From assembly GCA_944320785.1 (NCBI GenBank), contig CALUIR010000005.1, forward strand, positions 22,080-86,079: DNA of 64,000 nt, read 5' to 3'. Below, piece after piece: positions 1-64,000 of the stretch (position 1 is the first letter of the stretch; each line of letters opens with the position of its first letter). Made by a program: the position numbers and the translations under genes. The stretch comes from an uncultured Bacteroidaceae bacterium. Its GTDB lineage: Bacteria; Bacteroidota; Bacteroidia; Bacteroidales; Bacteroidaceae. A model generated the notes under the pieces. That model saw only the letters and a list, made by a program, of their open reading frames with translations. It made no database searches and had not been told where the DNA came from.

Positions 1-425
1 TGTCGCCACACCATCAGGTGGATGGGGGTAGCCAGGATGTTTTCATCTTTGACACGGACGTAGGCCCAGGATTTCCCGTGTTCATCTTTGGCATAGACCG
101 GTTTGGAGTCAGACGGCGTCACGGTGGCAATCAATACGTTTTTCCCCTCTACGGTGTAGTTCTGCATCCGGCATTGGATGGGCGGCACACAATACATTTG
201 GGCGGCGGCCTCTATCATGTAGGCTTCTTCTTCGGAACGTATCCCGGCGATTTTCCCATTGTCTTTTACGCCAATCAAAAGCCTTCCGCCATCAGTATTT
301 GAGAAAGCCGACAACGAACGGGCTATCTTGCAGGCATCTGATATTTCAAATTTGAAGTCTTGTGTCTGGTGTTCGCCCTCGGCAATGAGCTGGTGGATGT
401 ATTGTGCGTCGCTAAAAGTTTTCAT
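1..425 (-). CDS. AlbA_2-domain putative DNA-binding/ATP-binding protein, N-terminal part (runs off window)
   Basis: Partial gene: the open frame begins with ATG at 425 and reads leftward without a stop to the edge of the window (about 141 residues). The visible part starts MKTFSDAQYIHQLIAEGE and contains SLSAFSNTDGGRLLIGVKDNG at about residues 37-57, the hallmark of the AlbA_2 (Schlafen-like) domain. In this family the N-terminal AlbA_2 domain is usually followed by a GHKL-type ATPase-like region and a winged helix; those parts would lie outside the window. The molecular role of the family is not well defined. It is divergent from aroA. A -7-like TACTTTTG sits only 5 nt upstream of the ATG, so either the mRNA is leaderless or that match is fortuitous. 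A decayed C-terminal piece of the same family occurs at 22446-22798. Confidence 0.8.
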   Translation of the reverse strand, partial: MKTFSDAQYIHQLIAEGEHQTQDFKFEISDACKIARSLSAFSNTDGGRLLIGVKDNGKIAGIRSEEEAYMIEAAAQMYCVPPIQCRMQNYTVEGKNVLIATVTPSDSKPVYAKDEHGKSWAYVRVKDENILATPIHLMVWR

Positions 426-497
426 GCGGCAAAAGTATGAATAATTGTTTTGCGCTGAAGAAAGGCGGAATAAAATTTAGGTTTCAATAGAATTCCC

Positions 498-505
498 TAT
501 CTTTG
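498..505 (+). promoter_or_regulatory. Bacteroidetes -7 element for aroA
   Basis: TATCTTTG fits the TAnnTTTG -7 consensus of the Bacteroidetes primary sigma factor and lies about 31 nt before the aroA start. No convincing TTTG -33 box is seen at the expected distance. Confidence 0.55.
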
Positions 506-536
506 CGTAACATAAATTTAGCAATGTACACGGGTT

Positions 537-1769
537 ATGGCACTTGAAATAACTTCTCCTTTGTCAGTGCGGGCTGAGATAGCCTTGCCGTATTCGAAAA
601 GCATCAGCAACCGCGTGCTGCTGATGGATGCCTTGGGCGGCAATAAAAGCGTGCTTTTGAATATTTCGGACTGCGATGACACCTGCGTCATGCGGAGAGC
701 CTTGCGTTCGGAGGGGGCAGTGGCGGATGTCATGGCGGCAGGCACGGCGATGCGCTTCCTTGCTGCTTATTTCGCTGCTACGGGCGGCACGCATCTGTTG
801 ACGGGGACGCAACGCATGCGGCAGCGCCCGATTCATGCTTTGGTGGATGCTTTGCGGGCATTGGGTGCAAAAATTGGTTATGCAGGAAAAGAAGGTTTCC
901 CTCCCTTGCATATTGAAGGGCGGCGGTTGGACGGCGGGTGCCTGCGCATGCCGGGGCATATCAGTTCGCAATACATCTCTGCCTTGCTGATGACGGCTCC
1001 TTGTTTCAAAGAAGGTTTGCGCCTGACGTTGGACGGGGAGATTGTTTCGCGTCCTTATATCGACATGACGATGCGCCTGATGCATGATTTCGGCGTGGCG
1101 GCAAGATGGGAAGGGAAGGATACGATTGTGGTGCCTCCTTCGGCTTACGAGCCGAGGCGTTTCGTGGTGGAGGCGGATTGGTCTGCTGCTTCTTATTGGT
1201 ATGAGGTGGCCGCTTTGGCTGAAGATGCGGAAATCACGTTGTCGGGGTTGTTCGAAGACAGTTGCCAAGGCGACAGCAAAGTGGCGGAACTTTTCCGTGC
1301 GTTGGGCGTGGAGACGCGGTTTGTCCCGGAAGGAGTGGTGCTGAGGAAGCAGGAAACGCGGGTTTCTTCCTGGGAATGCGATTTCACAGCCCAGCCGGAT
1401 TTGGCTCAAACGTTTGTGGTGGCCTGTGCGTTGAAAGGCATCCCGTTCCGTTTCACCGGCTTGCAAAGCCTGCGTATCAAGGAAACCGACCGCATCTCTG
1501 CGCTGGTCAAGGAAATGGGCAAGTTAGGGTATGTCCTCGAATCACAGGGCGATTCGGTGCTGTCGTGGGATGGCAATAGGAGGGGGCTGCTTTCCTCTGC
1601 CGTGCCGGCCATCGACACTTACGAGGACCACCGCATGGCCATGGCTTTCGCTCCGGCATGCCTGAGACTGCCGAAAGTGAGAATCAATGATCCTCATGTG
1701 GTGTCGAAGTCCTATCCTTCGTATTGGGACGATTTGCGGAAGGCCGGTTTTTCCGTCACCGAGGCATGA
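537..1769 (+). CDS. aroA: 3-phosphoshikimate 1-carboxyvinyltransferase (EPSP synthase)
   Basis: Cytosolic enzyme of the shikimate pathway; it transfers the enolpyruvyl group of PEP to shikimate-3-phosphate on the way to chorismate and aromatic amino acids. The 410-residue product is near the family's usual length. Seen: the N-terminal substrate loop LPYSKSISNRVLLMDAL (about 18-34), the GTAMRFLAAY segment (about 68-77), DWSAASYWYEVAAL (about 214-227), RIKETDRISALVKEMG (about 315-330) and the C-terminal DTYEDHRMAMAFA, all typical of EPSP synthases. The family's LPGDKSIS-type loop is present in the PYSKSIS form that is common in Bacteroidetes. It stands alone with its own -7 element and converges with the fimbrillin gene after a 28-bp gap. 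Confidence 0.95.
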   Translation: MALEITSPLSVRAEIALPYSKSISNRVLLMDALGGNKSVLLNISDCDDTCVMRRALRSEGAVADVMAAGTAMRFLAAYFAATGGTHLLTGTQRMRQRPIHALVDALRALGAKIGYAGKEGFPPLHIEGRRLDGGCLRMPGHISSQYISALLMTAPCFKEGLRLTLDGEIVSRPYIDMTMRLMHDFGVAARWEGKDTIVVPPSAYEPRRFVVEADWSAASYWYEVAALAEDAEITLSGLFEDSCQGDSKVAELFRALGVETRFVPEGVVLRKQETRVSSWECDFTAQPDLAQTFVVACALKGIPFRFTGLQSLRIKETDRISALVKEMGKLGYVLESQGDSVLSWDGNRRGLLSSAVPAIDTYEDHRMAMAFAPACLRLPKVRINDPHVVSKSYPSYWDDLRKAGFSVTEA

Positions 1770-1797
1770 TAAGGGCGCCTTTATGCCCGCTGCCTCC

Positions 1798-3612
1798 TCA
1801 TTCCCGGATGCAACGGATGGTGTTGCCTTGGCTTTTCCAAGTTAACATCCTGATGTCTTGGTCGATGCAGTAGGTGCATCCTTGGCCCCACATGTAGGTG
1901 GTGGGGAAGGTATGCGGGGGATATTTGCCGGTTTCGTCGCGGTAGCCTGTCCCTTCGATGGACAGCCCCGTCAGGTTGCTGCTTCCCTCCCGGATGGTAA
2001 TCAGCGAGGTGTCTTCGCCGATGTAAGCGGCAAGGCGGTCCCAGTCATCGCTGCGGGGAACCATCCATCCTTCGGGGGCAATGTCTCCTTGAGCGGCGGC
2101 GTAGGTGTAATAATGATGCCCGTTGTCGGTGCTGTAAGCGGCTTCTGCGTTTTCGATGGCGGTGGTCCACAAGGCTTCGCTTTGGAGGTTGGGAATGCCT
2201 TCGCCATTGTTGAACTGCGTGGCGGCAAGGTTTTCGCTCATCCAGTACTGGGTGCCAATCTTCACGATGCGGTAGGATTTGCCGTCCCTTTCATCGTGAA
2301 GAAAGCAGGGTTCTGCGGTCAGTTCGGCCGTGTTGCTGCCGGAAGGGATGAGGCTGATTCCTCCTTCGTTCATATAGATGACGTTGCTTGCGGCGGAAGT
2401 CCCTTGTTGGTAGTCCACGGTGTTGTTGCCTTCGTCCCATGCGGCTGTTCCTCCATGGATGGGGCTGTCGGAAGGCTGGCCGGTGGAGGCATCGAATATT
2501 TGCGCCACGTATCCTTGCCCGAGGTCGGTTGTCCCATTATGGATGGGATAGACGATGATGGCTTGCGCCGCGCAGGCATTGAGGTATTCTTTGCAGATTT
2601 CGGCCACAGGTTGGTTGCCGTCCATGGCTTTGTAAACGGCAGACTGGCTGAAGTCGGGGACGGAGAAACGATAGTTGCCGTTGTCGTTGTGTTCTTGGAG
2701 TTCTCCTTCCATGTGGCTTTCGTTTTCCCAGTCATCGATTTCCGCTTCCAGGTAGGTTTGGGGTGCGCTGCCTTTCATGGTGAGGGTGTAAGTCTCTTTG
2801 GTGGCGGGGCGGATGGCATGGTCTTCCCCGAAGGTGAAGTTGTATGCCTTGCCGTTGACTTGCATTTGGATGAACGGCTGGTTTCCTTGGATCTCCTGCG
2901 GGATGACAATGGCACGTTTTCCGATCAGTTTGCCATCTGTGACAGTGAGTTCCCCGTATGGAATGATGTCGCTGCGGTTCTCTAAATCGCTGAAGGTTTT
3001 GTCGCTGAGGTTATATTGGCCTTGTGTGCATACTCCTTTCAGGGTGATTACGGGATTTTGCGCCAATAGTTCTTCCGGCGAATTGAAGATGCCTCCGGGA
3101 TTGATTTCGATGTGTATTTCCGCCATTCGGTGCTTGAAAACAAGCGCTACGGCTTCTGTGGAAGGCGTGATGCCGTTTCTTTCCGCCACAAGGAAGTCGG
3201 AATGGGAATAATTGGCTTTTTGGCTTTGGTCGGCAGCGGTCTGGCATTCCATGGTGGAAGAAGATGGCGGCAGGGCATTGTCTGTATAAGGGTAATAGGC
3301 GATGAAGTCGCATGCGTTGCTTGCGGAGGGGTAATAGGAGGTTTGTTCCGGAACCCATGTCCCGTTTAGGTAGGTGAAACGCAGGTTGTCGGCATGGCGT
3401 TCATCGGTTATTGCATTGGGCTGTTGTAGCACGAAGAGGCCTATTTCATCGTTCTCTTCGAAAAGGTTGTCCAAGACTCTTGTCTGTATGCGTGAGCCGG
3501 ATGAGATTTGGATAGGGATTTGCGCATCTTCGGGCGAGAAGCCGGTTGAACTTTTGGAACAAGCCGTGAGAGCCGTGGCCGCGAACAGGAGGATAGTAGC
3601 TGAAGGTTTCAT
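1798..3612 (-). CDS. Fimbrillin-family lipoprotein with C-terminal FISUMP domain
   Basis: Predicted cell-surface lipoprotein of 604 residues. A short signal peptide ends in a lipobox (TALTACSKS, Cys18). Residues about 25-300 resemble the Mfa/fimbrillin-like family (opening QIPIQISSGSRIQTR, with EIGLFVLQ and TAVALVFKHRMAEIHIEI), which builds Bacteroidales fimbriae or acts as accessory pilin. Residues about 440-604 match the FISUMP domain (YRIVKIGTQYWMSENLAA, then GWMVPRSDDWDRL and a final GNTIRCIRE). FISUMP domains are common in secreted Bacteroidetes and Fibrobacter proteins; their function is unknown. Downstream of aspT on the same strand but separated by a strong hairpin, so probably transcribed independently. 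A role in adhesion is inferred. Confidence 0.85.
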   Translation of the reverse strand: MKPSATILLFAATALTACSKSSTGFSPEDAQIPIQISSGSRIQTRVLDNLFEENDEIGLFVLQQPNAITDERHADNLRFTYLNGTWVPEQTSYYPSASNACDFIAYYPYTDNALPPSSSTMECQTAADQSQKANYSHSDFLVAERNGITPSTEAVALVFKHRMAEIHIEINPGGIFNSPEELLAQNPVITLKGVCTQGQYNLSDKTFSDLENRSDIIPYGELTVTDGKLIGKRAIVIPQEIQGNQPFIQMQVNGKAYNFTFGEDHAIRPATKETYTLTMKGSAPQTYLEAEIDDWENESHMEGELQEHNDNGNYRFSVPDFSQSAVYKAMDGNQPVAEICKEYLNACAAQAIIVYPIHNGTTDLGQGYVAQIFDASTGQPSDSPIHGGTAAWDEGNNTVDYQQGTSAASNVIYMNEGGISLIPSGSNTAELTAEPCFLHDERDGKSYRIVKIGTQYWMSENLAATQFNNGEGIPNLQSEALWTTAIENAEAAYSTDNGHHYYTYAAAQGDIAPEGWMVPRSDDWDRLAAYIGEDTSLITIREGSSNLTGLSIEGTGYRDETGKYPPHTFPTTYMWGQGCTYCIDQDIRMLTWKSQGNTIRCIRE

Positions 3613-3648
3613 CTTTTTTGTCTTTTTACGTTTATTGGATAATTCAAA

Positions 3649-3694
3649 GGAAAGGCCTTGCAGTGCCTGCCATAAGGGGGTGCAAAGCCTTTCC
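3649..3694 (-). terminator. Hairpin terminator after the AspT-type transporter gene
   Basis: Arms 3649-3662 and 3681-3694 (GGAAAGGCCTTGCA against TGCAAAGCCTTTCC, one mismatch) enclose an 18-nt loop. On the minus strand it lies 12 nt after the transporter stop and is followed by TTTGAATT, consistent with intrinsic termination. Confidence 0.65.
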
Positions 3695-3705
3695 GGGATA
3701 TTTCC

Positions 3706-5370
3706 CTACATTAGCAACAGGATGATCATCTGCCCCGTCAATATCCTCAGGAACATGGACAAAGGGTAAACGGTAGAGTAGCCTACGGCCGGCGCGTCGC
3801 TTCCGCTTGCTTGGTTGGAATAGGCCAAGGCAGGCGGGTCGGTGGTGCTTCCGGCTATCAATCCCATCAGTATGAAGTAGTTTGTTTTGAAATACAGCCG
3901 TGCGAAGATGCCTACGATGATGAGTGGTATGAAGGTGATCAGGAATCCGATGCCCACGTAGAGCAAGCCATCGCCTTCCACCACGGTTTGCACGAAGTTG
4001 GCGCCTGCTTCGATGCCTACGCTGGCAAGGAACAGGACGATGCCGATTTCGCGTAGCATCAGGTTGGCGCTTTGGGTGGTGTAAGTGACCAGATGCATCT
4101 TCGGCCCGAAGCGTCCGATGAGGATGGCTACCACTAACGGCCCTCCGGCCAAGCCTAACTTGAGCGGTGTGGGCATGCCGGGGAACACGACAGGCAGGCT
4201 TCCTACGAGGATGCCCAAGAAGATGCCGATGAAGATGGTGATGATGTTGGGCTCGTTCAGGCGTTTCAAGGAGTTGCCCAACACGCTTGCCACGCGTTCG
4301 ATGGCTTCTTCCGAGCCGACTACCATGACGCGGTCGCCGACTTGCAGTTCCAGGTTATGGTTGGCGAAAAGATCCATGCCCGCACGGTTGACCCGGGTGA
4401 TATTCACGCCGTACATCGTGCGGAAGTGCAGTTGCCCCAAACGTTTCCCGTTGATTTCGCTCCGGGTGACAAGGATGCGCCGCGACACCAATGGAGAATT
4501 CTTTTGCGCCAAGTCCACATTGATGGGGCGTCCGATGAAAGCCAGTATGGCTTCCTTGTCGGTGTCTGAGCAAACTATGCGCAACTGGTCGCCTTGTTGG
4601 AGGAGGGTTTCGGTCGTAGGGCTTGTGACTTCCCCGTTGTGGCTGATTCGTGAACACACGAACGGGCGGCCTAAGAATTTGCCTACGCATCCCAAGGATT
4701 TCCCGTAAATGGCTTCGTTGTGTACCTCCACATGGAACACGCAAGGCGGGTGGTGCGTTTCCTCAGTTTGTTTGTTCCAGTCTTTTTCCTCCTTGCCGAA
4801 ATTGATGCGGAATATATACCTTATTAATATAATGGATCCAATGATGCCGATTACGCCCAAGGGATAGGCGCAGGCATATCCCAATGCAATCGGGTCGCCC
4901 GTGTAGTTGATTTGCGTCAGGGCTTCCTGCGCGGCGCCGAGCCCCGGCGTGTTGGTAACGGCCCCGCACAGGATGCCGACCATCATCGGCAGGCTGATAC
5001 GCCCGTCCAACAAGTAGTAGGCGGTCAGCATGACCACGACGTTGAGTGCCACGATGCAAAATGCCAGGAAGTTCAGGCTCATCCCTCCTTTCTTGAATGA
5101 GGAAAAGAAGGAGGGGCCTACTTGCAGGCCGATGCAGAACACGAACAGGATGAGCCCGAAGTCGCGGATGAAATGAAGTATCTCCGTGTCACCCGTGAAA
5201 CCGAAATGCCCCATGAGGATGCCCGTGAACAGCACGAATGTGACTCCCAGCGACACGCCGAATATCTTGATTTTACCCAGCATGACGCCAAGGGAGATGA
5301 CAAAGGCGTAGAGGAATACAATGTGGGCCACGGAATCCGGTTTCCATAAAAGATCAAGTATCCAATCCAT
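3706..5370 (-). CDS. AspT/YidE/YbjL-family putative transporter with two TrkA_C (RCK_C) domains
   Basis: Inner-membrane protein of 554 residues with the family's layout: five or six transmembrane helices (about 15-185), two cytosolic TrkA_C domains (about 205-370, with [20 protein letters not shown] starting the second), then a second membrane half (about 375-554). The duplicated signature occurs as [14 protein letters not shown] in the N half and [15 protein letters not shown] in the C half, each followed by [16 protein letters not shown] or [16 protein letters not shown]. Characterised relatives exchange aspartate and alanine; most members, including E. coli YidE and YbjL, have no known substrate, and none can be assigned here. 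A minus-strand -7 box (5412-5419) lies about 41 nt upstream of the start. Confidence 0.88.
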
Positions 5371-5411
5371 TGTTGTACAGTGATATGTTAAAGATGTTTT
5401 AAGAATAGCCG

Positions 5412-5419
5412 CAAAATTA
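5412..5419 (-). promoter_or_regulatory. -7 element for the AspT-type transporter gene
   Basis: On the minus strand TAATTTTG (TAnnTTTG) with a weak ATTG at -33 (5440-5443) 20 nt away, about 41 nt before the ATG at 5370. Confidence 0.5.
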
Positions 5420-5520
5420 GCTAAACTATTTGAGCTGCCAATCTTTTTTCGAGGATATTTCCTCCCGTGCAGGAATATTCTTCCGTTTTCCTGTGCAGGA
5501 AATCCCGTTCACGCAGGTGG

Positions 5521-5597
5521 AAAGTTCATCTTCAGGTTAAGGATGTGCGTCCTCAGCCTAAGGATACACATCCTCAGGCTAAAGATAAAGAAGTTGG
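5521..5597. repeat. 21-bp palindromic tandem repeat element, copy 1
   Basis: Two full 21-bp units (GGATGTGCGTCCTCAGCCTAA and the unit after it) plus partial units at both ends. Each unit carries a GGATnnnnATCC-type and a CCTnAGGCTAAGG-type inverted repeat. The array opens with GTTCATC and closes with GATAAAGAAGTTGG; the same closing sequence ends copy 3, and copy 2 ends similarly. It lies in the 484-bp gap between the divergent transporter and mutA genes; the rest of that gap (5420-5520 and 5598-5781) holds short GGAAnTCC/CATGC-rich motifs also found beside the other copies, and no gene I can support. Confidence 0.8.
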
Positions 5598-5781
5598 CCG
5601 TATGGGCCGGATTTCTTGGCGGACAAACGGAAGTCCCTGCGTGGGCAAAAAGGGTTTCCCATGCGTGCAGCATGAAGTCCTTGCCGGCGGCAATGGCGAT
5701 GGGAAAGCCGGGAATTGACCATTTGACAGATGTTTCCGTGAAAAAAAAGAGAAAACATGGGGGTGTTAATGCTTAATTGGT

Positions 5782-5789
5782 TATATTTG
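5782..5789 (+). promoter_or_regulatory. -7 element for mutAB
   Basis: TATATTTG, a good TAnnTTTG match, about 65 nt upstream of the mutA ATG. No clear -33 box. Confidence 0.55.
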
Positions 5790-5854
5790 CGTGCTTGCTG
5801 TGAGCAAATGTAAAAGAGGAATTATTAATCTTAATTTATTAATACCAATAGACT

Positions 5855-7720
5855 ATGGCAGATAGTAAAGAAAAACTCTTTTCGGACTTTCCCCCCGTGA
5901 CTACGGAACAGTGGATGGAGAAAGTGGCCGCAGACCTGAAGGGAGCGGACTTCGAGAAGAAATTAGTATGGAGGACCCATGAAGGCTTCAACGTGAAGCC
6001 TTTTTACCGCAAGGAAGATTTGGAAGGCTTGAAGACCACGGATGCCCTTCCCGGTGAATTTCCTTATCTGAGAGGAACCAAGAAAGACAACACTTGGCGC
6101 GTGCGCCAGGACATTGCGGTGGGCGATGCGAAAGAAGCCAACCGGAAGGCATTGGACATCTTGATGAAGGGCGTGGATTCCATCGGCTTCAGCGTGAAAG
6201 CCAAAGACCTGTGCGAAGAATACATTGAGGCTTTGCTGGAAGGCATCTTGCCGGAGAGCGTGGAACTGAATTTTTCCACCTGCCAAGGGCATACGGTGGA
6301 ACTGGCCCGCCTGTTGGTAGCCTATTTCCAGAAAAAGGGATATGATTTAGAGGCATTGAAAGGTTCGGTGAACTATGACCCGATGGACAAGATGCTGAAG
6401 AAGGGAAAAGACCTTTCCGATTTTGCGGCCACGGCCAAGGAACTGGTGGATGCATTGCGCCCTCTTCCCGGTTACAAATGCATCTGCGTGAATGCATTGA
6501 CACTGAGCAATGCGGGTGCTTACATTTTCCAGGAATTGGGTTACGCCTTGGCATGGGGGAATGAATACCTTTCCCAACTGACCGATGCCGGGCTTACGGT
6601 GGATGAGGTTGCCACGAGGATGAAGTTCAATTTCGGCGTAGGATCCAATTATTTCATGGAGATAGCCAAGTTCCGTGCCGCGCGCATGCTGTGGGCAGAC
6701 ATCGTGAAGCAGTACCAGCCGGAGTGCGATGGCGCATGCAAGATGGCGGTGCATGCAGAGACATCTTCTTACAACCTGACTTTGTTTGATTCCTACGTGA
6801 ACCTGCTCCGCACGCAAACCGAAGCCATGAGCGCGGCCTTGGCGGGAGTGGACTCCATCACTGTCACTCCTTTTGACAAAGTGTATGAGGCACCCAATGA
6901 TTTTTCCGAACGGCTTGCCCGCAACCAGCAGTTGCTCTTGAAGGAAGAATCACATTTTGACAAAGTGGCCGACCCGGCTGCAGGCTCTTATTACATAGAA
7001 AACCTCACTGTATCCATTGCCCGCGAGGCATGGAACGTATTCTTGCCTGTGGAGGAAGAAGGCGGCTTCTTGTCTGCCGTGCAGGCCGGGAAGATACAGG
7101 CAGTGGTCAATGAAAGTGGAAAGAAACGGCATGAGGCTGTCTCCAAGCGGAAAGAGATTCTGGTAGGCACGAACCAATATCCTAATTTCAATGAACAGGC
7201 ACAAGGCCGGCAGCCCTTAGGGCATGCTTGCTGTTGCGGCGGGCATAAGGAGCATACTTGCGAGAAACCTTTTGCCACTTTGGACTTTGACCGTGCAGCC
7301 AGCGATTTCGAGCGCCTCCGTTTGCAGACCGAGGCATCCGGCAAACGCCCGAAAGCCTTCATGCTGACCATCGGCAATCTGGTAATGCGCCAAGCGAGGG
7401 CGCAGTTCTCCTGCAATTTCTTTGCTTGCGCAGGCTATGAAGTCATCGACAATCTAGGCTTCCCGACAGTGGAAGAAGGGGTGGAGGCAGCCATGCAGGC
7501 CGGTGCCGACATCGTGGTCCTTTGCTCCAGCGATGACGAATATGCGGAATACGCTGTCCCGGCATACAAAGCCGTGAACGGACGTGCTTTGTTTGTGGTG
7601 GCCGGCGCCCCTCAGTGCATGGATGAACTGAAGAAGGCCGGGATAGAAAACTTCATCCATGTGCGCGTCAACGTGCTGGATACGTTAAAAGAGTTCAACG
7701 TGAAATTAGGTATAAAATAA
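5855..7720 (+). CDS. mutA: Methylmalonyl-CoA mutase small (beta) subunit
   Basis: Partner subunit of the adenosylcobalamin-dependent mutase that interconverts succinyl-CoA and (R)-methylmalonyl-CoA in the succinate-propionate pathway. It is 621 residues long, as expected for the small subunit. Seen: N-terminal [19 protein letters not shown], the TIM-barrel region with [19 protein letters not shown] (about 265-283), and a degenerate C-terminal B12-like Rossmann domain (about 480-621) in which the DxHxxG cobalamin-binding motif of the large subunit is absent, which is normal because this subunit is non-catalytic. A His/Cys-rich linker ([16 protein letters not shown], about 453-468) connects the two domains. 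The stop is followed after 5 nt by mutB, so they are cotranscribed. Confidence 0.95.
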
Positions 7721-7725
7721 GAATC

Positions 7726-9873
7726 ATGAGACCGAATTTTAAAAACATAGATATCTGTGCCGGCATTAAGCCCGCCAACGGGTTGGACTGGCAGAAAAAA
7801 AATGGCATCAAAGCCGATTGGGAAACACCGGAACACATTTGCGTGAAGCCTGTGTACACGAAAGAGGATCTGGAGGGCATGGAACATTTGGATTATGCTG
7901 CCGGTGTCCCGCCCTACTTGCGTGGCCCGTATTCTACCATGTACGTGATGCGCCCTTGGACCATCCGCCAGTATGCCGGATTCTCTACGGCTGAGGAGTC
8001 CAATGCTTTCTATCGCCGCAATCTGGCATCCGGGCAAAAGGGTTTGTCTGTCGCATTTGACCTTCCCACGCACCGTGGCTACGACCCCGACAATGAACGT
8101 GTAGTGGGCGATGTGGGAAAGGCAGGCGTTTCCATTTGCTCTTTGGATAACATGAAAGTGTTGTTTGACGGCATTCCCTTGAATAAGATGTCCGTGTCCA
8201 TGACCATGAACGGGGCGGTGCTGCCTGTCATGGCGTTCTACATCAATGCCGGGCTGGAGCAGGGTGCCAAATTGGAAGAGATGGCAGGCACTATCCAGAA
8301 TGACATTTTGAAGGAGTTCATGGTGCGCAACACCTATATTTATCCGCCCGCCTTCTCCATGAAGATTATTTCTGACATATTTGAATATACTTCCAAGAAT
8401 ATGCCGAAGTTCAATTCCATATCCATTTCCGGTTATCACATGCAAGAAGCCGGCGCCACGGCCGACATTGAACTGGCTTACACGTTGGCCGATGGCTTGG
8501 AGTACCTTCGCGCCGGCATTGCAGCCGGTTTGGATATTGATGCTTTCGCGCCGCGCCTTTCTTTCTTTTGGGCCATCGGCACGAATCATTTCATGGAAAT
8601 TGCCAAGATGCGTGCTGCACGCATGTTGTGGGCGAAACTTGTCAAACAGTTCAACCCGAAGAACCCAAAGTCGCTGGCCTTGCGCACGCACTGCCAGACA
8701 TCCGGCTGGTCGTTGACAGAACAAGACCCGTTCAACAACGTGGGGCGTACTTGCATCGAAGCGATGGCGGCTGCTTTGGGGCATACGCAGTCTCTTCATA
8801 CCAATGCTTTGGATGAGGCGATTGCCCTTCCGACTGATTTTTCTGCACGCATTGCCCGCAATACGCAGATTTATATTCAGGAAGAAACGAACGTATGCCG
8901 CAGCGTAGATCCGTGGGGCGGCTCTTATTATGTGGAATCGCTGACGAACGAGATAGCCCACAGCGCTTGGGAACATATCCAGGAAATAGAAAAATTGGGC
9001 GGCATGGCGAAGGCCATCGAGACCGGTATCCCAAAGATGCGCATCGAGGAAGCAGCGGCACGTACGCAGGCCCGTATCGACAGCGGCGCCCAAACCATTG
9101 TCGGCGTTAACAAGTATCGGTTGGAGAAAGAAGCCCCCATCGATATTTTGGAGATTGACAATACGGCCGTCCGGCAGGAACAGGTGGAAAATTTGCGCCG
9201 TTTACGCGAAGGGCGCAACCAAGCGGAAGTTGACAAAGCCTTGGATGCCATCACCGAATGTGTGAAGACCGGCAATGGCAACTTGCTGGAACTGGCAGTG
9301 GAAGCGGCTCGTTTGCGCGCCACATTAGGCGAAATCTCTTATGCATGCGAGAAAGTGGTAGGACGTTATAAAGCAATTATCAGAACAATATCAGGCGTGT
9401 ATTCTTCAGAAAGTAAAACAGATTCGGATTTTGCGAAAGCTTGTGGGTTGACTGAGGCTTTCGCGAAGAAAGAGGGTCGCCGCCCTCGTGTGATGATGGC
9501 CAAAATGGGGCAGGATGGACATGACCGTGGCGCCAAAGTGGTAGCTACCGGCTTTGCAGATTGCGGCTTTGATGTTGACATGGGGCCTTTGTTCCAGACA
9601 CCGGCTGAAGCGGCTCGCGAAGCGGTGGAAAACGATGTCCATGCCATCGGCGTTTCTTCGTTGGCTGCTGGGCATAAGACATTGGTGCCGCAGTTGATTG
9701 CCGAATTGGCCAAATTGGGGAGAGAAGACATTGCGGTGTTCTGTGGCGGAGTGATTCCTCCTCAGGATTACGACTTCTTGTACAGAGCAGGCGTTGCTGC
9801 GATTTTTGGACCTGGCACGTCGGTGGCCAAGTCTGCTTGCCAGGTAATGGATATTTTGCTGGGCAACGAATAA
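7726..9873 (+). CDS. mutB: Methylmalonyl-CoA mutase large (alpha, catalytic) subunit
   Basis: Catalytic 715-residue subunit. The TIM barrel (about 40-550) includes [18 protein letters not shown] (the Tyr involved in radical catalysis lies in RQYAGF), [15 protein letters not shown] and [19 protein letters not shown]. The C-terminal cobalamin-binding domain (about 580-715) shows [19 protein letters not shown], where DGHDRG supplies the axial His, then GVSSLAAGH and [10 protein letters not shown]. Acts in the cytosol with MutA; the direction in a fermenting gut Bacteroidales is most likely succinyl-CoA to methylmalonyl-CoA for propionate formation. Epimerase and decarboxylase genes are not in this window. 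A good terminator follows. Confidence 0.97.
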
Positions 9874-9900
9874 TTCGTTTGCTTGGAATATGATGGAAAG

Positions 9901-9926
9901 GGACGTGCCGTTGGCGCGTCCTTTTT
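9901..9926 (+). terminator. Intrinsic terminator after mutAB
   Basis: Nine-base-pair stem (GGACGTGCC with GGCGCGTCC, one G-T pair), GTT loop, then TTTTT, 28 nt past the mutB stop. Confidence 0.8.
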
Positions 9927-9983
9927 GTCGTTTTTTGAAGAAAAATGCATTTTTGTGCTTGCAATATTATAGGTGCTTTCACG

Positions 9984-10014
9984 TTTGTTATACAAAAAGA
10001 ATAGTTTATCTTTG
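9984..10014 (+). promoter_or_regulatory. Promoter of the polysaccharide locus
   Basis: TTTG at 9984-9987 and TATCTTTG at 10007-10014 are separated by 19 nt, a full match to the Bacteroidetes promoter. The predicted transcription start is near 10020, giving a leader of roughly 40 nt before the wza ATG. No phase-variable inverted repeats flank it, so nothing indicates an invertible capsule promoter. Confidence 0.75.
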
Positions 10015-10056
10015 CGGCTAATTTTTAAGTTAAGAACAAGACATAAAAGACAAAGT

Positions 10057-12540
10057 ATGCGGAAATTATTGATTCTATTATTCTCTTTGTTCGCATTTAT
10101 CCAGTTTGCGGCAGCTCAAAGCATGTCTGAAGAACAAATCATGCAATATGTGATGGAGCAGCAAATGACCGGGAAGAGCCAACAGGAGATTGCGGCTGAT
10201 TTGGTGAAAAAGGGAGTCTCAATCAGCCAATTGCAGGCATTGAAGTCAAAGTATGAAAAGCAGCAGCAGTCCGGTTCGTCCCTTTCGTCCTCGAGCCTGA
10301 ACAACGTGATCCGTTCACGCGATGCAGGGGACGATCCGCAGGAACGCATGAAGAAAGGCTCGGCTTCGGCCAACAGTTTGGGGGTTCAATACGCGATGGG
10401 CGGCGAGGACATGTTGGGCGTGGACGAAGGCGATGTGCTGGAAGACATGATACAATCTTTGCAAATCGACAAAATCAATGAGGTGTTCGGTCGTTCAATG
10501 TTTAATAACCGCAAGTTGACCTTTGAGCCGAACCTGAACATTGCCACGCCTGAGAACTACCGTTTGGGACCCGGCGATGAAGTGCTGATTGACATTTGGG
10601 GCGCTTCGCAAACCACCATCGATGAAACGATATCTCCTGACGGCTATATCCAGGTCATCAATTACGGTCCTCTTTACCTGAATGGCAAGACGGTGGCCGA
10701 AGCCAATGATTATGCGTCCAAGGAACTGAGCAAGATATATGCCGGGATAGCCGACGGTTCTTCCCAACTGAGTTTGACGTTGGGGCAGCTTCGTTCGATA
10801 CAAATCAATGTGATGGGTGAGGTCCGCATCCCCGGTTCTTATACATTGTCATCGTTGGCTTCCGTGTTCCATGCCCTTTACATGGCAGGCGGTGTGAACG
10901 ACATTGGCACGCTGCGCGCCATCAAGGTGTACCGCAACAATGAATTGATTTCCACCATCGACATTTATGATTACATTATCAATGGCAACATGGAAGGCAA
11001 TGTCCGCCTGATGGACGGCGACGTGATTGTGGTGGGCCCCTACGATAGTTTGGTGAAAGTGGCCGGGAAGGTGAAACGCCCTATGATTTACGAGATGAAA
11101 GACGATGAAAGCGTGAACGCGCTTTTGAAATATGCAGGCGGTTTCACCGGCGATGCCTATACGAAGAATGTGCGCCTCATCCGAAAGAGCGGGCGCGAAT
11201 ACCAGATATATACGGTGGACGACATGAATTTCGGGGCATTCCAAGTGATGGACGGCGACTCCTTGTTCGTGGATTCCGTATTGACCCGTTACGCCAACTT
11301 GGTGGAAGTGCGTGGCGCGGTCTATCGCCCTGGCATGTACCAGATGGGAGGCGATGTGAATACCATCAAGGAATTGATTGATAAGGCAGAGGGCATCCGC
11401 GGGGACGCTTTCCTGAACCGTGCCGTGCTTCACCGTTATAAAGACGATCTCACGCTGGAAGTCTTGTCCATCGACGTGAAAGGCTTGCTGGGCGGCACAG
11501 TGCCTGACATGGCTTTGCGCAAAGATGATATCCTGTATATCCCCAGTATCCACGATGTGCAGGAAGAGCGCACGGTGTCCATTACTGGAGAAGTGGCGAG
11601 GGAAGACACCTTCGCCTATGGGGAAAACATGACGCTGGAAGACATCATCCTGCAGGCGGGAGGGTTGAAAGAGGCTGCTTCCACGGTCCGTGTGGACGTG
11701 TCGCGCCGCATCAAGGACACCAAAGCGCTGAACGACACCGACACCATCGCGCAGACATTCAGCTTTGCCTTGAAAGACGGTTTTGTGGTGGATGGCGAGC
11801 CGGGCTTTGTCTTGCAGCCGTTCGATGAGGTGCATGTGCGCCGAAGCCCGGGCTACCAAGAGCAACAGAACATAGAGATTGAAGGTGAAATCATGTTTGC
11901 CGGCACTTATACTTTGTCCATGAAAACGCAACGGGTGAGCGACGTGATAGCCCGTGCAGGCGGTGTGACCAGCAATGCCTATGTGAAAGGCGCGCGCTTG
12001 GAACGCCGCATGACGGACGATGAACGCCGCCGCATGCAGTCGGCCTTGCGCACGCTCCAGATGCAGCGGGGCAATGAATCCCTCAGCGAGGAGGACTTGA
12101 ATTTGGGCGACACCTATTTTGTGGGCATGAATCTGGAAGAAGCATTGGCTCATCCGGGCAGTGATGAGGACATTGTGCTTCGCGAGGGCGACAAGATTAC
12201 CATCCCGCAATACACGAACACCGTGAAAATCAACGGTGCGGTGATGCACCCCACCACGATTTCTTATTTGGATAACAAGAAACTGAAAAGTTATGTGGAC
12301 CGTGCAGGAGGCTATGCTTACCGTGCCAACAAGAAGCGGGCATACGTCATCTACATGAACGGAACGATTGACCGGCTGAAGTCGAGAAGCAGGAAAGCCG
12401 TGCAGCCCGGTTGTGAAATCATCGTTCCTTATAAGCAGCCACGGGGCAACTTCGGGGTGGCAGAGATTGTGAGCCTGTCGTCGGCATCCGCTTCATTGGC
12501 AACGATGGCGGCCACGTTGGTAGGATTGTTTGGCAAATAA
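10057..12540 (+). CDS. Wza-type polysaccharide export protein with multiple SLBB domains
   Basis: Outer-membrane/periplasmic export protein for surface polysaccharide. The start is taken at 10057 because MRKLLILLFSLFAFIQFAAAQ forms a clean signal peptide; an open frame extends 28 codons upstream but overlaps the promoter. The product is 827 residues. After a short helical region (about 22-70) comes the polysaccharide-export domain (GPGDEVLIDIWGASQTTIDETISPDGYI, about 175-200), then a series of SLBB-like domains, each starting like INVMGEVRIPGSYTL, VKVAGKVKRPMIYEM, VEVRGAVYRPGMYQM, VSITGEVAREDTFAY and IEIEGEIMFAGTYTL. The length is well above E. coli Wza because of the extra SLBB units. First gene of the locus; wzz follows after 11 nt. 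Confidence 0.9.
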   Translation: MRKLLILLFSLFAFIQFAAAQSMSEEQIMQYVMEQQMTGKSQQEIAADLVKKGVSISQLQALKSKYEKQQQSGSSLSSSSLNNVIRSRDAGDDPQERMKKGSASANSLGVQYAMGGEDMLGVDEGDVLEDMIQSLQIDKINEVFGRSMFNNRKLTFEPNLNIATPENYRLGPGDEVLIDIWGASQTTIDETISPDGYIQVINYGPLYLNGKTVAEANDYASKELSKIYAGIADGSSQLSLTLGQLRSIQINVMGEVRIPGSYTLSSLASVFHALYMAGGVNDIGTLRAIKVYRNNELISTIDIYDYIINGNMEGNVRLMDGDVIVVGPYDSLVKVAGKVKRPMIYEMKDDESVNALLKYAGGFTGDAYTKNVRLIRKSGREYQIYTVDDMNFGAFQVMDGDSLFVDSVLTRYANLVEVRGAVYRPGMYQMGGDVNTIKELIDKAEGIRGDAFLNRAVLHRYKDDLTLEVLSIDVKGLLGGTVPDMALRKDDILYIPSIHDVQEERTVSITGEVAREDTFAYGENMTLEDIILQAGGLKEAASTVRVDVSRRIKDTKALNDTDTIAQTFSFALKDGFVVDGEPGFVLQPFDEVHVRRSPGYQEQQNIEIEGEIMFAGTYTLSMKTQRVSDVIARAGGVTSNAYVKGARLERRMTDDERRRMQSALRTLQMQRGNESLSEEDLNLGDTYFVGMNLEEALAHPGSDEDIVLREGDKITIPQYTNTVKINGAVMHPTTISYLDNKKLKSYVDRAGGYAYRANKKRAYVIYMNGTIDRLKSRSRKAVQPGCEIIVPYKQPRGNFGVAEIVSLSSASASLATMAATLVGLFGK

Positions 12541-12551
12541 AAGGAAAGGCT

Positions 12552-13649
12552 ATGAGCGAAGAACAGAACAAGAATCCGCAAGTGCGTGAGATTGATTTGG
12601 TGGAACTGTGCCAGAAGGTGTGGAAACGGCGCCGTTTGGTCATTAAGAACTGCATCATTGCGGGCGTGGCAGGCGTGATTATCGCGTTCAGCATCCCGAA
12701 AGAATACACCACGGAAGTGACCTTGGCGCCCGAATCTTCGGGAAGCGGCGGAGGATTGAGCGGAAGCCTCGGCTCCTTGGCCTCGTTGGCAGGCATCAAC
12801 TTGGGCGGCATGATGAGCGAGGATGCCATTTCCCCGGAACTGTATCCCGACATTTTGAGTTCCACGCCTTTTTTGGTGGGCTTGTTCAACGTGCCGGTGC
12901 AGACCAAGAAAGGCGATTTAAGCACGACCCTTTATGACTATCTGGATGAACACCAGCGGACGGCTTGGTTCAGCTATGTCCTTTCCGCGCCCTTCAAGGC
13001 TTTGGGATGGTTCATGGGATTGTTCCGTGAAAAAGAGCCGGAAGGCGATCCGGCTACGGCCAATTACTTCAACCTGACGATGGATCAAGCCAAGATGGTG
13101 AAGTCCTTGTCGAAATTGATAACAGGCGAGGTGGATAAAAAGACGGGGGTCATCACCCTTTCCGTGCGCATGCAGGACCCGTTGATTTCGGCCGCTTTGG
13201 CCGACACGGTGCAGGACCGTTTGCAGGATTTCATCACTGATTATCGCACCAGCAAGGCCAGGAAAGATTTGGAGTTTTCCGAAAAGCTTTACGCAGAATC
13301 CCGTGCAGACTATGTGGCAGCGCAGAGAGCCTATGCGGATTATGTGGACAAGAACTTGGACGTGATCCTGAAGCGTTACCAAGTGGAGGAGGAACGTCTG
13401 GAGAAGGAAGTCGATTTGACCTATACGGTGTTCAACCAAGTGGCGCAGCAAGTGCAGTTGGCCAAGGCCAAAGTGCAGCAGCAGACCCCGGTCTATACGG
13501 TGATGCAACCGGCGGCGATGAGCGTGCGTGCCTCGTCGCCGAAAAAAATGGTGATATTGTTCGGCTTCGTCTTTTTGGCTTTCTTCGGCACGGCCGCATG
13601 GGTCATATTCAAGGATAAGTTGCAGGAATGGAAAACGTTGAAGGAATAA
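12552..13649 (+). CDS. Wzz-type chain-length determinant / polysaccharide co-polymerase
   Basis: Inner-membrane protein of 365 residues that in the family sets polysaccharide chain length and links polymerase to the export channel. Seen: N-terminal Wzz domain (REIDLVELCQKVWKRRRLVI), first transmembrane helix at about 33-55, a Ser/Gly-rich segment with LGGMMSEDAISPELYPDIL (about 90-110), a coiled-coil-rich periplasmic region (about 200-310), and a second transmembrane helix (about 334-356). It ends shortly after that helix, so no cytosolic tyrosine-kinase (BY-kinase) domain is attached. Overlaps the next gene by 22 bp, implying translational coupling. Confidence 0.88.
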   Translation: MSEEQNKNPQVREIDLVELCQKVWKRRRLVIKNCIIAGVAGVIIAFSIPKEYTTEVTLAPESSGSGGGLSGSLGSLASLAGINLGGMMSEDAISPELYPDILSSTPFLVGLFNVPVQTKKGDLSTTLYDYLDEHQRTAWFSYVLSAPFKALGWFMGLFREKEPEGDPATANYFNLTMDQAKMVKSLSKLITGEVDKKTGVITLSVRMQDPLISAALADTVQDRLQDFITDYRTSKARKDLEFSEKLYAESRADYVAAQRAYADYVDKNLDVILKRYQVEEERLEKEVDLTYTVFNQVAQQVQLAKAKVQQQTPVYTVMQPAAMSVRASSPKKMVILFGFVFLAFFGTAAWVIFKDKLQEWKTLKE

Positions 13650-14602
13650 TCCGTTATCTGTCGGTCTTTGCCTTGCTGTGGCTGGGCGAGTGGTTGTATT
13701 TCAAGCTGGCGCATCGTTTCCGCATCATCGACAAGCCGAATGAACGAAGCTCGCACACGCGGGTCACCCTGCGCGGCGGGGGCATCGTGTTCTATTGGGG
13801 CATGCTGCTTTGGACCTTGTTTTTCGGTTGCTCTTACCCGTGGTTCTTTGCCGGGCTGACGTTGATTTGCTTCATTAGTTTCATGGATGATGTGCATTCC
13901 GTGCCGTCCAAGGTGCGGATTGTTTTCCATTTTTCCGCCATGCTGCTGATGTTCTACGAATGGGGCTTGTTCCATCATTTCCCGTGGTGGTACATTCTGG
14001 TGGCTTTGATATTCTGCACCGGCATCCTCAATGCCTACAACTTCATGGATGGCATCAATGGCATCACGGGAGGATACAGTTTGGTGGCTGTGGCCACTCT
14101 GCTGTATGTCAACTTGCATGGCGAGGCTTTTGTGGACACCTCCGTCCTGTGGGTAGCTTTTTTGTCTTTGTGTGTGTTCAATTGGTTCAACTTCCGTACC
14201 CGCGCACGCTGCTTTGCGGGCGATGTGGGTTCGGTGGGCATCGCGTTCATCCTGCTGTTCGCGTTGGGATGCCTTGTCTTGGCGGATGGCAGCCTTTATT
14301 GGATTATCCTGTTGGCGGTCTATGGGGTGGACAGCATCTGGACGATTGTCCATCGGCTGATGTTGCATGAGAACATTTTCCTTCCCCACCGCAAGCATGC
14401 CTACCAGATTATGGCCAATGAATTGCGTATTCCCCATGTGCGGGTGTCGTTGTTCTACATGGCGCTCCAGCTTTTGGTGAATATCGGGGCGTTGAGCGTG
14501 CCTTCCGCCTATCGCTGGCCTTATTTCGGCGCGGTCATACTGCTGCTGACAGTGGCCTATGTATGGTTTATGCGTAAGTATTTTGCAAGGGTTATAGAAT
14601 AG
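13628..14602 (+). CDS. WecA/MraY-family undecaprenyl-phosphate sugar-phosphate transferase
   Basis: Polytopic inner-membrane glycosyltransferase (324 residues, about ten helices) that starts polysaccharide repeat-unit synthesis by moving an N-acetylhexosamine-1-phosphate from its UDP form to undecaprenyl phosphate. Family motifs seen: DKPNERSSHTRVTLRGGGIVF (about 34-54), the acidic pair in SFMDDVHSVPSKVRI (about 84-98), NAYNFMDGINGITGG (about 135-149) and the His-rich loop LPHRKHAYQIM (about 254-264). Members of this branch usually pair with the locus's NAD-dependent epimerase (here at 23580) to supply the first sugar. Start overlaps wzz; wzx begins 1 nt after its stop. Confidence 0.9.
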   Translation: MENVEGIIRYLSVFALLWLGEWLYFKLAHRFRIIDKPNERSSHTRVTLRGGGIVFYWGMLLWTLFFGCSYPWFFAGLTLICFISFMDDVHSVPSKVRIVFHFSAMLLMFYEWGLFHHFPWWYILVALIFCTGILNAYNFMDGINGITGGYSLVAVATLLYVNLHGEAFVDTSVLWVAFLSLCVFNWFNFRTRARCFAGDVGSVGIAFILLFALGCLVLADGSLYWIILLAVYGVDSIWTIVHRLMLHENIFLPHRKHAYQIMANELRIPHVRVSLFYMALQLLVNIGALSVPSAYRWPYFGAVILLLTVAYVWFMRKYFARVIE

Positions 14603-14603
14603 C

Positions 14604-16049
14604 ATGTCCCAATCCGTCCTGAAAAACATACTGTCGAAGAGCGTGATGGGCATTTTCAACATGCTCGTCCCTCTTCTGGTGATTCCGTATGTGTATCGGG
14701 TGCTGAACCCGCAGGTGGTGGGGTATGTGGAGTATGGTGCCACGCTGTATTCCTATTTTGGCTTGCTGGGCGTTTTGGGCATTTATAATTTCGGCTTGCG
14801 CGAAGTGAGCCGCGTGCGCGATGATTTGGGCAAGGTGCAGGAACTGTACAAGAACCTGTTCGTGACCGGCCTGCTCAGCAACCTGTTTTTTTTCGTGGCC
14901 TATATCGCTTTCACGTATTTCTTCATCCACGACCCTGTGTTGCGCGAAATCATGTTCGTGAACAGCCTGGCCCTGCTGGCGCAGATATTTTCCATCGAAT
15001 GGATGAACGAGGCATACGAGGAATATGCTTTCATCGCCGTGAAAACGGTGATTGTGCGCACTTGCAATGTCATCCTGATTTTCCTGTTGGTGAAGAATGC
15101 GGGCGATTATTTGGCGTATGTCTATATCATCACGTTGTACTGGTTCGTTTGTTATGGCATCAGTTTTTTTTATGTCCAAAGGCATGTGCATCTTTCTATA
15201 AAGGGACTTTTCCAAGGCTTGCATTTGCGGCGTTACATCGTGCCGTTGCTGCTGATTCTGGTGCTGAACAACACGGCCATCCTTTATACGGTGGCGGACC
15301 GCACGATGTTGGGCTACTATTGCGGGGAGGAAGAAGTGGCCTATTACAGCATCGGACAGAAGATGATTGAAATCATGAATTACTTGCTTTTGGCGGTCGT
15401 GTTCGTGATGGTTCCCCGTTTATCCAATTATTTGGGGCAGGACAAGGTGCAATATGAACGCAGTTTGCAGCGGGTGATGCGTGCCACGCTGATGATTGTC
15501 TGTCCCATTGCCATCGGCCTGTGCCTGCTTTCCGAAGAAGCCGTCCTTGTATTGGCGGGCGAGCAATATCTGGACGCTGTGCTTTCGTTGCGCATCTTTG
15601 CCATACGGGCCATTGGCATTGCGCTGACCACCATTCTCTACAACCAAGTCATCTTCCTCTTTCGGAAAGAGAAACTGCTGGTGGTGTTCAATCTGCTGTG
15701 CGGGGGTGTCAATGTGGCGTTGAATTTTGTGTTCTTGGACGTGTTCAGCCCGGCAGTCGCTATTTCCACTACCTTGTTTGCCGAAGTGCTGTTCCAAGCC
15801 ATTTGTTTCATCTACATCAAGAAGAAATTGCATGTGGAGACCGGCTTTTTCGACCGTCGCAATTTGAAATACATCGGCAGTTCTTTGCTGTTCGTCCCGG
15901 TAGTGTTGCTGTGCCGCCTCTGGATAGGGAATTGGATGGTGCTGGCGGCAGTGGCCGTATTGTTGTGCGTGGTTTTGTATGTGTCAATTATGGCGTGGGC
16001 GAAAGATGAGTTTTATGTGGAGTTGAGGCAGAAGTTGGTTCATCGTTAA
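14604..16049 (+). CDS. Wzx-type lipid-linked oligosaccharide flippase
   Basis: Integral membrane protein of 481 residues with about 12-14 hydrophobic segments, of the MOP (polysaccharide transporter/MATE) superfamily. It begins with the typical amphipathic helix and first segments (NILSKSVMGIFNMLVPLLVI; YVYRVLNPQVVGYVEYG). In the Wzx/Wzy pathway this protein moves undecaprenyl-linked repeat units across the inner membrane for polymerisation. Placed between the initiating transferase and the polymerase candidate, which supports the assignment. Confidence 0.9.
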   Translation: MSQSVLKNILSKSVMGIFNMLVPLLVIPYVYRVLNPQVVGYVEYGATLYSYFGLLGVLGIYNFGLREVSRVRDDLGKVQELYKNLFVTGLLSNLFFFVAYIAFTYFFIHDPVLREIMFVNSLALLAQIFSIEWMNEAYEEYAFIAVKTVIVRTCNVILIFLLVKNAGDYLAYVYIITLYWFVCYGISFFYVQRHVHLSIKGLFQGLHLRRYIVPLLLILVLNNTAILYTVADRTMLGYYCGEEEVAYYSIGQKMIEIMNYLLLAVVFVMVPRLSNYLGQDKVQYERSLQRVMRATLMIVCPIAIGLCLLSEEAVLVLAGEQYLDAVLSLRIFAIRAIGIALTTILYNQVIFLFRKEKLLVVFNLLCGGVNVALNFVFLDVFSPAVAISTTLFAEVLFQAICFIYIKKKLHVETGFFDRRNLKYIGSSLLFVPVVLLCRLWIGNWMVLAAVAVLLCVVLYVSIMAWAKDEFYVELRQKLVHR

Positions 16050-16078
16050 ATTTGTAGGAAGTTTAAATTTGTATATCC

Positions 16079-17116
16079 ATGCTGTTGTATTTGTTTTGGT
16101 ATTTGCTGATGGCTTTCTTGGGAATGGTCAATTTGCTGTACGATCGCATTGCCAAGAACAGGATGGTATTTTTCTGCATCTTTGTCTTGCTGGTGTTGAT
16201 GATTGGGTGCAGGGCTACGGGCTATGATTATTGGAATTACATTTATATTCACAAATTGGTTCAAAGCGGGAAAGAAGTTGAATTGGTGGAACCGGGCTTT
16301 TTGTTTGTGTGTTCTGTCCTTCCCACTTACCGTTTGATGTTTTTGGGGATGGCTTTCCTCACTGTTGCTTTTAATTTGACTTTTCTGTACAAAAAATCAC
16401 CATTGTTCTTTTTCAGTTTGTTCCTATTGTGTACCACTTTCCTATTCCCCACTTTCATGGGGCAGATGCGGCAAGGGGTGGCTTTGGGCATCATGGCATG
16501 GGCGATATGTAATATCCAAAACAAGAAACGGTTCTTTTTGCTGTTGGCTCTCGCTGCTTGTTTTCATATTTCAGCCTTATTGGGGCTTTTGGTACTGTTT
16601 ATACCAAAGAAAAAACGTTCGTTGAAATACTATCTTCTGGGGCTTGTCGTTGCCTTCTTGTTAGGGCGCTTGACCCCCTTTGTGGTGGATTGGGTGTTGG
16701 GCTTATTGTCAACCGAATCATTGATTTGGCAAAAGTTGTTTTTCTATACAGAAACCCAGGATGCCATATTGGGGATTAATACAGCCGTGCTGATTCGTTT
16801 GGTGATTTTATTCCTTTGTTATTGGCGGATGGATAAGATAGAAGAACCATCTTTCCCGTTTTTGGTCAATATCTATCATTATTCCATTTTGTTGTACATG
16901 GTTTTAGGCTTTGTTCCCCAAATGGCCGCTCGTGGCAGCCTGTATTTTTCTTATTATGAGTTGTTGCTGGTGCCATTTTTCATATTGTCTTTCACTCGTT
17001 ACAATCGCTTGATTGTGGCCGGAGCCTTTATTTTGTTGTCTGTATTGCGTTTCGTCCAATTCTTCATGGATGATTTCAATTACAGTGAATACGTGCCTTA
17101 TTTACAGTATCTTTGA
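16079..17116 (+). CDS. EpsG/Wzy-family polysaccharide polymerase
   Basis: Hydrophobic 345-residue protein with about ten transmembrane segments. Like EpsG/Wzy proteins it has the early motif IGCRATGYDYWNYIYIH (about 42-58), FMGQMRQGVALGIMAWAI (about 126-143) and a nearby FHISALLGLL segment. The family polymerises repeat units in the periplasm. Sequence identity among Wzy proteins is low, so position between wzx and sugar-modifying genes carries part of the argument. No further gene is seen in the 166 bp before the acyltransferase, which has a -7 box at 17184. Confidence 0.82.
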   Translation: MLLYLFWYLLMAFLGMVNLLYDRIAKNRMVFFCIFVLLVLMIGCRATGYDYWNYIYIHKLVQSGKEVELVEPGFLFVCSVLPTYRLMFLGMAFLTVAFNLTFLYKKSPLFFFSLFLLCTTFLFPTFMGQMRQGVALGIMAWAICNIQNKKRFFLLLALAACFHISALLGLLVLFIPKKKRSLKYYLLGLVVAFLLGRLTPFVVDWVLGLLSTESLIWQKLFFYTETQDAILGINTAVLIRLVILFLCYWRMDKIEEPSFPFLVNIYHYSILLYMVLGFVPQMAARGSLYFSYYELLLVPFFILSFTRYNRLIVAGAFILLSVLRFVQFFMDDFNYSEYVPYLQYL

Positions 17117-17183
17117 CGGGGCGTGAATGTTGTTTTATATAGAAATTTGATCGTGTTTGATTCCTTTGTTAAGGAAAAGTTGC

Positions 17184-17191
17184 TATATTTG
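17184..17191 (+). promoter_or_regulatory. -7 element upstream of the acyltransferase gene
   Basis: TATATTTG about 92 nt before the start. TTTG boxes upstream are at 15 and 24 nt, outside the usual 19-21 nt spacing, so this may be a weak internal promoter of the locus. Confidence 0.4.
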
Positions 17192-17282
17192 CGGAAGTAT
17201 TCTATAAAAAGCAAAAAATAGTTGAACTTGCAAATCGGAAACAACTTGCCGCTTCCGGTTTTGGCATTTGATAGAGAGTTTT

Positions 17283-18404
17283 ATGGGTAGAACCGATATG
17301 CGTTCGCAGGCATTGGACTTGTTGCGTTTCCCGTTGGCTGTAGTGGTGTTGGCCGTACATGTGTTTTCATCAGATGGGATTATCATCCAAGGTGAAACAT
17401 CTGGATGGGCGGATTATCCGATTTTTGCAGAGTTCAATTGCTTTATAGATGGTTTTTTGCGCAAGCAGAGCGTTCCGATTTATTATTTCATTTCCGGGTA
17501 TGTCTTTTTCTTGGGTGTGGAAATGACCCGTACCACCTACCTTCGCAAGTTCAAGAACCGCATGCATTCGTTATTTTTCCCTTATCTGATATGGAATACC
17601 TTGGCGGTGTTGCTGCTGGCACTGACGTTGAATTCCCCTTTTAGCCAATACACCGCTTATGCATCCCGGTTCACGTTTTCTTTGCCCAGCTTTTTGTCTT
17701 GTTATTGGGCATACGATGGCGGATTGGCGGGTCTTGAGTTGGAGCAGCTTTTCCCATTGGATGTTCCTTTGTGGTTCTTGCGGAATTTGATGATTATCGT
17801 GCTTTGTACGCCTTTGTTGCATTTTGTCCTGAAGCGCACGAAGCATTACGCGGTCTTGGCACTGGGTGTCTTGTGGCTTTTGGAACCTCTTTATTCTGCT
17901 TATTTGGCGTTGGACCGGATGTATTTCCTCACGGCTTTCTTTTTCTTCTCATTCGGGGCTTATATGAGCATTAACCGCAGGGATATGCTGGTGGAGTTTG
18001 GCCGCTTGTCCAAGCTCTCTGTGGTTTCGTATGTTTTGTTAGGTGCCGGTTATGTGTTGTCCCAGCACTATTTCCCGGCTGCCGCTCCTATGCTGAAGCA
18101 GATGAATATATTGGCCGGACTGCTGTTTGCCTATAATTTGGCGGCATGGTTGTTGAAACGTGGAATTTGCAAAGTGAATCCTTTCTTGGCTTCAGCCAGT
18201 TTTTTCATTTATGTTTCCCATTCGTTGATAGCCTCAAAAATTTTGAAACTGTTGTTTGTGGCTTTCCGCCCGGCCAATGATTGGGCCTTGTTGGCTGTTC
18301 ATTTGTTGGTAGTCATTCTTGTCGTCGGTTTCTTGTTGGGCATCTTCTACCTGATGGAGCGTTACACACCCCGTTTGTTGAAAGTGGTGGCGGGCAGGAA
18401 ATGA
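17283..18404 (+). CDS. Membrane acyltransferase (acyltransferase family 3)
   Basis: Polytopic inner-membrane protein of 373 residues. N-terminal RSQALDLLRFPLAVVVLAVH (about 7-26) is the family's first helix with the conserved His, and VPIYYFISGYVFFLG (about 66-80) and the following Arg-rich loop with FFPYLIWN are also typical. Such enzymes O-acetylate or otherwise acylate polysaccharide on the periplasmic side. Start chosen at ATG 17283; a further ATG at 17298 is possible, and the frame is open from a TTG at 17268. Last gene of the first run of the locus before the toxin-antitoxin island. Confidence 0.85.
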   Translation: MGRTDMRSQALDLLRFPLAVVVLAVHVFSSDGIIIQGETSGWADYPIFAEFNCFIDGFLRKQSVPIYYFISGYVFFLGVEMTRTTYLRKFKNRMHSLFFPYLIWNTLAVLLLALTLNSPFSQYTAYASRFTFSLPSFLSCYWAYDGGLAGLELEQLFPLDVPLWFLRNLMIIVLCTPLLHFVLKRTKHYAVLALGVLWLLEPLYSAYLALDRMYFLTAFFFFSFGAYMSINRRDMLVEFGRLSKLSVVSYVLLGAGYVLSQHYFPAAAPMLKQMNILAGLLFAYNLAAWLLKRGICKVNPFLASASFFIYVSHSLIASKILKLLFVAFRPANDWALLAVHLLVVILVVGFLLGIFYLMERYTPRLLKVVAGRK

Positions 18405-18806
18405 GGTTTGCTTAAGGAAAGGGACGTGGGGAAAAAGGCAGGAAGCACCCGTAGGCTGCTTGTTTCTTTTTTTGACTTGGAAGGAGGCATTTGGAATTTC
18501 CTTCTGAGACCCGCCGCTCTCCTCCTGGAAAGTTCCTGGGACTGCAGGGAATTTGCAGGTAAAATTTGGAATTTTTCCTGTAAAACGGATGCATTTTATC
18601 GGAAGAATTTTTGATTTTACTTGGAAAAATTTCTGTACGATGATTCATCATCATAGTGCTTTCCGCAAAAGTTCATAGAACAATTCAAAACAGTTCATAG
18701 TACATTTTGAAAAACCTTTCATGGTTTGAGCCTGAACGTTCCATGGTTTTTGCGAATCATTCCAATGATTGCCGGAAACTGTCTTGGCCTCTGGTGCAGA
18801 AACGAA
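18405..18806. other. Gene-free stretch between polysaccharide and toxin-antitoxin genes
   Basis: No supportable gene. It contains several GGAATTTxxC-like and TTCATAG/TTCATGG repeats, an AATCATT-CC-AATGATT inverted repeat near 18754-18769, and AT-rich tracts. It looks like decayed or recombined sequence next to the island. Confidence 0.5.
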
Positions 18807-18847
18807 TCATCCCCTGAAACACGGTTTGGGTTGTGTTCAGGGGATGA
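18807..18847 (-). terminator. Hairpin downstream of higBA-like pair
   Basis: Arms 18807-18822 and 18833-18847 pair over 15 bp with a single bulged A (TCATCCCCTGAAACAC with GTGTTCAGGGGATGA). It lies about 66 nt past the antitoxin stop on the minus strand and is followed there by a short T-rich stretch, so termination is plausible. Confidence 0.5.
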
Positions 18848-18913
18848 AAGAAAAAGGTAAAAGTCCTGTCCTGTTGTACACTGTGCGAAGCAGGAAGCGT
18901 GGCAGGCTCTGTT

Positions 18914-19276
18914 TCAGATAAGGTTCACGTCGAGCCGGAGCATGATGCCCAAAGCTGCGGCGATGCGGATGAAGGAGGACAGTTGCAGGTCGGTTTCGCC
19001 TTTCTCCAGGCGGCTGATGTAGGAACGGTCGCGCCCTACGCGCTCTGCCAGTTCCTTTTGGGTGATGCCGAGTGCCTTGCGGCGGTCGCGCAGCACTTCG
19101 CCATAATACCATGCCAATGCCTTGGCGTTGAACTCGGCGCGTTCCGGACTTCCCGTTTCGCCCACTTCGCGTGCCAGCATGGTTTCTGCCGTCTCAAAGC
19201 CGGGCTTCTTGGCGAAGTCCACCTGACGGAGCTTCTTCACTTCTTCCGCTGTCAGTCTGTTGTTCGTTGTTGTCAT
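18914..19276 (-). CDS. XRE-family antitoxin (HigA-like)
   Basis: Small 120-residue protein with a C-terminal helix-turn-helix of the Cro/C1 type (RRKALGITQKELAERVGRD and RSYISRLEKGETDLQLSSFIRIAAALG, about 65-110). In the HigBA arrangement this protein neutralises the toxin and represses the operon. The toxin gene is upstream and overlaps it by 4 bp (ATGA type), the order expected for HigBA. The N-terminal extension (about 1-55) is likely the toxin-contact part; that is inference. Confidence 0.85.
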   Translation of the reverse strand: MTTTNNRLTAEEVKKLRQVDFAKKPGFETAETMLAREVGETGSPERAEFNAKALAWYYGEVLRDRRKALGITQKELAERVGRDRSYISRLEKGETDLQLSSFIRIAAALGIMLRLDVNLI

Positions 19277-19605
19277 AATACACTCCTTAAAATGTTAATC
19301 GCCTTTGTTATTTCCTTGTCGTAATCCTTGGTGCTTTTCTTCACAAAGCCGTTCAGCAGGATGACGTTTGTCGCCAGATTGATGTTGTCGTTGTCCACGG
19401 CAAACAGGATGACCCGTATCTCGTTGTCCACGGACACCCTCAACTCAAAGAAGTCTGTCCTGACCAGTTTCTTGACGAATTTGGTGGGTACCGGATACAC
19501 CGTTTCCAGTATGGATATGGCATAACGCAACTTCTCGCGGGTGCGGGGATTGGCGTTTTGCTCAAACTCCTTGAATGCGGGCGACAGTATCAGATTCCGT
19601 TTCAT
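19273..19605 (-). CDS. RelE/HigB-type toxin (Gp49-like)
   Basis: Product of 110 residues from ATG at 19605 (an upstream in-frame start at 19629 would overlap the promoter). Seen: LSPAFKEFEQNANPRTREKLRYAI, KLVRTDFFELRVSVDNEIRVILFAVDN (a beta core with an Arg-rich strand, about 48-72) and LLNGFVKKSTKDYDKEITKA near the C-terminus, characteristic of phage Gp49/HigB-like RelE-superfamily ribonucleases that cleave mRNA at the ribosome. Coupled to the downstream antitoxin. The pair sits inside the polysaccharide locus in the opposite orientation to it, next to a gene remnant, which suggests acquisition by transfer. Confidence 0.82.
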   Translation of the reverse strand: MKRNLILSPAFKEFEQNANPRTREKLRYAISILETVYPVPTKFVKKLVRTDFFELRVSVDNEIRVILFAVDNDNINLATNVILLNGFVKKSTKDYDKEITKAINILRSVL

Positions 19606-19626
19606 GTCTGTCTTGGAATTATGCCG

Positions 19627-19658
19627 CAAAGGTAACTAATTAGTCACATCCGGCCAAA
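19627..19658 (-). promoter_or_regulatory. Promoter and likely autoregulatory operator of the toxin-antitoxin pair
   Basis: On the minus strand TTTG (19658-19655), 20 nt, TACCTTTG (19634-19627). A perfect 10-bp palindrome ACTAATTAGT (19635-19644) lies in the spacer directly against the -7 box, the position expected for an antitoxin operator that blocks RNA polymerase. Confidence 0.65.
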
Positions 19659-19660
19659 TC

Positions 19661-19927
19661 TTTTGCCAGCAAACTGCTTGTTTTCTTTTGTTTCTGCCTA
19701 CGGAAAGCGGGAGGCACAATTATGAAGTGGATTTCCTGATTGCTGATGCCGACAAGGTAAGTCCCATTGAGGTGAAATCGTCCGGCTATAGGGCGCACGC
19801 TTCGTTGGATGCCTTTTGCCGGAAATTTTCAACACGGGTAAAGAGCAAATACCTGGTTTGCACGAAAGATTTGCGCAAAGAAGGGGATGTGCTGTATCTT
19901 CCGGCATATATGGTTCTGTTTTTGTGA
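19661..19927 (+). pseudogene. C-terminal remnant of a DUF4143-type AAA ATPase
   Basis: A short frame with no plausible start encodes LPTESGRHNYEVDFLIADAD, SPIEVKSSGYRAHASLDAF and KYLVCTKDLRKEGDVLYLPAYMVLFL. This is the C-terminal PD-(D/E)xK-like part (EVDF and IEVKSS) of the large ATPase-DUF4143 family, whose intact members are about 380-450 residues. Just upstream, a different frame (ASKLLVFFCF) resembles the preceding strand, so a frameshift is likely near 19690. The ATPase domain is missing. It abuts the toxin-antitoxin promoter, suggesting that an insertion or deletion removed the rest. Confidence 0.7.
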
Positions 19928-20022
19928 GGATTTTGCTCCTTTCAGAGAGTGGGTTGCATGGCTTGGTTTATGAAGAACGCTGCTTTCGGACGGGCAGGCA
20001 TTGCAGATTGGCTGGAAAATAT

Positions 20023-20053
20023 TTTGCCAATCTGATAAAAACAGCCATCTTTG
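20023..20053 (+). promoter_or_regulatory. Probable promoter for the glycosyltransferase pair
   Basis: TTTG at 20023-20026, 19 nt, then CATCTTTG at 20046-20053 (one mismatch to TAnnTTTG), 29 nt before the start at 20083. It would restore transcription of the locus beyond the inserted island. Confidence 0.5.
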
Positions 20054-20082
20054 CTGCATGGTTTATGTGTAATCAGGACGTT

Positions 20083-21231
20083 ATGAAGTTAGTATATTGC
20101 GTGCCGGCCCTGTACAATCCGGGCGGGATGGAAAGGGTGTTGGCTGAAAAGGTGAACTATCTGGTGAATACAGGCAAGTATGACATCACGATTGTCACGA
20201 CAGACCAAAAGGACCGCCCGGTTTATTTTCCGTTGGACGAAAGGGTCAAGTTAGTGGACTTCGGGCTGGATTTTGAAGGCCACTTTGCTGCCGGATTGGT
20301 GAAGAAAACATGGCTGCATTACAAGAAACTCTCCCTGTACAAGAAGAAATTGCAGGAGTTTCTCGTGGCATGCAAAGCGGACATTTGTATCTCCCTTTGC
20401 GGGAAGGAAATCGATTTTCTCACTTCCCTGAAAGACGGGAGCCGGAAGATGGCGGAGTTGCATTTCTCAATGAATAACAGGAAACTGTTTATCTTGGCAC
20501 GCCACCAAGGCTTTTTGTGGCGTTGTTTAGGCGATTTCCGTACATGGCAATTAAAGCGGGCAACCCGTGGATTGAGTCGCTTGGTGGTGCTGACCAACCA
20601 AGATGCAGCCGATTGGCGGAAGACGCACGAGAATGTCGTGGTGATAACTAATCCTGTCCCCTTTGATTGCGATGAAGAACCGGATTTGAATGCTAAACGG
20701 GTTATAGCTGTCGGCAAGTTGGATGAGCAAAAGGGCTTTGATTATCTGCTTCAAGCATGGAAGTTGGTGCATGCAAAGCATACAGGCTGGCGGTTGGACA
20801 TCTTCGGGCAAGGGCCTTGGAAAGAGAAGCTGGATGCTTTCATCAGTGAGAATGCTTTGGGAAACTCTGCCTTTTTGTGCGGGACTACGATGGATGTGAA
20901 ATCAGAATATTTGAAAAGTACTTTCTATGTGATGAGTTCCCGTTACGAAGGTTTGCCGATGGTGTTGATTGAAGCCATGGTTTGCGGCTTGCCTTTGGTG
21001 TCTTTCGATTGCGAATGTGGCCCAAGGGAGGTGATAAAAGAAGGCGAGAATGGCTTTTTGGTACCAATGGGAGATGTTGAGCAGTTGGCAGATGCGATGT
21101 GCCGGTTAATCGAAGACAAGGAGTTGCGGGAGCGGATGTCTGCAAAGGGGAAAGAATGCGCTTCTCGGTATTCATTGGAGAGCATCATGCCGCAGTGGGT
21201 TGGTTTATTTGATGAATTAGTGGAGAAATGA
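20083..21231 (+). CDS. GT4-family glycosyltransferase
   Basis: Retaining GT-B glycosyltransferase of 382 residues. Start at 20083, giving MKLVYCVPALYNPGGMERVLA; the longer open frame upstream reads through the ATPase remnant and promoter. GT4 features: N-terminal GGMERV donor/acceptor loop, NPVPFDCDEEPD linker, VIAVGKLDEQKGFDYLLQAW (about 205-224) and the EX7E-type motif in SSRYEGLPMVLIEAMVCGLP (about 285-304). Acts at the cytosolic face of the inner membrane to extend the lipid-linked repeat unit; sugar specificity is unknown. Overlaps the next gene by 4 bp. Confidence 0.9.
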   Translation: MKLVYCVPALYNPGGMERVLAEKVNYLVNTGKYDITIVTTDQKDRPVYFPLDERVKLVDFGLDFEGHFAAGLVKKTWLHYKKLSLYKKKLQEFLVACKADICISLCGKEIDFLTSLKDGSRKMAELHFSMNNRKLFILARHQGFLWRCLGDFRTWQLKRATRGLSRLVVLTNQDAADWRKTHENVVVITNPVPFDCDEEPDLNAKRVIAVGKLDEQKGFDYLLQAWKLVHAKHTGWRLDIFGQGPWKEKLDAFISENALGNSAFLCGTTMDVKSEYLKSTFYVMSSRYEGLPMVLIEAMVCGLPLVSFDCECGPREVIKEGENGFLVPMGDVEQLADAMCRLIEDKELRERMSAKGKECASRYSLESIMPQWVGLFDELVEK

Positions 21232-22445
21232 GGACTTTGTTGCAAATCAATGTCGTGGTGAACTGGGGTTCGACCGGGCATATTGCCGAAGACATCGGCC
21301 GGATGGTTCTGTTAAAAGGTTGGAAAAGCTGCATAGCCTTTGGCCGGAATGAGCGGCCGAGCCAGTCACAATTGATAAAAGTCGGGACAAAATGGGACAT
21401 GGTTTGCCATGGCTTGCAGACACGCCTGCTGGACAGGCAAGGATTGGCTTCGGCGCGGGCCACCCGTGAATTGCTGAAACAGATGGATGCCATCAAGCCA
21501 GACATTGTGCATCTGCATGTGATACATGGTTACTATTTGAATTATCCTCTTTTGTTCTGTTATTTGCGGCGACAGAAGATACCCGTTGTCTGGACGATGC
21601 ACGACTGCTGGAGCTTCACAGGGCATTGTGCTTATTACACGGCTGAGAAATGTAACCGTTGGCAAACGGGATGCCATCATTGCCCGCAATTGGAGGCATA
21701 CCCGCGAAGCCTGTGGGCGGACCGTTCCATGAAAAACTGGCAAGAGAAAAGAGAGGCTTTTGCGTCATTGGAGCGTTTGACGTTGGTGCCGGTCTCCAAT
21801 TGGTTGGCCGGGGAACTGGGGAAATCTTTCTTAGGCGGCAAACCGATAGTCTGCATCCATAATGGTGTGGATACGGATGTTTTCCGGATAAAGGAAAGCG
21901 ACGTGAAGCAACGTCTGGGTATTGCAGGCAAGAAGATGCTCTTAGGAGTGGCCAGCGTGTGGGATAAACGGAAAGGGTTGGATGATTTCTGCCGTTTGTC
22001 GGAAGTGTTGCCTCCTGAATATGCCCTTGTGCTGGTGGGCTTGTCGAAAAAGCAGATAGAAAGTTTGCCGGAATCCGTCATCGGGCTTTCACGGACAGAG
22101 AATGTGCAGCAACTGGTGGAATTGTATTCGGCGGCGGATGTGTTCTTGAATCCCACATGGGAAGACAACTTCCCGACCACGAACTTGGAAGCCTTGGCAT
22201 GTGGGACGCCGGTCATCACTTACCGCACAGGCGGAAGCGTGGAGGTGATTACTTCGGATACCGGTTATATCGTGGAACCGGGCGATATGGATGGCTTGCT
22301 GGAAAAGATAAGCCTTGTGGCCCAAAGGGGGAAAGATGCTTATAGTCCCTTGTGCCGCCAATATATACTGGATAATTTCAGGAAAGAAGACCGTTATGAG
22401 GAGTATTTCCGGTTGTATGAGCGGATATTGTCAGGGAAAGGATGA
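21228..22445 (+). CDS. GT4-family glycosyltransferase
   Basis: 405-residue GT-B enzyme. N-terminal LQINVVVNWGSTGHIAEDIG carries the loop that binds the donor, VHLHVIHGYYLNYPLL and VVWTMHDCWSFTGHCAYY are typical of a WcaL/colanic-acid-like subgroup, and the C half has LLGVASVWDKRKGLDDFCRL and the catalytic PTWEDNFPTTNLEALACGTP. Translationally coupled to the upstream glycosyltransferase (ATGA overlap). Probably adds one sugar of the repeat unit; which one cannot be read from the sequence. Its stop abuts a broken foreign-looking gene. Confidence 0.9.
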   Translation: MRTLLQINVVVNWGSTGHIAEDIGRMVLLKGWKSCIAFGRNERPSQSQLIKVGTKWDMVCHGLQTRLLDRQGLASARATRELLKQMDAIKPDIVHLHVIHGYYLNYPLLFCYLRRQKIPVVWTMHDCWSFTGHCAYYTAEKCNRWQTGCHHCPQLEAYPRSLWADRSMKNWQEKREAFASLERLTLVPVSNWLAGELGKSFLGGKPIVCIHNGVDTDVFRIKESDVKQRLGIAGKKMLLGVASVWDKRKGLDDFCRLSEVLPPEYALVLVGLSKKQIESLPESVIGLSRTENVQQLVELYSAADVFLNPTWEDNFPTTNLEALACGTPVITYRTGGSVEVITSDTGYIVEPGDMDGLLEKISLVAQRGKDAYSPLCRQYILDNFRKEDRYEEYFRLYERILSGKG

Positions 22446-22798
22446 GTATTTTACAGTCGAGGCACGATGGAAGCGTGGGGACGTGGCATAGGCCTTATTA
22501 TGGAAAGTTGCAAAAAGCAAGGTTTGCCGATGCCGGAAATGAAAATTGTTGCTCCGTTTGTAAACTTGACAATATGGTTTAATGGTTTGTTAAATGGAGG
22601 TGACACCCCCAGTGACAGGATATTGGGATTCTGCCGTTCTCCTAAAAATGTAGCAGAGATAGCGGAAATGTTGGGAATAAAGGATAAGAAATGGGTGCGT
22701 AAGAAGTATGTGTTGCCTTTGTTGCAGGGGGGCGGTTGAGGATGACCATTCCGGACAAACCCAACAGCCAGCATCAAAGGTATGAGAGTGTAGAATGA
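22446..22798 (+). pseudogene. Frameshifted C-terminal remnant of an AlbA_2/ATP-binding family protein
   Basis: Immediately after the preceding stop the frame reads VFYSRGTMEAWGRGIGLIM, ESCKKQGLPMPEMKI and, later, SPKNVAEIAEMLGIKDKKWVRKKYVLPLL, the end of the GHKL-like region and the winged helix of the AlbA_2 family. The frame stops at 22739 in a run of six G; shifting frame there continues with LRMTIPDKPNSQHQRYES, the family's usual C-terminus, to a stop at 22798. So it is a 5'-truncated and frameshifted fragment. It lacks the AlbA_2 domain itself. A copy of that N-terminal domain is present at the left end of the window on the other strand. Confidence 0.72.
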
Positions 22799-22821
22799 AT
22801 GTTTATTTTATGGATTGTAAA

Positions 22822-23571
22822 ATGAAAGTATCAATCATAACAGCGACTTACAACAGCGCAAAGACCGTGCGCGACACGATAGAGAGCGTGATTGCGCAGG
22901 ATTACCCAGACATAGAACATATCATCGTGGACGGGAAAAGCAAGGATGGCACGATGGATATCGTGCATGCATACGAAGGCAAGATAGCGAAGGTCGTTTC
23001 CGAGCCGGACAAAGGCATTTACGATGCCATGAACAAAGGGATACGCATGGCGACAGGCGACATCATCGGGATATTGAACTCGGATGATTTCTTTGCCGGC
23101 AGCCATGTGATAAGCAAAGTGGCGCGTGCTTTCCGGGAAGGGCCAAGGTTGGACGGCGTGCATGCGGATTTGTATTATGTGAAACAGGATGAGCCGCAGA
23201 AGATAGTGCGCCATTGGGTGACGACGGATTACAGGCCGGGATGTTTCTTCAAAGGATGGCACCCGGCGCATCCGACCCTCTATTTGCGGAAAGAAGTGTA
23301 TGAGCGGTATGGCTTGTTTGACTTGGACTTCCCTTTGGCGGCAGATTTTGAACTGATGCTCCGCTTGTTTGAATGCCACCACATTGTGACCAAGCATCTG
23401 GACATGGCAATGGTCCGCATGCGTTTGGGAGGTGCCACCAGCAAGGATTACACGAACTTGGTGAAGAACACGAAGGAATGCATGGCTGCCTTTCGGAAAA
23501 ACGGTTTGAAACCGCCCGTGTTGTATCCGGTGTATAGGCTTTTGCCGAAGTTGCTTCAATATGTAAAATAG
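22822..23571 (+). CDS. GT2-family glycosyltransferase
   Basis: Inverting GT-A glycosyltransferase of 249 residues, start at ATG 22822 (MKVSIITATYNSAKTVRDTI; an in-frame ATG lies 27 nt upstream). Seen: the nucleotide-binding start IITATYNSAKTV, HIIVDGKSKDGTMDIV, the DxD-like NSDDFF (about 86-91) and GWHPAHPTLYLRKEVY near the acceptor site. WcaE/WcaA-like members act in colanic-acid-type pathways. It is followed after 8 nt by the epimerase gene. Confidence 0.9.
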   Translation: MKVSIITATYNSAKTVRDTIESVIAQDYPDIEHIIVDGKSKDGTMDIVHAYEGKIAKVVSEPDKGIYDAMNKGIRMATGDIIGILNSDDFFAGSHVISKVARAFREGPRLDGVHADLYYVKQDEPQKIVRHWVTTDYRPGCFFKGWHPAHPTLYLRKEVYERYGLFDLDFPLAADFELMLRLFECHHIVTKHLDMAMVRMRLGGATSKDYTNLVKNTKECMAAFRKNGLKPPVLYPVYRLLPKLLQYVK

Positions 23572-23579
23572 GTTTTTGG

Positions 23580-24479
23580 ATGGAAAAATTATTGTTTACG
23601 GGTGCCTCCGGCTTTTTGGGGAAGAATGTAAAGCCCTTGTTGGAGGAAAAATATGTTGTGGAGACAATTGGCTTGGCCGACAGTGATACTTGCAAGTGCA
23701 ACCTTGCGGTGGCCGTGCCTGAATTGTCCGGGCATTATGACATCGTGTTGCATGCGGCGGGAAAAGCCCATGTGGTGCCTCGGACGGAAGAAGAAAAGAA
23801 GGCTTTTTTCGATGTGAACTACCAAGGGACGGTGCATCTCTGCCAGGCATTGGAACGGGCAGGCATGCCGAAAGCATTGGTTTTCGTCAGCACGGTGGCG
23901 GTGTATGGCCGGGATTCAGGAGAGGGAATAACCGAAGAACATCCATTGAACGGGGATACCCCGTATGCTTTGAGCAAGATACAGGCAGAACGTTTCCTGC
24001 AAACATGGTGCGGCAAGCATGGCGTGAAGCTGGCAATCATACGTCCTTCTTTGCTGGCAGGCCCGAACCCTCCGGGAAATCTGGGGGCAATGATCAACGG
24101 GATACGCACCGGGCGCTATTTGAGCATTGCGGGAGGGAAGGCGCGCAAAAGCGTGCTGATGGTGCAGGATATCGCCCGTTTGCTTCCGTTGTTAGTGGAG
24201 AAGGGGGGCATTTATAACGTGTGCGACACAGGCCAGCCGTCTTTTGGAGAATTGGAACGTTTGATTGCCCGTCAGCTTGGCCGGAGGAAACCGATGAACA
24301 TCCCTTATTGGCTGGCCAAGTCCTTAGCTTTGCTCGGGGATTGCATGGGGAAGCATGCCCCTATCAATTCTATGCGGCTGCGGAAGATAACCGGTTCGCT
24401 TACTTTCAGCAATGAGAAGGCTGTCCGCGAGTTGGGCTGGCAGCCTTTGGACGTGCTGGAACATTTCAAGATAAGCTAA
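23580..24479 (+). CDS. NAD-dependent epimerase/dehydratase (extended SDR)
   Basis: 299-residue Rossmann enzyme likely converting a UDP-sugar for the polysaccharide pathway, for instance as a UDP-N-acetylhexosamine 4-epimerase. Seen: GASGFLGKNV (glycine motif, about 8-17), VLHAAGKAHV (about 57-66), STVAVYG (about 101-107) and the catalytic YALSKIQAE (YxxxK, about 123-131). The pairing with a WecA-like transferase (13628) is common in O-antigen loci. The exact product is not determinable. Confidence 0.85.
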   Translation: MEKLLFTGASGFLGKNVKPLLEEKYVVETIGLADSDTCKCNLAVAVPELSGHYDIVLHAAGKAHVVPRTEEEKKAFFDVNYQGTVHLCQALERAGMPKALVFVSTVAVYGRDSGEGITEEHPLNGDTPYALSKIQAERFLQTWCGKHGVKLAIIRPSLLAGPNPPGNLGAMINGIRTGRYLSIAGGKARKSVLMVQDIARLLPLLVEKGGIYNVCDTGQPSFGELERLIARQLGRRKPMNIPYWLAKSLALLGDCMGKHAPINSMRLRKITGSLTFSNEKAVRELGWQPLDVLEHFKIS

Positions 24480-24537
24480 TGGTCTGGGATGAGTTGAATA
24501 TCAGCTTTGTTTAGAGATAGATAGTAGCGTCGTTTGT

Positions 24538-24545
24538 TACATTTG
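24538..24545 (+). promoter_or_regulatory. -7 element for the secreted-protein gene at 24587
   Basis: TACATTTG, about 41 nt before the start; no good -33 box. Confidence 0.45.
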
Positions 24546-24586
24546 CATGATATAGAAGTAAATTTAGTTTATTAAAAATGAGTAGT

Positions 24587-25240
24587 ATGAAGAATTATTT
24601 CTTATTATTGGGTTTCTTGTTTGCCATTCCTTTTGGGGCTTTATCTCAAGAAGGATATAATGATTTTGATATGGGAGTGAATGGCAGTGCTGTATGCACG
24701 GATCAAGACAATGTTTATTCCGCTTTTGTGATAAAAGGTCCTAATAAACCTTTAGATGAAGATAGTAAAAGAGATTTGGTTTTTAAGTTTAGTCATGCAG
24801 GTAAAAGTATTATACGCTCTTATCGCGGAGGTTCGTGGGATACTTATTTACAGTTCCTGACAACACCGAATATTGATGAACTTCCAGTTGTCCGTATGCA
24901 TATTCATGAAAATGGATATATTGGAATTGGCACTACGTTCCCTCAAAATCTGTTGGATGTAAACGGGACAATAAGGGCAAAAGAGATTAAAGTGGAAAGT
25001 GGTTGGGCTGATTTCGTTTTTGATGACGATTATGATTTGCCCTCTGTTCGAGAAGTGGCGGCTTATATAAAAGAGCATAAGCATCTTCCAGGCATTCCTT
25101 CTGCAACAGAAGTGAGAGAGGAAGGGGTAAATTTGGGAGAAATGAACAAGAGATTGTTGCAAAAAATAGAAGAATTGACTTTGTATGTGATAAAGCAGCA
25201 ACAAGAAATAGACGAACTTAAATCTTTGATGAATGATTAG
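24587..25240 (+). CDS. Secreted protein with C-terminal Bacteroidetes 'KHLPGIPSA' domain (tail-fibre-like)
   Basis: 217-residue exported protein. Signal peptide MKNYFLLLGFLFAIPFGALSQ; a beta-rich middle (with NGYIGIGTTFPQNLLDVNGTIRA, the pattern found in phage tail-fibre-like and cell-wall-anchor proteins); and a C-terminal segment LPSVREVAAYIKEHKHLPGI followed by PSATEVREEGVNLGEMNKRL and a coiled coil (IEELTLYVIKQQQEIDELK). That C-terminal module is widespread in secreted Bacteroidetes proteins and its function is unknown. Much more AT-rich than the polysaccharide genes. The next gene overlaps its end by 8 bp. Confidence 0.75.
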   Translation: MKNYFLLLGFLFAIPFGALSQEGYNDFDMGVNGSAVCTDQDNVYSAFVIKGPNKPLDEDSKRDLVFKFSHAGKSIIRSYRGGSWDTYLQFLTTPNIDELPVVRMHIHENGYIGIGTTFPQNLLDVNGTIRAKEIKVESGWADFVFDDDYDLPSVREVAAYIKEHKHLPGIPSATEVREEGVNLGEMNKRLLQKIEELTLYVIKQQQEIDELKSLMND

Positions 25241-26090
25241 GAAAATATTATTGTTTGTTTGGGCATCAGTATTATTTATCCCTGCTTATTCATCAAGTTA
25301 TCCATTGGTTGGTGAAACAAATGTTTGGCCGGGAATTGTTTATTTCTATTTCCCCGATCGTCCAGTCGGTATGGGACTTCTGTCTAATTTGAATGAGAAT
25401 AAAGGCATTTGGGTCGTAGTAAATGGTAAGATAAAGGATGAGAGTGGAAAATTTTCATTGACAACAAAAGAAGTGGATGACTATTATGCAGGTGTTGATG
25501 TGAAATGGGACGGGGATGCCAATATCGAGTTAACTGGGACAGTGATGTTGTTTAATGATAGGGGAGTGTATCTTAGTTCAATGAGTGTATCGATTGCATC
25601 TTCTACTTGTGTGATTAATGATGTAATAAGCAGTCCTGATTATGAATCTCCTTATGTAATATTAAGGAATGTTGTCTTGGAAGAGGGTATGGTTTTAGAT
25701 GTGAATGGATTTTTCTCTGTGGATATTCAGCCAGGATTTATAGCAAAGGAAGGTTCTGCATTGAGAATTTATAATGAACCGCCCATTCCTTATCGTCCGT
25801 CTTTTGCTGTGAATGATGCTTCAGAATTTAGACTTCCTGCATTGCAACAGAATAGGCCGAATCCTTTTGTAGATATGACTATAATAGATTATTTCGTGCC
25901 GCAGTCTGCCGATGATGCTTATATACAAATAAATAGCGTATTTTCAGGATTAACGCGTTATATTCCAATTGAGGGAAAAGGGAATAATAGTATAATTTTA
26001 CACAAAGATGACTTTGCGGTAGGTACGTATATTTATTCGTTGTTTGTTGATGGGGAATTGGTGGATGCTAAACAGATGTCTATTTATTGA
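25233..26090 (+). CDS. Secreted protein with T9SS type A sorting domain
   Basis: 285 residues with signal peptide MIRKILLFVWASVLFIPAYS and a C-terminal domain (about 205-285) beginning LPALQQNRPNPFVDMTIIDY and ending GTYIYSLFVDGELVDAKQMSIY, a good match to the T9SS type A sorting domain. Such proteins cross the outer membrane by T9SS and are anchored on the surface, often to an A-LPS-type glycan. The central region (about 20-200) is not recognised. Coupled to the preceding gene by overlap; AT-rich like it. Placement at the end of a polysaccharide locus is notable. Confidence 0.78.
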   Translation: MIRKILLFVWASVLFIPAYSSSYPLVGETNVWPGIVYFYFPDRPVGMGLLSNLNENKGIWVVVNGKIKDESGKFSLTTKEVDDYYAGVDVKWDGDANIELTGTVMLFNDRGVYLSSMSVSIASSTCVINDVISSPDYESPYVILRNVVLEEGMVLDVNGFFSVDIQPGFIAKEGSALRIYNEPPIPYRPSFAVNDASEFRLPALQQNRPNPFVDMTIIDYFVPQSADDAYIQINSVFSGLTRYIPIEGKGNNSIILHKDDFAVGTYIYSLFVDGELVDAKQMSIY

Positions 26091-26113
26091 AAGGAAAGCA
26101 TTCTAATCACGTT

Positions 26114-27208
26114 TTACAAGATGTCGAGGTGTGCTTTCGCCATTTCTTCAATGGTATAGCCTTGAACCTTCTGCAGATTGCGTATGGCTAACTTATGGAG
26201 CAATGTTTTATCGTGGAGCAGTTGGTTGATTTTTTGAGTTAACTGCTCCACGTTGTCCACATCAATGATGGTGCTTTCAGGGAGCAGTTCCAAGCCTGCG
26301 ACGCATCGGTTGGTGGTGATGACGGGCAGGCCATAGCCCATGGCCTCGTTGATAACTAATCCCCAGATGTCTTCCCGTGTGGGGAGTACGAATAAATCTG
26401 CTGCCTTGAAATAGAGAGCCAATTCCTCTTTGCTCTTGAATCCTTCGAAATGCACATGGTTCAGTTTCATTTCGGCTTGCATGCGCAAGTATTCAGAGGT
26501 GGGTTTCCCGCCTATGATGTATATTCCCACAGATGGAGCTATTTGTGGTGCAGCTTTGAGCAGGATATCGAAACCCTTGCGGTGAATAAATTGTCCTACC
26601 GCTAAGATGACCTGTTCTTCAGTGATGTTTAATTGTTTTCTGAGAGATGCCTTTTCTGCTTCATCGGGAACATTGGGCAAGAGATCTGCTTTTTTCAAGG
26701 ATGTGAAAGGGTAACGGCGGATGACTGCTTTTTCCCCAGCATAATATCGGATGTATTCATCCGTCATTTTGCTAGAACTGATGTAGCATTTGGCTCCAGA
26801 CAAGAAGAACCGCTTGATGAGGCGTTTTACCGGGTTCTCGTGGAAATTGGGCATGGCACCGTCTATCTCGTAAAAATATGGGATGCCTTTAAGTTTGAGA
26901 TAGAGCAATGCGATTGTTTCGGTGGCATAGCTATAGCTCGTGAGAATGATGCGGTCAAATTTTTTCAGATTCGTGAGATGGCGGAAGATGCTCCAATCCA
27001 CTTTCCGTTCTTCGATGTTCCCTTCTTTCAGGAAGATGGCATTGAATTGTATTTCATCTTCTTTCCAGTTGAAGTTGATGCCTGCCACTCTTTTAGCTTC
27101 GAATAAGACGGTTACATCATGGTATTTGCTCAGTTCATTATAAAAGTCTATTCGGTAAGGAGAGGGGATATTGGTGATGAAAAGGAGATTCTTTCTTTGT
27201 ATTTCCAT
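26114..27208 (-). CDS. GT4-family glycosyltransferase
   Basis: 364 residues from ATG 27208 (MEIQRKNLLFITNIPSPYRI; an in-frame ATG lies 27 nt further upstream). GT4 traits: ITNIPSPYRIDFYNEL at the N-terminus, VILAVGQFIHRKGFDILLKA (about 200-219), and PTREDIWGLVINEAMGYGLP (about 275-294) with the EX7E-type pair. On the minus strand 76 bp after the lipoprotein gene, so it may be the last gene of the wzi transcription unit; convergent with the T9SS cargo gene. Confidence 0.88.
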   Translation of the reverse strand: MEIQRKNLLFITNIPSPYRIDFYNELSKYHDVTVLFEAKRVAGINFNWKEDEIQFNAIFLKEGNIEERKVDWSIFRHLTNLKKFDRIILTSYSYATETIALLYLKLKGIPYFYEIDGAMPNFHENPVKRLIKRFFLSGAKCYISSSKMTDEYIRYYAGEKAVIRRYPFTSLKKADLLPNVPDEAEKASLRKQLNITEEQVILAVGQFIHRKGFDILLKAAPQIAPSVGIYIIGGKPTSEYLRMQAEMKLNHVHFEGFKSKEELALYFKAADLFVLPTREDIWGLVINEAMGYGLPVITTNRCVAGLELLPESTIIDVDNVEQLTQKINQLLHDKTLLHKLAIRNLQKVQGYTIEEMAKAHLDIL

Positions 27209-27284
27209 GATGTTATTAGTTATAATTATTTGCAAATAGAAGATTTATATGTGAGAATGTTTTGCTGGGAATCCAGTGTCCTTC

Positions 27285-27695
27285 TTACCATTTACGGAAG
27301 GTGAGCAAGGCGTTGCGCGAACGCAGCACCATGCGCTGGGCAGTGAGTTTCTCAATGCCGAAACGTTCGTAGGTGTCAAACAGGCCGAAAGGAGCCAAGT
27401 CGTCAAGGGTGGCGGCTTGTGCGTTGTTGTCGTTCATCACCACATTGTAGATGAACAGGGAGTCGTCCGTCTGGGTGAAGCGTCCCAGATAGCTGGTGCC
27501 TCCGTGTTGCCTTAATTGCAGCAGATGCAGCTTGACGTTGTAGTAGATGCGCTTCTCCTTGGTGTCGGTGTAAGTGCCGTCCGTGCGGTCGATGCTCATC
27601 AGTTGCCACATGCCGTCCAGATGCCCGTTGATGGAAGTGTTGCGGCAGGAGCAGGCCAGCAAGGCAAGAAGCAGGATGGTCAGGTATCTTTTCAT
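27285..27695 (-). CDS. Small lipoprotein, lipocalin-like
   Basis: 136 residues from ATG 27695. Signal peptide with lipobox LLAC (Cys15, MKRYLTILLLALLACS), then a short beta-rich domain starting INGHLDGMWQLMSIDRTDGT. GxW near the start and the run of strands suggest a lipocalin-like fold of the type annotated in many Bacteroidetes lipoproteins. The start overlaps the wzi stop by 4 bp, so the two are coupled; a role with Wzi in surface polysaccharide attachment is inferred from that only. Confidence 0.7.
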   Translation of the reverse strand: MKRYLTILLLALLACSCRNTSINGHLDGMWQLMSIDRTDGTYTDTKEKRIYYNVKLHLLQLRQHGGTSYLGRFTQTDDSLFIYNVVMNDNNAQAATLDDLAPFGLFDTYERFGIEKLTAQRMVLRSRNALLTFRKW

Positions 27696-29248
27696 GGTTG
27701 TCTCTTTTTGAAGTGAATGATTCCGCTCTTGCGCAGGGTGAGCATGCCGCCTGCATTGTTGCCCATCAGGTCGCCCTTGTCGAAGGCAAACGAGGCGGTG
27801 GCCTGCCATCCTTCCAAGCGGCGGGGGGAATAAGTGGCTTCTACCAGCATGGACACGTTGCGCTTGATGTCCAGGTAAGGTTCGGCATAAGTGCCCCAGT
27901 TGCGGGTATGCGAGAGGAGGATGCGGTAATGCACCTCGTCAGTGGGGTCGCCTTTGAGGGCGATGTGGTGCGACTTCGTGCGGTTTCCTTTGAAGCGGAT
28001 GGTGCCGTCGTCGTTGTAAATGGGGGAGAGGATGAGGGGGTTGCCTATCGCCTGTCCCCAATGTTGCCACCCGGTGAAGATGTTATGGTTATAATAGTTG
28101 TCGCGCCCGGATATTTGGTCGGGTATCTGCTCGGTGTCGTCGTGATAGACGGCGCCCGACTGTTCCCGCGTGCCAAGGTACTCATAGACGATGGCAGAGA
28201 CGAAGCGGTTCTTTGGCAAGGTGGCTTCGATGCCCGTCAGCCCGTCTTTCCAATAATATTGCGAGGGGATGATGGGCGGGAAGTAGGACCAGAAGTTGCC
28301 ATGCCCGAACTCGTCCACGTAGTCCTTCCAAGCATATTCGTCGATAATCATGGAGTGGTCCTCGAAGAAATGTTCATGATAGGCACGGAGCGTCCATGTC
28401 TTGAAATGCCAGGCGAGCGACACTTGCCAGCTGCCCAAGTGGTTGCCGTAGGCATTGGGATGCTCGCCGTCGGTGGAGTCGCTGCCCGAAGGGATGATGA
28501 CGCGCAGGAAGTCCACGAAGCGGTTGGGCATGTCGATGGGGCCGTCCGTGCCGGGGTAGGCGTATGCCTTGCCGCCGAACTGGGCGGCCATCTCCAATCC
28601 CCCTTCGAACACGAGAGGGAACTTGTCCTTGTTGCCGATGCGGCCGAAGAGCGATTTCGAGTGGTAGAGCGCGCCCTGCGTGTAGCGGTTCATGCCGCCG
28701 GTGAAGTCCTTTTGCCAGTCATCGTCGGTGAAGCGGCCATAGGCGATATGCCCCTTGAGGGCGAAGATGTGGCGCTTGCTGAGGTTGACGTACTCCGGCA
28801 CGCTGAGGCGCACTTGCGGGACGGGGCGGGCATTGTGGGAGAACGTCATGCCGCCGCTGCTCAGTTCCCCGTCCTTCAGTTCCATGGGACGCTCTTTGCT
28901 GCCAATGGACAGTTCCAGCCAGCGGTAGCGCAGGTCGAGGTAGGCTTGCTGCACGATGAAGGCGGAGGTGTTGCGCCACGCCCCCGCCAGATCCACGCCG
29001 AAAGCGTAGTCGAAGTATCCTTTCCTTTGGTAGTCGTGGAAGATGCCCGCCCGCACGTAGCCGTTGTTCCTTTCGATGGACGACAGGCCGTAGCGTCCGG
29101 CGTTCATCCACAGGGGCGTATGGTTGCCTCCGCTGAGGGTGGCCGCCGCTTCGGCGTTGTAGCGCAGGCTCCATCCCTCTTGCTCCTGTGCGGGCAGTGC
29201 CGCCGCAAGGGCGAGCAGGGCGGTTGCGGTGATGTCTCTTAGGTTCAT
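27692..29248 (-). CDS. Wzi-family capsule assembly outer-membrane protein
   Basis: 518-residue predicted outer-membrane beta barrel with signal peptide (MNLRDITATALLALAAALPA). Family features: LRYNAEAAATLSGGNHTPLW near the N-terminus, alternating strands throughout, IGSKERPMELKDGELSSGGM, and a last strand ending in Phe/Lys. Wzi attaches capsular polysaccharide to the cell surface in Proteobacteria; Bacteroidetes homologues occur near surface polysaccharide loci. Divergent from the 1159-residue T9SS cargo. A -7 box lies at 29275-29282. Confidence 0.88.
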   Translation of the reverse strand: MNLRDITATALLALAAALPAQEQEGWSLRYNAEAAATLSGGNHTPLWMNAGRYGLSSIERNNGYVRAGIFHDYQRKGYFDYAFGVDLAGAWRNTSAFIVQQAYLDLRYRWLELSIGSKERPMELKDGELSSGGMTFSHNARPVPQVRLSVPEYVNLSKRHIFALKGHIAYGRFTDDDWQKDFTGGMNRYTQGALYHSKSLFGRIGNKDKFPLVFEGGLEMAAQFGGKAYAYPGTDGPIDMPNRFVDFLRVIIPSGSDSTDGEHPNAYGNHLGSWQVSLAWHFKTWTLRAYHEHFFEDHSMIIDEYAWKDYVDEFGHGNFWSYFPPIIPSQYYWKDGLTGIEATLPKNRFVSAIVYEYLGTREQSGAVYHDDTEQIPDQISGRDNYYNHNIFTGWQHWGQAIGNPLILSPIYNDDGTIRFKGNRTKSHHIALKGDPTDEVHYRILLSHTRNWGTYAEPYLDIKRNVSMLVEATYSPRRLEGWQATASFAFDKGDLMGNNAGGMLTLRKSGIIHFKKRQP

Positions 29249-29274
29249 GTGCCGTTATGTTGTGGTTCGCGGCG

Positions 29275-29282
29275 CAAAGATA
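29275..29282 (-). promoter_or_regulatory. -7 element for wzi
   Basis: Minus-strand TATCTTTG about 26 nt upstream of the ATG at 29248, with a CTTG at 29305-29302 at 19-nt spacing. Confidence 0.55.
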
Positions 29283-29365
29283 CGACAATTTGCCGGGCGG
29301 GCAAGGGGGAGCGGGATGATAAGTTAAAGAATCTTCCTTGTGTTGGGATTAAAAACCTCAAGATG

Positions 29366-29397
29366 TTTGGATATGTTAATATCCCATCCTAACTTTG
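29366..29397 (+). promoter_or_regulatory. Promoter of the large T9SS cargo gene
   Basis: TTTG 29366-29369, 20 nt, TAACTTTG 29390-29397; the ATG is 39 nt further on. A full consensus match. Confidence 0.7.
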
Positions 29398-29436
29398 GCG
29401 GCATATTATAATAGGTAAAACTTTAGAGTTACAGGA

Positions 29437-32400
29437 ATGAAAAGGAAATGGTTATTGTGGCTTTGCCTTGCGCTGATGGCCGGGGCAGGCAGTGCTGCCC
29501 CGCTGACGATAAGGGTGGTCGATGCCTTCGGGCATCCTTGCCCCGGCATTGAGGCAGAGGTCTTGGTTGGATGGCAGTCCCAAGGACGCATCATGACGGA
29601 TGCAGATGGTTGCCTTACTGTTGAAGCAGAACCTTCTGATTATGGCATTGCTGTCAAGGCTTATCTTATTAGCGATGCTGCACGGCAATGCGATATTGGT
29701 GGTTGGGACGGCAGCCCGGATGTGGTGGACGCGCCGTTGGAGCGGACCCTGTGCGTGGGCTTCACCCGCTCCGGGAGGCCGGAGGACGTGCCGGCAGGGG
29801 ATGCCGTTATCCGTCTTGAGGATGATTGGGATACCTACAATGTCTCCATACCGGAGTTGTCCACCCGCCATTACCTCTTGTCTGTGGGAGTGGATGCCCC
29901 CGAAGTGTCGTGGCAGATGACAAGCCCGGTGGCCGCGATGGAGGAAGTGAAGATGGAGGATGCCATGGAGGCGGACTTCCCGCCGGTGGATCTCGATCGC
30001 TACATGGCCGACATGCCCGGAGGAGTGGGAACCTTCTCCTTTATGCTGACAGCGCCGGACGGCACGCATCCCCAAGGGCTGACCTTTAGCCTGAAGAAGG
30101 AAGATTCCTTTGCGCAGGCATTTGCCAACTTCACCTACCAGCCGGGGGCGGATGGTTCTTACGTCATGACGGTGCCGCAAGGGGAATATTGCTTGACATG
30201 CACCGGCCATGGCGTGCTGAGCGGTGTGCAGGCCGACCTCGACGGCGATGGCACGTCGGAAACGCCCTGCGTGGCGCCGCCCGACACTCGCTTTGTCATC
30301 GACGGCACGCACCGCGTGGCATCCGTGCATCACGACTATGCCCAAGCCGCCACCCTTGAGGTGGCATTCAGCGGGGCGATGCCGGAATTCTATCCCCGCC
30401 TGAACTTCCATGACATGTCGCCCGACGCGGAAGGCCGCCTCACAGCCGTGGCCTTGCCGGGCGACTACCGTTGGGAGATGTACATGGACCTCTATACGTT
30501 AGAGTTCCCGTCTTCGCAGTACTATCGTAGCACGGTGGTGCCAGGGACGAACCATCTCGACATCGACCTGTCGCAACTGTTCGCCTTCCGCAAGGTGACT
30601 ATCGTGCCGCTGCCGTCGCATACCTATTACGAAGCGGAGGCCGATGGTAACGAGATGGAGTACGTGGAGGAGGAAGGCATCCTGCTGGGATGCTATGCCC
30701 GCGACGGCGGCGGCGACGGCCCCGCCACGGCCACGGTGCAGCCGGGCAACGGCTGGCCGCTGACGGTGAAGTTCGACGAGGCGGGGTGCGCCACGGCATC
30801 GTTTGCCGACTACCACCGCCTGACCGTGGAGATGACCTCCGACGTGGATGCCTACTTGAGCAGCTGGAGGGTCGTCCTCTCCCCATCGGAATACGTCGAT
30901 GGCGACAACGAGGTGTATCTCCCCGACGGGCAATATAACGTCCGCCTTACCGTCACGAACGATGAGGGTGCCGTGAGGGAAGACTACAGTTGCTTTGCCA
31001 CGGCCACTATCGACGGCGGGGACGCGCACTTAGTGTACCACTACGACCCGGCGAAGCTCCATGAGGTGTCCTTTGCCTACCAGACGGAGGACGGCGAGGC
31101 TGTGGAGACTTCTTATATAGACGCGTGGGTGACGGACGGCACATTCGATTACGCGCTGCGTGGCACCAATCCCCTGACCTTGCCGGACGGGGACTACCGC
31201 CTGGACGGCATCCTGGAGTACGGCTACACGGCAGACGGCACGCCGATCGACCGGGTGAAGGTAGAGGCCGCGTTCACCGTGGCGGGCGAGGACCTGCAGG
31301 TGACGGCCACTTGCCCCGGACTGGCACGTGTGCGCTTCCTGACGGGCGGCGACCTCGTCGGGGAAGGGCTGAGCATACGGGGCGTGCAGTTGCAGTGCCA
31401 AGGCAAATCATATCACAGCACAGACCATAGCGCAACCGTTTACGACAACAGCCCCGTGGCCGTCTATCTCCCCTTGGGTAAATATTACCTGACCGGCAAC
31501 GCTTTCACGAACGACGGCGGCAGCCCGGTGTACCTCCCCTTCGGCCCGGTGCCGTTTGCCGTGGAGGCGGCTGGCGACACCACGCTCGTGTTCAACCGCG
31601 AGGATTACCGTCTTGTCACCTTTGCCGGGGCGGACGGCAACGCCTTCCCCCTCGACCAATACGGGCTTGCCCTGAAGTCGGCGGGCGGCAATAAGTTGTA
31701 CAGCCTTAACGAGCCTTCGCCGGACATGGCTTTCCTGTTGCCGGACGGGAATTACATCGCAACCCTCTCCCGCTACGGCGACGCAGGCGGGCAGGATGCC
31801 TTCTTCTCCGTGGAGGGCGAGGACACGGAAGTGGCGTTGGGCTACCGCACGCCGCAGGAGCGCGAAGTGACGGTGGAGGTGCAGGGCTGCCCGGAGCGGG
31901 ACATCACCATCATTCTTGAAACGGAAGACTTCGCTGGTTCCGTGTGGCTGTCGCCCTACGTGGACGGCGACGGCAACGCCACGGCGCGCACCCTGCTGGC
32001 CGACGGCACCTATCCCTACAACATCCCCGGCACGTCGGTGAACGGCCTCCTCACGGTGGAGAGCGACACCACCTTCACCTTCGACCTCTCGCGCCTGCGC
32101 CGCACCAGCATCTTCTTTGCCGACGCGGAGGGTAACCCGGAGAAAGAGGAGGAGGGCGTGGAAGGCTCCATCGTCCTCTACCGCGACGGGCAGTTCGCCA
32201 AGTGGGGCGGCGTGGCGGACTGCCTCCTGGAGGAAGGCACGTATGACGTTTGGGCATGGCGCACCGGGCGCAAGCCCGTCACGGTGCAGATTGAAGTGGT
32301 GGCCGACGGAGGCCGCTTCCCCATCCACTTTGCCGAGGAAGGCTTGGGCGGCGCATACACGGTGGTGTTCGTCTCGCCCGTCGCCCTGCCCGGCCACGTG

Positions 32401-32916
32401 ACGGTGCCGGCCCTGTCGCAGCCGCCCCTGCCCCTGGTGGTCGGCAATGAAGAAGGCGAATGGACGATGGCCTGGTGCTATGAAGTGCCGGAAGGGGTTT
32501 ATGATTACACCTTCGAACTGGCAGGGGGAGAGACGGCCGCCGGGACCTTCACCGTGTCGCCGGAGGAAGCCGACGAGGACCGCACGGTATATGTATGGTA
32601 CGACCACCGCAACGTGGCCGAGAGCCTCTATCCCGCCCTCGGCATCGAGGCGTTGCCCGCAGGCGGGGCAGTGGAAGGCATGCCGTTCACCGTGTGGCCC
32701 GTGCCGGCTGATGAGTGGCTGCACGTGCGCGGGAACGGCGTGGAAGGCACATGGGCGTTCACCCTGTACGCCGTGGACGGCACTGCCGTGTCTGCCGGGC
32801 ATACGGACGAGGGCGGCAACGCCGACCTCCCCGTCGGCCACCTGCGCCCGGGCATCTACCTCCTCTCCTTGCACAACGGCCTGTCGCGCCACGTGGTGAA
32901 AGCCATCGTGCGCTGA
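29437..32916 (+). CDS. Large T9SS-secreted protein made of about ten tandem beta-sandwich-like repeats
   Basis: 1159 residues. A signal peptide (MKRKWLLWLCLALMAGAGSA) is followed by a first unit like a carboxypeptidase-regulatory/Ig-like fold (PLTIRVVDAFGHPCPGIEAE). Then the motif [LV]-P-x-G-x-Y recurs near residues 245, 339, 494, 581, 678, 767, 854, 930 and 1017 (for example LPDGDYRL, LPDGNYIA, LADGTYPY, LEEGTYDV), about 76-97 residues apart, each preceded by an R-x-V-x-F-x-x-x-x-G-like strand. The last 80 residues (FTVWPVPADEWLHVRG to RHVVKAIVR) are a T9SS type A sorting domain. No catalytic motif is seen, so a structural or adhesive surface role is inferred. Markedly GC-rich compared with 24480-26090. 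Confidence 0.8.
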   Translation: MKRKWLLWLCLALMAGAGSAAPLTIRVVDAFGHPCPGIEAEVLVGWQSQGRIMTDADGCLTVEAEPSDYGIAVKAYLISDAARQCDIGGWDGSPDVVDAPLERTLCVGFTRSGRPEDVPAGDAVIRLEDDWDTYNVSIPELSTRHYLLSVGVDAPEVSWQMTSPVAAMEEVKMEDAMEADFPPVDLDRYMADMPGGVGTFSFMLTAPDGTHPQGLTFSLKKEDSFAQAFANFTYQPGADGSYVMTVPQGEYCLTCTGHGVLSGVQADLDGDGTSETPCVAPPDTRFVIDGTHRVASVHHDYAQAATLEVAFSGAMPEFYPRLNFHDMSPDAEGRLTAVALPGDYRWEMYMDLYTLEFPSSQYYRSTVVPGTNHLDIDLSQLFAFRKVTIVPLPSHTYYEAEADGNEMEYVEEEGILLGCYARDGGGDGPATATVQPGNGWPLTVKFDEAGCATASFADYHRLTVEMTSDVDAYLSSWRVVLSPSEYVDGDNEVYLPDGQYNVRLTVTNDEGAVREDYSCFATATIDGGDAHLVYHYDPAKLHEVSFAYQTEDGEAVETSYIDAWVTDGTFDYALRGTNPLTLPDGDYRLDGILEYGYTADGTPIDRVKVEAAFTVAGEDLQVTATCPGLARVRFLTGGDLVGEGLSIRGVQLQCQGKSYHSTDHSATVYDNSPVAVYLPLGKYYLTGNAFTNDGGSPVYLPFGPVPFAVEAAGDTTLVFNREDYRLVTFAGADGNAFPLDQYGLALKSAGGNKLYSLNEPSPDMAFLLPDGNYIATLSRYGDAGGQDAFFSVEGEDTEVALGYRTPQEREVTVEVQGCPERDITIILETEDFAGSVWLSPYVDGDGNATARTLLADGTYPYNIPGTSVNGLLTVESDTTFTFDLSRLRRTSIFFADAEGNPEKEEEGVEGSIVLYRDGQFAKWGGVADCLLEEGTYDVWAWRTGRKPVTVQIEVVADGGRFPIHFAEEGLGGAYTVVFVSPVALPGHVTVPALSQPPLPLVVGNEEGEWTMAWCYEVPEGVYDYTFELAGGETAAGTFTVSPEEADEDRTVYVWYDHRNVAESLYPALGIEALPAGGAVEGMPFTVWPVPADEWLHVRGNGVEGTWAFTLYAVDGTAVSAGHTDEGGNADLPVGHLRPGIYLLSLHNGLSRHVVKAIVR

Positions 32917-32933
32917 CCGCCGTGCCTACACAC

Positions 32934-32973
32934 AGCAGCCCCGCATCGGCCCGATGGCCGGTGCGGGGCTGCT
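32934..32973. terminator. Strong hairpin between convergent genes
   Basis: 18-bp arms (32934-32951 and 32956-32973, one mismatch) with a 4-nt CGAT loop lie 17 nt after the T9SS cargo stop and 28 nt after the HU-like stop on the other strand. T-tracts are weak, but the position suits bidirectional termination. Confidence 0.6.
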
Positions 32974-33001
32974 TGCGTTCCGGTGCGCGGGCTTGCGCCC
33001 C

Positions 33002-33418
33002 TTACTTCCCCTCGCCGCCGTCCTTGCGGGCCAGCGACTGCGCCGACACGTAGGTGGCCTTGTCCAGCTCCTGCTGGAAGCTCTGGTCGTAGGCCACGTG
33101 CATGGCCAGCTTGCGGATGCGGGCAGGCACGGCTTCCTCCTCCGTGGCCGCCCCCTCGCACTGGATGGTGGGGTAGAAGTAGGCCCAGTCGCCCAGGCGC
33201 ACCATGCGCCCTTCCAGGAGGTTGCGCAGGACGACCTTGCGCAGCAGCGAGATGGCCATCTCCGCCTCCTTGGGGTTGAGCGTGGTCTCGTCGGCAATCT
33301 GGCGGGCCACTTCGGCCTCGCTCACCATGCCCACGGTCTTGCAGTACAGGTACCATTTTGCGCCCTCGCCGGGCTTCGTCGGCGTTTTCCGCGCCAGCTT
33401 GTTGTAGATGATTGGCAT
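33002..33418 (-). CDS. HU/HIG-type DNA-binding protein
   Basis: 138 residues from ATG 33418 (MPIIYNKLARKTPTKPGEGA). Bacteroidetes have HU-like proteins whose N-terminus reads like this; here the HU core follows (VSEAEVARQIADETTLNPKE, then AISLLRKVVLRNLLEGRMVR and LGDWAYFYPTIQCEG, about 31-85). The C-terminal 50 residues are a variable tail. It probably binds DNA non-specifically in the nucleoid. A longer in-frame ORF to 33493 exists but lacks family similarity. Stands alone beside the G-rich array. Confidence 0.82.
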   Translation of the reverse strand: MPIIYNKLARKTPTKPGEGAKWYLYCKTVGMVSEAEVARQIADETTLNPKEAEMAISLLRKVVLRNLLEGRMVRLGDWAYFYPTIQCEGAATEEEAVPARIRKLAMHVAYDQSFQQELDKATYVSAQSLARKDGGEGK

Positions 33419-33599
33419 ATCGTGTGGTATTAAAGGGTTGGCAATCGTTTCGTCTCTGCGGGCAAAGCTAACGTTTTGCCGGGAGGCGCGCAAATATGAC
33501 GGCGGGAATTTCGCCTTGCGCGTCGTTTTTTTTCAGGGGAAGGCACGGAGGGCGGGGGAGGGCGCGCAAGGTGGCGGCCGGAGGATGCTTGCCGTGGAT
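33419..33599. other. Leader of the HU-like gene and flank of the repeat block
   Basis: No gene seen. A minus-strand GCTTTG occurs near 33464-33469, but it is not a full TAnnTTTG. Confidence 0.3.
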
Positions 33600-33835
33600 G
33601 CCGACCCAACATGTCGGGGGCATGTTGGGGGTACATGATGGGGGTGCAGTGGGGGTACATGTACCCTCACCATAGGGGGAACATGTACCCTCCCCCTTGT
33701 GGGAACATGTTGGGGGGGCATAGGGGGAACATGTACCCTCCCCCTTGGGGGAACATGTTGGGGGGCATAGGGGGAACATGTACCCTCCCACGTTGGGGTA
33801 CATGATGGGTCTGGATGAGGGGACATGTACCCTCC
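33600..33835. repeat. G-rich ACATGT-centred tandem array
   Basis: Three near-identical units start at 33672, 33720 and 33767 (spacing 48 and 47; CATAGGGGGAACATGTACCC followed by TCCCCCTTG and a second AACATGTTGGGGGG block). Before and after them are related shorter pieces, including a perfect 14-bp palindrome GGGTACATGTACCC at 33653-33666 and four G5 runs at 33616-33656. All six frames contain only low-complexity readings, so I regard it as non-coding. It lies between the HU-like gene and the 3' end of hydF. The remaining sequence to 33988 is GC-rich with no gene. Confidence 0.8.
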
Positions 33836-33988
33836 TGCGCCTCCTCCGCAAGGGCTTGCAGGGCATCTCCGGCACGGCACGGGGGATGCCTTGCCCTCCG
33901 TGGCGGCTGCGCGGACGGGGGCAGGGCACGCCTTTCCCCCGCCCTCAGGGGAGGGGCGGCCGGGCGCGGGGCTGACAAGATGTTTCGC

Positions 33989-35161
33989 TTACCACACCAT
34001 GCGGGGCAGGATGCCCTGCAGGCAGGCGATGGCCACGCCGTAGTTGGTGATGGGCACGCCTTGGGCGCGGGCCTGCCGGACGCGGGCCATGACGTGGGCG
34101 CGGTTGAACATGCAGGCGCCGCAGTGGATGACGAGGTCGTAGCCTTGCAGCCGCTCGGGGAACTCGTCGCCCGCCGCGATGTCGATGCGTAGCCCTTCGC
34201 CCGCGCGCTGGCGCAGCAGGCGGGGCAGTTGCACGCGGCCGATGTCCTCCTCCTGGGGGGCGTGCGCGCAGGCTTCGGCAATCAGCACGCGCCCGTCGGG
34301 GGGGAGGCTGCCGATGGCCTTCGCGCCTTGGAGGAAGGCGCCGATGTCGCCCTTGTAGCGGGCCATGAGGATGGAGAAGGAGGTGAGGCGGGCCTTGGCG
34401 GGCAGGCAGGCGGCCACCTCGCGGAAGGCCTGCGAGTCGGTGATGGTGAGGTCCGGCTGGCGGCGGAGGGCGGCGAGGGCCCCGCGCATCGTCTGCGGCG
34501 TGCAGCACAGGGCGTTGATGCCCGCCCCCATGAGTTCGCGCAGCACCTGCGACTGGGGCAGGATGAGCCTCCCCTTGGGGGCTTGCGCGTCCTGCGGCAT
34601 GACGAGCAGCACGGTGCCGCCCGGCTCCACGAGGTGGGCGGCGAGGGTGGCGTGCGCGTCGCGGCTTTCGGGGCGCAGCCTCGCGAGGGCGGCTATCACT
34701 TTGCCGATGCCTTTGCCGGTGAGGCTGTTGACGGGGACGAGCGGCACGCCTTCCCAGGCGTGGTTCTCGAAGCCGTTGATGTACTTCGCGAAGGTGGCCA
34801 CGGCGATGAAGGGGATGCCCCGCTGCCGCAGCCCGGCGGCGCACCGGCGTTCCGTCTCCCCGTCCTCTCCTTGGGGGAAGGCGATGATGGCGATGTCGGC
34901 CTTGCCGAGGGCCCGGAGCGTGTGTTCCTTGCGCAGCGGGCCGAGGGGGCTCGTGTCGTCCAGCCCCGGCGTGTCGATGAGGAGGCACGCCCCCAGGTGG
35001 GGCAGTTCCACGGCCTTGGCCACGGGGTCGGTGGTGGTGCCGGCCTGGGGGGAGGCGATGGCCACCGGCTGCCCGGCGATGGCGTTGGCGAGGGTGGACT
35101 TGCCGGCGTTGCATCGGCCTAATATCACGATGTGCGTGCGTTCTGAGTTGGGTGTGTCCAT
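33989..35161 (-). CDS. hydF: [FeFe]-hydrogenase maturation GTPase HydF
   Basis: Scaffold GTPase on which the 2Fe subcluster of the H-cluster is completed and passed to apo-HydA; cytosolic. 390 residues from ATG 35161. Seen: P-loop GRCNAGKST (about 15-23), G2/G3 regions AGTTTDPVAKAVEL and DTPGLDD, and the C-terminal [4Fe-4S] ligands in EACAHAP (CxH) and HCGACMFNR (CxxC). A much longer open frame continues upstream but overlaps hydG in another frame. It is the last gene of hydE-hydG-hydF on the minus strand; the gap to hydG is 11 nt. Confidence 0.93.
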   Translation of the reverse strand: MDTPNSERTHIVILGRCNAGKSTLANAIAGQPVAIASPQAGTTTDPVAKAVELPHLGACLLIDTPGLDDTSPLGPLRKEHTLRALGKADIAIIAFPQGEDGETERRCAAGLRQRGIPFIAVATFAKYINGFENHAWEGVPLVPVNSLTGKGIGKVIAALARLRPESRDAHATLAAHLVEPGGTVLLVMPQDAQAPKGRLILPQSQVLRELMGAGINALCCTPQTMRGALAALRRQPDLTITDSQAFREVAACLPAKARLTSFSILMARYKGDIGAFLQGAKAIGSLPPDGRVLIAEACAHAPQEEDIGRVQLPRLLRQRAGEGLRIDIAAGDEFPERLQGYDLVIHCGACMFNRAHVMARVRQARAQGVPITNYGVAIACLQGILPRMVW

Positions 35162-35172
35162 GGCGTCAGGTT

Positions 35173-36585
35173 TTAGAAGCGGAAGTCCCTTGCCCCGGCG
35201 GCGATGGCGTCCAGCCGGCGGCGCGCCGCCTCGCGCACGGCGGCCGAGGGCAGTCCTTCCAGTTCGCGGTTGATGGCTTGCAGCGCCTTCTCCCGCGTGG
35301 CGGGCGAGGCGTAGTCCATGGCGTATTCCATGAGGGTGAGCAGGGCGTTGGGGGTGCAGCATGCGGCGATTTTGCCCGTCTTGGCCAAGGCCATGAAGCG
35401 GTCGCCGGTGCGCCCCTCGCGGTAGCAGGCGGTGCAGAAGCTGGGGATGCAGCCGAGGCCGAGCAGCCAGGCCGCCACCTCGTCGAGGGTGCGGCGGTCG
35501 CTGATGTCGAACTGGGCGGAGCCTTCGCCGCCTCCTTGGGCATAGCCGCCTACCGTGGTGCGCGACCCCCCGCTGATTTGCGACACGCCGAGTTCGATGG
35601 CGCGGCGGCGGGTGGCTTCCCCCTCGCGGGTGGAGACAATCATCCCCGTGTAGGGGACGGCCACGCGCAGCAGGGCCACGATGCGGCAGAACAGTTCGTC
35701 GGGGACGGCGTGGGGGAACAGGGCGGGGTCGATGTCGTCCGCCGGGCAGATGCGCGGCACGCTGATGGTGTGCGGCCCCACGCCGAAGGCCGCCTCCAGG
35801 TGTTCGGCGTGCAGGAGCAGCCCCGCCAGGTCGTAGCGGCAGGAACTGAGGCCGAACAGCACGCCGAGGCCCACGTCGTCGATGCCCCCCTGCATGGCGC
35901 GGTCCATGGCCTCGGTGTGCCAGGCGTAGTCGCCCTTGGGGCCGCGCGGGTGTAGCCTGAGGTAGTTCTCCCGGTGGTAGGTCTCCTGGAAGAGGATGTA
36001 GGTGCCGATGCCCGCCTCCTTCAGTTGCCGGTAGCTGTCCACGGTGGTGGCGGCGATGTTCACGTTCACCCTCCGTATGGCCCCGTTGCGGTGGCGCACG
36101 GAGTAGATGGTGCGGATGGACTCCAGGATGTAGCCGAGGGGGTTGTTCTTCGGGTCTTCGCCCGCCTCGATGGCGAGCCGCTTGTGTCCCATGTCTTGCA
36201 GGGCCGCCACTTCGCGGCGTATCTCCTCTTGGGTGAGCTTGCGGCGGGGGATGCCTTTGTTCTGGGCATGGTAGGGGCAATAGGTGCAGCTGTTGACGCA
36301 GTAGTTGGAGAGGTACAGCGGGGCGAACAGGACGATGCGGTTGCCGTACAGCGTCTCCTTGATGCGGCGGGCCAGCGCATAGATTTGTCCCCACACTTCG
36401 GGGTCGGCGCAGGCCAGCAGCACGGATGCTTCGCGGTGGTCCAGCCCCTTGCAGCGGGCGGCCTTGCGCAGGATGCCATTGATGAGCGGGCGGTTGGCGC
36501 GGTTCTCGTCGGCGTAGGCCAGCGTGTCGAGTATCTCTTGGTGGCAGATGAACTCCTCTGCCTTTCCGGATGCAGGTTTATACAT
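35173..36585 (-). CDS. hydG: [FeFe]-hydrogenase maturase, radical SAM tyrosine lyase HydG
   Basis: Radical-SAM enzyme that cleaves tyrosine to give the CO and CN ligands of the H-cluster. 470 residues, normal length. The SAM cluster motif is CVNSCTYCPYH (CxxxCxxC, about 96-106) and the second cluster motif is FCTACYREGRTGDRF with the third Cys in KIAACC (about 385-415). Also GVGPHTISVPRICPADD and GGSRTTVGGYAQGGGEGSAQ, typical HydG segments. Its start overlaps the end of hydE by 8 bp, so the two are translationally coupled. Confidence 0.95.
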   Translation of the reverse strand: MYKPASGKAEEFICHQEILDTLAYADENRANRPLINGILRKAARCKGLDHREASVLLACADPEVWGQIYALARRIKETLYGNRIVLFAPLYLSNYCVNSCTYCPYHAQNKGIPRRKLTQEEIRREVAALQDMGHKRLAIEAGEDPKNNPLGYILESIRTIYSVRHRNGAIRRVNVNIAATTVDSYRQLKEAGIGTYILFQETYHRENYLRLHPRGPKGDYAWHTEAMDRAMQGGIDDVGLGVLFGLSSCRYDLAGLLLHAEHLEAAFGVGPHTISVPRICPADDIDPALFPHAVPDELFCRIVALLRVAVPYTGMIVSTREGEATRRRAIELGVSQISGGSRTTVGGYAQGGGEGSAQFDISDRRTLDEVAAWLLGLGCIPSFCTACYREGRTGDRFMALAKTGKIAACCTPNALLTLMEYAMDYASPATREKALQAINRELEGLPSAAVREAARRRLDAIAAGARDFRF

Positions 36586-37630
36586 GTTGGTAGTCTCCTT
36601 TCTCTTTGGATATGGTGTAACCGATGCGGTTCAATCGTTGTTCCAGTTCGTGCAGCCCGCCGGCGCTCTCCGCGCCGGTGCAGGCTTTGTGGGCGTAGAG
36701 GGCGTAAAGCTCCCTCTTGGCGGGTGGCGACAGGTTGGGCATCACCACGTTGGCGCCGGCCTGTATGCCCCGTTCGCGCCCGTCCGGGCAGAGGGTGGCC
36801 AGCGCCGTGGTGGCGGGCAGCAGCACGCCGGGCAGCATCAGGCGGAGGATGGAAAGCAAGCGCAGCGTCATGTCCACGCTCCCGGCGGGGTGGCGGGCGA
36901 AAGGGGTGTCGCGGTGGGGGATGAACGGCCCTATGCCCACCATCTCCGGGCGGAATGCCTCGATGAAGAGGAGGTCCTCCACGAGGTGGGCCGTGGTCTG
37001 CCCGGGGCTGCCCACCATCATCCCCGTGCCGGTCTGGTAGCCGAGTTCCTTGAGCAACCGCAGGCATTCCAGCCGGTGGCGGAGCGACATCCCCGGCGGG
37101 TGCAGGGCGGCGTAGTGCGCCCCGTTCCGCGTCTCGTGCCGGAGCAGGTAGCGCGTGGCGCCCGCCTGTCGGAACAGGGCGTAGGCTTCCCGGCTCCTTT
37201 CGCCCACGGAGAGGGTGATGGCGCAGTCGGGGAACTCCCGGTGTATGGTTTCCACCAAGGCGGCCAATGGGCGGTCTGCCGAGGGGGGCATTTCGCCGCT
37301 TTGCAGCACGAAGGTGCGGAAGCCCAAGGCATGCCCTTGGCGGCAGCAGGCCAGCACTTCGCTGTCGGCCAGCGTGTAGCGCGTGAGGGCGGTGTTGCCT
37401 GCCCGTATGCCGCAGTAGTAGCAGTCGTTGCGGCAGCGGTTGCTTGTCTCGATAAGCCCGCGCAGGTATATCCCATGCCCGAAGCGGCGCACGGCCGTCT
37501 CTTGGGCCTTGCGTTGCAGGCGGTGCAGCACGCGGCTGTCCTTGCAGCACAGCAGCTGCCCGTACTCCTCGGGCAGCAGGCGGTGTTCCTCGCAGAGCTT
37601 GTCTATCAGGCGAATCATGCTTCTCTCCAT
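36578..37630 (-). CDS. hydE: [FeFe]-hydrogenase maturase, radical SAM protein HydE
   Basis: Radical-SAM enzyme contributing to the dithiolate bridge of the H-cluster. 350 residues. The SAM motif is CRNDCYYCGIR (about 63-73), preceded by RFGHGIYLRGLIETSN, and followed by GEMPPSADRPL, RHETRNGAHYAALHPPGMSL and GTGMMVGSPGQT, all characteristic. First of the three maturase genes. It starts 27 nt after the stop of the SGNH gene, so it may share that transcript, though I see no dedicated promoter in the short gap. Confidence 0.95.
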   Translation of the reverse strand: MERSMIRLIDKLCEEHRLLPEEYGQLLCCKDSRVLHRLQRKAQETAVRRFGHGIYLRGLIETSNRCRNDCYYCGIRAGNTALTRYTLADSEVLACCRQGHALGFRTFVLQSGEMPPSADRPLAALVETIHREFPDCAITLSVGERSREAYALFRQAGATRYLLRHETRNGAHYAALHPPGMSLRHRLECLRLLKELGYQTGTGMMVGSPGQTTAHLVEDLLFIEAFRPEMVGIGPFIPHRDTPFARHPAGSVDMTLRLLSILRLMLPGVLLPATTALATLCPDGRERGIQAGANVVMPNLSPPAKRELYALYAHKACTGAESAGGLHELEQRLNRIGYTISKEKGDYQHV

Positions 37631-37657
37631 TTTGTTTGCGGCGACCGGACAGTGTCC

Positions 37658-38500
37658 TTACTCGAACGTGGGGGGGTATGCTTGTAGCTGGTAGAAGATG
37701 GCCTTTGCCATGCGGCGGTGTCCTTCGGCATTGGGGTGCAGGCGGTCGGTGTCCGTTTTGTGGAAGTAAGGGGCATAGGCGTCGTCCAACGGGAACAGCC
37801 CGCTGGCGCTGTTGAGGTCTATCACCGGCACGGCCCACACGTTGCCCGCCTCCTTGATGGTGCGTACATAATCGTCGATGTACAGCCCCAACTTGTTGGC
37901 GAAGTTCTCGTCGGGCTGGATGTTCTGGTCGCTGAAGCGCGCGAATGCCCGGTGGAGTGGTGTCATCAGGATGATTTGCTTCGTGGGGAAGTGGCTCTTG
38001 AGATAGTCCATGGCGAGGTTGATGCGCCCTTTGAAGGTGGTGTCGGCCATCACCGGGGCGCGGTGCTTGCGGACGGTGGCGCGAGGTCCTCCCACGATGG
38101 TCTCCATTTCCGTCTCCGTGAACCACTCGCCGAGGGGAAGCCCGGCGTTGTAGTCATTGGTCCCTGCGAACACGATGATGGCATCCACGCTGTCGCCCTG
38201 TTCTTCAAACAACTGTTGGGCTTGCCTCAGGATGCCGGTCCATTGGTGGCCGTTGATGCCGTACACCAGAGGTTCCAGTCCCAGCATTTCTGCCAGGTAT
38301 TCCCAATAGCATTTGGTGGTGCCGACATGTTTCTTGTCGGTGATGGAGTCGCCTAAGAAGGCTACCCGTTTCCCTTTCCATGGATGGTTGGCGGCAGCCG
38401 TCGCCTGTTCCTCCGCCCTCGCGCCTATGGCCGGGAACGGATATGCTTCTGCCGACAGCAGCAATGCTGCCAGGAAGCATGCGGATAGTTTTCTGTTCAT
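37658..38500 (-). CDS. Secreted SGNH/GDSL-family esterase
   Basis: 280 residues with a signal peptide (MNRKLSACFLAALLLSAEAY). SGNH blocks are visible: VAFLGDSITDKK (catalytic Ser in GDS, about 49-60), YGINGHQWTG (about 81-90), VFAGTNDYNAG (block III Asn, about 110-120) and DTDRLHPNAEGHRRM (catalytic Asp-x-x-His, about 250-264). Likely a periplasmic or outer-surface carbohydrate esterase, consistent with the adjacent GH2 enzyme on the same strand (35-bp gap). The sugar target is unknown. Confidence 0.87.
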   Translation of the reverse strand: MNRKLSACFLAALLLSAEAYPFPAIGARAEEQATAAANHPWKGKRVAFLGDSITDKKHVGTTKCYWEYLAEMLGLEPLVYGINGHQWTGILRQAQQLFEEQGDSVDAIIVFAGTNDYNAGLPLGEWFTETEMETIVGGPRATVRKHRAPVMADTTFKGRINLAMDYLKSHFPTKQIILMTPLHRAFARFSDQNIQPDENFANKLGLYIDDYVRTIKEAGNVWAVPVIDLNSASGLFPLDDAYAPYFHKTDTDRLHPNAEGHRRMAKAIFYQLQAYPPTFE

Positions 38501-38535
38501 AATGATAGGATATGGAATGAAGTTTTATACCGTAG

Positions 38536-40968
38536 TTAATGTGAGCCTGCAGCTTTTAATGTGATTTGGGCGCCTTTTAGCAAAGGAGATGTGAAGGATA
38601 TCCGTATGTCCCCTTCTTGGCCGGTAGTCTGGATGTAGGCTAGCAGCCTTCCTTGGTAAGCACGATGGTGATGGTCCGTATAGTCGCTCATGTCGCTGTT
38701 GTTTGAACCCTCCAGGCCCAATAGGCGGGCAGGGCCTTCTATGTGGCAAGCAATGTCATTGTCGCCCAACTTGACGATTGTGCCTTCTTCATCTATTACT
38801 TCTATGATGATGTGGGCAGTGGCCTTTTCGGTGGAGAGGATGGTTGAGTCTGCGTAGGCTCGCAAGGCATAGGGCCGTCCGGATGTCTTGATGGCATAAG
38901 AGGAAATGACTTCTTTGTCCATGTTGCATCCTTCAGCGCGTAATTCTCCGGGAGTGTAGGGTATATCCCAATAAATGATGCCTGTGTGGTCATCATAAGG
39001 TTTCATGGCTCCTACCTCTTTGCCATCGAGCAGGAGGCGCGCTTGGGGTGCATTGGTGTAACATACCACCCGGATAAGTTGCCCAGGCTCGTAGTTCCAT
39101 AGATCTCTGGCATCGGTTGACAGCCATCCATCTCCTGGCTTTATGGGGTAAGTGCCTATGTATGTCATGGGTGTTTCGCTCCATAGCGAGGCACGGAAAT
39201 ACCCACGGGGTTTGGGGAAGCTCCCAAAGTCAAGCAGGCCGGTGTACAGGCCACGTGAGGGCCATTCTCCGGATTCTCCTAAATAGTCTGTACCTGTCCA
39301 AAGGAATTGCCCGAAGATGAAGTCCTTGTCGCGCACGGCATGCCATGCGTCAAGCCCTACGCCTGTTTCACTTCCGTAGATGATGCGGTCGGGGTAAGTG
39401 GCGTGGTCTTCATCGTACCGGTTTTCGGTATAGTTGTATCCTACTACATCTACAGCTTGGGGGTAGGCCGTCTGATTGGACATGACGACTCCTGCCAATG
39501 CTCCTGTCACCGGGCGGGAGGTGTCTATTGCGCGTACGCAATCGGCTAGCCGTTGGGCTATGACACCGATGCGCATTGCGTCTGGTGCATCCGGATTGTA
39601 TCCTCCAAACATGGGTTGGTTGATGGTGGTGCCGTTCAATACAGGGTGCGAATAAGGGTCGTTGGGATAATCCACTTCGTTGCCGATGCTCCATAAGAAT
39701 ATTGAAGGATGGTTGCGGTCGCGGCGCACCATGTCTGTGACATCTTGTTCTATCCATTCGTTGAAGAAGTCGAAAGAACCGTCATAGCCTGGTTCGCCGA
39801 CATTCCACCCCTTTATCCATTTGCGTTTGGGAAATTCCCATTCATCGGAAGCTTCGTCTATGACCAAGAAGCCAAGCCGGTCGCATAAGTCATATACGAC
39901 AGGTGCTTGCGGGTTGTGGCTCATCCGTATTGCATTTGCTCCTATATTTTTTAAGTTCCGCAAGCGGCGTTCCCATACTTCCGGGGGAACGACTGCTCCC
40001 AATACGCCTGCATCGTGATGGAGACACACGCCTTTCACCTTCATCCAATTCCCGTTGAGGGCAAAGCCTTTGTCAGGGTCAAATTGGAGGGTACGCAGTC
40101 CTACATTCATTTTGCAGTTGTCTATGAGCCTTCCATTCAGGCGGAGTTCAACTTCCAATGCATAAAGGTACGGGTCGTCAAGATTCCAAAGGTGCGGTTT
40201 TGATACTTTGAGGGTTACGTTCCCGTCTGCTTTTCCTTTCCCTTTGTTGAAAGCGCAAGACAGGCTTTGGGCTATCTTTTTGCCTGAAGCGTCATACAGT
40301 GTAGCAGATGCTTCCAATTTCCCTGTGGGCGTAATGTGCTTCTCTACTTCCATGCTGACGTTTATTATGGCTCGTTTGTCCGTAATGGAGGTTGCTTGCC
40401 ATCCTATCCCCCATTGGGCGAAATGGATTTCGGGGGCGGCCACCATCCATACGTCACGGTAAATCCCGGAGCCTGTGTACCAGCGTGAGTCAGCATACCG
40501 GCTATGGTCGATGCGCACGGCCAGCACATTGTCTCCTTCTTTCAGGTATGGGGTCATGTCATACATGAAAGAAATATAGCCGTTTGGCCGTTTCCCTAAC
40601 AAATGGCCGTTCAGGTAAACTTCGCTGCGGTTGTATGCTCCCTCAAAATAGATGTAATGGCGGGGCATGGAGTCTGTTATCATGAAATGCTTTCGGTACC
40701 ATCCGATGCCTCCGGGAAGGTATCCTGTACAGCTAGCCAGAGAGGGTGACAATTGTCCTTCAATGGACCAGTCGTGTGGCAGGTCGAGTTTGCGCCAATG
40801 GCTGTCATTGTAATCGTTGTATCGGCTTAGCGAGTCGTCTGAAAGGCTGAAGAACCATTGCGCATTGAATTTTTCTGCTGTCCCGAAAGATACTTGAGCC
40901 TGCAATGAGATGCTTGCTGCCATTGCAATAAGTATCCCGATGACGGTTGAGATTCTGTTACGTGTCAT
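38536..40968 (-). CDS. Glycoside hydrolase family 2 (beta-galactosidase-like)
   Basis: Exported 810-residue enzyme; signal peptide MTRNRISTVIGILIAMAASI. GH2 domain order: sugar-binding jelly roll (KLDLPHDWSIEG, about 60-200), Ig-like domain, TIM barrel (about 300-600) with GANAIRMSHNPQAPV, acid/base Glu in SIGNEVDYP (about 430) and nucleophile Glu in IYGSETGVG (about 531), then C-terminal beta domains including a DUF4982-like part (about 615-700). Likely a beta-galactosidase or related exo-enzyme for plant or host glycans. It and the esterase form a small carbohydrate pair with no SusC/SusD genes in view. Confidence 0.9.
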   Translation of the reverse strand: MTRNRISTVIGILIAMAASISLQAQVSFGTAEKFNAQWFFSLSDDSLSRYNDYNDSHWRKLDLPHDWSIEGQLSPSLASCTGYLPGGIGWYRKHFMITDSMPRHYIYFEGAYNRSEVYLNGHLLGKRPNGYISFMYDMTPYLKEGDNVLAVRIDHSRYADSRWYTGSGIYRDVWMVAAPEIHFAQWGIGWQATSITDKRAIINVSMEVEKHITPTGKLEASATLYDASGKKIAQSLSCAFNKGKGKADGNVTLKVSKPHLWNLDDPYLYALEVELRLNGRLIDNCKMNVGLRTLQFDPDKGFALNGNWMKVKGVCLHHDAGVLGAVVPPEVWERRLRNLKNIGANAIRMSHNPQAPVVYDLCDRLGFLVIDEASDEWEFPKRKWIKGWNVGEPGYDGSFDFFNEWIEQDVTDMVRRDRNHPSIFLWSIGNEVDYPNDPYSHPVLNGTTINQPMFGGYNPDAPDAMRIGVIAQRLADCVRAIDTSRPVTGALAGVVMSNQTAYPQAVDVVGYNYTENRYDEDHATYPDRIIYGSETGVGLDAWHAVRDKDFIFGQFLWTGTDYLGESGEWPSRGLYTGLLDFGSFPKPRGYFRASLWSETPMTYIGTYPIKPGDGWLSTDARDLWNYEPGQLIRVVCYTNAPQARLLLDGKEVGAMKPYDDHTGIIYWDIPYTPGELRAEGCNMDKEVISSYAIKTSGRPYALRAYADSTILSTEKATAHIIIEVIDEEGTIVKLGDNDIACHIEGPARLLGLEGSNNSDMSDYTDHHHRAYQGRLLAYIQTTGQEGDIRISFTSPLLKGAQITLKAAGSH

Positions 40969-41002
40969 GGTTGTTTCATTATTAAAGGTTGTAATCAGCC
41001 CA

Positions 41003-41010
41003 CAAATTTA
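41003..41010 (-). promoter_or_regulatory. -7 element for the GH2 gene
   Basis: Minus-strand TAAATTTG, about 34 nt upstream of the ATG at 40968. No clear -33 box. Confidence 0.45.
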
Positions 41011-41167
41011 ATGCAAATAATGCATTCTTCCGCATGAAAGAGGGAAAAGGGAGCGTTTTTCGTGCGGGAATGCCTGCCGGGAGGGATGGCGCGGGTCGCA
41101 TGGCTTTTCTGCTGCGGTGCATGCGCCTTGGTGTCTCGTGCCGCGCTCTTTGTGCGCCTGAAGTGGC

Positions 41168-41605
41168 TTATCGTGCGTGCTTGTCGGCGCATCGGGCGCA
41201 GATGCCTTTCACCATGTAGTTGATCGAGGTCATGACGAAACCTTCGGGCAGGGTGACGGGTGGTATGTGGATGGCGGGGAAGCAGAATGTCTGGCGGCAT
41301 GACTCGCAATAGAAGTGGGTGTGCATGTCGTCGAGGGTGCATTCCCGTTCCCCGTGGCATGCTTCGTACTTCGATGTGCCGCTGCCGTCCTCTATGGCGT
41401 GGACGAGGTGGTGGCGGGCGAAAAGGCCTAGCACCCGGAAAATGCTGGATTTGTCCATGGTCTCCAGCATGGTTTCCAGTTCGGGGAGCGACACAGGGCG
41501 TGCTGCTGCCAGCATGGCTCGTAGCACGAGGATGCGGTTGGGGGTGGGCTTGATGCCCCTTTGTGCCATCATGCTGCTTGCCCTGTCTGTGGTCGGCTCT
41601 TTCAT
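41168..41605 (-). CDS. Fur-family metal-responsive repressor
   Basis: 145 residues. Winged helix RGIKPTPNRILVLRAMLAAA and SLPELETMLETMDKSSIFRV (about 15-65) followed by the metal-binding dimer domain with HGERECTLDDMHTHFYCESC (about 85-104; HxH and CxxC elements) and a second CxxC in GICARCADKH near the end. Both Cys pairs suggest a structural Zn site. Metal specificity (Fe, Zn, Mn or peroxide) is not readable. Its ATG overlaps the copper ATPase stop (ATGA), so it is made from the same transcript, which hints that it may respond to or control metal handling by that pump. Confidence 0.85.
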   Translation of the reverse strand: MKEPTTDRASSMMAQRGIKPTPNRILVLRAMLAAARPVSLPELETMLETMDKSSIFRVLGLFARHHLVHAIEDGSGTSKYEACHGERECTLDDMHTHFYCESCRQTFCFPAIHIPPVTLPEGFVMTSINYMVKGICARCADKHAR

Positions 41606-44103
41606 CGTGCGGAGAGTTTGTAATCGCCGGCCTTGTTTGCCACTGCTTGCTGGAGTTCGTCCAAGGCGTGTGCTTTCCCGTTGTATTCCACGGTGGCGAC
41701 GGGCGGTTCCAATGTGACGGTGGCGTGGATGCCTTCGATGCTGTTGAGTGCGTCTTCCACATGCTTTCGGCAGTGGTTGCACATCATTCCTTCTACGTTG
41801 AATTCTTTCTTCATGATGTTATCTGTTGGTTGGTTTTCTTCTATGGATGCGGGCGGCGTGGCTGCCGGGATGCCTGTGGCGTGGGCATGCAGCCGTTTGC
41901 CACGGAGCCGGAGGCTGTTGGCCACCACGCTGACGCTGCTGAGGGCCATGGCGGCTCCTCCTATCATCGGGTTGAGGAGGAAGCCGCACACGGGGTATAG
42001 TATCCCGGCGGCGATGGGGACGCTGGCAAAGTTGTATATGAATGCCCAGAACAGGTTCTGGCGGATAGTCCTGACGGTGAGTTGCGAGAGGCGCACCATG
42101 GCGGGTATCTTCATGAGGTCGGATGAGAGGATGGTCACCATGGAGGCGTGGATGGCAATGTCGCTTCCTTTGCCCATGGCGATGCTGAGGTCGGCTTGCG
42201 CGAGGGCGGCGCTGTCGTTGATGCCGTCGCCCGCCATACCCACGCGGTGTCCTTGTGCCTGTAGCCGCTTGACGAAGGCGGCTTTGTCCTGTGGGAGCAT
42301 TCCGGCCTGGCAATGGGTGATGCCTGCCTGCTTGGCCACGGCTTGGGCGGCGCGGGGCTGGTCGCCGGTCAGCATGTGGACGGTGATGCCCATGTCTTCC
42401 AAGAGGCGGACGGCTTGGCGGGAGGTGGGCTTTATTCGGTCGGCGACGGCGAAGGCGGCCAATGCCTCCCGTGCGTTGGCGAACCAGATGACGGTCTTGG
42501 CTTCTGCGGCCCAGCGGGCAGCATCGTCTTGCAGTGGTTTTGGGACGGTGATGCTGTATTGTGTGAGCAGGGCGGCGTTGCCGGCGTAATAGTCTTGGCC
42601 GTTGGCACGTCCTTTCACACCCTTGCCTGGGATGCTTTCGAACTGCTCCACAGGGAGCGTGCGGGCATGTGGGAGGGACTGCACGACAGCTTCTGCCAAG
42701 GGATGCTCCGACATCTTTTCGAGGCTGCAGAGGATGTCGCGCATCTCGTCCGTTGCCGTGTCCGCCCATGTGGCATGGGACACGGCAGGGTGGCCCTCGG
42801 TGAGGGTGCCGGTCTTGTCGAGGACAATGGTGTCTATCTTGCGTGCCACTTCCAAGCTAGCGGCGTCTTTGACGAGGATGCCTTCACGCGCTCCTTTGCC
42901 GATGCCCACGATGAGGGCGGTGGGAGTGGCCAGACCGAGGGCGCAGGGGCAGGCGATGATGAGGACGGTGACCATGGCGAGCAGCCCGTGGGTGAGGCCT
43001 TCCTTGGGGGCGAGCGCCGCCCATAGGATGAATGACAGCACGGCGATGCTGATGATGGCAGGCACAAAGACGGAGGCCACTTTGTCTGCCAGTTGTTGCA
43101 CGGGGGCTTTCGATCCTTGTGCGTCCTGTACCATGCGGATGATTTGCGACAGGAGGGTACCTGTGCTGGGCTTGGTGGCTCGGAAGCGGAAGCTGCCCCG
43201 CTGGTTGATGGTGCCGGCATAGACGGGTTCGCCCGGCTGCTTGCCCACGGGGACCGGCTCGCCGGTGAGCATGCTTTCGTCCACGTAGGATTGCCCTTCT
43301 TTCACGATGCCATCCATGGCGATGCGGTTGCCGGGTCGCACGATGACGAGTTCGCCAGGCCGTGCTTCCTCCACGGGGACGGTGCGTTCGCCCTCAGGGG
43401 TGACGAGGGTCACTGCCGGGGGCTGTAGCCCTGCCAGTGCGCGGATGGCATCGGAGGTCTTCTGCTTGGCGCGTTCCTCAAGCAGCCGTCCAAGGAGGAT
43501 GAAGGCGATGATGACGCTGGCTGACTCAAAGTAGAGGTGCGGCTCCACGCCCCTGCGCAGCCAGAATTCCGGGAAAAGCAGGTTGGAGGCGCTGAAAAGG
43601 TAGGCGATGCCGGTGCTGGCCGCCACGAGGGTGTCCATGTTGGAACTGCCGTGGCGCAGCTGGCGGAAGGCGTTGGCGTAGAACCTCCGCCCGCAGCCGA
43701 ACACCACGGCGGTGGCCAAGGCCCACGAGGCGTATCCCGCCCAGGCCGTGCCTGCGAACGCCATGCCCAGCACTGCCACGGGCGCAGCCAGCACGATGGC
43801 GGTGATGGCCTGGCGGCGCAGTTGCCGGTAGCCCAGCCCGCGTTGCCGTTCGGCGGCCTGCTGCGCCTCCTTGCCCTGCCCTGTCATTAGCCCGTACCCG
43901 GCCTCGCGCACGGCGGCCTCCAGAAGGGCGGGGGTGCAACGACGCGGGTCGTAGGTGACGGTGGCGCAGGCCGTGGCGTAGTTCACGCTGGCTTCCTCCA
44001 CCCCCGGCTGCTTGCCGAGGGCCTTGCCCACCCGTGCCGCGCAGGCAGCGCAACTCATGCCTGTGACGGGGAAGGTGGCTTTTATCTTATCCTTTGCTTC
44101 CAT
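41602..44103 (-). CDS. Copper-type P1B ATPase with HMA domains at both ends
   Basis: 833 residues from ATG 44103. N-terminal HMA (GMSCAACAAR, Cys18 and Cys21), eight predicted membrane helices, LTGEPVPVGK in the actuator, CPCALGLATPTAL in helix 6 (about 390-402, the Cu(I)-type CPC), the phosphorylation site DKTGTLTEG, SEHPLAEAV (the HP pair of P1B pumps) and MAGDGINDSAALAQAD. The pump body ends at about residue 745; then comes a linker and a second, CopZ-like HMA (GMMCNHCRKHVEDALNSIEG, about 770-833). In most Bacteroidetes that chaperone-like domain is a separate protein. Exports Cu(I) across the inner membrane. Promoter region carries TGACGCGCACC repeats (see 44264-44442). Confidence 0.92.
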   Translation of the reverse strand: MEAKDKIKATFPVTGMSCAACAARVGKALGKQPGVEEASVNYATACATVTYDPRRCTPALLEAAVREAGYGLMTGQGKEAQQAAERQRGLGYRQLRRQAITAIVLAAPVAVLGMAFAGTAWAGYASWALATAVVFGCGRRFYANAFRQLRHGSSNMDTLVAASTGIAYLFSASNLLFPEFWLRRGVEPHLYFESASVIIAFILLGRLLEERAKQKTSDAIRALAGLQPPAVTLVTPEGERTVPVEEARPGELVIVRPGNRIAMDGIVKEGQSYVDESMLTGEPVPVGKQPGEPVYAGTINQRGSFRFRATKPSTGTLLSQIIRMVQDAQGSKAPVQQLADKVASVFVPAIISIAVLSFILWAALAPKEGLTHGLLAMVTVLIIACPCALGLATPTALIVGIGKGAREGILVKDAASLEVARKIDTIVLDKTGTLTEGHPAVSHATWADTATDEMRDILCSLEKMSEHPLAEAVVQSLPHARTLPVEQFESIPGKGVKGRANGQDYYAGNAALLTQYSITVPKPLQDDAARWAAEAKTVIWFANAREALAAFAVADRIKPTSRQAVRLLEDMGITVHMLTGDQPRAAQAVAKQAGITHCQAGMLPQDKAAFVKRLQAQGHRVGMAGDGINDSAALAQADLSIAMGKGSDIAIHASMVTILSSDLMKIPAMVRLSQLTVRTIRQNLFWAFIYNFASVPIAAGILYPVCGFLLNPMIGGAAMALSSVSVVANSLRLRGKRLHAHATGIPAATPPASIEENQPTDNIMKKEFNVEGMMCNHCRKHVEDALNSIEGIHATVTLEPPVATVEYNGKAHALDELQQAVANKAGDYKLSAR

Positions 44104-44121
44104 ATCGCTTCTTTTTCGGGG

Positions 44122-44129
44122 CAAAGATA
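44122..44129 (-). promoter_or_regulatory. -7 element for the copper ATPase-fur unit
   Basis: Minus-strand TATCTTTG about 18 nt before the ATG at 44103. No -33 box is obvious in the AT-rich stretch upstream. Confidence 0.5.
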
Positions 44130-44263
44130 GGGAAATGCTCCCGTCCGTGCCTTATATAATGATGGATAATATTTATAGATTTCCGCCGTTCCCTTTGTGC
44201 GCATATATATTATATGGAATAGGTGTGGCGGCGCGTGCCGCCGGTGGTGTGCGGGGGATGCTT

Positions 44264-44442
44264 GGATGACGCGCACCCTGTTGCCTTCATGATGCACGTG
44301 GCTGTGCCTGCATGTCGCGATGTAAGGACTGTTTACCATTCACGAGGGGGCTGGCGGATGACGCGTAAGTCAAGTCCTCCGTGACGCGCACCATGGGGTG
44401 CTGCTGTCGCGCTTCAGCAAGGGGTGCTGTTGCGCGTCATGG
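44264..44442. repeat. Direct and inverted TGACGCG repeats between copper ATPase and hydC
   Basis: TGACGCGCACC occurs at 44267-44277 and 44382-44392; GGATGACGCG at 44264-44273 and 44356-44365. A 12-bp inverted repeat (44379-44390 with 44431-44442, one G-T pair) encloses a loop holding two GGGGTGCTG direct repeats. No gene is supportable in 44130-44560. The sites lie upstream of the copper ATPase promoter and downstream of hydC, so they could be regulatory sites or a hydABC 3' structure. Confidence 0.5.
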
Positions 44443-44560
44443 TTCCGCCCCCTCCACAGGGTGCTGTGGGCATGTCTTGCGGGGGCGGGGAGTCGTTCAT
44501 TTCGGGGCAATGGCGGAGATGCTGCGGGCTTCGATGTCGTGGAATGTTACTGCCCGGGGC

Positions 44561-45034
44561 TTATTCGAAGTCATCGAGTATCTTCTTCACGTCGATGGGC
44601 TGTAGGCGGCCGTACACCTTTTCGCCAATCATCACAACGGGCGCCAAGCCGCAGGCACCTACGCAACGCAGGCAGTCGAGGGAGAACTTCCCGTCGGGAG
44701 TTGTCTCGCCCACCTCGATGCCGAGCTGCCGCTTGAATTCTTCCAGCAGTTTTTCGGCGCCGCGCACGTAGCAGGCCGTCCCCATGCACACGGAGATGGG
44801 GTGCCTGCCCTTGGGGGTCATGGTGAAGAAGGTGTAGAAGGAGACCACGCCATAGACCTTCGACACCGGTATGCCGAGCTTCCGCGCGATGGCGCGTTGC
44901 ATATCTTCGGGAAGGTATCCCATGAGGTGTTGCGCCTCGTGGAGGATGTTGATGAGTTCGCCGGGGTTGTTCCCGTGCTTGTCGCAGATGGTCTGCACCT
45001 GCTCTATGATGTTGCAAAGTAAATTGTCAGCCAT
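44561..45034 (-). CDS. hydC: HydC: NuoE-like [2Fe-2S] subunit of the bifurcating hydrogenase
   Basis: 157-residue thioredoxin-fold protein. The [2Fe-2S] Cys are in SVCMGTACYVRGA (about 82-94) and LDCLRCVGACGLAPV (about 119-133), as in NuoE/HydC. N-terminal helical part has AQHLMGYLPEDMQRAIARKL and YGVVSFYTFF. Works with HydA and HydB in cytosolic oxidation or production of H2 coupled to NADH and ferredoxin. The last gene of the hydB-hydA-hydC order on the minus strand; 14 nt after hydA. Confidence 0.92.
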   Translation of the reverse strand: MADNLLCNIIEQVQTICDKHGNNPGELINILHEAQHLMGYLPEDMQRAIARKLGIPVSKVYGVVSFYTFFTMTPKGRHPISVCMGTACYVRGAEKLLEEFKRQLGIEVGETTPDGKFSLDCLRCVGACGLAPVVMIGEKVYGRLQPIDVKKILDDFE

Positions 45035-45048
45035 GTCTTCAAGGTATG

Positions 45049-46812
45049 TCAGTTAATGGATTTGTTGAAATAGTGCGTATGCAGGAGGCGTTCGGCTTCC
45101 TCGCTGAGGGGCTTGCCGAGGCATTCTTCGTAGAGTTCCCTGATGTAAGGGTTCTCGTGCGACTTGCGCAAGGGCTTGTTGGTGTCCTCGCGGTAGAGGG
45201 CGTTGGCCCGTGCGTAGAGGATGGCGGAATTGCCGTGGTGGAGGGGCTGTCCTCCTCCGCCGATGCATCCTCCGGGGCATGCCATGATTTCGATGACGTG
45301 GTATTCGTTCCGGCCGTTCCGGATGTCCTCCAAGAGGTGGCGGGCGTTGCCCAAGCCGTGGGCGATGCCCACTTTCAGTTCAAAGCCCCCGAGGTCGATG
45401 TTGGCATGGCGCACGCCTTCCAGCCCGCGCACCTGCTCGAAGTCCACTTTCTGGAGCGTCCTGCCTGTGTAAGCCTCGTAAACGGTGCGGAGGGCGGCTT
45501 CCATTACGCCGCCCGTGGTGCCGAAGATGGTTCCCGCGCCGGTGGAGGCACCCATCGGGTTGTCGAACTCGGCATCGGGCAGGAGGGTGAAGCCGATGTT
45601 CGCCCGTTTGATGAGTCGGGCCAGTTCGCGGGTGGTGATGGAGTAGTCCACGTCGGGGATGCCGCCGGGCTTGAACTCCTCGCGGTCGCATTCATACTTT
45701 TTGGCCAGGCAGGGCATGATGGAGACCACGGTGAGTTTCTCCACAGGGATGCCTGTCTTCTTTGCCCATACATGTTTGGCGATGGAGCCGAACATCTGTT
45801 GTGGCGACCGTGCGGTGGACGGGATGTCGAGCAGGTCGGGGAACTGGTGTTCAAAGAAGTTCACCCAAGCGGGGCAACAGGACGTGAGGATGGGCAGGCG
45901 CACGGAAGTGTCGCCATTGAGGTAGCGGTGTAGGCGGTTCAGTATCTCGGCGCCTTCCTCCATGATGGTGAGGTCGGCGGCGAAGTCGGTGTCGAACACG
46001 TAGTCGAACCCCAATTCCCGCAGGGCGTAAACCATCTTGCCGGTGACGAGGGTACCGGGCGGCATGCCGAACTCCTCTCCCAGTGCGGCGCGCACGGCCG
46101 GTGCGGTCTGCACGATGACGGTCTTCTCCGGGTTGGCCAAGTCCTCCAGGAGGCGATTGGTGTGGTCGCGTTCGGTGAGCGCCCCAACTGGGCATACGGC
46201 CACGCACTGCCCGCAGTAGGTGCATTCGCTATCGGCCATCATCTTGTCGAAAGCGGGGGCTATCGTGGTGTTGAAGCCCCGGCGTATGGCACCGATGGCG
46301 CCCACGGTCTGCACGTCGTTGCATACGCTCTCGCACCGGCGGCAGAAGATGCACTTGTCCATGTTGCGGATGATGGATGATGTGGTTTCCCGCTTGCGGG
46401 CGGACAGTTCCCCGCCGTTGAAGGGCATCTCGCGGATATTGAAGCGCAGCGCTAGCGTCTGTAGCTCGCAGTTGCCGGACTTGGGGCAGGTGAGGCACTC
46501 GTTGGGATGGTCGGACAGGATGAGTTCGGCCACGATTTTCCTTGCGTTCATCACCCGGAGCGTGCTGGTATGCACTTTCATGCCTTCAGTGCAGCGGGTG
46601 GCGCATGCCGGGGCGAGGTTGCGGCGCCCTTCCACCTCGACGACGCAGATGCGGCACGAGGCGGGGTTGTTCTTCACGCAAGTGCCTTTCAGGTCGATGT
46701 GGCACAGGGTAGGGATGTCGATGCCTATCTCGCGGGCGGCTTCCAAGATGGTGCTGCCCTCCGGCACGGTGATGAAATGGTGGTCTATTTGCAGTGTTAC
46801 TTGTTTTTCCAT
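45049..46812 (-). CDS. hydA: HydA: [FeFe]-hydrogenase catalytic subunit (group A3-type)
   Basis: 587 residues from ATG 46812. N-terminal [2Fe-2S] domain (IPTLCHIDLKGTC then SCRIC), His-Cys3 [4Fe-4S] segment (HPNECLTCPKSGNC), two [4Fe-4S] ferredoxin motifs (CIFCRRCESVC; CTYCGQCVAVCPVGAL), then H-cluster motifs L1 TSCCPAWVN, L2 MPCLAKKYE and L3 MACPGGCIGGGGQP, and the C-terminal small-subunit-like region (HENPYIRELYEECLG). All H-cluster Cys are present, so it should be active. With HydB and HydC it forms an NAD(H)/ferredoxin-linked bifurcating complex; the HydEFG genes to load it lie about 7 kb away. Confidence 0.96.
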   Translation of the reverse strand: MEKQVTLQIDHHFITVPEGSTILEAAREIGIDIPTLCHIDLKGTCVKNNPASCRICVVEVEGRRNLAPACATRCTEGMKVHTSTLRVMNARKIVAELILSDHPNECLTCPKSGNCELQTLALRFNIREMPFNGGELSARKRETTSSIIRNMDKCIFCRRCESVCNDVQTVGAIGAIRRGFNTTIAPAFDKMMADSECTYCGQCVAVCPVGALTERDHTNRLLEDLANPEKTVIVQTAPAVRAALGEEFGMPPGTLVTGKMVYALRELGFDYVFDTDFAADLTIMEEGAEILNRLHRYLNGDTSVRLPILTSCCPAWVNFFEHQFPDLLDIPSTARSPQQMFGSIAKHVWAKKTGIPVEKLTVVSIMPCLAKKYECDREEFKPGGIPDVDYSITTRELARLIKRANIGFTLLPDAEFDNPMGASTGAGTIFGTTGGVMEAALRTVYEAYTGRTLQKVDFEQVRGLEGVRHANIDLGGFELKVGIAHGLGNARHLLEDIRNGRNEYHVIEIMACPGGCIGGGGQPLHHGNSAILYARANALYREDTNKPLRKSHENPYIRELYEECLGKPLSEEAERLLHTHYFNKSIN

Positions 46813-46823
46813 GGTGAACAGGT

Positions 46824-48731
46824 TTAGCAGACGGATATAGCTTTGAATTTGCAGCGCGCCATGCACATCCCGCATTTGATGCAGAGGTCGGGGTTGATGG
46901 AGTGCGGCTTGCGGATGTCGCCCGCGATGGCGTTGGCGGGGCAGTGCTTGAAGCACAGGTGGCAGCCGATGCAGAGGTCGGGGTTGATGGAGTAGGTGAG
47001 CAGTGCCTTGCATTGCTTGGCCCGGCATTTGTGGTCGCGCACGTGTTCCACGTATTCCTCGTGGAAGTTGTCGAGGGTGGACAGTACGGGGTTGGGCGAT
47101 GTTTGCCCCAGCCCGCACAGGGCGGTGTCTTTGATGACTCTTCCGAGGGTGGAAAGCGCCTCAAGGTCTTTCTCTGTGGCTTTGCCTTCGGTGATCTTGT
47201 TTAGCAGTTCCAGCAGCCGCTTGTTGCCGATGCGGCAGGGCGTGCATTTCCCGCATGATTCCTCCACGGTGAAGTCGAGGTAGAAGCGGGCCACGGACAC
47301 CATGCAGTCGTCTTCGTCCATGACAATCATCCCGCCGCTGCCCATCATGGAGCCGGCGGCCAGGAGGTTGTCGAAGTCGATGGGCGTGTCCAAGTGCTTC
47401 TCGGTGAGGCATCCGCCGGAGGGTCCTCCGGTCTGCACGGCTTTGAACTTCTTGCCGTTCTTGATGCCTCCGCCGATGTCGTAGATGACTTCGCGCAGGG
47501 TGGTCCCCATGGGTACTTCGATGAGGCCCACGTTGTTGATTTTCCCTGCCAAGGCGAATACTTTGGTGCCTTTTGACTTTTCGGTGCCGATGGAGGCGAA
47601 CCACTCAGGCCCTTTGGTGAGTATGATGGGGATGTTGGCGAATGTTTCCACGTTGTTCACGTTCGTCGGCTTGCCTAGGTAGCCGGATTCAGCAGGGAAG
47701 GGCGGTTTCAGGGTAGGTTCGCCGCGCTTGCCTTCCATGGAGTGGATGAGGGCGGTTTCTTCTCCGCACACGAAAGCGCCTGCGCCGTAGCGTATCTCAA
47801 TGTCGAAGGAAAAGTCCGTCCCGAATATCCTGTCCCCCAAGAGCCCGTAGTCGCGGGCTTGCTTGATGGCCGTCCTCAGCCGCTGGATGGCCAAGGGGTA
47901 TTCTGCCCGTATGTACACCAATCCTTTGGATGCCCCGGTGGCGTATCCGCACACGGTCATGGCTTCGACGATGGAGTGGGGGTCGCCTTCCATGATGGAG
48001 CGGTCCATGAAGGCGCCGGGGTCGCCCTCGTCGGCGTTGCATACCACGTATTTGGTGTCTGATTCCTGCTTGTGGGTGAACTCCCATTTCAGGCCGGTGG
48101 GGAATCCTCCTCCCCCTCTTCCCCGCAGGCCGGACTGCTTGACGATGCTGATGACTTCCATGGGTGTCTTGCTGAGCAGGCAGTCGGCCAAGGCCATGTA
48201 GCCGTCGCGGGCGATGTACTCTTCGATGTTTTCCGGGTCGATGGTGCCGCAGTTGCGCAGGGCGATGCGCATCTGTTTCCGGTAGAAGTCCATGTGCTTG
48301 GAGTCGCTCACGTGTTGCCCGTCCTTGGGGTCTACGTAGAGCAGGCGTTCCACTTTGTTGCCGCTGATGATATGTTTCGACACGATTTCCTCCACGTCGT
48401 CCGGTGACACTTGCGTGTAAAAAGTGTTGTCCGGGATGATTTTCACGATGGGACCTTTCTCGCAGAAGCCGAAGCAGCCTGTGGTGATGACGTCAATCTT
48501 GTCGCTGATTCCATATCTTTGGAGCAGCTTGCGGAAGTTTTCGGCGATGATATGGCTCGATGAGGCTTTGCAGCCTGTCCCGCCGCATGTCAGGACTTGT
48601 ATGCGCGGAGTGCCTGAGGCCAGCCCGCAGGTTTGTTCCTGTGCTTCCTTGTCGCTTGCCTCACGCAGGGCCAGCAGGGATTCTGCCTTTTTCTTGATTT
48701 GCTGAAGGTCGTTGAGGGATACTATTTTCAT
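46824..48731 (-). CDS. hydB: HydB: NuoF-like flavin subunit of the bifurcating hydrogenase
   Basis: 635 residues from ATG 48731 (an in-frame ATG 27 nt upstream is less likely). Domain order: thioredoxin-like [2Fe-2S] (CGGTGCKASS and TTGCFGFCEKGP, about 50-110), NuoF NADH/FMN fold (GRGGGGFPTGLKW and CNADEGDPGAFMD, about 185-230), SLBB, [4Fe-4S] motif ESCGKCTPCRIG (about 455-470), then two ferredoxin-type clusters at the C-terminus (NPDLCIGCHLCFKHCPANAI; NPDLCIKCGMCMARCKF). Binds NAD(H) and ferredoxin. First gene of hydBAC; hydA follows after 11 nt. Confidence 0.95.
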   Translation of the reverse strand: MKIVSLNDLQQIKKKAESLLALREASDKEAQEQTCGLASGTPRIQVLTCGGTGCKASSSHIIAENFRKLLQRYGISDKIDVITTGCFGFCEKGPIVKIIPDNTFYTQVSPDDVEEIVSKHIISGNKVERLLYVDPKDGQHVSDSKHMDFYRKQMRIALRNCGTIDPENIEEYIARDGYMALADCLLSKTPMEVISIVKQSGLRGRGGGGFPTGLKWEFTHKQESDTKYVVCNADEGDPGAFMDRSIMEGDPHSIVEAMTVCGYATGASKGLVYIRAEYPLAIQRLRTAIKQARDYGLLGDRIFGTDFSFDIEIRYGAGAFVCGEETALIHSMEGKRGEPTLKPPFPAESGYLGKPTNVNNVETFANIPIILTKGPEWFASIGTEKSKGTKVFALAGKINNVGLIEVPMGTTLREVIYDIGGGIKNGKKFKAVQTGGPSGGCLTEKHLDTPIDFDNLLAAGSMMGSGGMIVMDEDDCMVSVARFYLDFTVEESCGKCTPCRIGNKRLLELLNKITEGKATEKDLEALSTLGRVIKDTALCGLGQTSPNPVLSTLDNFHEEYVEHVRDHKCRAKQCKALLTYSINPDLCIGCHLCFKHCPANAIAGDIRKPHSINPDLCIKCGMCMARCKFKAISVC

Positions 48732-48755
48732 TAGGTATCGGATTAAGGTTTCAGG

Positions 48756-48785
48756 CAAAGGTAAGCAAATGCGCGGACGGGCAAA
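48756..48785 (-). promoter_or_regulatory. Promoter of hydBAC
   Basis: Minus-strand TTTG (48785-48782), 18 nt, TACCTTTG (48763-48756), 24 nt before the hydB ATG. Good overall match. Confidence 0.65.
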
Positions 48786-48867
48786 AGGGAAAAGCGCATA
48801 TAATGCGTATTTTATATTGTTTCTAAATTGCGTTCACCCGTGTGGAGACTTCTGGCCAGCCGTGCAA

Positions 48868-48966
48868 GAACTTCATCCTTAGGCTGAGGATGTGTATCCT
48901 TAAGCTAAGGATGTGTATCTTTAGCCTAAAGATGTGTATCCTTAGCCTAAAGATAAAGAATCTAGC
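48868..48966. repeat. 21-bp palindromic tandem repeat element, copy 2
   Basis: Three contiguous 21-bp units (GGATGTGTATCCTTAAGCTAA, then GGATGTGTATCTTTAGCCTAA, then AGATGTGTATCCTTAGCCTAA) between a leading GAACTTCATCCTTAGGCTGA and a closing AGATAAAGAATCTAG. It lies between the divergent hydB and LRR-protein genes (gap 48732-49177). Downstream, 48980-49080 shares CTTGGGCGGACAA and CGGAAGTCC motifs with the flank of copy 1. No gene is supported in the gap: the 82-codon frame across it is a consequence of the 21-bp periodicity. Confidence 0.82.
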
Positions 48967-49120
48967 CGCATGGATGAGGCTTCTTGGGCGGACAAGTCGG
49001 GTTTGTCTCCCGCATGGGCGGAAGTCCTCGCCGGGCAGGCCGGTGCCATCTTCCCTGCTTCCCCGCTATGCTTGTGCGGGCTTTTTTTGAAGTTTATGTG
49101 ATAAAAAGGCGCGGATTAGC

Positions 49121-49150
49121 TTGTTTATTTAATAAATGTCGCTATATTTG
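49121..49150 (+). promoter_or_regulatory. Promoter of the LRR-protein gene
   Basis: TTG at 49121-49123, 19 nt, TATATTTG at 49143-49150; ATG 27 nt later. Confidence 0.6.
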
Positions 49151-49177
49151 CTTCTGAACTTTTAAAATTGTAAGAAT

Positions 49178-51565
49178 ATGAAAAGATTGTTACTTAGCAT
49201 GCTGGCGGCGGCCGCGCTGTGCGGCCTGGATGCCCAGGAGAGCGAACCGGCGGTGTTCACTTATGGAGGGATGGAGTTCACCGTGACCGGCGAGGCGACA
49301 GCCGGGTTGAGCGATGCCAACAAATTGCCGGAAGTGGTCATACCGGAAACGGTGGAGAATGAGGGAAACACCTATACCGTGACAAGCATTTTGGAAGATG
49401 CGTTCGATTACAATGATGTGACCACCAAGGTGGTGATGCCCAACACGATTACCGAAGTGGCGTATTGCGGCATGTATGGTGCCGAGGCGGTCACGGAACT
49501 GGTGGTCTCTGAGAACCTTCGCACTTTGGGCGGCTACGCCTTCGCCTACATGGAATCCCTGCCCTCCATCGACCTGCCGGAGGGCATCACGGAGATTCCC
49601 GGTGACTGTTTCTTCATGAGCAGCGCATTGCAGGCCATCAAGCTGCCTTCCACGGTGCAGTCCATCGGCGGTGGCTGTTTCTACAAGTCCGGTCTTGCAG
49701 AGTTCACCTTTCCCGATGCGTGTGAGACGGTGGGCAGCAACGTGTTCCAAGGTTGCCCGAACTTGGCAAAGGTCACTTTTGGCCCGAACCTCCGCACGAT
49801 GGACGAAGGCACGTTCCGCGAATGCGCAGCCTTGGCCGAGGTGGACATGACCCCTGCCGCCCAACTGGAAGCTCTTCCGGATTTCTTGTTTGACCAATGC
49901 ACGGCCTTGGAAGGCACCGTCACCATTCCTGCCGGAGTGAAGAGCCTAGGCATTGGCGTGTTTGGTGCAACGAACGTTTCCGGCTTTGAACTGGCCGAAG
50001 GCAACACGGGGCTGGCTCTTGTGGACGGCATCCTGTACAGTGCCGACAAGACGCTGCTCTACGCCTTCCCGCCCAAGTCGGCCGCCACGGAAGTGACGGT
50101 GGCCGATGGTTGCGTGGGCATCAGCGGCGGCGCGTTTGACGGCGCGGCTTCGTTGGCGAAAGTGACGTTGCCGGAGACCATGCGGGCCTTCGATGACAAT
50201 GCTTTCCTGAATTGCTCATCTTTGAAGGATATGAACTTCCCCGCTTCGTTAGTCTATATGGGGTCATACGCTTTGGCAGGCAGCGGATTGGAAGAAATCG
50301 TGCTGCCCGAAGGCATGACTACGATTTACGAAGGCGTCATGGCGCAGATGCCGGCTTTGAAGAAAGTCACCATTCCGGCAGGCATCACCGTGATTGACAT
50401 GTATGCATTCCGTGAATGCGAGGCTTTGACGGATGTCTATTGCCTGGGGGCAGAACCCGCCACGCTGAACTGGTATGACGCCTGGGACCATCCTTTCTAT
50501 ATGATTAACTCGGCAGCCGTGCTGCATGTGCCGGCCGGCGCAAAGGCGGCATACGAAAGCGACTATGATTGGAGCGACTCTTTCGCCGAAATCGTGGACG
50601 ACCAGCCGGCCGTGTTCCAGCCCGAATCCTTCGACCCGGCCGACGGCACGGAGATGAAAGAGTTCAGCAAGGTGCTGATAACCTTCTCAGAAGAAGTGAC
50701 CATCGTGGAGACACAACCGGAAGCCAAGCTGTATAAAGGCGATGAACTGACGGGCACGTTGATGGAGCCGGACAGCTACTGGCTGGCAACGGAAGAGGAC
50801 GACCCCAATACTGTGGGCATCGTGGGACAGGATTATGACTCTTTCAACCAAGTCTTTGCACTGGAAGCCGGCGAGGAATATACTTTCGTCATCCCGGCAG
50901 GGACGTTCAAAAGCGCGTCCGGCGCCTTGAACCAGAAGATAGTGCTGCACTATGCAGGCTACACGCCTGTCTCGTTCACCTATGAGATGGCCACTCCCGC
51001 CGACGGCTCGGAACTGGAATCATTGGGGACAGTGGAGGTCGATTTCGGACAGGCCGTCACTTCCATCGATCCGAACCCGGATATCGTGCTTCGCAAGGGA
51101 GATGCCCAAGCTGGCGAGGTCATCACCCCTGAATGGGGCTGGAACGTCTATACGGGCAGCGATTATGTGAATGTGTTCCCGTGGGATGAATACATGGAAG
51201 GCGTGCAGCCGATAGAGTTGGAAATGGGTGCGGATTATTACTTGGTCATCCCGGCCAGCATCGTGAAGAACGCCAATGGCGATGAGAATGCCGAAATCGT
51301 CCTTCATTATGTAGGCTCCAACGACAATCGCATCGATGAGGTGGCAGATGCTTGCACAGTGTCGGCCGCCGCAGGCAACATTGAAGTCCGTTTAGGCTCC
51401 TTGGCTGGTTGCGATGTCCGTTTGTATGATGTGGCAGGACGCATGCTCCAAGCAGTGGAAGGTGCTGAGGGCAACATCGTGTTCCATACGGATGTGAAAG
51501 GCATCTTGTTTGTCAACGTCTGTGCGGAAGGGGCAATTCACACATTCAAAGTGGTGAACAAATAG
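49178..51565 (+). CDS. BspA-like leucine-rich-repeat surface protein with T9SS-type C-terminal domain
   Basis: 795 residues. Signal peptide MKRLLLSMLAAAALCGLDAQ; LRR_5 repeats of about 23-25 residues at about 45-460 (for example LVVSENLRTLGGYAFAYMES and KLPSTVQSIGGGCFYKSGLA); a closing strand YCLGAEPATLNWYDAW with VPAGAKAAYESDYDW; two Ig-like units each starting PADGTEMKEFSKVLITFS / PADGSELESLGTVEVDFG (about 485-725); and a final domain (about 735-795) with DVRLYDVAGRMLQAVEG and GILFVNVC, close to T9SS type A sorting domains. BspA-type LRR proteins commonly bind host proteins or other bacteria. Preceded by repeat copy 2 and its own promoter; followed by a bidirectional terminator. Confidence 0.87.
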   Translation: MKRLLLSMLAAAALCGLDAQESEPAVFTYGGMEFTVTGEATAGLSDANKLPEVVIPETVENEGNTYTVTSILEDAFDYNDVTTKVVMPNTITEVAYCGMYGAEAVTELVVSENLRTLGGYAFAYMESLPSIDLPEGITEIPGDCFFMSSALQAIKLPSTVQSIGGGCFYKSGLAEFTFPDACETVGSNVFQGCPNLAKVTFGPNLRTMDEGTFRECAALAEVDMTPAAQLEALPDFLFDQCTALEGTVTIPAGVKSLGIGVFGATNVSGFELAEGNTGLALVDGILYSADKTLLYAFPPKSAATEVTVADGCVGISGGAFDGAASLAKVTLPETMRAFDDNAFLNCSSLKDMNFPASLVYMGSYALAGSGLEEIVLPEGMTTIYEGVMAQMPALKKVTIPAGITVIDMYAFRECEALTDVYCLGAEPATLNWYDAWDHPFYMINSAAVLHVPAGAKAAYESDYDWSDSFAEIVDDQPAVFQPESFDPADGTEMKEFSKVLITFSEEVTIVETQPEAKLYKGDELTGTLMEPDSYWLATEEDDPNTVGIVGQDYDSFNQVFALEAGEEYTFVIPAGTFKSASGALNQKIVLHYAGYTPVSFTYEMATPADGSELESLGTVEVDFGQAVTSIDPNPDIVLRKGDAQAGEVITPEWGWNVYTGSDYVNVFPWDEYMEGVQPIELEMGADYYLVIPASIVKNANGDENAEIVLHYVGSNDNRIDEVADACTVSAAAGNIEVRLGSLAGCDVRLYDVAGRMLQAVEGAEGNIVFHTDVKGILFVNVCAEGAIHTFKVVNK

Positions 51566-51590
51566 TCCTGGATTAGCACTTCCGTTATAA

Positions 51591-51624
51591 AAAAGCCCGG
51601 CTTCTTATGAGAGGCCGGGCTTTT
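51591..51624. terminator. Bidirectional intrinsic terminator
   Basis: An 11-bp perfect stem (AAAAGCCCGGC / GCCGGGCTTTT) with a 12-nt loop, ending in T-runs on both strands, between the convergent LRR-protein and rpiB genes. Confidence 0.9.
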
Positions 51625-51640
51625 CTATTGAATATGCAGG

Positions 51641-52078
51641 CTATTGCTTTATCGGAATCTTGTCAATGCGTTTCTGGTGGCGTCCGCCTTCGAATGCGGT
51701 GTTGAAGAATTCCTCCAAGATGGCGGCAGCCGTTGCTTCCGTGATGAACCTTCCGGGCATGACCAACACGTTGGCGTTGTTATGCTGTCTCGCCAGATGG
51801 GCAATTTCAGGTGTCCAGCAAAGTGCGGCGCGTATGCCTTGGTGCTTGTTCAGCGTCATGTTGATGCCGTTCCCGCTTCCGCAGATGGCGATTCCTGGAT
51901 GGCATTCCCCGTTTTCCACGGCATTAGCCAAAGGATGTGCGTAGTCCGGGTAGTCCACGCTCTCCATGGAGTGGGTGCCGAAATCTTTGTATGCCCATCC
52001 TTTCTTGTCCAGCCAGCTTTTGACGAATGTCATCAATGTGAAGCCAGCGTGGTCGCATGCCAATCCTATCGTATTCAT
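51641..52078 (-). CDS. rpiB: Ribose-5-phosphate isomerase B
   Basis: 145 residues; interconverts ribose-5-P and ribulose-5-P in the non-oxidative pentose phosphate pathway. Family features: N-terminal GLACDHAGFTL (Asp9, His10), catalytic Cys in GIAICGSGNGINM (about 64-76), and HNNANVLVMPGR (about 99-110). The ATG overlaps the transketolase stop by 4 bp, so the two pentose-phosphate enzymes are coupled. Confidence 0.95.
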   Translation of the reverse strand: MNTIGLACDHAGFTLMTFVKSWLDKKGWAYKDFGTHSMESVDYPDYAHPLANAVENGECHPGIAICGSGNGINMTLNKHQGIRAALCWTPEIAHLARQHNNANVLVMPGRFITEATAAAILEEFFNTAFEGGRHQKRIDKIPIKQ

Positions 52079-54093
52079 GCCAACATCGTTTTGACTTCTT
52101 TGTAAACGTTTTCGGCCGTGAAGCCTAATTTCTCATCCAGCACTTTGTAGGGGGCGGAATACCCGAACGATTTCATGCCGTACACTTTTCCTTTGGCGCC
52201 GACCAAGCCTTCCAAGGTGACAGGAAGTCCGGCTGTCAGGCCGAATACTTTGGCATCTGCCGGAATGACGGATTCTTGGTATTCTTTGCTTTGGCTACGG
52301 AACAAACCTTCTGAAGGTGCAGATACGATGCGCACTTTGATATTGTCTTTGCGCAGTAGTTCGGCACCTGCTATCAAGGTGGATACTTCAGAGCCGGAGG
52401 CCACAAGGATGACATCAGGATTTGCATCTGAACCGGCCACGATGTATGCGCCTTTCTCCATGGCATTATAGTCGTTGCCCTCTGGTAGGTTCTTTATGTT
52501 CTGGCGTGAAAGGATTAAGGCTGTCGGCGTATGCGTGTTTTCCATGGCCAGCTGCCATGCAACGGTCGTTTCTTCAGCATCAGCCGGGCGGAGTACCAGC
52601 ATGGAATTATGGCCTTTGTGGTTCTTCAGTTTTTCCATTAAGCGGATTTGCGCTTCTTGTTCTACGGGTTCATGGGTAGGCCCGTCTTCGCCGACGCGGA
52701 ATGCATCGTGGCTCCAGATGAACTTGACAGGTTGTTCCATTAAGCAGGCCATGCGCACGGCGGGTTTCATGTAATCGGAGAACACGAAGAAGGTGGCGCA
52801 TGCCGGGATGACACCTCCATGCAGAGACATGCCGATGCAGATGCAGGCCATGGTCAGTTCGGAAACGCCGGCTTGCAGGAAAGCACCGCTGAAGTCGCTT
52901 TTCGTGAAAGCGTGCGTTTTCTTGAGGAATCCGTCTGTTTTGTCAGAGTTGGAGAGGTCTGCTGATGCCACGATCATGTTTTCCACCTGTGTTGCCAATG
53001 CACTTAAAACGGTGGCTGAAGCACCTCTTGTGGCACTGTCAGGTTTTTGTTGGATGGCGTCCCACTCCACTTTGGGGGCTTCGCCTAAGAAGGATGACTC
53101 TAATTTAGCGGCTAATTCAGGATTTTCTTTTGCCCATTGGGCTTGCGCTTCTTTCTTTTGGGTAACTATTCCTTTCAGTTCAGTGGCACGTTTGGCATAC
53201 AGTTCTCTCACTTCCGGGAATATCTGGAATGGCTCTGCAGGGTCTCCTCCGAGATGTTTGATGGTTGCTTCGTAGGATGCGCCGCTTGCGCTTAGGGGTT
53301 GTCCGTGAGTAGAGCATTTGCGCTCAAAGTTCTCTCCGCTTTCTGTGATGGCACCTTTCCCCATGATGGTTTTCCCGATAATGAGGGTTGGGCGTTCTTT
53401 TTCCGCTTTTGCTTCGTTTAATGCTTGGCGTATTTGCTCCACGTCGTTTCCGTTGATGGTGATCACTTTCCAGTTCCAAGCTTCATATTTTTTTGCCACG
53501 TCTTCACTTGTCACGGCATTGGTTGCAGTGGAAAGTTGGATGTCGTTGGAGTCGTAGAACATGATTAAGTTGTCCAATCCCAAGTGTCCGGCAAGCCGCC
53601 CGGTGCCTTGTGAGATTTCTTCTTGAACGCCTCCGTCAGAGATGAAAGCATAGATGGTATGGTTCATGACATTCCCGAAACGGGCTTTGAGGAATTTGGC
53701 TGCGATGGCAGCCCCTACAGCGTATGCATGCCCCTGTCCCAATGGACCGGAAGTGTTTTCTATGCCTCTTTCAACATTCACTTCAGGGTGTCCTGGCGTG
53801 GGACTGTCCCATTGGCGGAATTCTTTCAGTTCTTCCATGGTGAACTTACCAGTGAGTGCTAATGTTGAGTATAACATAGGAGACATGTGTCCTGGGTCGA
53901 GGAAAAAGCGGTCGCGCGCAATCCATGCCGGATTCTCAGGGTCGTATTCCAAAAACTCGGAGTAAAGCACGTTTATAAAGTCGGCACCACCCATCGCGCC
54001 TCCCGGATGTCCGGATTTGGCTTTTTCTACCATAGAAGCTGCCAAGATGCGTATGTTGTCGGCAGCGCGGTTCATCACTTTATTTTCGTTCAT
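52075..54093 (-). CDS. tkt: Transketolase
   Basis: Thiamine-diphosphate enzyme moving two-carbon units between sugar phosphates. 672 residues from ATG 54093 (longer in-frame ATG at 54123 overlaps the -7 box). Seen: KSGHPGGAMGGADF (about 24-37), SGPLGQGHAYAVGAA, the TPP motif region FISDGGVQEEISQGTG (about 145-160), and in the pyrimidine domain FSGAFLQAGVSELTM with the catalytic Glu. The C-terminal domain is complete. First gene of tkt-rpiB. Confidence 0.95.
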   Translation of the reverse strand: MNENKVMNRAADNIRILAASMVEKAKSGHPGGAMGGADFINVLYSEFLEYDPENPAWIARDRFFLDPGHMSPMLYSTLALTGKFTMEELKEFRQWDSPTPGHPEVNVERGIENTSGPLGQGHAYAVGAAIAAKFLKARFGNVMNHTIYAFISDGGVQEEISQGTGRLAGHLGLDNLIMFYDSNDIQLSTATNAVTSEDVAKKYEAWNWKVITINGNDVEQIRQALNEAKAEKERPTLIIGKTIMGKGAITESGENFERKCSTHGQPLSASGASYEATIKHLGGDPAEPFQIFPEVRELYAKRATELKGIVTQKKEAQAQWAKENPELAAKLESSFLGEAPKVEWDAIQQKPDSATRGASATVLSALATQVENMIVASADLSNSDKTDGFLKKTHAFTKSDFSGAFLQAGVSELTMACICIGMSLHGGVIPACATFFVFSDYMKPAVRMACLMEQPVKFIWSHDAFRVGEDGPTHEPVEQEAQIRLMEKLKNHKGHNSMLVLRPADAEETTVAWQLAMENTHTPTALILSRQNIKNLPEGNDYNAMEKGAYIVAGSDANPDVILVASGSEVSTLIAGAELLRKDNIKVRIVSAPSEGLFRSQSKEYQESVIPADAKVFGLTAGLPVTLEGLVGAKGKVYGMKSFGYSAPYKVLDEKLGFTAENVYKEVKTMLA

Positions 54094-54120
54094 GTTTGAA
54101 AAAGATTTATGGTTTTCGGG

Positions 54121-54128
54121 CAAAGATA
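54121..54128 (-). promoter_or_regulatory. -7 element for tkt-rpiB
   Basis: Minus-strand TATCTTTG 27 nt upstream of the tkt ATG; no good -33 box. The stretch 54129-54324 up to kbl contains a T10 run and no gene. Confidence 0.5.
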
Positions 54129-54324
54129 GTGGAATTGTATGAATATCTTGTGCCGCACGGTTTTTTTTTTGCTGTTTGCATAAGGAAATTTTTTATGGGG
54201 TTGCCAACCTGGCTATTGCTTGCAAGTGGCAATGGGGGCAAGATAGAGCAAGAGGGGGAGTCAAGGCGACATCCCTCTTGCTGCATATGAAGGCTGGGAA
54301 TGCAAGGCCCCTTGTTGCCTATTG

Positions 54325-55509
54325 TCAGATTACTTTCAGTTCTTTGCCAACTCTGACAAAAGCGTCAATGCATTTGTCAAGATGCGATCTTTCGTGTCCG
54401 GCTGACAGTTGCACACGGATACGCGCTTGGCCTTTTGGCACGACGGGGTAGTAGAAGCCGGTCACGTAAATGCCTTCTTCTTGCATCCTGGCGGCAAACT
54501 TTTGTGACAATGGAGCATCATACAGCATGACGGCGCAGATGGCGCTTTGGCTCGGTTTGATGTCGAAGCCGACGGCTATCATTTTGTCGCGGAAGTAAAA
54601 GACGTTTTCCATCAGTTTGTCATGCAGCGCGTTGCTTTCTTTCAGCATCTTGAATACTTCTAGGCTGGCACCGATGACAGCTGGTGCTACTGAGTTTGAG
54701 AACAGGTAGGGACGGCTGCGTTGGCGCAGCAAGTCTATAATTTCTTTGCGTCCGGTGGTAAATCCGCCCATGGCACCTCCGAAGGCTTTTCCTAATGTGC
54801 CGGTGTAGATGTCCACCCGGCCATAAGTGTTGTACAATTCGCTCACGCCGTGGCCGGTTTGGCCCACTACGCCGGCAGAGTGGGATTCATCCACCATGAC
54901 CAGTGCATCGTATTTTTCGGCTAAGCTGCAGATTTTGTCCACAGGCGCCACGTTGCCGTCCATGGAGAACACGCCGTCTGTCACGATGATGCGGAAGCGT
55001 TGTTCCTGTGCTTCTTGCAGGCATTTCTCCAGTTCTTCCATATTGGCATTGGCATAGCGGTAACGTTTGGCTTTGCAGAGGCGCACCCCATCGATGATGG
55101 AAGCGTGGTTCAATGCATCACTGATGATGGCATCTTCTTCGGTGAACAGCGGTTCAAACACGCCGCCGTTGGCATCGAAGCAGGCGGCATAGAGGATGGT
55201 GTCTTCCGTCTTGAAGTAGTCGGAGATGGCGGCTTCCAATTCTTTGTGGATGTCCTGTGTGCCGCAAATGAAGCGTACAGATGACATGCCGTAGCCTCTG
55301 CGCTCCATCATTTCCTGTGCTGCTTTTATCAGCCGTGGCGAGTCGGCCAGCCCCAAGTAGTTGTTGGCACAGAAGTTCAGCACTTCTTTTCCACGAACTT
55401 GGATGGATGCCTGCTGCGGGCTTTCGATGAGGCGTTCTTCTTTGTAAAGCCCTGCTTCTTTTATCCCGGTGAGGGTATCCCGGAGATAGTCTTTCATTTT
55501 GCCATACAT
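54325..55509 (-). CDS. kbl: Glycine C-acetyltransferase (2-amino-3-ketobutyrate CoA ligase)
   Basis: PLP enzyme of the alpha-oxoamine synthase family that splits 2-amino-3-oxobutyrate with CoA into glycine and acetyl-CoA. 394 residues. Seen: FCANNYLGLADSPRLI (about 46-61), ERRGYGMSSVRFICGTQDIH (about 69-88), MVDESHSAGVVGQTG (about 201-215) and the PLP Lys in GTLGKAFGGAMGG (about 236-248). Divergent from tdh, whose product makes its substrate. Start could also be Met5. Confidence 0.94.
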   Translation of the reverse strand: MYGKMKDYLRDTLTGIKEAGLYKEERLIESPQQASIQVRGKEVLNFCANNYLGLADSPRLIKAAQEMMERRGYGMSSVRFICGTQDIHKELEAAISDYFKTEDTILYAACFDANGGVFEPLFTEEDAIISDALNHASIIDGVRLCKAKRYRYANANMEELEKCLQEAQEQRFRIIVTDGVFSMDGNVAPVDKICSLAEKYDALVMVDESHSAGVVGQTGHGVSELYNTYGRVDIYTGTLGKAFGGAMGGFTTGRKEIIDLLRQRSRPYLFSNSVAPAVIGASLEVFKMLKESNALHDKLMENVFYFRDKMIAVGFDIKPSQSAICAVMLYDAPLSQKFAARMQEEGIYVTGFYYPVVPKGQARIRVQLSAGHERSHLDKCIDAFVRVGKELKVI

Positions 55510-55627
55510 AATTGTAATATTAAAAAGGTCCTATAATTAACAGATTGCTACTTCCTTTTGCTGATTCTTCGTAATCCGATTCCCAAGAGCCAAAGTTCTA
55601 CATTTTATTTGAATATTCCAATAACTT

Positions 55628-55660
55628 TTTGAAGAATGTTCAAAAAAGGATTTATCTTTG
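55628..55660 (+). promoter_or_regulatory. Promoter of tdh
   Basis: TTTG 55628-55631, 21 nt, TATCTTTG 55653-55660; ATG 28 nt further. Confidence 0.65.
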
Positions 55661-55688
55661 CCCATCATAATTTAACCTATTTATTAAT

Positions 55689-56642
55689 ATGAAAAATATC
55701 TTAGTGATTGGGTCTACCGGGCAGATTGGTTCGGAGTTGACCATGGAATTGCGCAGGCGTTATGGTGGCGGGCATGTCGTGGCTGGTTATATCTTGCCTG
55801 CCCCTCCGATGGGGGAGTTGAAGGATTCGGGGCCTTCGGAAGTGGTGGACATCACTTGCCCGGACATGATTTTGGATGTGGTGAAGAAATACAAGATAGA
55901 TGCGATTTACAATCTGGCCGCATTGTTGTCGGTGGTGGCTGAGTCGAAACCGCAGTTGGCATGGCATATCGGCATTGATGGCTTGTTCAACGTGCTGGAA
56001 GTGGCCAGGCATTACCAATGTGCGGTGTTCACGCCCAGTTCCATCGGCTCGTTCGGGGCAAGCACTCCTCACAAGATGACGCCTCAGGATACTATCCAGC
56101 GTCCTTCCACCATGTATGGCGTCACGAAGGTGACCACTGAGTTGGTGAGCGATTACTATTTCCATAAGTACGGGGTGGATACCCGTGCCGTGCGCTTTCC
56201 CGGCATTATTTCGAATGTGACTCCTCCGGGTGGGGGTACGACCGATTACGCTGTGGACATTTACTATTCGGCGGTGAGGGGCGAGGAGTTCGTCTGTCCC
56301 ATTGCGGAAGGCACGCTGATGGACATGATGTACATGCCTGATGCTTTGCATGCCGCCATTTCCTTGATGGAGGCTGACCCCAAGCGTTTGGTCCATCGCA
56401 ATGCTTTCAACATTGCTTCCATGAGCTTCGGCCCGGAAACCATCTATGCGGAAATCAAGAAGCATGTGCCAAGCTTTAAGATGCGGTATGAGGTGGACCC
56501 GTTGAAGCAGGCCATCGCCGACAGTTGGCCAGATAGGATGGACGATGCTTGTGCGCGTGAGGAATGGGGCTGGCAGCCGCAATATGACCTGCCCCGCATG
56601 ACGGCGGACATGTTGGAGAAGCTGCGGGCGCGTTTGCTGTAG
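55689..56642 (+). CDS. tdh: L-threonine 3-dehydrogenase (SDR-type)
   Basis: 317-residue NAD-dependent extended-SDR enzyme. Glycine motif GSTGQIGSELTMELR (about 7-21), IYNLAALLSVVAE (about 75-87), Ser in FTPSSIGSFG, and YGVTKVTTELVSDYY (YxxxK, about 144-158), followed by RFPGIISNVTPPGGGTTDYA, typical of the short-chain L-threonine dehydrogenases that pair with Kbl. It oxidises threonine to 2-amino-3-oxobutyrate. The divergent arrangement with kbl suggests joint regulation. Confidence 0.9.
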   Translation: MKNILVIGSTGQIGSELTMELRRRYGGGHVVAGYILPAPPMGELKDSGPSEVVDITCPDMILDVVKKYKIDAIYNLAALLSVVAESKPQLAWHIGIDGLFNVLEVARHYQCAVFTPSSIGSFGASTPHKMTPQDTIQRPSTMYGVTKVTTELVSDYYFHKYGVDTRAVRFPGIISNVTPPGGGTTDYAVDIYYSAVRGEEFVCPIAEGTLMDMMYMPDALHAAISLMEADPKRLVHRNAFNIASMSFGPETIYAEIKKHVPSFKMRYEVDPLKQAIADSWPDRMDDACAREEWGWQPQYDLPRMTADMLEKLRARLL

Positions 56643-56787
56643 GCGTGATTATATATAATATAAAATAGGTGTGCAAGACGGGATTCTGCAATCCCGCCTT
56701 CTTTTTTCCTTGGCGGGGGCTTGGAAATCCCGTTCGCATGGGCTGGAATTTCTGTCCATGCGGATGGCAAATCCGGCTTTCCCGTGC
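56643..56787. other. Flank of repeat copy 3
   Basis: No gene. Contains GGAAATCCCG, GGAATTTC and GCATGG/CCATGC motifs also seen beside copies 1 and 2; a GGCGGGATTG...GGAATC-type imperfect hairpin near 56680-56700 could terminate tdh. Confidence 0.35.
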
Positions 56788-56887
56788 AACTTCTTTATCT
56801 TTAGGTTAGAGATACACATCCTTAGGCTAGAGATGCACATCCTTAACTTAAGGATATGCATCCTTAGGTTGAGGATAAAGAAGTTGG
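56788..56887. repeat. 21-bp palindromic tandem repeat element, copy 3
   Basis: Three 21-bp units between symmetrical ends: the array opens with AACTTCTTTATC and closes with its inverse GATAAAGAAGTT. Units (GATACACATCCTTAGGCTAGA, GATGCACATCCTTAACTTAAG, GATATGCATCCTTAGGTTGAG) are more diverged than in copy 2. It lies between tdh and murB, 34 nt before the murB -7 box. Confidence 0.82.
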
Positions 56888-56896
56888 CTGCATGAC

Positions 56897-56928
56897 TTGA
56901 AGTTATTGCCGGGAAAAGTGTATTTTTG
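56897..56928 (+). promoter_or_regulatory. Promoter of murB
   Basis: TTG at 56897-56899, 21 nt, TATTTTTG at 56921-56928; ATG 22 nt later at 56950. Confidence 0.55.
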
Positions 56929-56949
56929 CAGCCTATATCAGCGAAGAAG

Positions 56950-57966
56950 ATGGAAAGGCACAATCATTATTCCCTGCTTGCCCGCAACACGTTTGGCATC
57001 GATGCCCGTGCGGAAGCCTTTGTGGAATATGGCACGGTGGAGGAGTTGCGGCAGTTGCTGTCGGGCAAGGAGGCTTTGCCCCTTCCTTTCCTGCATATCG
57101 GCGCGGGCAGCAACCTGCTGTTCGTGTCCGACTTTGAGGGGACGGTGTTCCATTCGGCCATCAAAGGCATTGATGTGGTGGGGGAGACGGAAGATTCCGT
57201 TTGCCTGCGCGTCGGGGCCGGAGAACTGTGGGACGATTTTGTAAGCGTTTGCGTGAGGCGCGGGTGGCATGGCGTGGAGAACCTTTCGCTTATCCCGGGC
57301 GAAGTAGGTGCCGCTGCCGTGCAGAACATTGGCGCATACGGCGTGGAGGCGAAGGATGTGATAGGGAAGGTGCATGCGGTGGAAATCCGGACGGGGCGGA
57401 GGAAGGTTTTCCTGAACCGTGATTGCCGTTATTCCTACCGGCAAAGCATTTTCAAGGGCGAACAGAAAGGAAAGTATGCCGTGACGCATGTGGATTTCAC
57501 GTTGCAGAAGGCGGGGGCGTTCCGTCTGGATTACGGGAACCTTCGGGATGAGTTGCGGAAGTATCCGGAAGTGAACTTGGAAAACGTGCGCCGGGCCGTC
57601 ATTGCTATCCGCGAAGCCAAGCTTCCTGACCCGAAGGTGACGGGCAATGCGGGCAGTTTTTTCATGAACCCGGTAGTGCCGGCCGATGTGTATGGCCGTT
57701 TGCGCCAGGAATACCCGGATATGCCTTGCTATCCGGCGGACGGCGGCTGCGTGAAACTCCCGGCGGCATGGCTGATTGACCGTTGCGGCTGGAAGGGGAA
57801 AACCGTAGGGCGCGCCGGGGTACACGACCGGCAGGCATTGGTGTTAGTGAACCGGGGCGGGGCTTCCGGCAGGGACATTGTGCGATTGTCTGAAGAGATA
57901 TGCCGGTCTGTGCAGGAAAAGTTCGGGATAGGGCTTCGCCCGGAAGTGAATTTCATAGGAGGATGA
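56950..57966 (+). CDS. murB: UDP-N-acetylenolpyruvoylglucosamine reductase (type I)
   Basis: Cytosolic FAD enzyme of peptidoglycan precursor synthesis (NADPH reduction of UDP-GlcNAc-enolpyruvate). 338 residues from ATG 56950, preferred over 56926 because the latter lies inside the -7 box. Seen: ARNTFGIDARAEAFVEY, FAD loop GAGSNLLFVSDFEG (about 51-64), LSLIPGEVGAAAVQNIGAYG (about 113-132), catalytic Ser in NAGSFFMNPVV and the closing LRPEVNFIG with the catalytic Glu. Length and C-terminal extension match the E. coli-type enzyme. Four nt before the next gene. Confidence 0.95.
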   Translation: MERHNHYSLLARNTFGIDARAEAFVEYGTVEELRQLLSGKEALPLPFLHIGAGSNLLFVSDFEGTVFHSAIKGIDVVGETEDSVCLRVGAGELWDDFVSVCVRRGWHGVENLSLIPGEVGAAAVQNIGAYGVEAKDVIGKVHAVEIRTGRRKVFLNRDCRYSYRQSIFKGEQKGKYAVTHVDFTLQKAGAFRLDYGNLRDELRKYPEVNLENVRRAVIAIREAKLPDPKVTGNAGSFFMNPVVPADVYGRLRQEYPDMPCYPADGGCVKLPAAWLIDRCGWKGKTVGRAGVHDRQALVLVNRGGASGRDIVRLSEEICRSVQEKFGIGLRPEVNFIGG

Positions 57967-57970
57967 AAAG

Positions 57971-58732
57971 ATGAAGGTTACGATATTGGGAAGCGGCACG
58001 TCCACCGGCGTGCCGGAAATCGGGTGTGTCTGCGAAGTGTGCCGGTCCGCCGACCTGCGCGACCATCGCCTGCGCACCTCTGTCCTGGTGGAAGTGCAGG
58101 GGAAAAGGATATTGCTGGACTGCGGGCCGGATTTCCGCCAGCAGGTGTTGCCGTTGGAGTTTGCGCCGATCGATGCGGTTCTCCTTTCGCATGAACATTA
58201 CGACCACGTGGGCGGGCTGGACGACCTTCGTCCTTTCTGCCGTTTCAAGGACATACCGGTTTACGCTGACTCCTATACGTCAGGCCAGTTGAGGAAAAGG
58301 ATGGATTATTGCTTTGCAGAGCGGGTGTATCCGGGCGTGCCGGCATTGCTGTTGCAGGAGGTGGATGCCGCCCGTCCTTTCTGTGCGGGAGGCGTGGAGG
58401 TTGTGCCGGTGCAGGTGATGCACGGTCGCATGCCGATTTTGGGCTACCGCATCGGGAAGATGGCCTACTTGACGGACATGCTGGCGATGCCCGATGCGGA
58501 ATATGTGAAGTTGGAAGGCTTGGACTGCTTGGTGATGAATGCCTTGCGCATTAAGCCGCATCCCACGCACCAGTCCTTGGACGAGGCATTGCGCAATGCC
58601 GCACGCATTGGGGCGAAAGACACCTATCTCATCCATATGTGCCACCACATCGGCCTGCATGCCGAGGTGGAGAAGTGCTTGCCGCCCCATGTCCACCTTT
58701 CTTACGACGGGTTGTCATTGGAGTTGCCATGA
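57971..58732 (+). CDS. MBL-fold metallo-hydrolase (PhnP-like)
   Basis: 253 residues. N-terminal LGSGTSTGVPEIGCVCEVCR has the CxCxxC that binds structural Zn in PhnP-type cyclic phosphodiesterases; metal ligands follow in LSHEHYDHVGGLDDL (HxHxDH, about 73-87), VMHGRMPILGYRIG, YLTDMLAMPD and ALRIKPHPTHQSLDEAL. Probably a phosphodiesterase or nuclease-type hydrolase; the family's substrates in Bacteroidetes are not established. In an operon with murB. Its last 31 bp overlap the convergent gene at 58702. Confidence 0.85.
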   Translation: MKVTILGSGTSTGVPEIGCVCEVCRSADLRDHRLRTSVLVEVQGKRILLDCGPDFRQQVLPLEFAPIDAVLLSHEHYDHVGGLDDLRPFCRFKDIPVYADSYTSGQLRKRMDYCFAERVYPGVPALLLQEVDAARPFCAGGVEVVPVQVMHGRMPILGYRIGKMAYLTDMLAMPDAEYVKLEGLDCLVMNALRIKPHPTHQSLDEALRNAARIGAKDTYLIHMCHHIGLHAEVEKCLPPHVHLSYDGLSLELP

Positions 58733-60345
58733 GCCAGGTCGGTGGCGGCGGGCAGGTAATCCAATGTAATGGTCGGGTAGATGTTCCCTTCCGTGCTGGT
58801 GGTTTGCAGGGTGAGGAGGAAATGGCGGAAGAAATCTTTGTGGCGGAAGAAAAAACGCGGCATTACGTGCCGGTAAATGTCCGGCAGTGTGGTGAGTTTG
58901 TCCATGTGGCCCATCATCAGCAGGGCTGATTCAGGTGCCAGCCCTGCATACGTCTGGTCAAACAGTTTGTGGCCTTCTTTCACATTCCCTTCATCGATTT
59001 GGCGGACATAAGCTTGTATGCTTGCAGCTTTGGGGGCAACCAGCAGGCAGCCGTCATGGAAGCAGGCATAGTAGTGGCCGGGCTTTTCTTTTGTGGAGGC
59101 CAAGTTTTCCATCAGCAGGAACGGCGGCATGGCCGTTAGTTGGCAGATTCTTCCTCCCGACAGGAAGGTCGTGCTTTGGTTTTTCCCTTTGAAGGGTATG
59201 TGCCGGAGCAGTTGCGCCAGTTCTTGCCGGGCCTTTTGCTCATGCCGCAGGGAGATGCGCATGACGGATTCCTGTGCTTCCGCCTCTTCCGAGGTGTTGA
59301 ACAGGATGAGCGCAATGGTGCTGCCGATGTTGCTTTTCATGAATTCATACAGGCATGAGTCAGTCCGTTCTTCTTGCCTTTTCGCTGGTTGGGGAGGGTA
59401 TGGCTTTTGGTTTGTCAGGGCAAAGAGGGAGTTGATGTCCGACACGGCGTATTGCAGGAGAAAATAAGTGGATGCCGGCAAGGCGCTCCCCGGAATGTTG
59501 GGCGCGGCTCCTTGTTTTTTCAGCATGCTGTTGAGCGAAAGGCATGAATCAGATTCCACATGGATGCCGGACAGGTAGATGACTTCTTGGTTGAACTTGA
59601 TGTCAAACTCTCCCCACTGCGCGACAGGCAAGGCTCGTTGCCCGTTTGTTCCCAACGGAACATTCTTCTCATTGACGTAGAGGGTGGCTTCTGTACGGGT
59701 TTGCGCCTTTTGGGTGATGGCGGCAAAAGTAGGGTCGTTGAGTACGGAATGCCCGTCCAAATGCGTGTCGATGACTTTTTCAATCAGTTTCTCTTGGAAG
59801 CTGACTGCGATGAACGTGGGCTGGTAGTAGCAGGTCAGGAACTCAGTAGCGTTAACCGGATAGATGTAGATGTCCTCTCCTCGGTAGGTTAATGTTTTTG
59901 GGGGAAACTGTTGCGAAGTGTTCTGCCTGATGTAGCTTTCTATAAATGCCTCGTCCTCGCTTCCAAGTTGGCAATAAAGTATTTGGTCCTTTATCGTGTT
60001 GGGGTTATGGAAACTGATGACGATGCGGTTCATTTGCCGGCTCAGGCCGTGCGCTTTTTGTTCGGCAATGGTTTCGATGCTTTTCTTGAAGCCCTTCAGC
60101 AGCATCGACAGGCGCAGTTCCTCCAGTTCTTCCGTGTATGCGGCTTTGTCCAATTGTGCCAGCAGGCGGTTGGTGTTGTTTATTTCCACGATGGCGATGC
60201 AGTCTTCCGGCACCAAGGTGTAAAGGTTTGTTCCCGCCGCTTTCCTATTTTGGTTTAATTGTGCGTAGAAATATCCTCCGATGGCAATAATAGCCAGTAT
60301 GAATGCGGCGGACAACAGAATCTGGACAATCAATTTCTTTTTCAT
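58702..60345 (-). CDS. Membrane-anchored DUF3352-like protein
   Basis: 547 residues from ATG 60345 (MKKKLIVQILLSAAFILAII), with one N-terminal membrane anchor (about 5-27) and a large extracytoplasmic region. YTLVPEDCIAIVEINNTNRL (about 42-61) resembles the start of DUF3352-type proteins, in which the theme 'VP.d..a.v.i.n' is repeated. No catalytic motif seen. Divergent from gldFG with overlapping promoters (60372-60411), so the two may be used together in the envelope; that is inference. The 3' end overlaps the MBL-fold gene tail to tail. Confidence 0.65.
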   Translation of the reverse strand: MKKKLIVQILLSAAFILAIIAIGGYFYAQLNQNRKAAGTNLYTLVPEDCIAIVEINNTNRLLAQLDKAAYTEELEELRLSMLLKGFKKSIETIAEQKAHGLSRQMNRIVISFHNPNTIKDQILYCQLGSEDEAFIESYIRQNTSQQFPPKTLTYRGEDIYIYPVNATEFLTCYYQPTFIAVSFQEKLIEKVIDTHLDGHSVLNDPTFAAITQKAQTRTEATLYVNEKNVPLGTNGQRALPVAQWGEFDIKFNQEVIYLSGIHVESDSCLSLNSMLKKQGAAPNIPGSALPASTYFLLQYAVSDINSLFALTNQKPYPPQPAKRQEERTDSCLYEFMKSNIGSTIALILFNTSEEAEAQESVMRISLRHEQKARQELAQLLRHIPFKGKNQSTTFLSGGRICQLTAMPPFLLMENLASTKEKPGHYYACFHDGCLLVAPKAASIQAYVRQIDEGNVKEGHKLFDQTYAGLAPESALLMMGHMDKLTTLPDIYRHVMPRFFFRHKDFFRHFLLTLQTTSTEGNIYPTITLDYLPAATDLAHGNSNDNPS

Positions 60346-60371
60346 GCGGCATGAGTTTTGGGCAATATGCG

Positions 60372-60411
60372 TATCTTTGCTTCGTTTAAGATATAACGCA
60401 GGGCAAATGTA
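60372..60411. promoter_or_regulatory. Divergent promoters for gldFG and the DUF3352-like gene
   Basis: Plus strand TATCTTTG at 60372-60379 for gldFG (ATG 60430) and minus strand TACATTTG at 60411-60404 for the gene starting at 60345. Their -7 boxes are 24 nt apart, so polymerases would compete. Confidence 0.55.
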
Positions 60412-60429
60412 TTTATTATTTTCAAGCAA

Positions 60430-62826
60430 ATGAAATATTTTTTAAGGAAAGAGATTTCTTTTTATTTCTCCTCTGTGGCCGGGTATGTGATTTTGGGCGC
60501 TTGGCTTCTTTCCATATTATTGATGTTGTGGGTGTTTGGAGGTGCTTACAACATTCCGGAAGGCGGTTATGCTACGATGCGCCCGTTCTTTTCCTTGCTT
60601 CCGATGCTGTCGTTGGTGTTTGTGCCTGCTGTCACCATGCATTTGCTTGCCGACGAGAAACGTTCCGGCACGTTGGAGCTTTTGTTGTTCCGTCCGGTCA
60701 GGCTGCCGGTGGTGGTTTTTTCCAAATACCTTGCCGCTCTTTTCCCTGCATGGGTGATGCTGTTGCTTTCTTTGGTCAGTGCTTTCAGTGTGGATGCGAT
60801 GAGTTCCGCAGGCTTGGATTGGGGTGAGTTGGCAGGTGGTTATGCTGGTGCCGCTTGCATGTTTCTGGCGTTGATGTCCATCGGCTTGTTCGCTTCTTCC
60901 TTGACGAGCAGCCAGTTGGTGGCATTCCTATTGGCAGCTTTCTTGTCATTTTCCTTGTTTTATGGAGCCGATTTGGCTGCTTCCCTTTTTTCGGACGGAT
61001 CTTCTTACCATTTCGTGCGGCGTTTGGGTATGAATGCCCATTATAGTTCATTGGCGCGTGGGGTGATAGATTCCCGCGATGTGCTGTATTTCCTCGCGCT
61101 GGCTGCCGCTTTTTTCCTTTTCACTTGCGTTGCCCTTTCGTATCGGCGTGTCAGATATCATGGAATGTGCCGGGCCTTTGTCGGCCTTGCTCTCCTTATT
61201 GCCTTGAATCTGTTTTCCTCTTTTGCATACGTCCGTTGGGATTTGACTGCTGATCGCCGTTACACCCTTTCTGCACAGACGCGGCAATTGGTGGCAGGTT
61301 TGGAGTCGCCGTTGCAAGTAGTGATGTACCTGAGCGGCGACTTGAACCCGGCTTTTGAGCAATTGCGCATTGCTGTCCTGGACTTGTTGGAGGAATTGTC
61401 CCAATATGCGGGCAAAGGCATCTTGCTTTATGAGCGGAACCCATCCTTGGCAACCGATGACCCTGCCCGGCAAGCTAATTACCTCCGCATGGAAGCGGCA
61501 GGCATGAAAGGCATTTCGGTGAACGAGCGTGACGGCGAAGGGAAAGTTTCTTCCCAAATCGTTTTTCCATGGATGCAGTTGGTGTATGCTGGAGACACGG
61601 TTCCTGTCAACCTGCTGAATCGGAACATCTCGTTCACTTCTGCCGAAGCCATCCATGCATCGGTTGGCGAATTGGAGTACAATTTTGCAGACGCGCTCCG
61701 CCTGCTTGCCTTAAAAGAGCCGGGGCGCATTGCGTTCATCGAAGGGCATGGAGAGTGGGCGGAACCTTACGTTTATGAGGCCACCGAACTGTTGAGCAAG
61801 TATTATCAGGTGGATCGTGGCCGTTTGGGTGGCGGATGGGAAGTGCTTTCCCCTTATGAAGTACTGATTATTGCTTCGCCAAAGATGCCTTTTTCTGAAG
61901 CAGAGAAAATGGAATTGGATCAATACCTGATGCAAGGCGGCAGTCTGTTTTTCTTGATGGATGGAGTTGTTATTTCCGATGAAGAATTTGCGGCTACGGG
62001 CGAATCGCCCACCTTGAAGAATGAAGTCAATTTGGACGACTTGTTGTTCGCTTACGGGATACGCGTCAATCCTGTGACGGTGATGGACATGGACTGTACG
62101 CCGATACGATTGGTGTCTTCCCGCCAAGGTGCGCAAGACGCTTACGTCACTTTGCCGTGGTTCTTCTCTCCTTTGTTGAAGCCGTCTGACAATCATCCGA
62201 TCAGCCGCTACCTTTCCCCGTTGAAATCAGAATTGGTCAGTACCATTTCATGGATAGGTGATGGCGAGGGTCAGAAACGTACGGTGCTATTGTCCACTTC
62301 CTCCCATGCCCGCCGTTTGCCGGTGCCTGAGATGGTGAGCCTTCGTTATGCGGAGATGCCCGCCGATGCCGCATTTTTCAATGAATCTGATCTTCCGGTG
62401 GCGGGGTTGATAGAGGGGTGTTTCCCTTCCGCTTTCCGTTACCGTTTCGGCAAGGGACGGATATTGACGGAAAGCCAACCGGCGCGTTTGCTGGTCTGTG
62501 CTTCATCATCTGTTATAAAAAACGACTGGCGGAATCGCCGCGATGGGAGTGTGCCGCTTCCTTTGGGTTATGATGAAGCCACCGGCACGCAGTTGGGCAA
62601 TGCGGATTTCTTGGTCAATGCCGTGAATTATTTGGCGGGGAACGGCCAATGGTTAGATTTGCGCACACGCGGCGTGCAACTCCGTTTGCTGGACAAAGTC
62701 GAAGTGACCGTCCGCTTGTCCCGTTGGCAAACGTTGAATATATTGTTGCCGATGGTATTGTTGCTGGTAGGAGGGTTGCTTTTTTCTTGTCTGCGCAAGA
62801 TGCGTTGCCGTAAGTGGCACGGATAG
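60430..62826 (+). CDS. GldF-GldG fusion: ABC-2-type permease joined to GldG-like subunit
   Basis: 798 residues. Residues about 1-240 are an ABC-2 permease of the GldF type (KEISFYFSSVAGYVILGAWL, RPFFSLLPMLSLVFVPAVTM, DEKRSGTLELLLFRPV, six helices). After a linker with another helix (about 250-268) comes the GldG-like periplasmic part (FAYVRWDLTADRRYTLSAQT, IVFPWMQLVYAGD, NADFLVNAVNYLAGNG) and a final helix (about 770-790). In Flavobacterium, GldF and GldG are separate and with GldA form an ABC transporter implicated in gliding; in gut Bacteroidales such proteins occur without gliding. The ATPase partner is not in this window. Confidence 0.85.
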   Translation: MKYFLRKEISFYFSSVAGYVILGAWLLSILLMLWVFGGAYNIPEGGYATMRPFFSLLPMLSLVFVPAVTMHLLADEKRSGTLELLLFRPVRLPVVVFSKYLAALFPAWVMLLLSLVSAFSVDAMSSAGLDWGELAGGYAGAACMFLALMSIGLFASSLTSSQLVAFLLAAFLSFSLFYGADLAASLFSDGSSYHFVRRLGMNAHYSSLARGVIDSRDVLYFLALAAAFFLFTCVALSYRRVRYHGMCRAFVGLALLIALNLFSSFAYVRWDLTADRRYTLSAQTRQLVAGLESPLQVVMYLSGDLNPAFEQLRIAVLDLLEELSQYAGKGILLYERNPSLATDDPARQANYLRMEAAGMKGISVNERDGEGKVSSQIVFPWMQLVYAGDTVPVNLLNRNISFTSAEAIHASVGELEYNFADALRLLALKEPGRIAFIEGHGEWAEPYVYEATELLSKYYQVDRGRLGGGWEVLSPYEVLIIASPKMPFSEAEKMELDQYLMQGGSLFFLMDGVVISDEEFAATGESPTLKNEVNLDDLLFAYGIRVNPVTVMDMDCTPIRLVSSRQGAQDAYVTLPWFFSPLLKPSDNHPISRYLSPLKSELVSTISWIGDGEGQKRTVLLSTSSHARRLPVPEMVSLRYAEMPADAAFFNESDLPVAGLIEGCFPSAFRYRFGKGRILTESQPARLLVCASSSVIKNDWRNRRDGSVPLPLGYDEATGTQLGNADFLVNAVNYLAGNGQWLDLRTRGVQLRLLDKVEVTVRLSRWQTLNILLPMVLLLVGGLLFSCLRKMRCRKWHG

Positions 62827-63012
62827 CCTTGGGGAAAGTTTCTTTGTTGTAATGGGAAATGCCTCACAGGCTACGCTTGTGTAAAACTGCGGTAGTCGGG
62901 AGGAGATTTCATATAAGAATTGCAGTAAAGACATAAGATTGCCTTTTTGCCCAATAAATGCAAAAAGTTAGCCTCTTGGGATGTCTTGATGGGATTATCA
63001 GCTTTAAATATG

Positions 63013-63020
63013 TATATTTG
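63013..63020 (+). promoter_or_regulatory. -7 element for the AraC-type gene
   Basis: TATATTTG, 34 nt before the ACG at 63054. No clear -33 box. The region 62827-63012 holds nothing else I can support. Confidence 0.5.
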
Positions 63021-63053
63021 CAGAAGGAATAGGACAGTGAAGATATAGCAAGA

Positions 63054-63851
63054 ACGGAAAATATTATCATAAAGGATACCCTTGACGGACTAGGCACGGA
63101 TGCTTACAGTAATTATCTGGCTCATGTCCTTTGCTTGGCAGGCAGTTGTCGACTGAAATATAACGGCGAGGAATACGAGCTGCAAGCCGGCGACCTGATG
63201 ATTGTACGCAAGGGTAAGCTGGTGGAACGCATTCGACCGGCAGACGATTTCCGGGTAAAGGTGATATACGTTACCTCTGAATTTATTGTGCTCTCGACGC
63301 CGCTCAGCAATTATGGCATGAAAGGCCAGCTTGCCCTGTTCCTCAACCCCATCATGAAACTGGACGCCGGACAATGGGAACTGTGCCGCAAAGACTTCGA
63401 GATGGTGGAAGAGCGGCTGGCGCAGACCGACCACCACTTCCGCCGCGACTTGCTGATAGCCTCCATACAGATGCTCATCATCGACTTCTTCGATTTCCAT
63501 TCCCATCTTTACGGTGTGGATAATATCCCGCTGCAAAGTGCCACCATCATGAGCCGCTTCCTCAATATGCTGGAGAATGGGACATACCGCGAACACCGTG
63601 AAGTGAACTGGTACGCCGACAAGCTGTGCGTCACGCCCAAATACCTGTCCGAAGTTTCCCGTAAGATAAGCGGTTATGCCGCCAACTATTGGATAAACCG
63701 CTACACCGTGCTCGACATCTCCCGCCTGCTTCGTGACAAGTCGCTGACTTTCGTGCGTATTTCCGACCTGTTCGGTTTCTCATCGCCTGCCTATTTCAGC
63801 CGTTACGTGCAGCAGCATCTGGGGGTAAGCCCGACGGAGTATAGGGGATGA
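63054..63851 (+). CDS. AraC-family transcriptional regulator, start codon apparently ACG
   Basis: 265 codons if read from ACG 63054. The in-frame stop upstream is at 63030. Between it and 63135 there is no ATG, GTG or TTG, yet the reading ENIIIKDTLDGLGTDAYSNY looks like a genuine N-terminus of a cupin-type AraC protein, followed by SCRLKYNGEEYELQAGDLMI and the C-terminal AraC DNA-binding domain with two HTHs (VNWYADKLCVTPKYLSEVSR; RISDLFGFSSPAYFSRYVQ, then PTEYRG). A start at TTG 63135 would cut into the cupin. So either ACG or a nearby AUU/AUA initiates, or the start codon is mutated and the gene is silent. Ligand and targets are unknown. Confidence 0.7.
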   Translation, partial: TENIIIKDTLDGLGTDAYSNYLAHVLCLAGSCRLKYNGEEYELQAGDLMIVRKGKLVERIRPADDFRVKVIYVTSEFIVLSTPLSNYGMKGQLALFLNPIMKLDAGQWELCRKDFEMVEERLAQTDHHFRRDLLIASIQMLIIDFFDFHSHLYGVDNIPLQSATIMSRFLNMLENGTYREHREVNWYADKLCVTPKYLSEVSRKISGYAANYWINRYTVLDISRLLRDKSLTFVRISDLFGFSSPAYFSRYVQQHLGVSPTEYRG

Positions 63852-63949
63852 TGTGCTTTTCCCTGGTAAGAAAGATTGGCGGTTTTTTCATGACGACAAT
63901 AATAAATACGACCATAACGATAAAATATAGATTCAAGATAGAAGTGCAA

Positions 63950-63998
63950 CCTTCCTCCTCCGTCCTTGGAGCGTAGCGGAAAGGGCGGAGGAGGAAGG
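63950..63998. terminator. Long hairpin at the right edge
   Basis: 18-bp arms (63950-63967 and 63981-63998, one G-T pair; CCTTCCTCCTCCGTCCTT paired with its inverse) around a 13-nt loop, about 99 nt past the AraC stop. Whether a T-tract follows cannot be seen because the window ends. Confidence 0.5.
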
Positions 63999-64000
63999 CA

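Follow-up and report, generated by a model that had tools for sequence, protein, structure and literature searches.

A dispersed palindromic element of Bacteroidaceae conserved by purine/pyrimidine class

The 64 kb stretch of Bacteroidaceae DNA analysed here (the window) contains three copies of a palindromic repeat element whose family is real and abundant in the source genome (G000, a 2.57-Mb draft that is 84% complete, probably from a gut bacterium). In kind the element is near REPINs and MITEs, yet it does not pass all the tests that define them, and it is conserved in an unusual way. The majority of known DNA sites keep their bases, whereas over ~80 bp of this element transitions are mostly tolerated and transversions almost excluded. 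No description of it was found in the open-access PMC papers searched, and there is a fair chance that it is something new. The best explanation, to which we assign a probability of roughly 55%, is a dispersed, non-coding MITE/REPIN-like element that carries dyad sites on one face of the DNA and is read as a duplex by a dyad-symmetric, probably oligomerizing protein.

Copies in the window

Copy 1 (positions 5521–5597) is a shortened form with three S-centred palindromes, and copies 2 (48866–48963) and 3 (56787–56885) are full forms with four; no strand is assigned to these copies or to their outer units. The S centres of copy 2 are at 48883, 48904, 48925 and 48946, its RYRY centres at 48892–48895, 48913–48916 and 48934–48937, and its ends read ACTTCATC and GATAAAGAA. 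The inverted ends of copy 3 are AACTTCTTTATC and GATAAAGAAGTT. A profile model of 39 sequences, which includes copies 2 and 3 and both copies from the sister genome G001 and excludes copy 1, scores copies 1 to 3 at 56.7, 94.2 and 87.5 bits. An unfiltered search with the profile gives bimodal scores in the window, with three sites at 55–94 bits and all else at or below 4.2 bits.

The initial annotation had described two to three tandem 21-bp palindromic units at three intergenic sites. Tandem palindromes are present at all three, and chance is excluded by dinucleotide shuffling, as the 25-nt unit pattern has 13 matches in the window and a mean of 0.00 in 100 shuffles; TRF reports 21-bp arrays at 48875–48954, 56797–56845 and 56838–56877. 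The unit count is right when full periods are counted (2, 3 and 3), but the S-centred palindromes number 3, 4 and 4. Of the site limits, 5521–5597 stands; 48868–48966 moves to approximately 48866–48963 and 56788–56887 to approximately 56787–56885. Copy 1 is flanked by a YidE-type antiporter gene and a methylmalonyl-CoA mutase gene, copy 2 by a NuoF-like gene and one that weakly resembles LRR adhesins, and copy 3 by an epimerase-like gene and murB.

Outer units border the copies. To the left of copy 2 (48837–48865) they are of the CCSNRYRRRAANYYC type, ~22 bp apart and less strictly conserved; to its right (48964–49037) the same type is inverted. Both are seen in the column profile of 52 copies and with a permissive pattern, which also yields many background matches (at 48837 and 48859, and on the minus strand at 48999 and 49021). 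By this same permissive pattern, copy 1 has matches at 5490 and 5512 on its left (5490–5520) and four inverted units, 21–22 bp apart, on its right (5598–5690; minus-strand matches at 5609, 5630, 5652 and 5674), and copy 3 has one match, at 56759, on its left (56759–56786).

A G-rich tandem array elsewhere in the window (33609–33835), with a GGGGGAACATGTACCCTCCCC-type unit, periods of 24, 47 and 72 and a palindrome around ACATGT, is unrelated to the element.

The family in the source genome

Further copies, for which the initial annotation had proposed a genome-wide scan, are abundant, and the family extends far beyond three. The unit pattern has 165 forward and 155 reverse matches in G000, with zero for a reversed-pattern control. 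Sequence was taken from 57 further loci. Of 65 clusters, five with a single core look like chance, and 60 elements remain, the three of the window among them; three more places match an end unit.

Exactly four S-centred palindromes, YYYARSYTRRR, are found at 21-bp spacing in 52 of the 60 elements, and three GATRYRYATC palindromes sit between them. The other eight have one to three palindromes, one of them with irregular spacing. The ends are inverted (RAASTYYATC/GATRRASTTY); a longer end, TTCTTTATC/GATAAAGAA, occurs in G000 as well. The core is ~98 bp in length; with the weaker outer units, which are 21–22 bp in size and found on both sides, the element reaches ~200 bp or more in G000, where the 52-copy profile traces it from about −80 to +150 relative to the core. 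In another carrier, G014, the outer part appears by eye to be without evident conservation.

The genes around 59 copies (the single-palindrome copy L035 is left out) are tandem in 26 cases, divergent in 22 and convergent in 10, with one undetermined. The corresponding tandem, divergent and convergent numbers for gaps of 150–900 bp in the window and 240 kb of G001 are 28, 18 and 11, and comparison with this baseline shows no clear preference of the 59 copies for a gene orientation or a gene end. A long predicted ORF overlaps the element in seven of the 59; these ORFs are provisionally read as having over-extended starts.

Conservation by base class

Among 52 copies of G000, a set selected for four recognizable palindromes with up to two mismatches allowed per 17-nt core, a selection that lowers violations, 3 of 4004 core bases violate the purine/pyrimidine class and 546 depart from the majority base within their class (~180 to 1). 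As two mismatches per core were tolerated, class conservation within the set is not forced by the selection. One two-core copy with class violations (L046) lies outside the set. Positions that mirror each other oppose purine to pyrimidine almost always. The S positions exchange C and G freely, which is a transversion, and are other than G or C in 2 of 208 cases, while the C of ATC is constant in 207 of 208 and the G of GAT in 206 of 208. The central YR steps are mainly TG or CA, seldom CG or TA. In all three dyads the 12-mer RGATRYRYATCY has a steadier GC count than shuffled sequences do (0 of 5000 shuffles as low, p = 0.047 and p = 0.004).

Pairwise identity of the cores in G000 is 79%. Nearest-neighbour identity (0.877) is about that of independent columns (0.869), and the copies therefore look transition-saturated, without sign of a recent burst. 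Class-only conservation may serve as a marker for unannotated repeat families that searches by base identity may miss, copies of the present family being only ~79% alike.

The pattern is also seen in other genomes. Across 26 copies, of which G001 contributes two, 3 class violations occur among 902 bases outside the 52 nt used for searching. By genome, the violations are 9 of 847 in G023 (11 copies), 5 of 385 in G337 (five copies) and 30 of 1386 in G014 (18 copies), the last being more than in the G000 set.

Related genomes and dialects

The sister species G001 was compared over 240 kb of its ~2.7 Mb, and six G000 loci have collinear flanks there. The element is in both genomes at two of these (L043 and L078), and three are clearly empty in G001 (L063, L067 and L077), which answers the question, raised by the initial annotation, of syntenic gaps that lack the element in a relative. 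The G001 counterpart of the sixth, L064, shows no recognizable element. The profile search finds two intact copies only in the 240 kb, both of them in the model.

Between G000 and G001 the 80-nt cores of L043 and L078 differ by 22 and 16 transitions and by no transversion, as against 260 transitions and 164 transversions in coding DNA adjoining L043 (p = 3.7e-8 against the element cores). Over 104 columns that include the ends, the transition to transversion counts are 24:1 and 20:4, with the transversions at the ends. Judging from these alignments, class constraint is maintained in place over time at the two shared loci.

An exact 52-nt pattern occurs in 23 stretches of named records, which comprise Bacteroides, Phocaeicola and Paraprevotella genomes, one Parabacteroides contig, Bacteroides sp. 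ET71 and Bacteroidales bacterium SW299; the records of ET71 and SW299 are not marked as MAGs. With a sequence-only profile, 45 of 399 family genomes, spread over 13 of 30 genera, give a match, in 23 cases at E<1e-8; this search scored at most nine candidates per genome and yields presence, not copy numbers. In a sample of 295 genomes from the order, the profile hits are G000, G014 and seven further genomes, the last seven all at 2e-6 or weaker. Those of the seven that were examined resemble unrelated repeats or nothing clear, and for this reason the weakest of the 45 family matches may be chance.

The unit number elsewhere is four in 22 of 23 elements of one set and in 34 of 39 of another. Five units are found in L197 (G023), L212 (G337) and L234 (G014). 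A 21-bp phased array at L190 (G303) has a non-palindromic TCTYCCGCCTARGAAT-like unit and is possibly a half-dialect or a separate family.

Other genomes carry dialects of the same length and 21-bp spacing, namely YTTAGSCTAAR, CCAARSYTTGG (G231, G157), GCAAGSCTTGC (G097), CAAARSCTTYG (G160) and TTTYAGnYTRAAA (G035). Those of G231, G157, G097, G160 and G035 are drawn from two to five copies each, in a register chosen by palindrome score, which biases them toward palindromy; some, the two-copy dialect of G097 among them, are partly palindromic only. Between dialects, the letters that flank the centre are exchanged by transversion on either side (T..A vs A..T). The G000 dialect recurs in genera g14, g9, g23 and g3. 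Congeners examined in g14, g9 and g3 have a different form (G362, G160, G097), and many show none.

Proposed recognition as a duplex

The element is a symmetric dyad array: four inner S-centred palindromes follow one another at 21 bp, or two helical turns, with an RYRY-centred palindrome halfway between neighbours (three in all) and inverted ends. A dyad-symmetric protein would occupy the palindromes every half-unit (10.5 bp) along one face of the duplex, and would oligomerize or wrap the DNA. It would read purine/pyrimidine order and local strength and not base identity, and array and reader may co-evolve, giving a genome-specific dialect. The element would spread as a non-autonomous mobile unit. 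Bound copies may benefit the host, by chromosome organization or local transcription control, or unreadable copies may be lost fast; one or the other is suggested by the few decayed copies seen. A protein-binding array with its palindromes on the same DNA face had been put forward in the initial annotation, and the 21-bp phasing is consistent with it. Class-only conservation, the near-constant unit number and the dialects go beyond what that annotation noted.

The class-only signature is shared by about sixty copies in a single genome and by relatives belonging to several genera, and it points to a reader that works by indirect readout. The family would then be a natural mutational scan of an indirect-readout site and a route to its reader. 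A bolder proposal is made tentatively: purine/pyrimidine order and dyad spacing, in place of base identity, may be the heritable content of a genome-wide signal for a lineage-specific, filament-forming reader of duplex shape and strength, with array and reader switching dialects jointly. If true, this would be a protein-DNA recognition system of a kind not described before.

The array might instead be a topological or chromosome-structuring site, either gyrase-wrapping in the manner of BIME-2 or a nucleation point for a nucleoid protein, chosen by the bendability that 21-bp phasing confers. BIME elements are linked to gyrase. The two-turn phasing over ~200 bp, with weaker outer units in G000, would suit such a site, as would the steady local GC, the YR-step preference and the indifference to gene orientation. 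However, gyrase is to our knowledge universal and the element is patchy (45 of 399 family genomes), and the dialects suggest a changing reader. We regard this possibility as unlikely.

Folding and coding potential

Against dinucleotide shuffles, each of the three window copies folds much more stably on both strands (z = −5.5 to −9.5 for the six strands), and the class-only conservation could in principle reflect a folded nucleic acid, either an array of RNA attenuator or terminator hairpins or a DNA cruciform, in which G-T and A-C mismatches are tolerated. The purine–pyrimidine opposition of mirrored positions, and the persistence of palindromes between dialects despite changed letters, are in line with this. 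In addition, palindromic candidate RNAs of 80–132 bp, a size similar to that of the element, have been predicted mostly or only in Bacteroidetes (PMC8040213).

When copies are compared with column-shuffled versions, however, the real ones fold worse (z = +4.4 to +5.1 for the core and +2.5 to +2.7 with flanks), by ~3 kcal/mol as RNA and ~2 as DNA, on both strands. The local and global palindrome pairs show no pairing-type covariation within the G000 copies. Where pair associations are significant, they disfavour Watson-Crick pairs or keep strong and weak bases in balance; at positions 34/45, for example, the non-pairing combinations are preferred (GT 30, AC 14, GC 4, AT 4). The window has no Rfam match at gathering scores, and the lack of a clear gene-end or orientation preference also speaks against a folded form, which is improbable as the source of the class pattern. 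As the selected trait, an RNA hairpin or cruciform is rejected on the missing covariation and on folding below column-shuffled copies. The alternating RNA hairpins and transcription attenuator that the initial annotation had suggested are at odds with the same results and with the absence of a clear gap-orientation preference.

A single frame runs through the core without a stop (ATR YRY ATC YYY AGS YTR RRG). Departures from the majority comprise 400 replacement and 118 silent changes in this frame, compared with 2178 replacement and 1098 silent possible transitions. Silent sites are uneven, with the C of ATC and the G of RRG nearly invariant and those in YTR and YRY variable. Silent changes are thus not favoured, and protein coding is rejected; the synonymous bias that the initial annotation had named as grounds for abandoning a repeat element is not seen. 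Copies do generate spurious ORFs with FRLRMCIFRLK-like heptads, at window positions 5467–5718, 48842–49090 and 56649–56963, at L031:1913–2167 and at other places, and an annotation pipeline could take these for proteins.

With the folding and codon readings eliminated, readout of the duplex remains.

The purine/pyrimidine pattern may also be mutational in origin, if copies are subject, as they are made or afterwards, to a RIP-like or deaminase-like process that causes transitions alone. The great excess of within-class departures would be expected from this, and central steps that are mostly TG or CA are what CpG-type decay would leave. Yet the ATC cytosine and the GAT guanine, which are no different as bases, are nearly fixed, and C and G interchange at the S positions. 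Transversions also distinguish the dialects, on either side of the dyad, and the two orthologous pairs retain the pattern. A mutational origin is quite improbable.

Mobility

A dispersed, REP-like non-autonomous element, as first suggested, fits the many copies and the empty sites of the sister genome. G014 has two versions, 94% identical, of a 160-bp block that includes the element (L224:2416–2573 and L231:2447–2606); their surroundings are unrelated, and this is the only duplication seen among the loci compared that extends beyond the core. Empty sites, patchiness and this duplication argue for movement, although the single recent duplication could be due to recombination instead of transposition. 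No target-site duplication is visible around the G014 duplicate, and the flanks of the 52 old copies contain no fixed-position duplication of a 2- to 5-mer above six permutations of the flanks. With target-site duplication absent, transposition is putative, and movement is further opposed by the Y1 transposase that was not found in six of nine carriers, by the lack of a common gene next to copies and by the lack of matches in the viral, plasmid and phage collections.

No partner protein and no shared transposase were found among 555 neighbouring ORFs in five genomes and at five further loci; the neighbours are mostly housekeeping and SusC-type coincidences, together with spurious ORFs made by the element. 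Viral contigs gave 0 exact matches to two degenerate patterns, and blastn of copy 2 gave no match in plasmids and phages. Few decayed copies were seen, in searches not designed for badly decayed ones. Their scarcity is unlike ordinary MITEs and favours function over mere parasitism.

Relation to known repeat elements

Like REP, BIME and REPIN sequences with their RAYTs, the element is a short palindromic intergenic repeat with mirrored units, present in tens to hundreds of copies. It differs in being a 21-bp phased array of ~98 bp with a near-fixed unit number, in its conservation by class and in that stable folding is disfavoured. REPs are described as 20–50-nt stem-loops preceded by a GTAG tag (PMC8266576, PMC3733652), with CGTC as an alternative tag (PMC3733652); the length and unit structure of the element are unlike these, and near its ends in the 52 copies GTAG is found twice, CTAC twice, CGTC twice and GACG five times. 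Mobilization as a REP/REPIN system by a Y1 (RAYT) transposase is very unlikely: although the element is dispersed, with genome-specific variants, and a Y1 domain is found in three of nine carriers tested (G014, partial, G268 and G399), Y1_Tnp (PF01797) was not found in the other six (G000 and G001, which are 84–85% complete, G117, G023, G337 and G255) and is found in two of nine other genomes, so that the RAYT link is unsupported across the 18.

Pneumococcal BOX elements (boxA-boxB(n)-boxC) are likewise dispersed modular repeats with a tandem internal module; unlike the near-fixed four of the present element (52 of 60), their module number is variable, and the present element is palindromic throughout and has an unrelated host (PMC3049150).

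MITEs and Correia-type elements share with the element its short length, inverted ends, non-coding nature, intergenic location and empty orthologous sites. The element differs from them by its internal phased array and few decayed copies, and no target duplication was detected for it, nor a mother transposon among the neighbouring ORFs covered.

Partition centromeres contain ~20-bp repeats that are bound by ParR-type proteins. By analogy, the two-turn spacing, few tandem sites and likely oligomerizing, dyad-symmetric reader would be similar. Unlike these centromeres, the element is present in dozens of chromosomal copies.

Two minor observations concern single copies. In two genera a carboxyltransferase-like gene, the same in both, has a copy downstream (L084 in G000 and L089 in G117), which may be chance or an old shared site. 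Another, L102, is in a contig binned to Parabacteroides (record CASEGC010000135), a genus placed in another family, and represents either horizontal transfer or a binning error.
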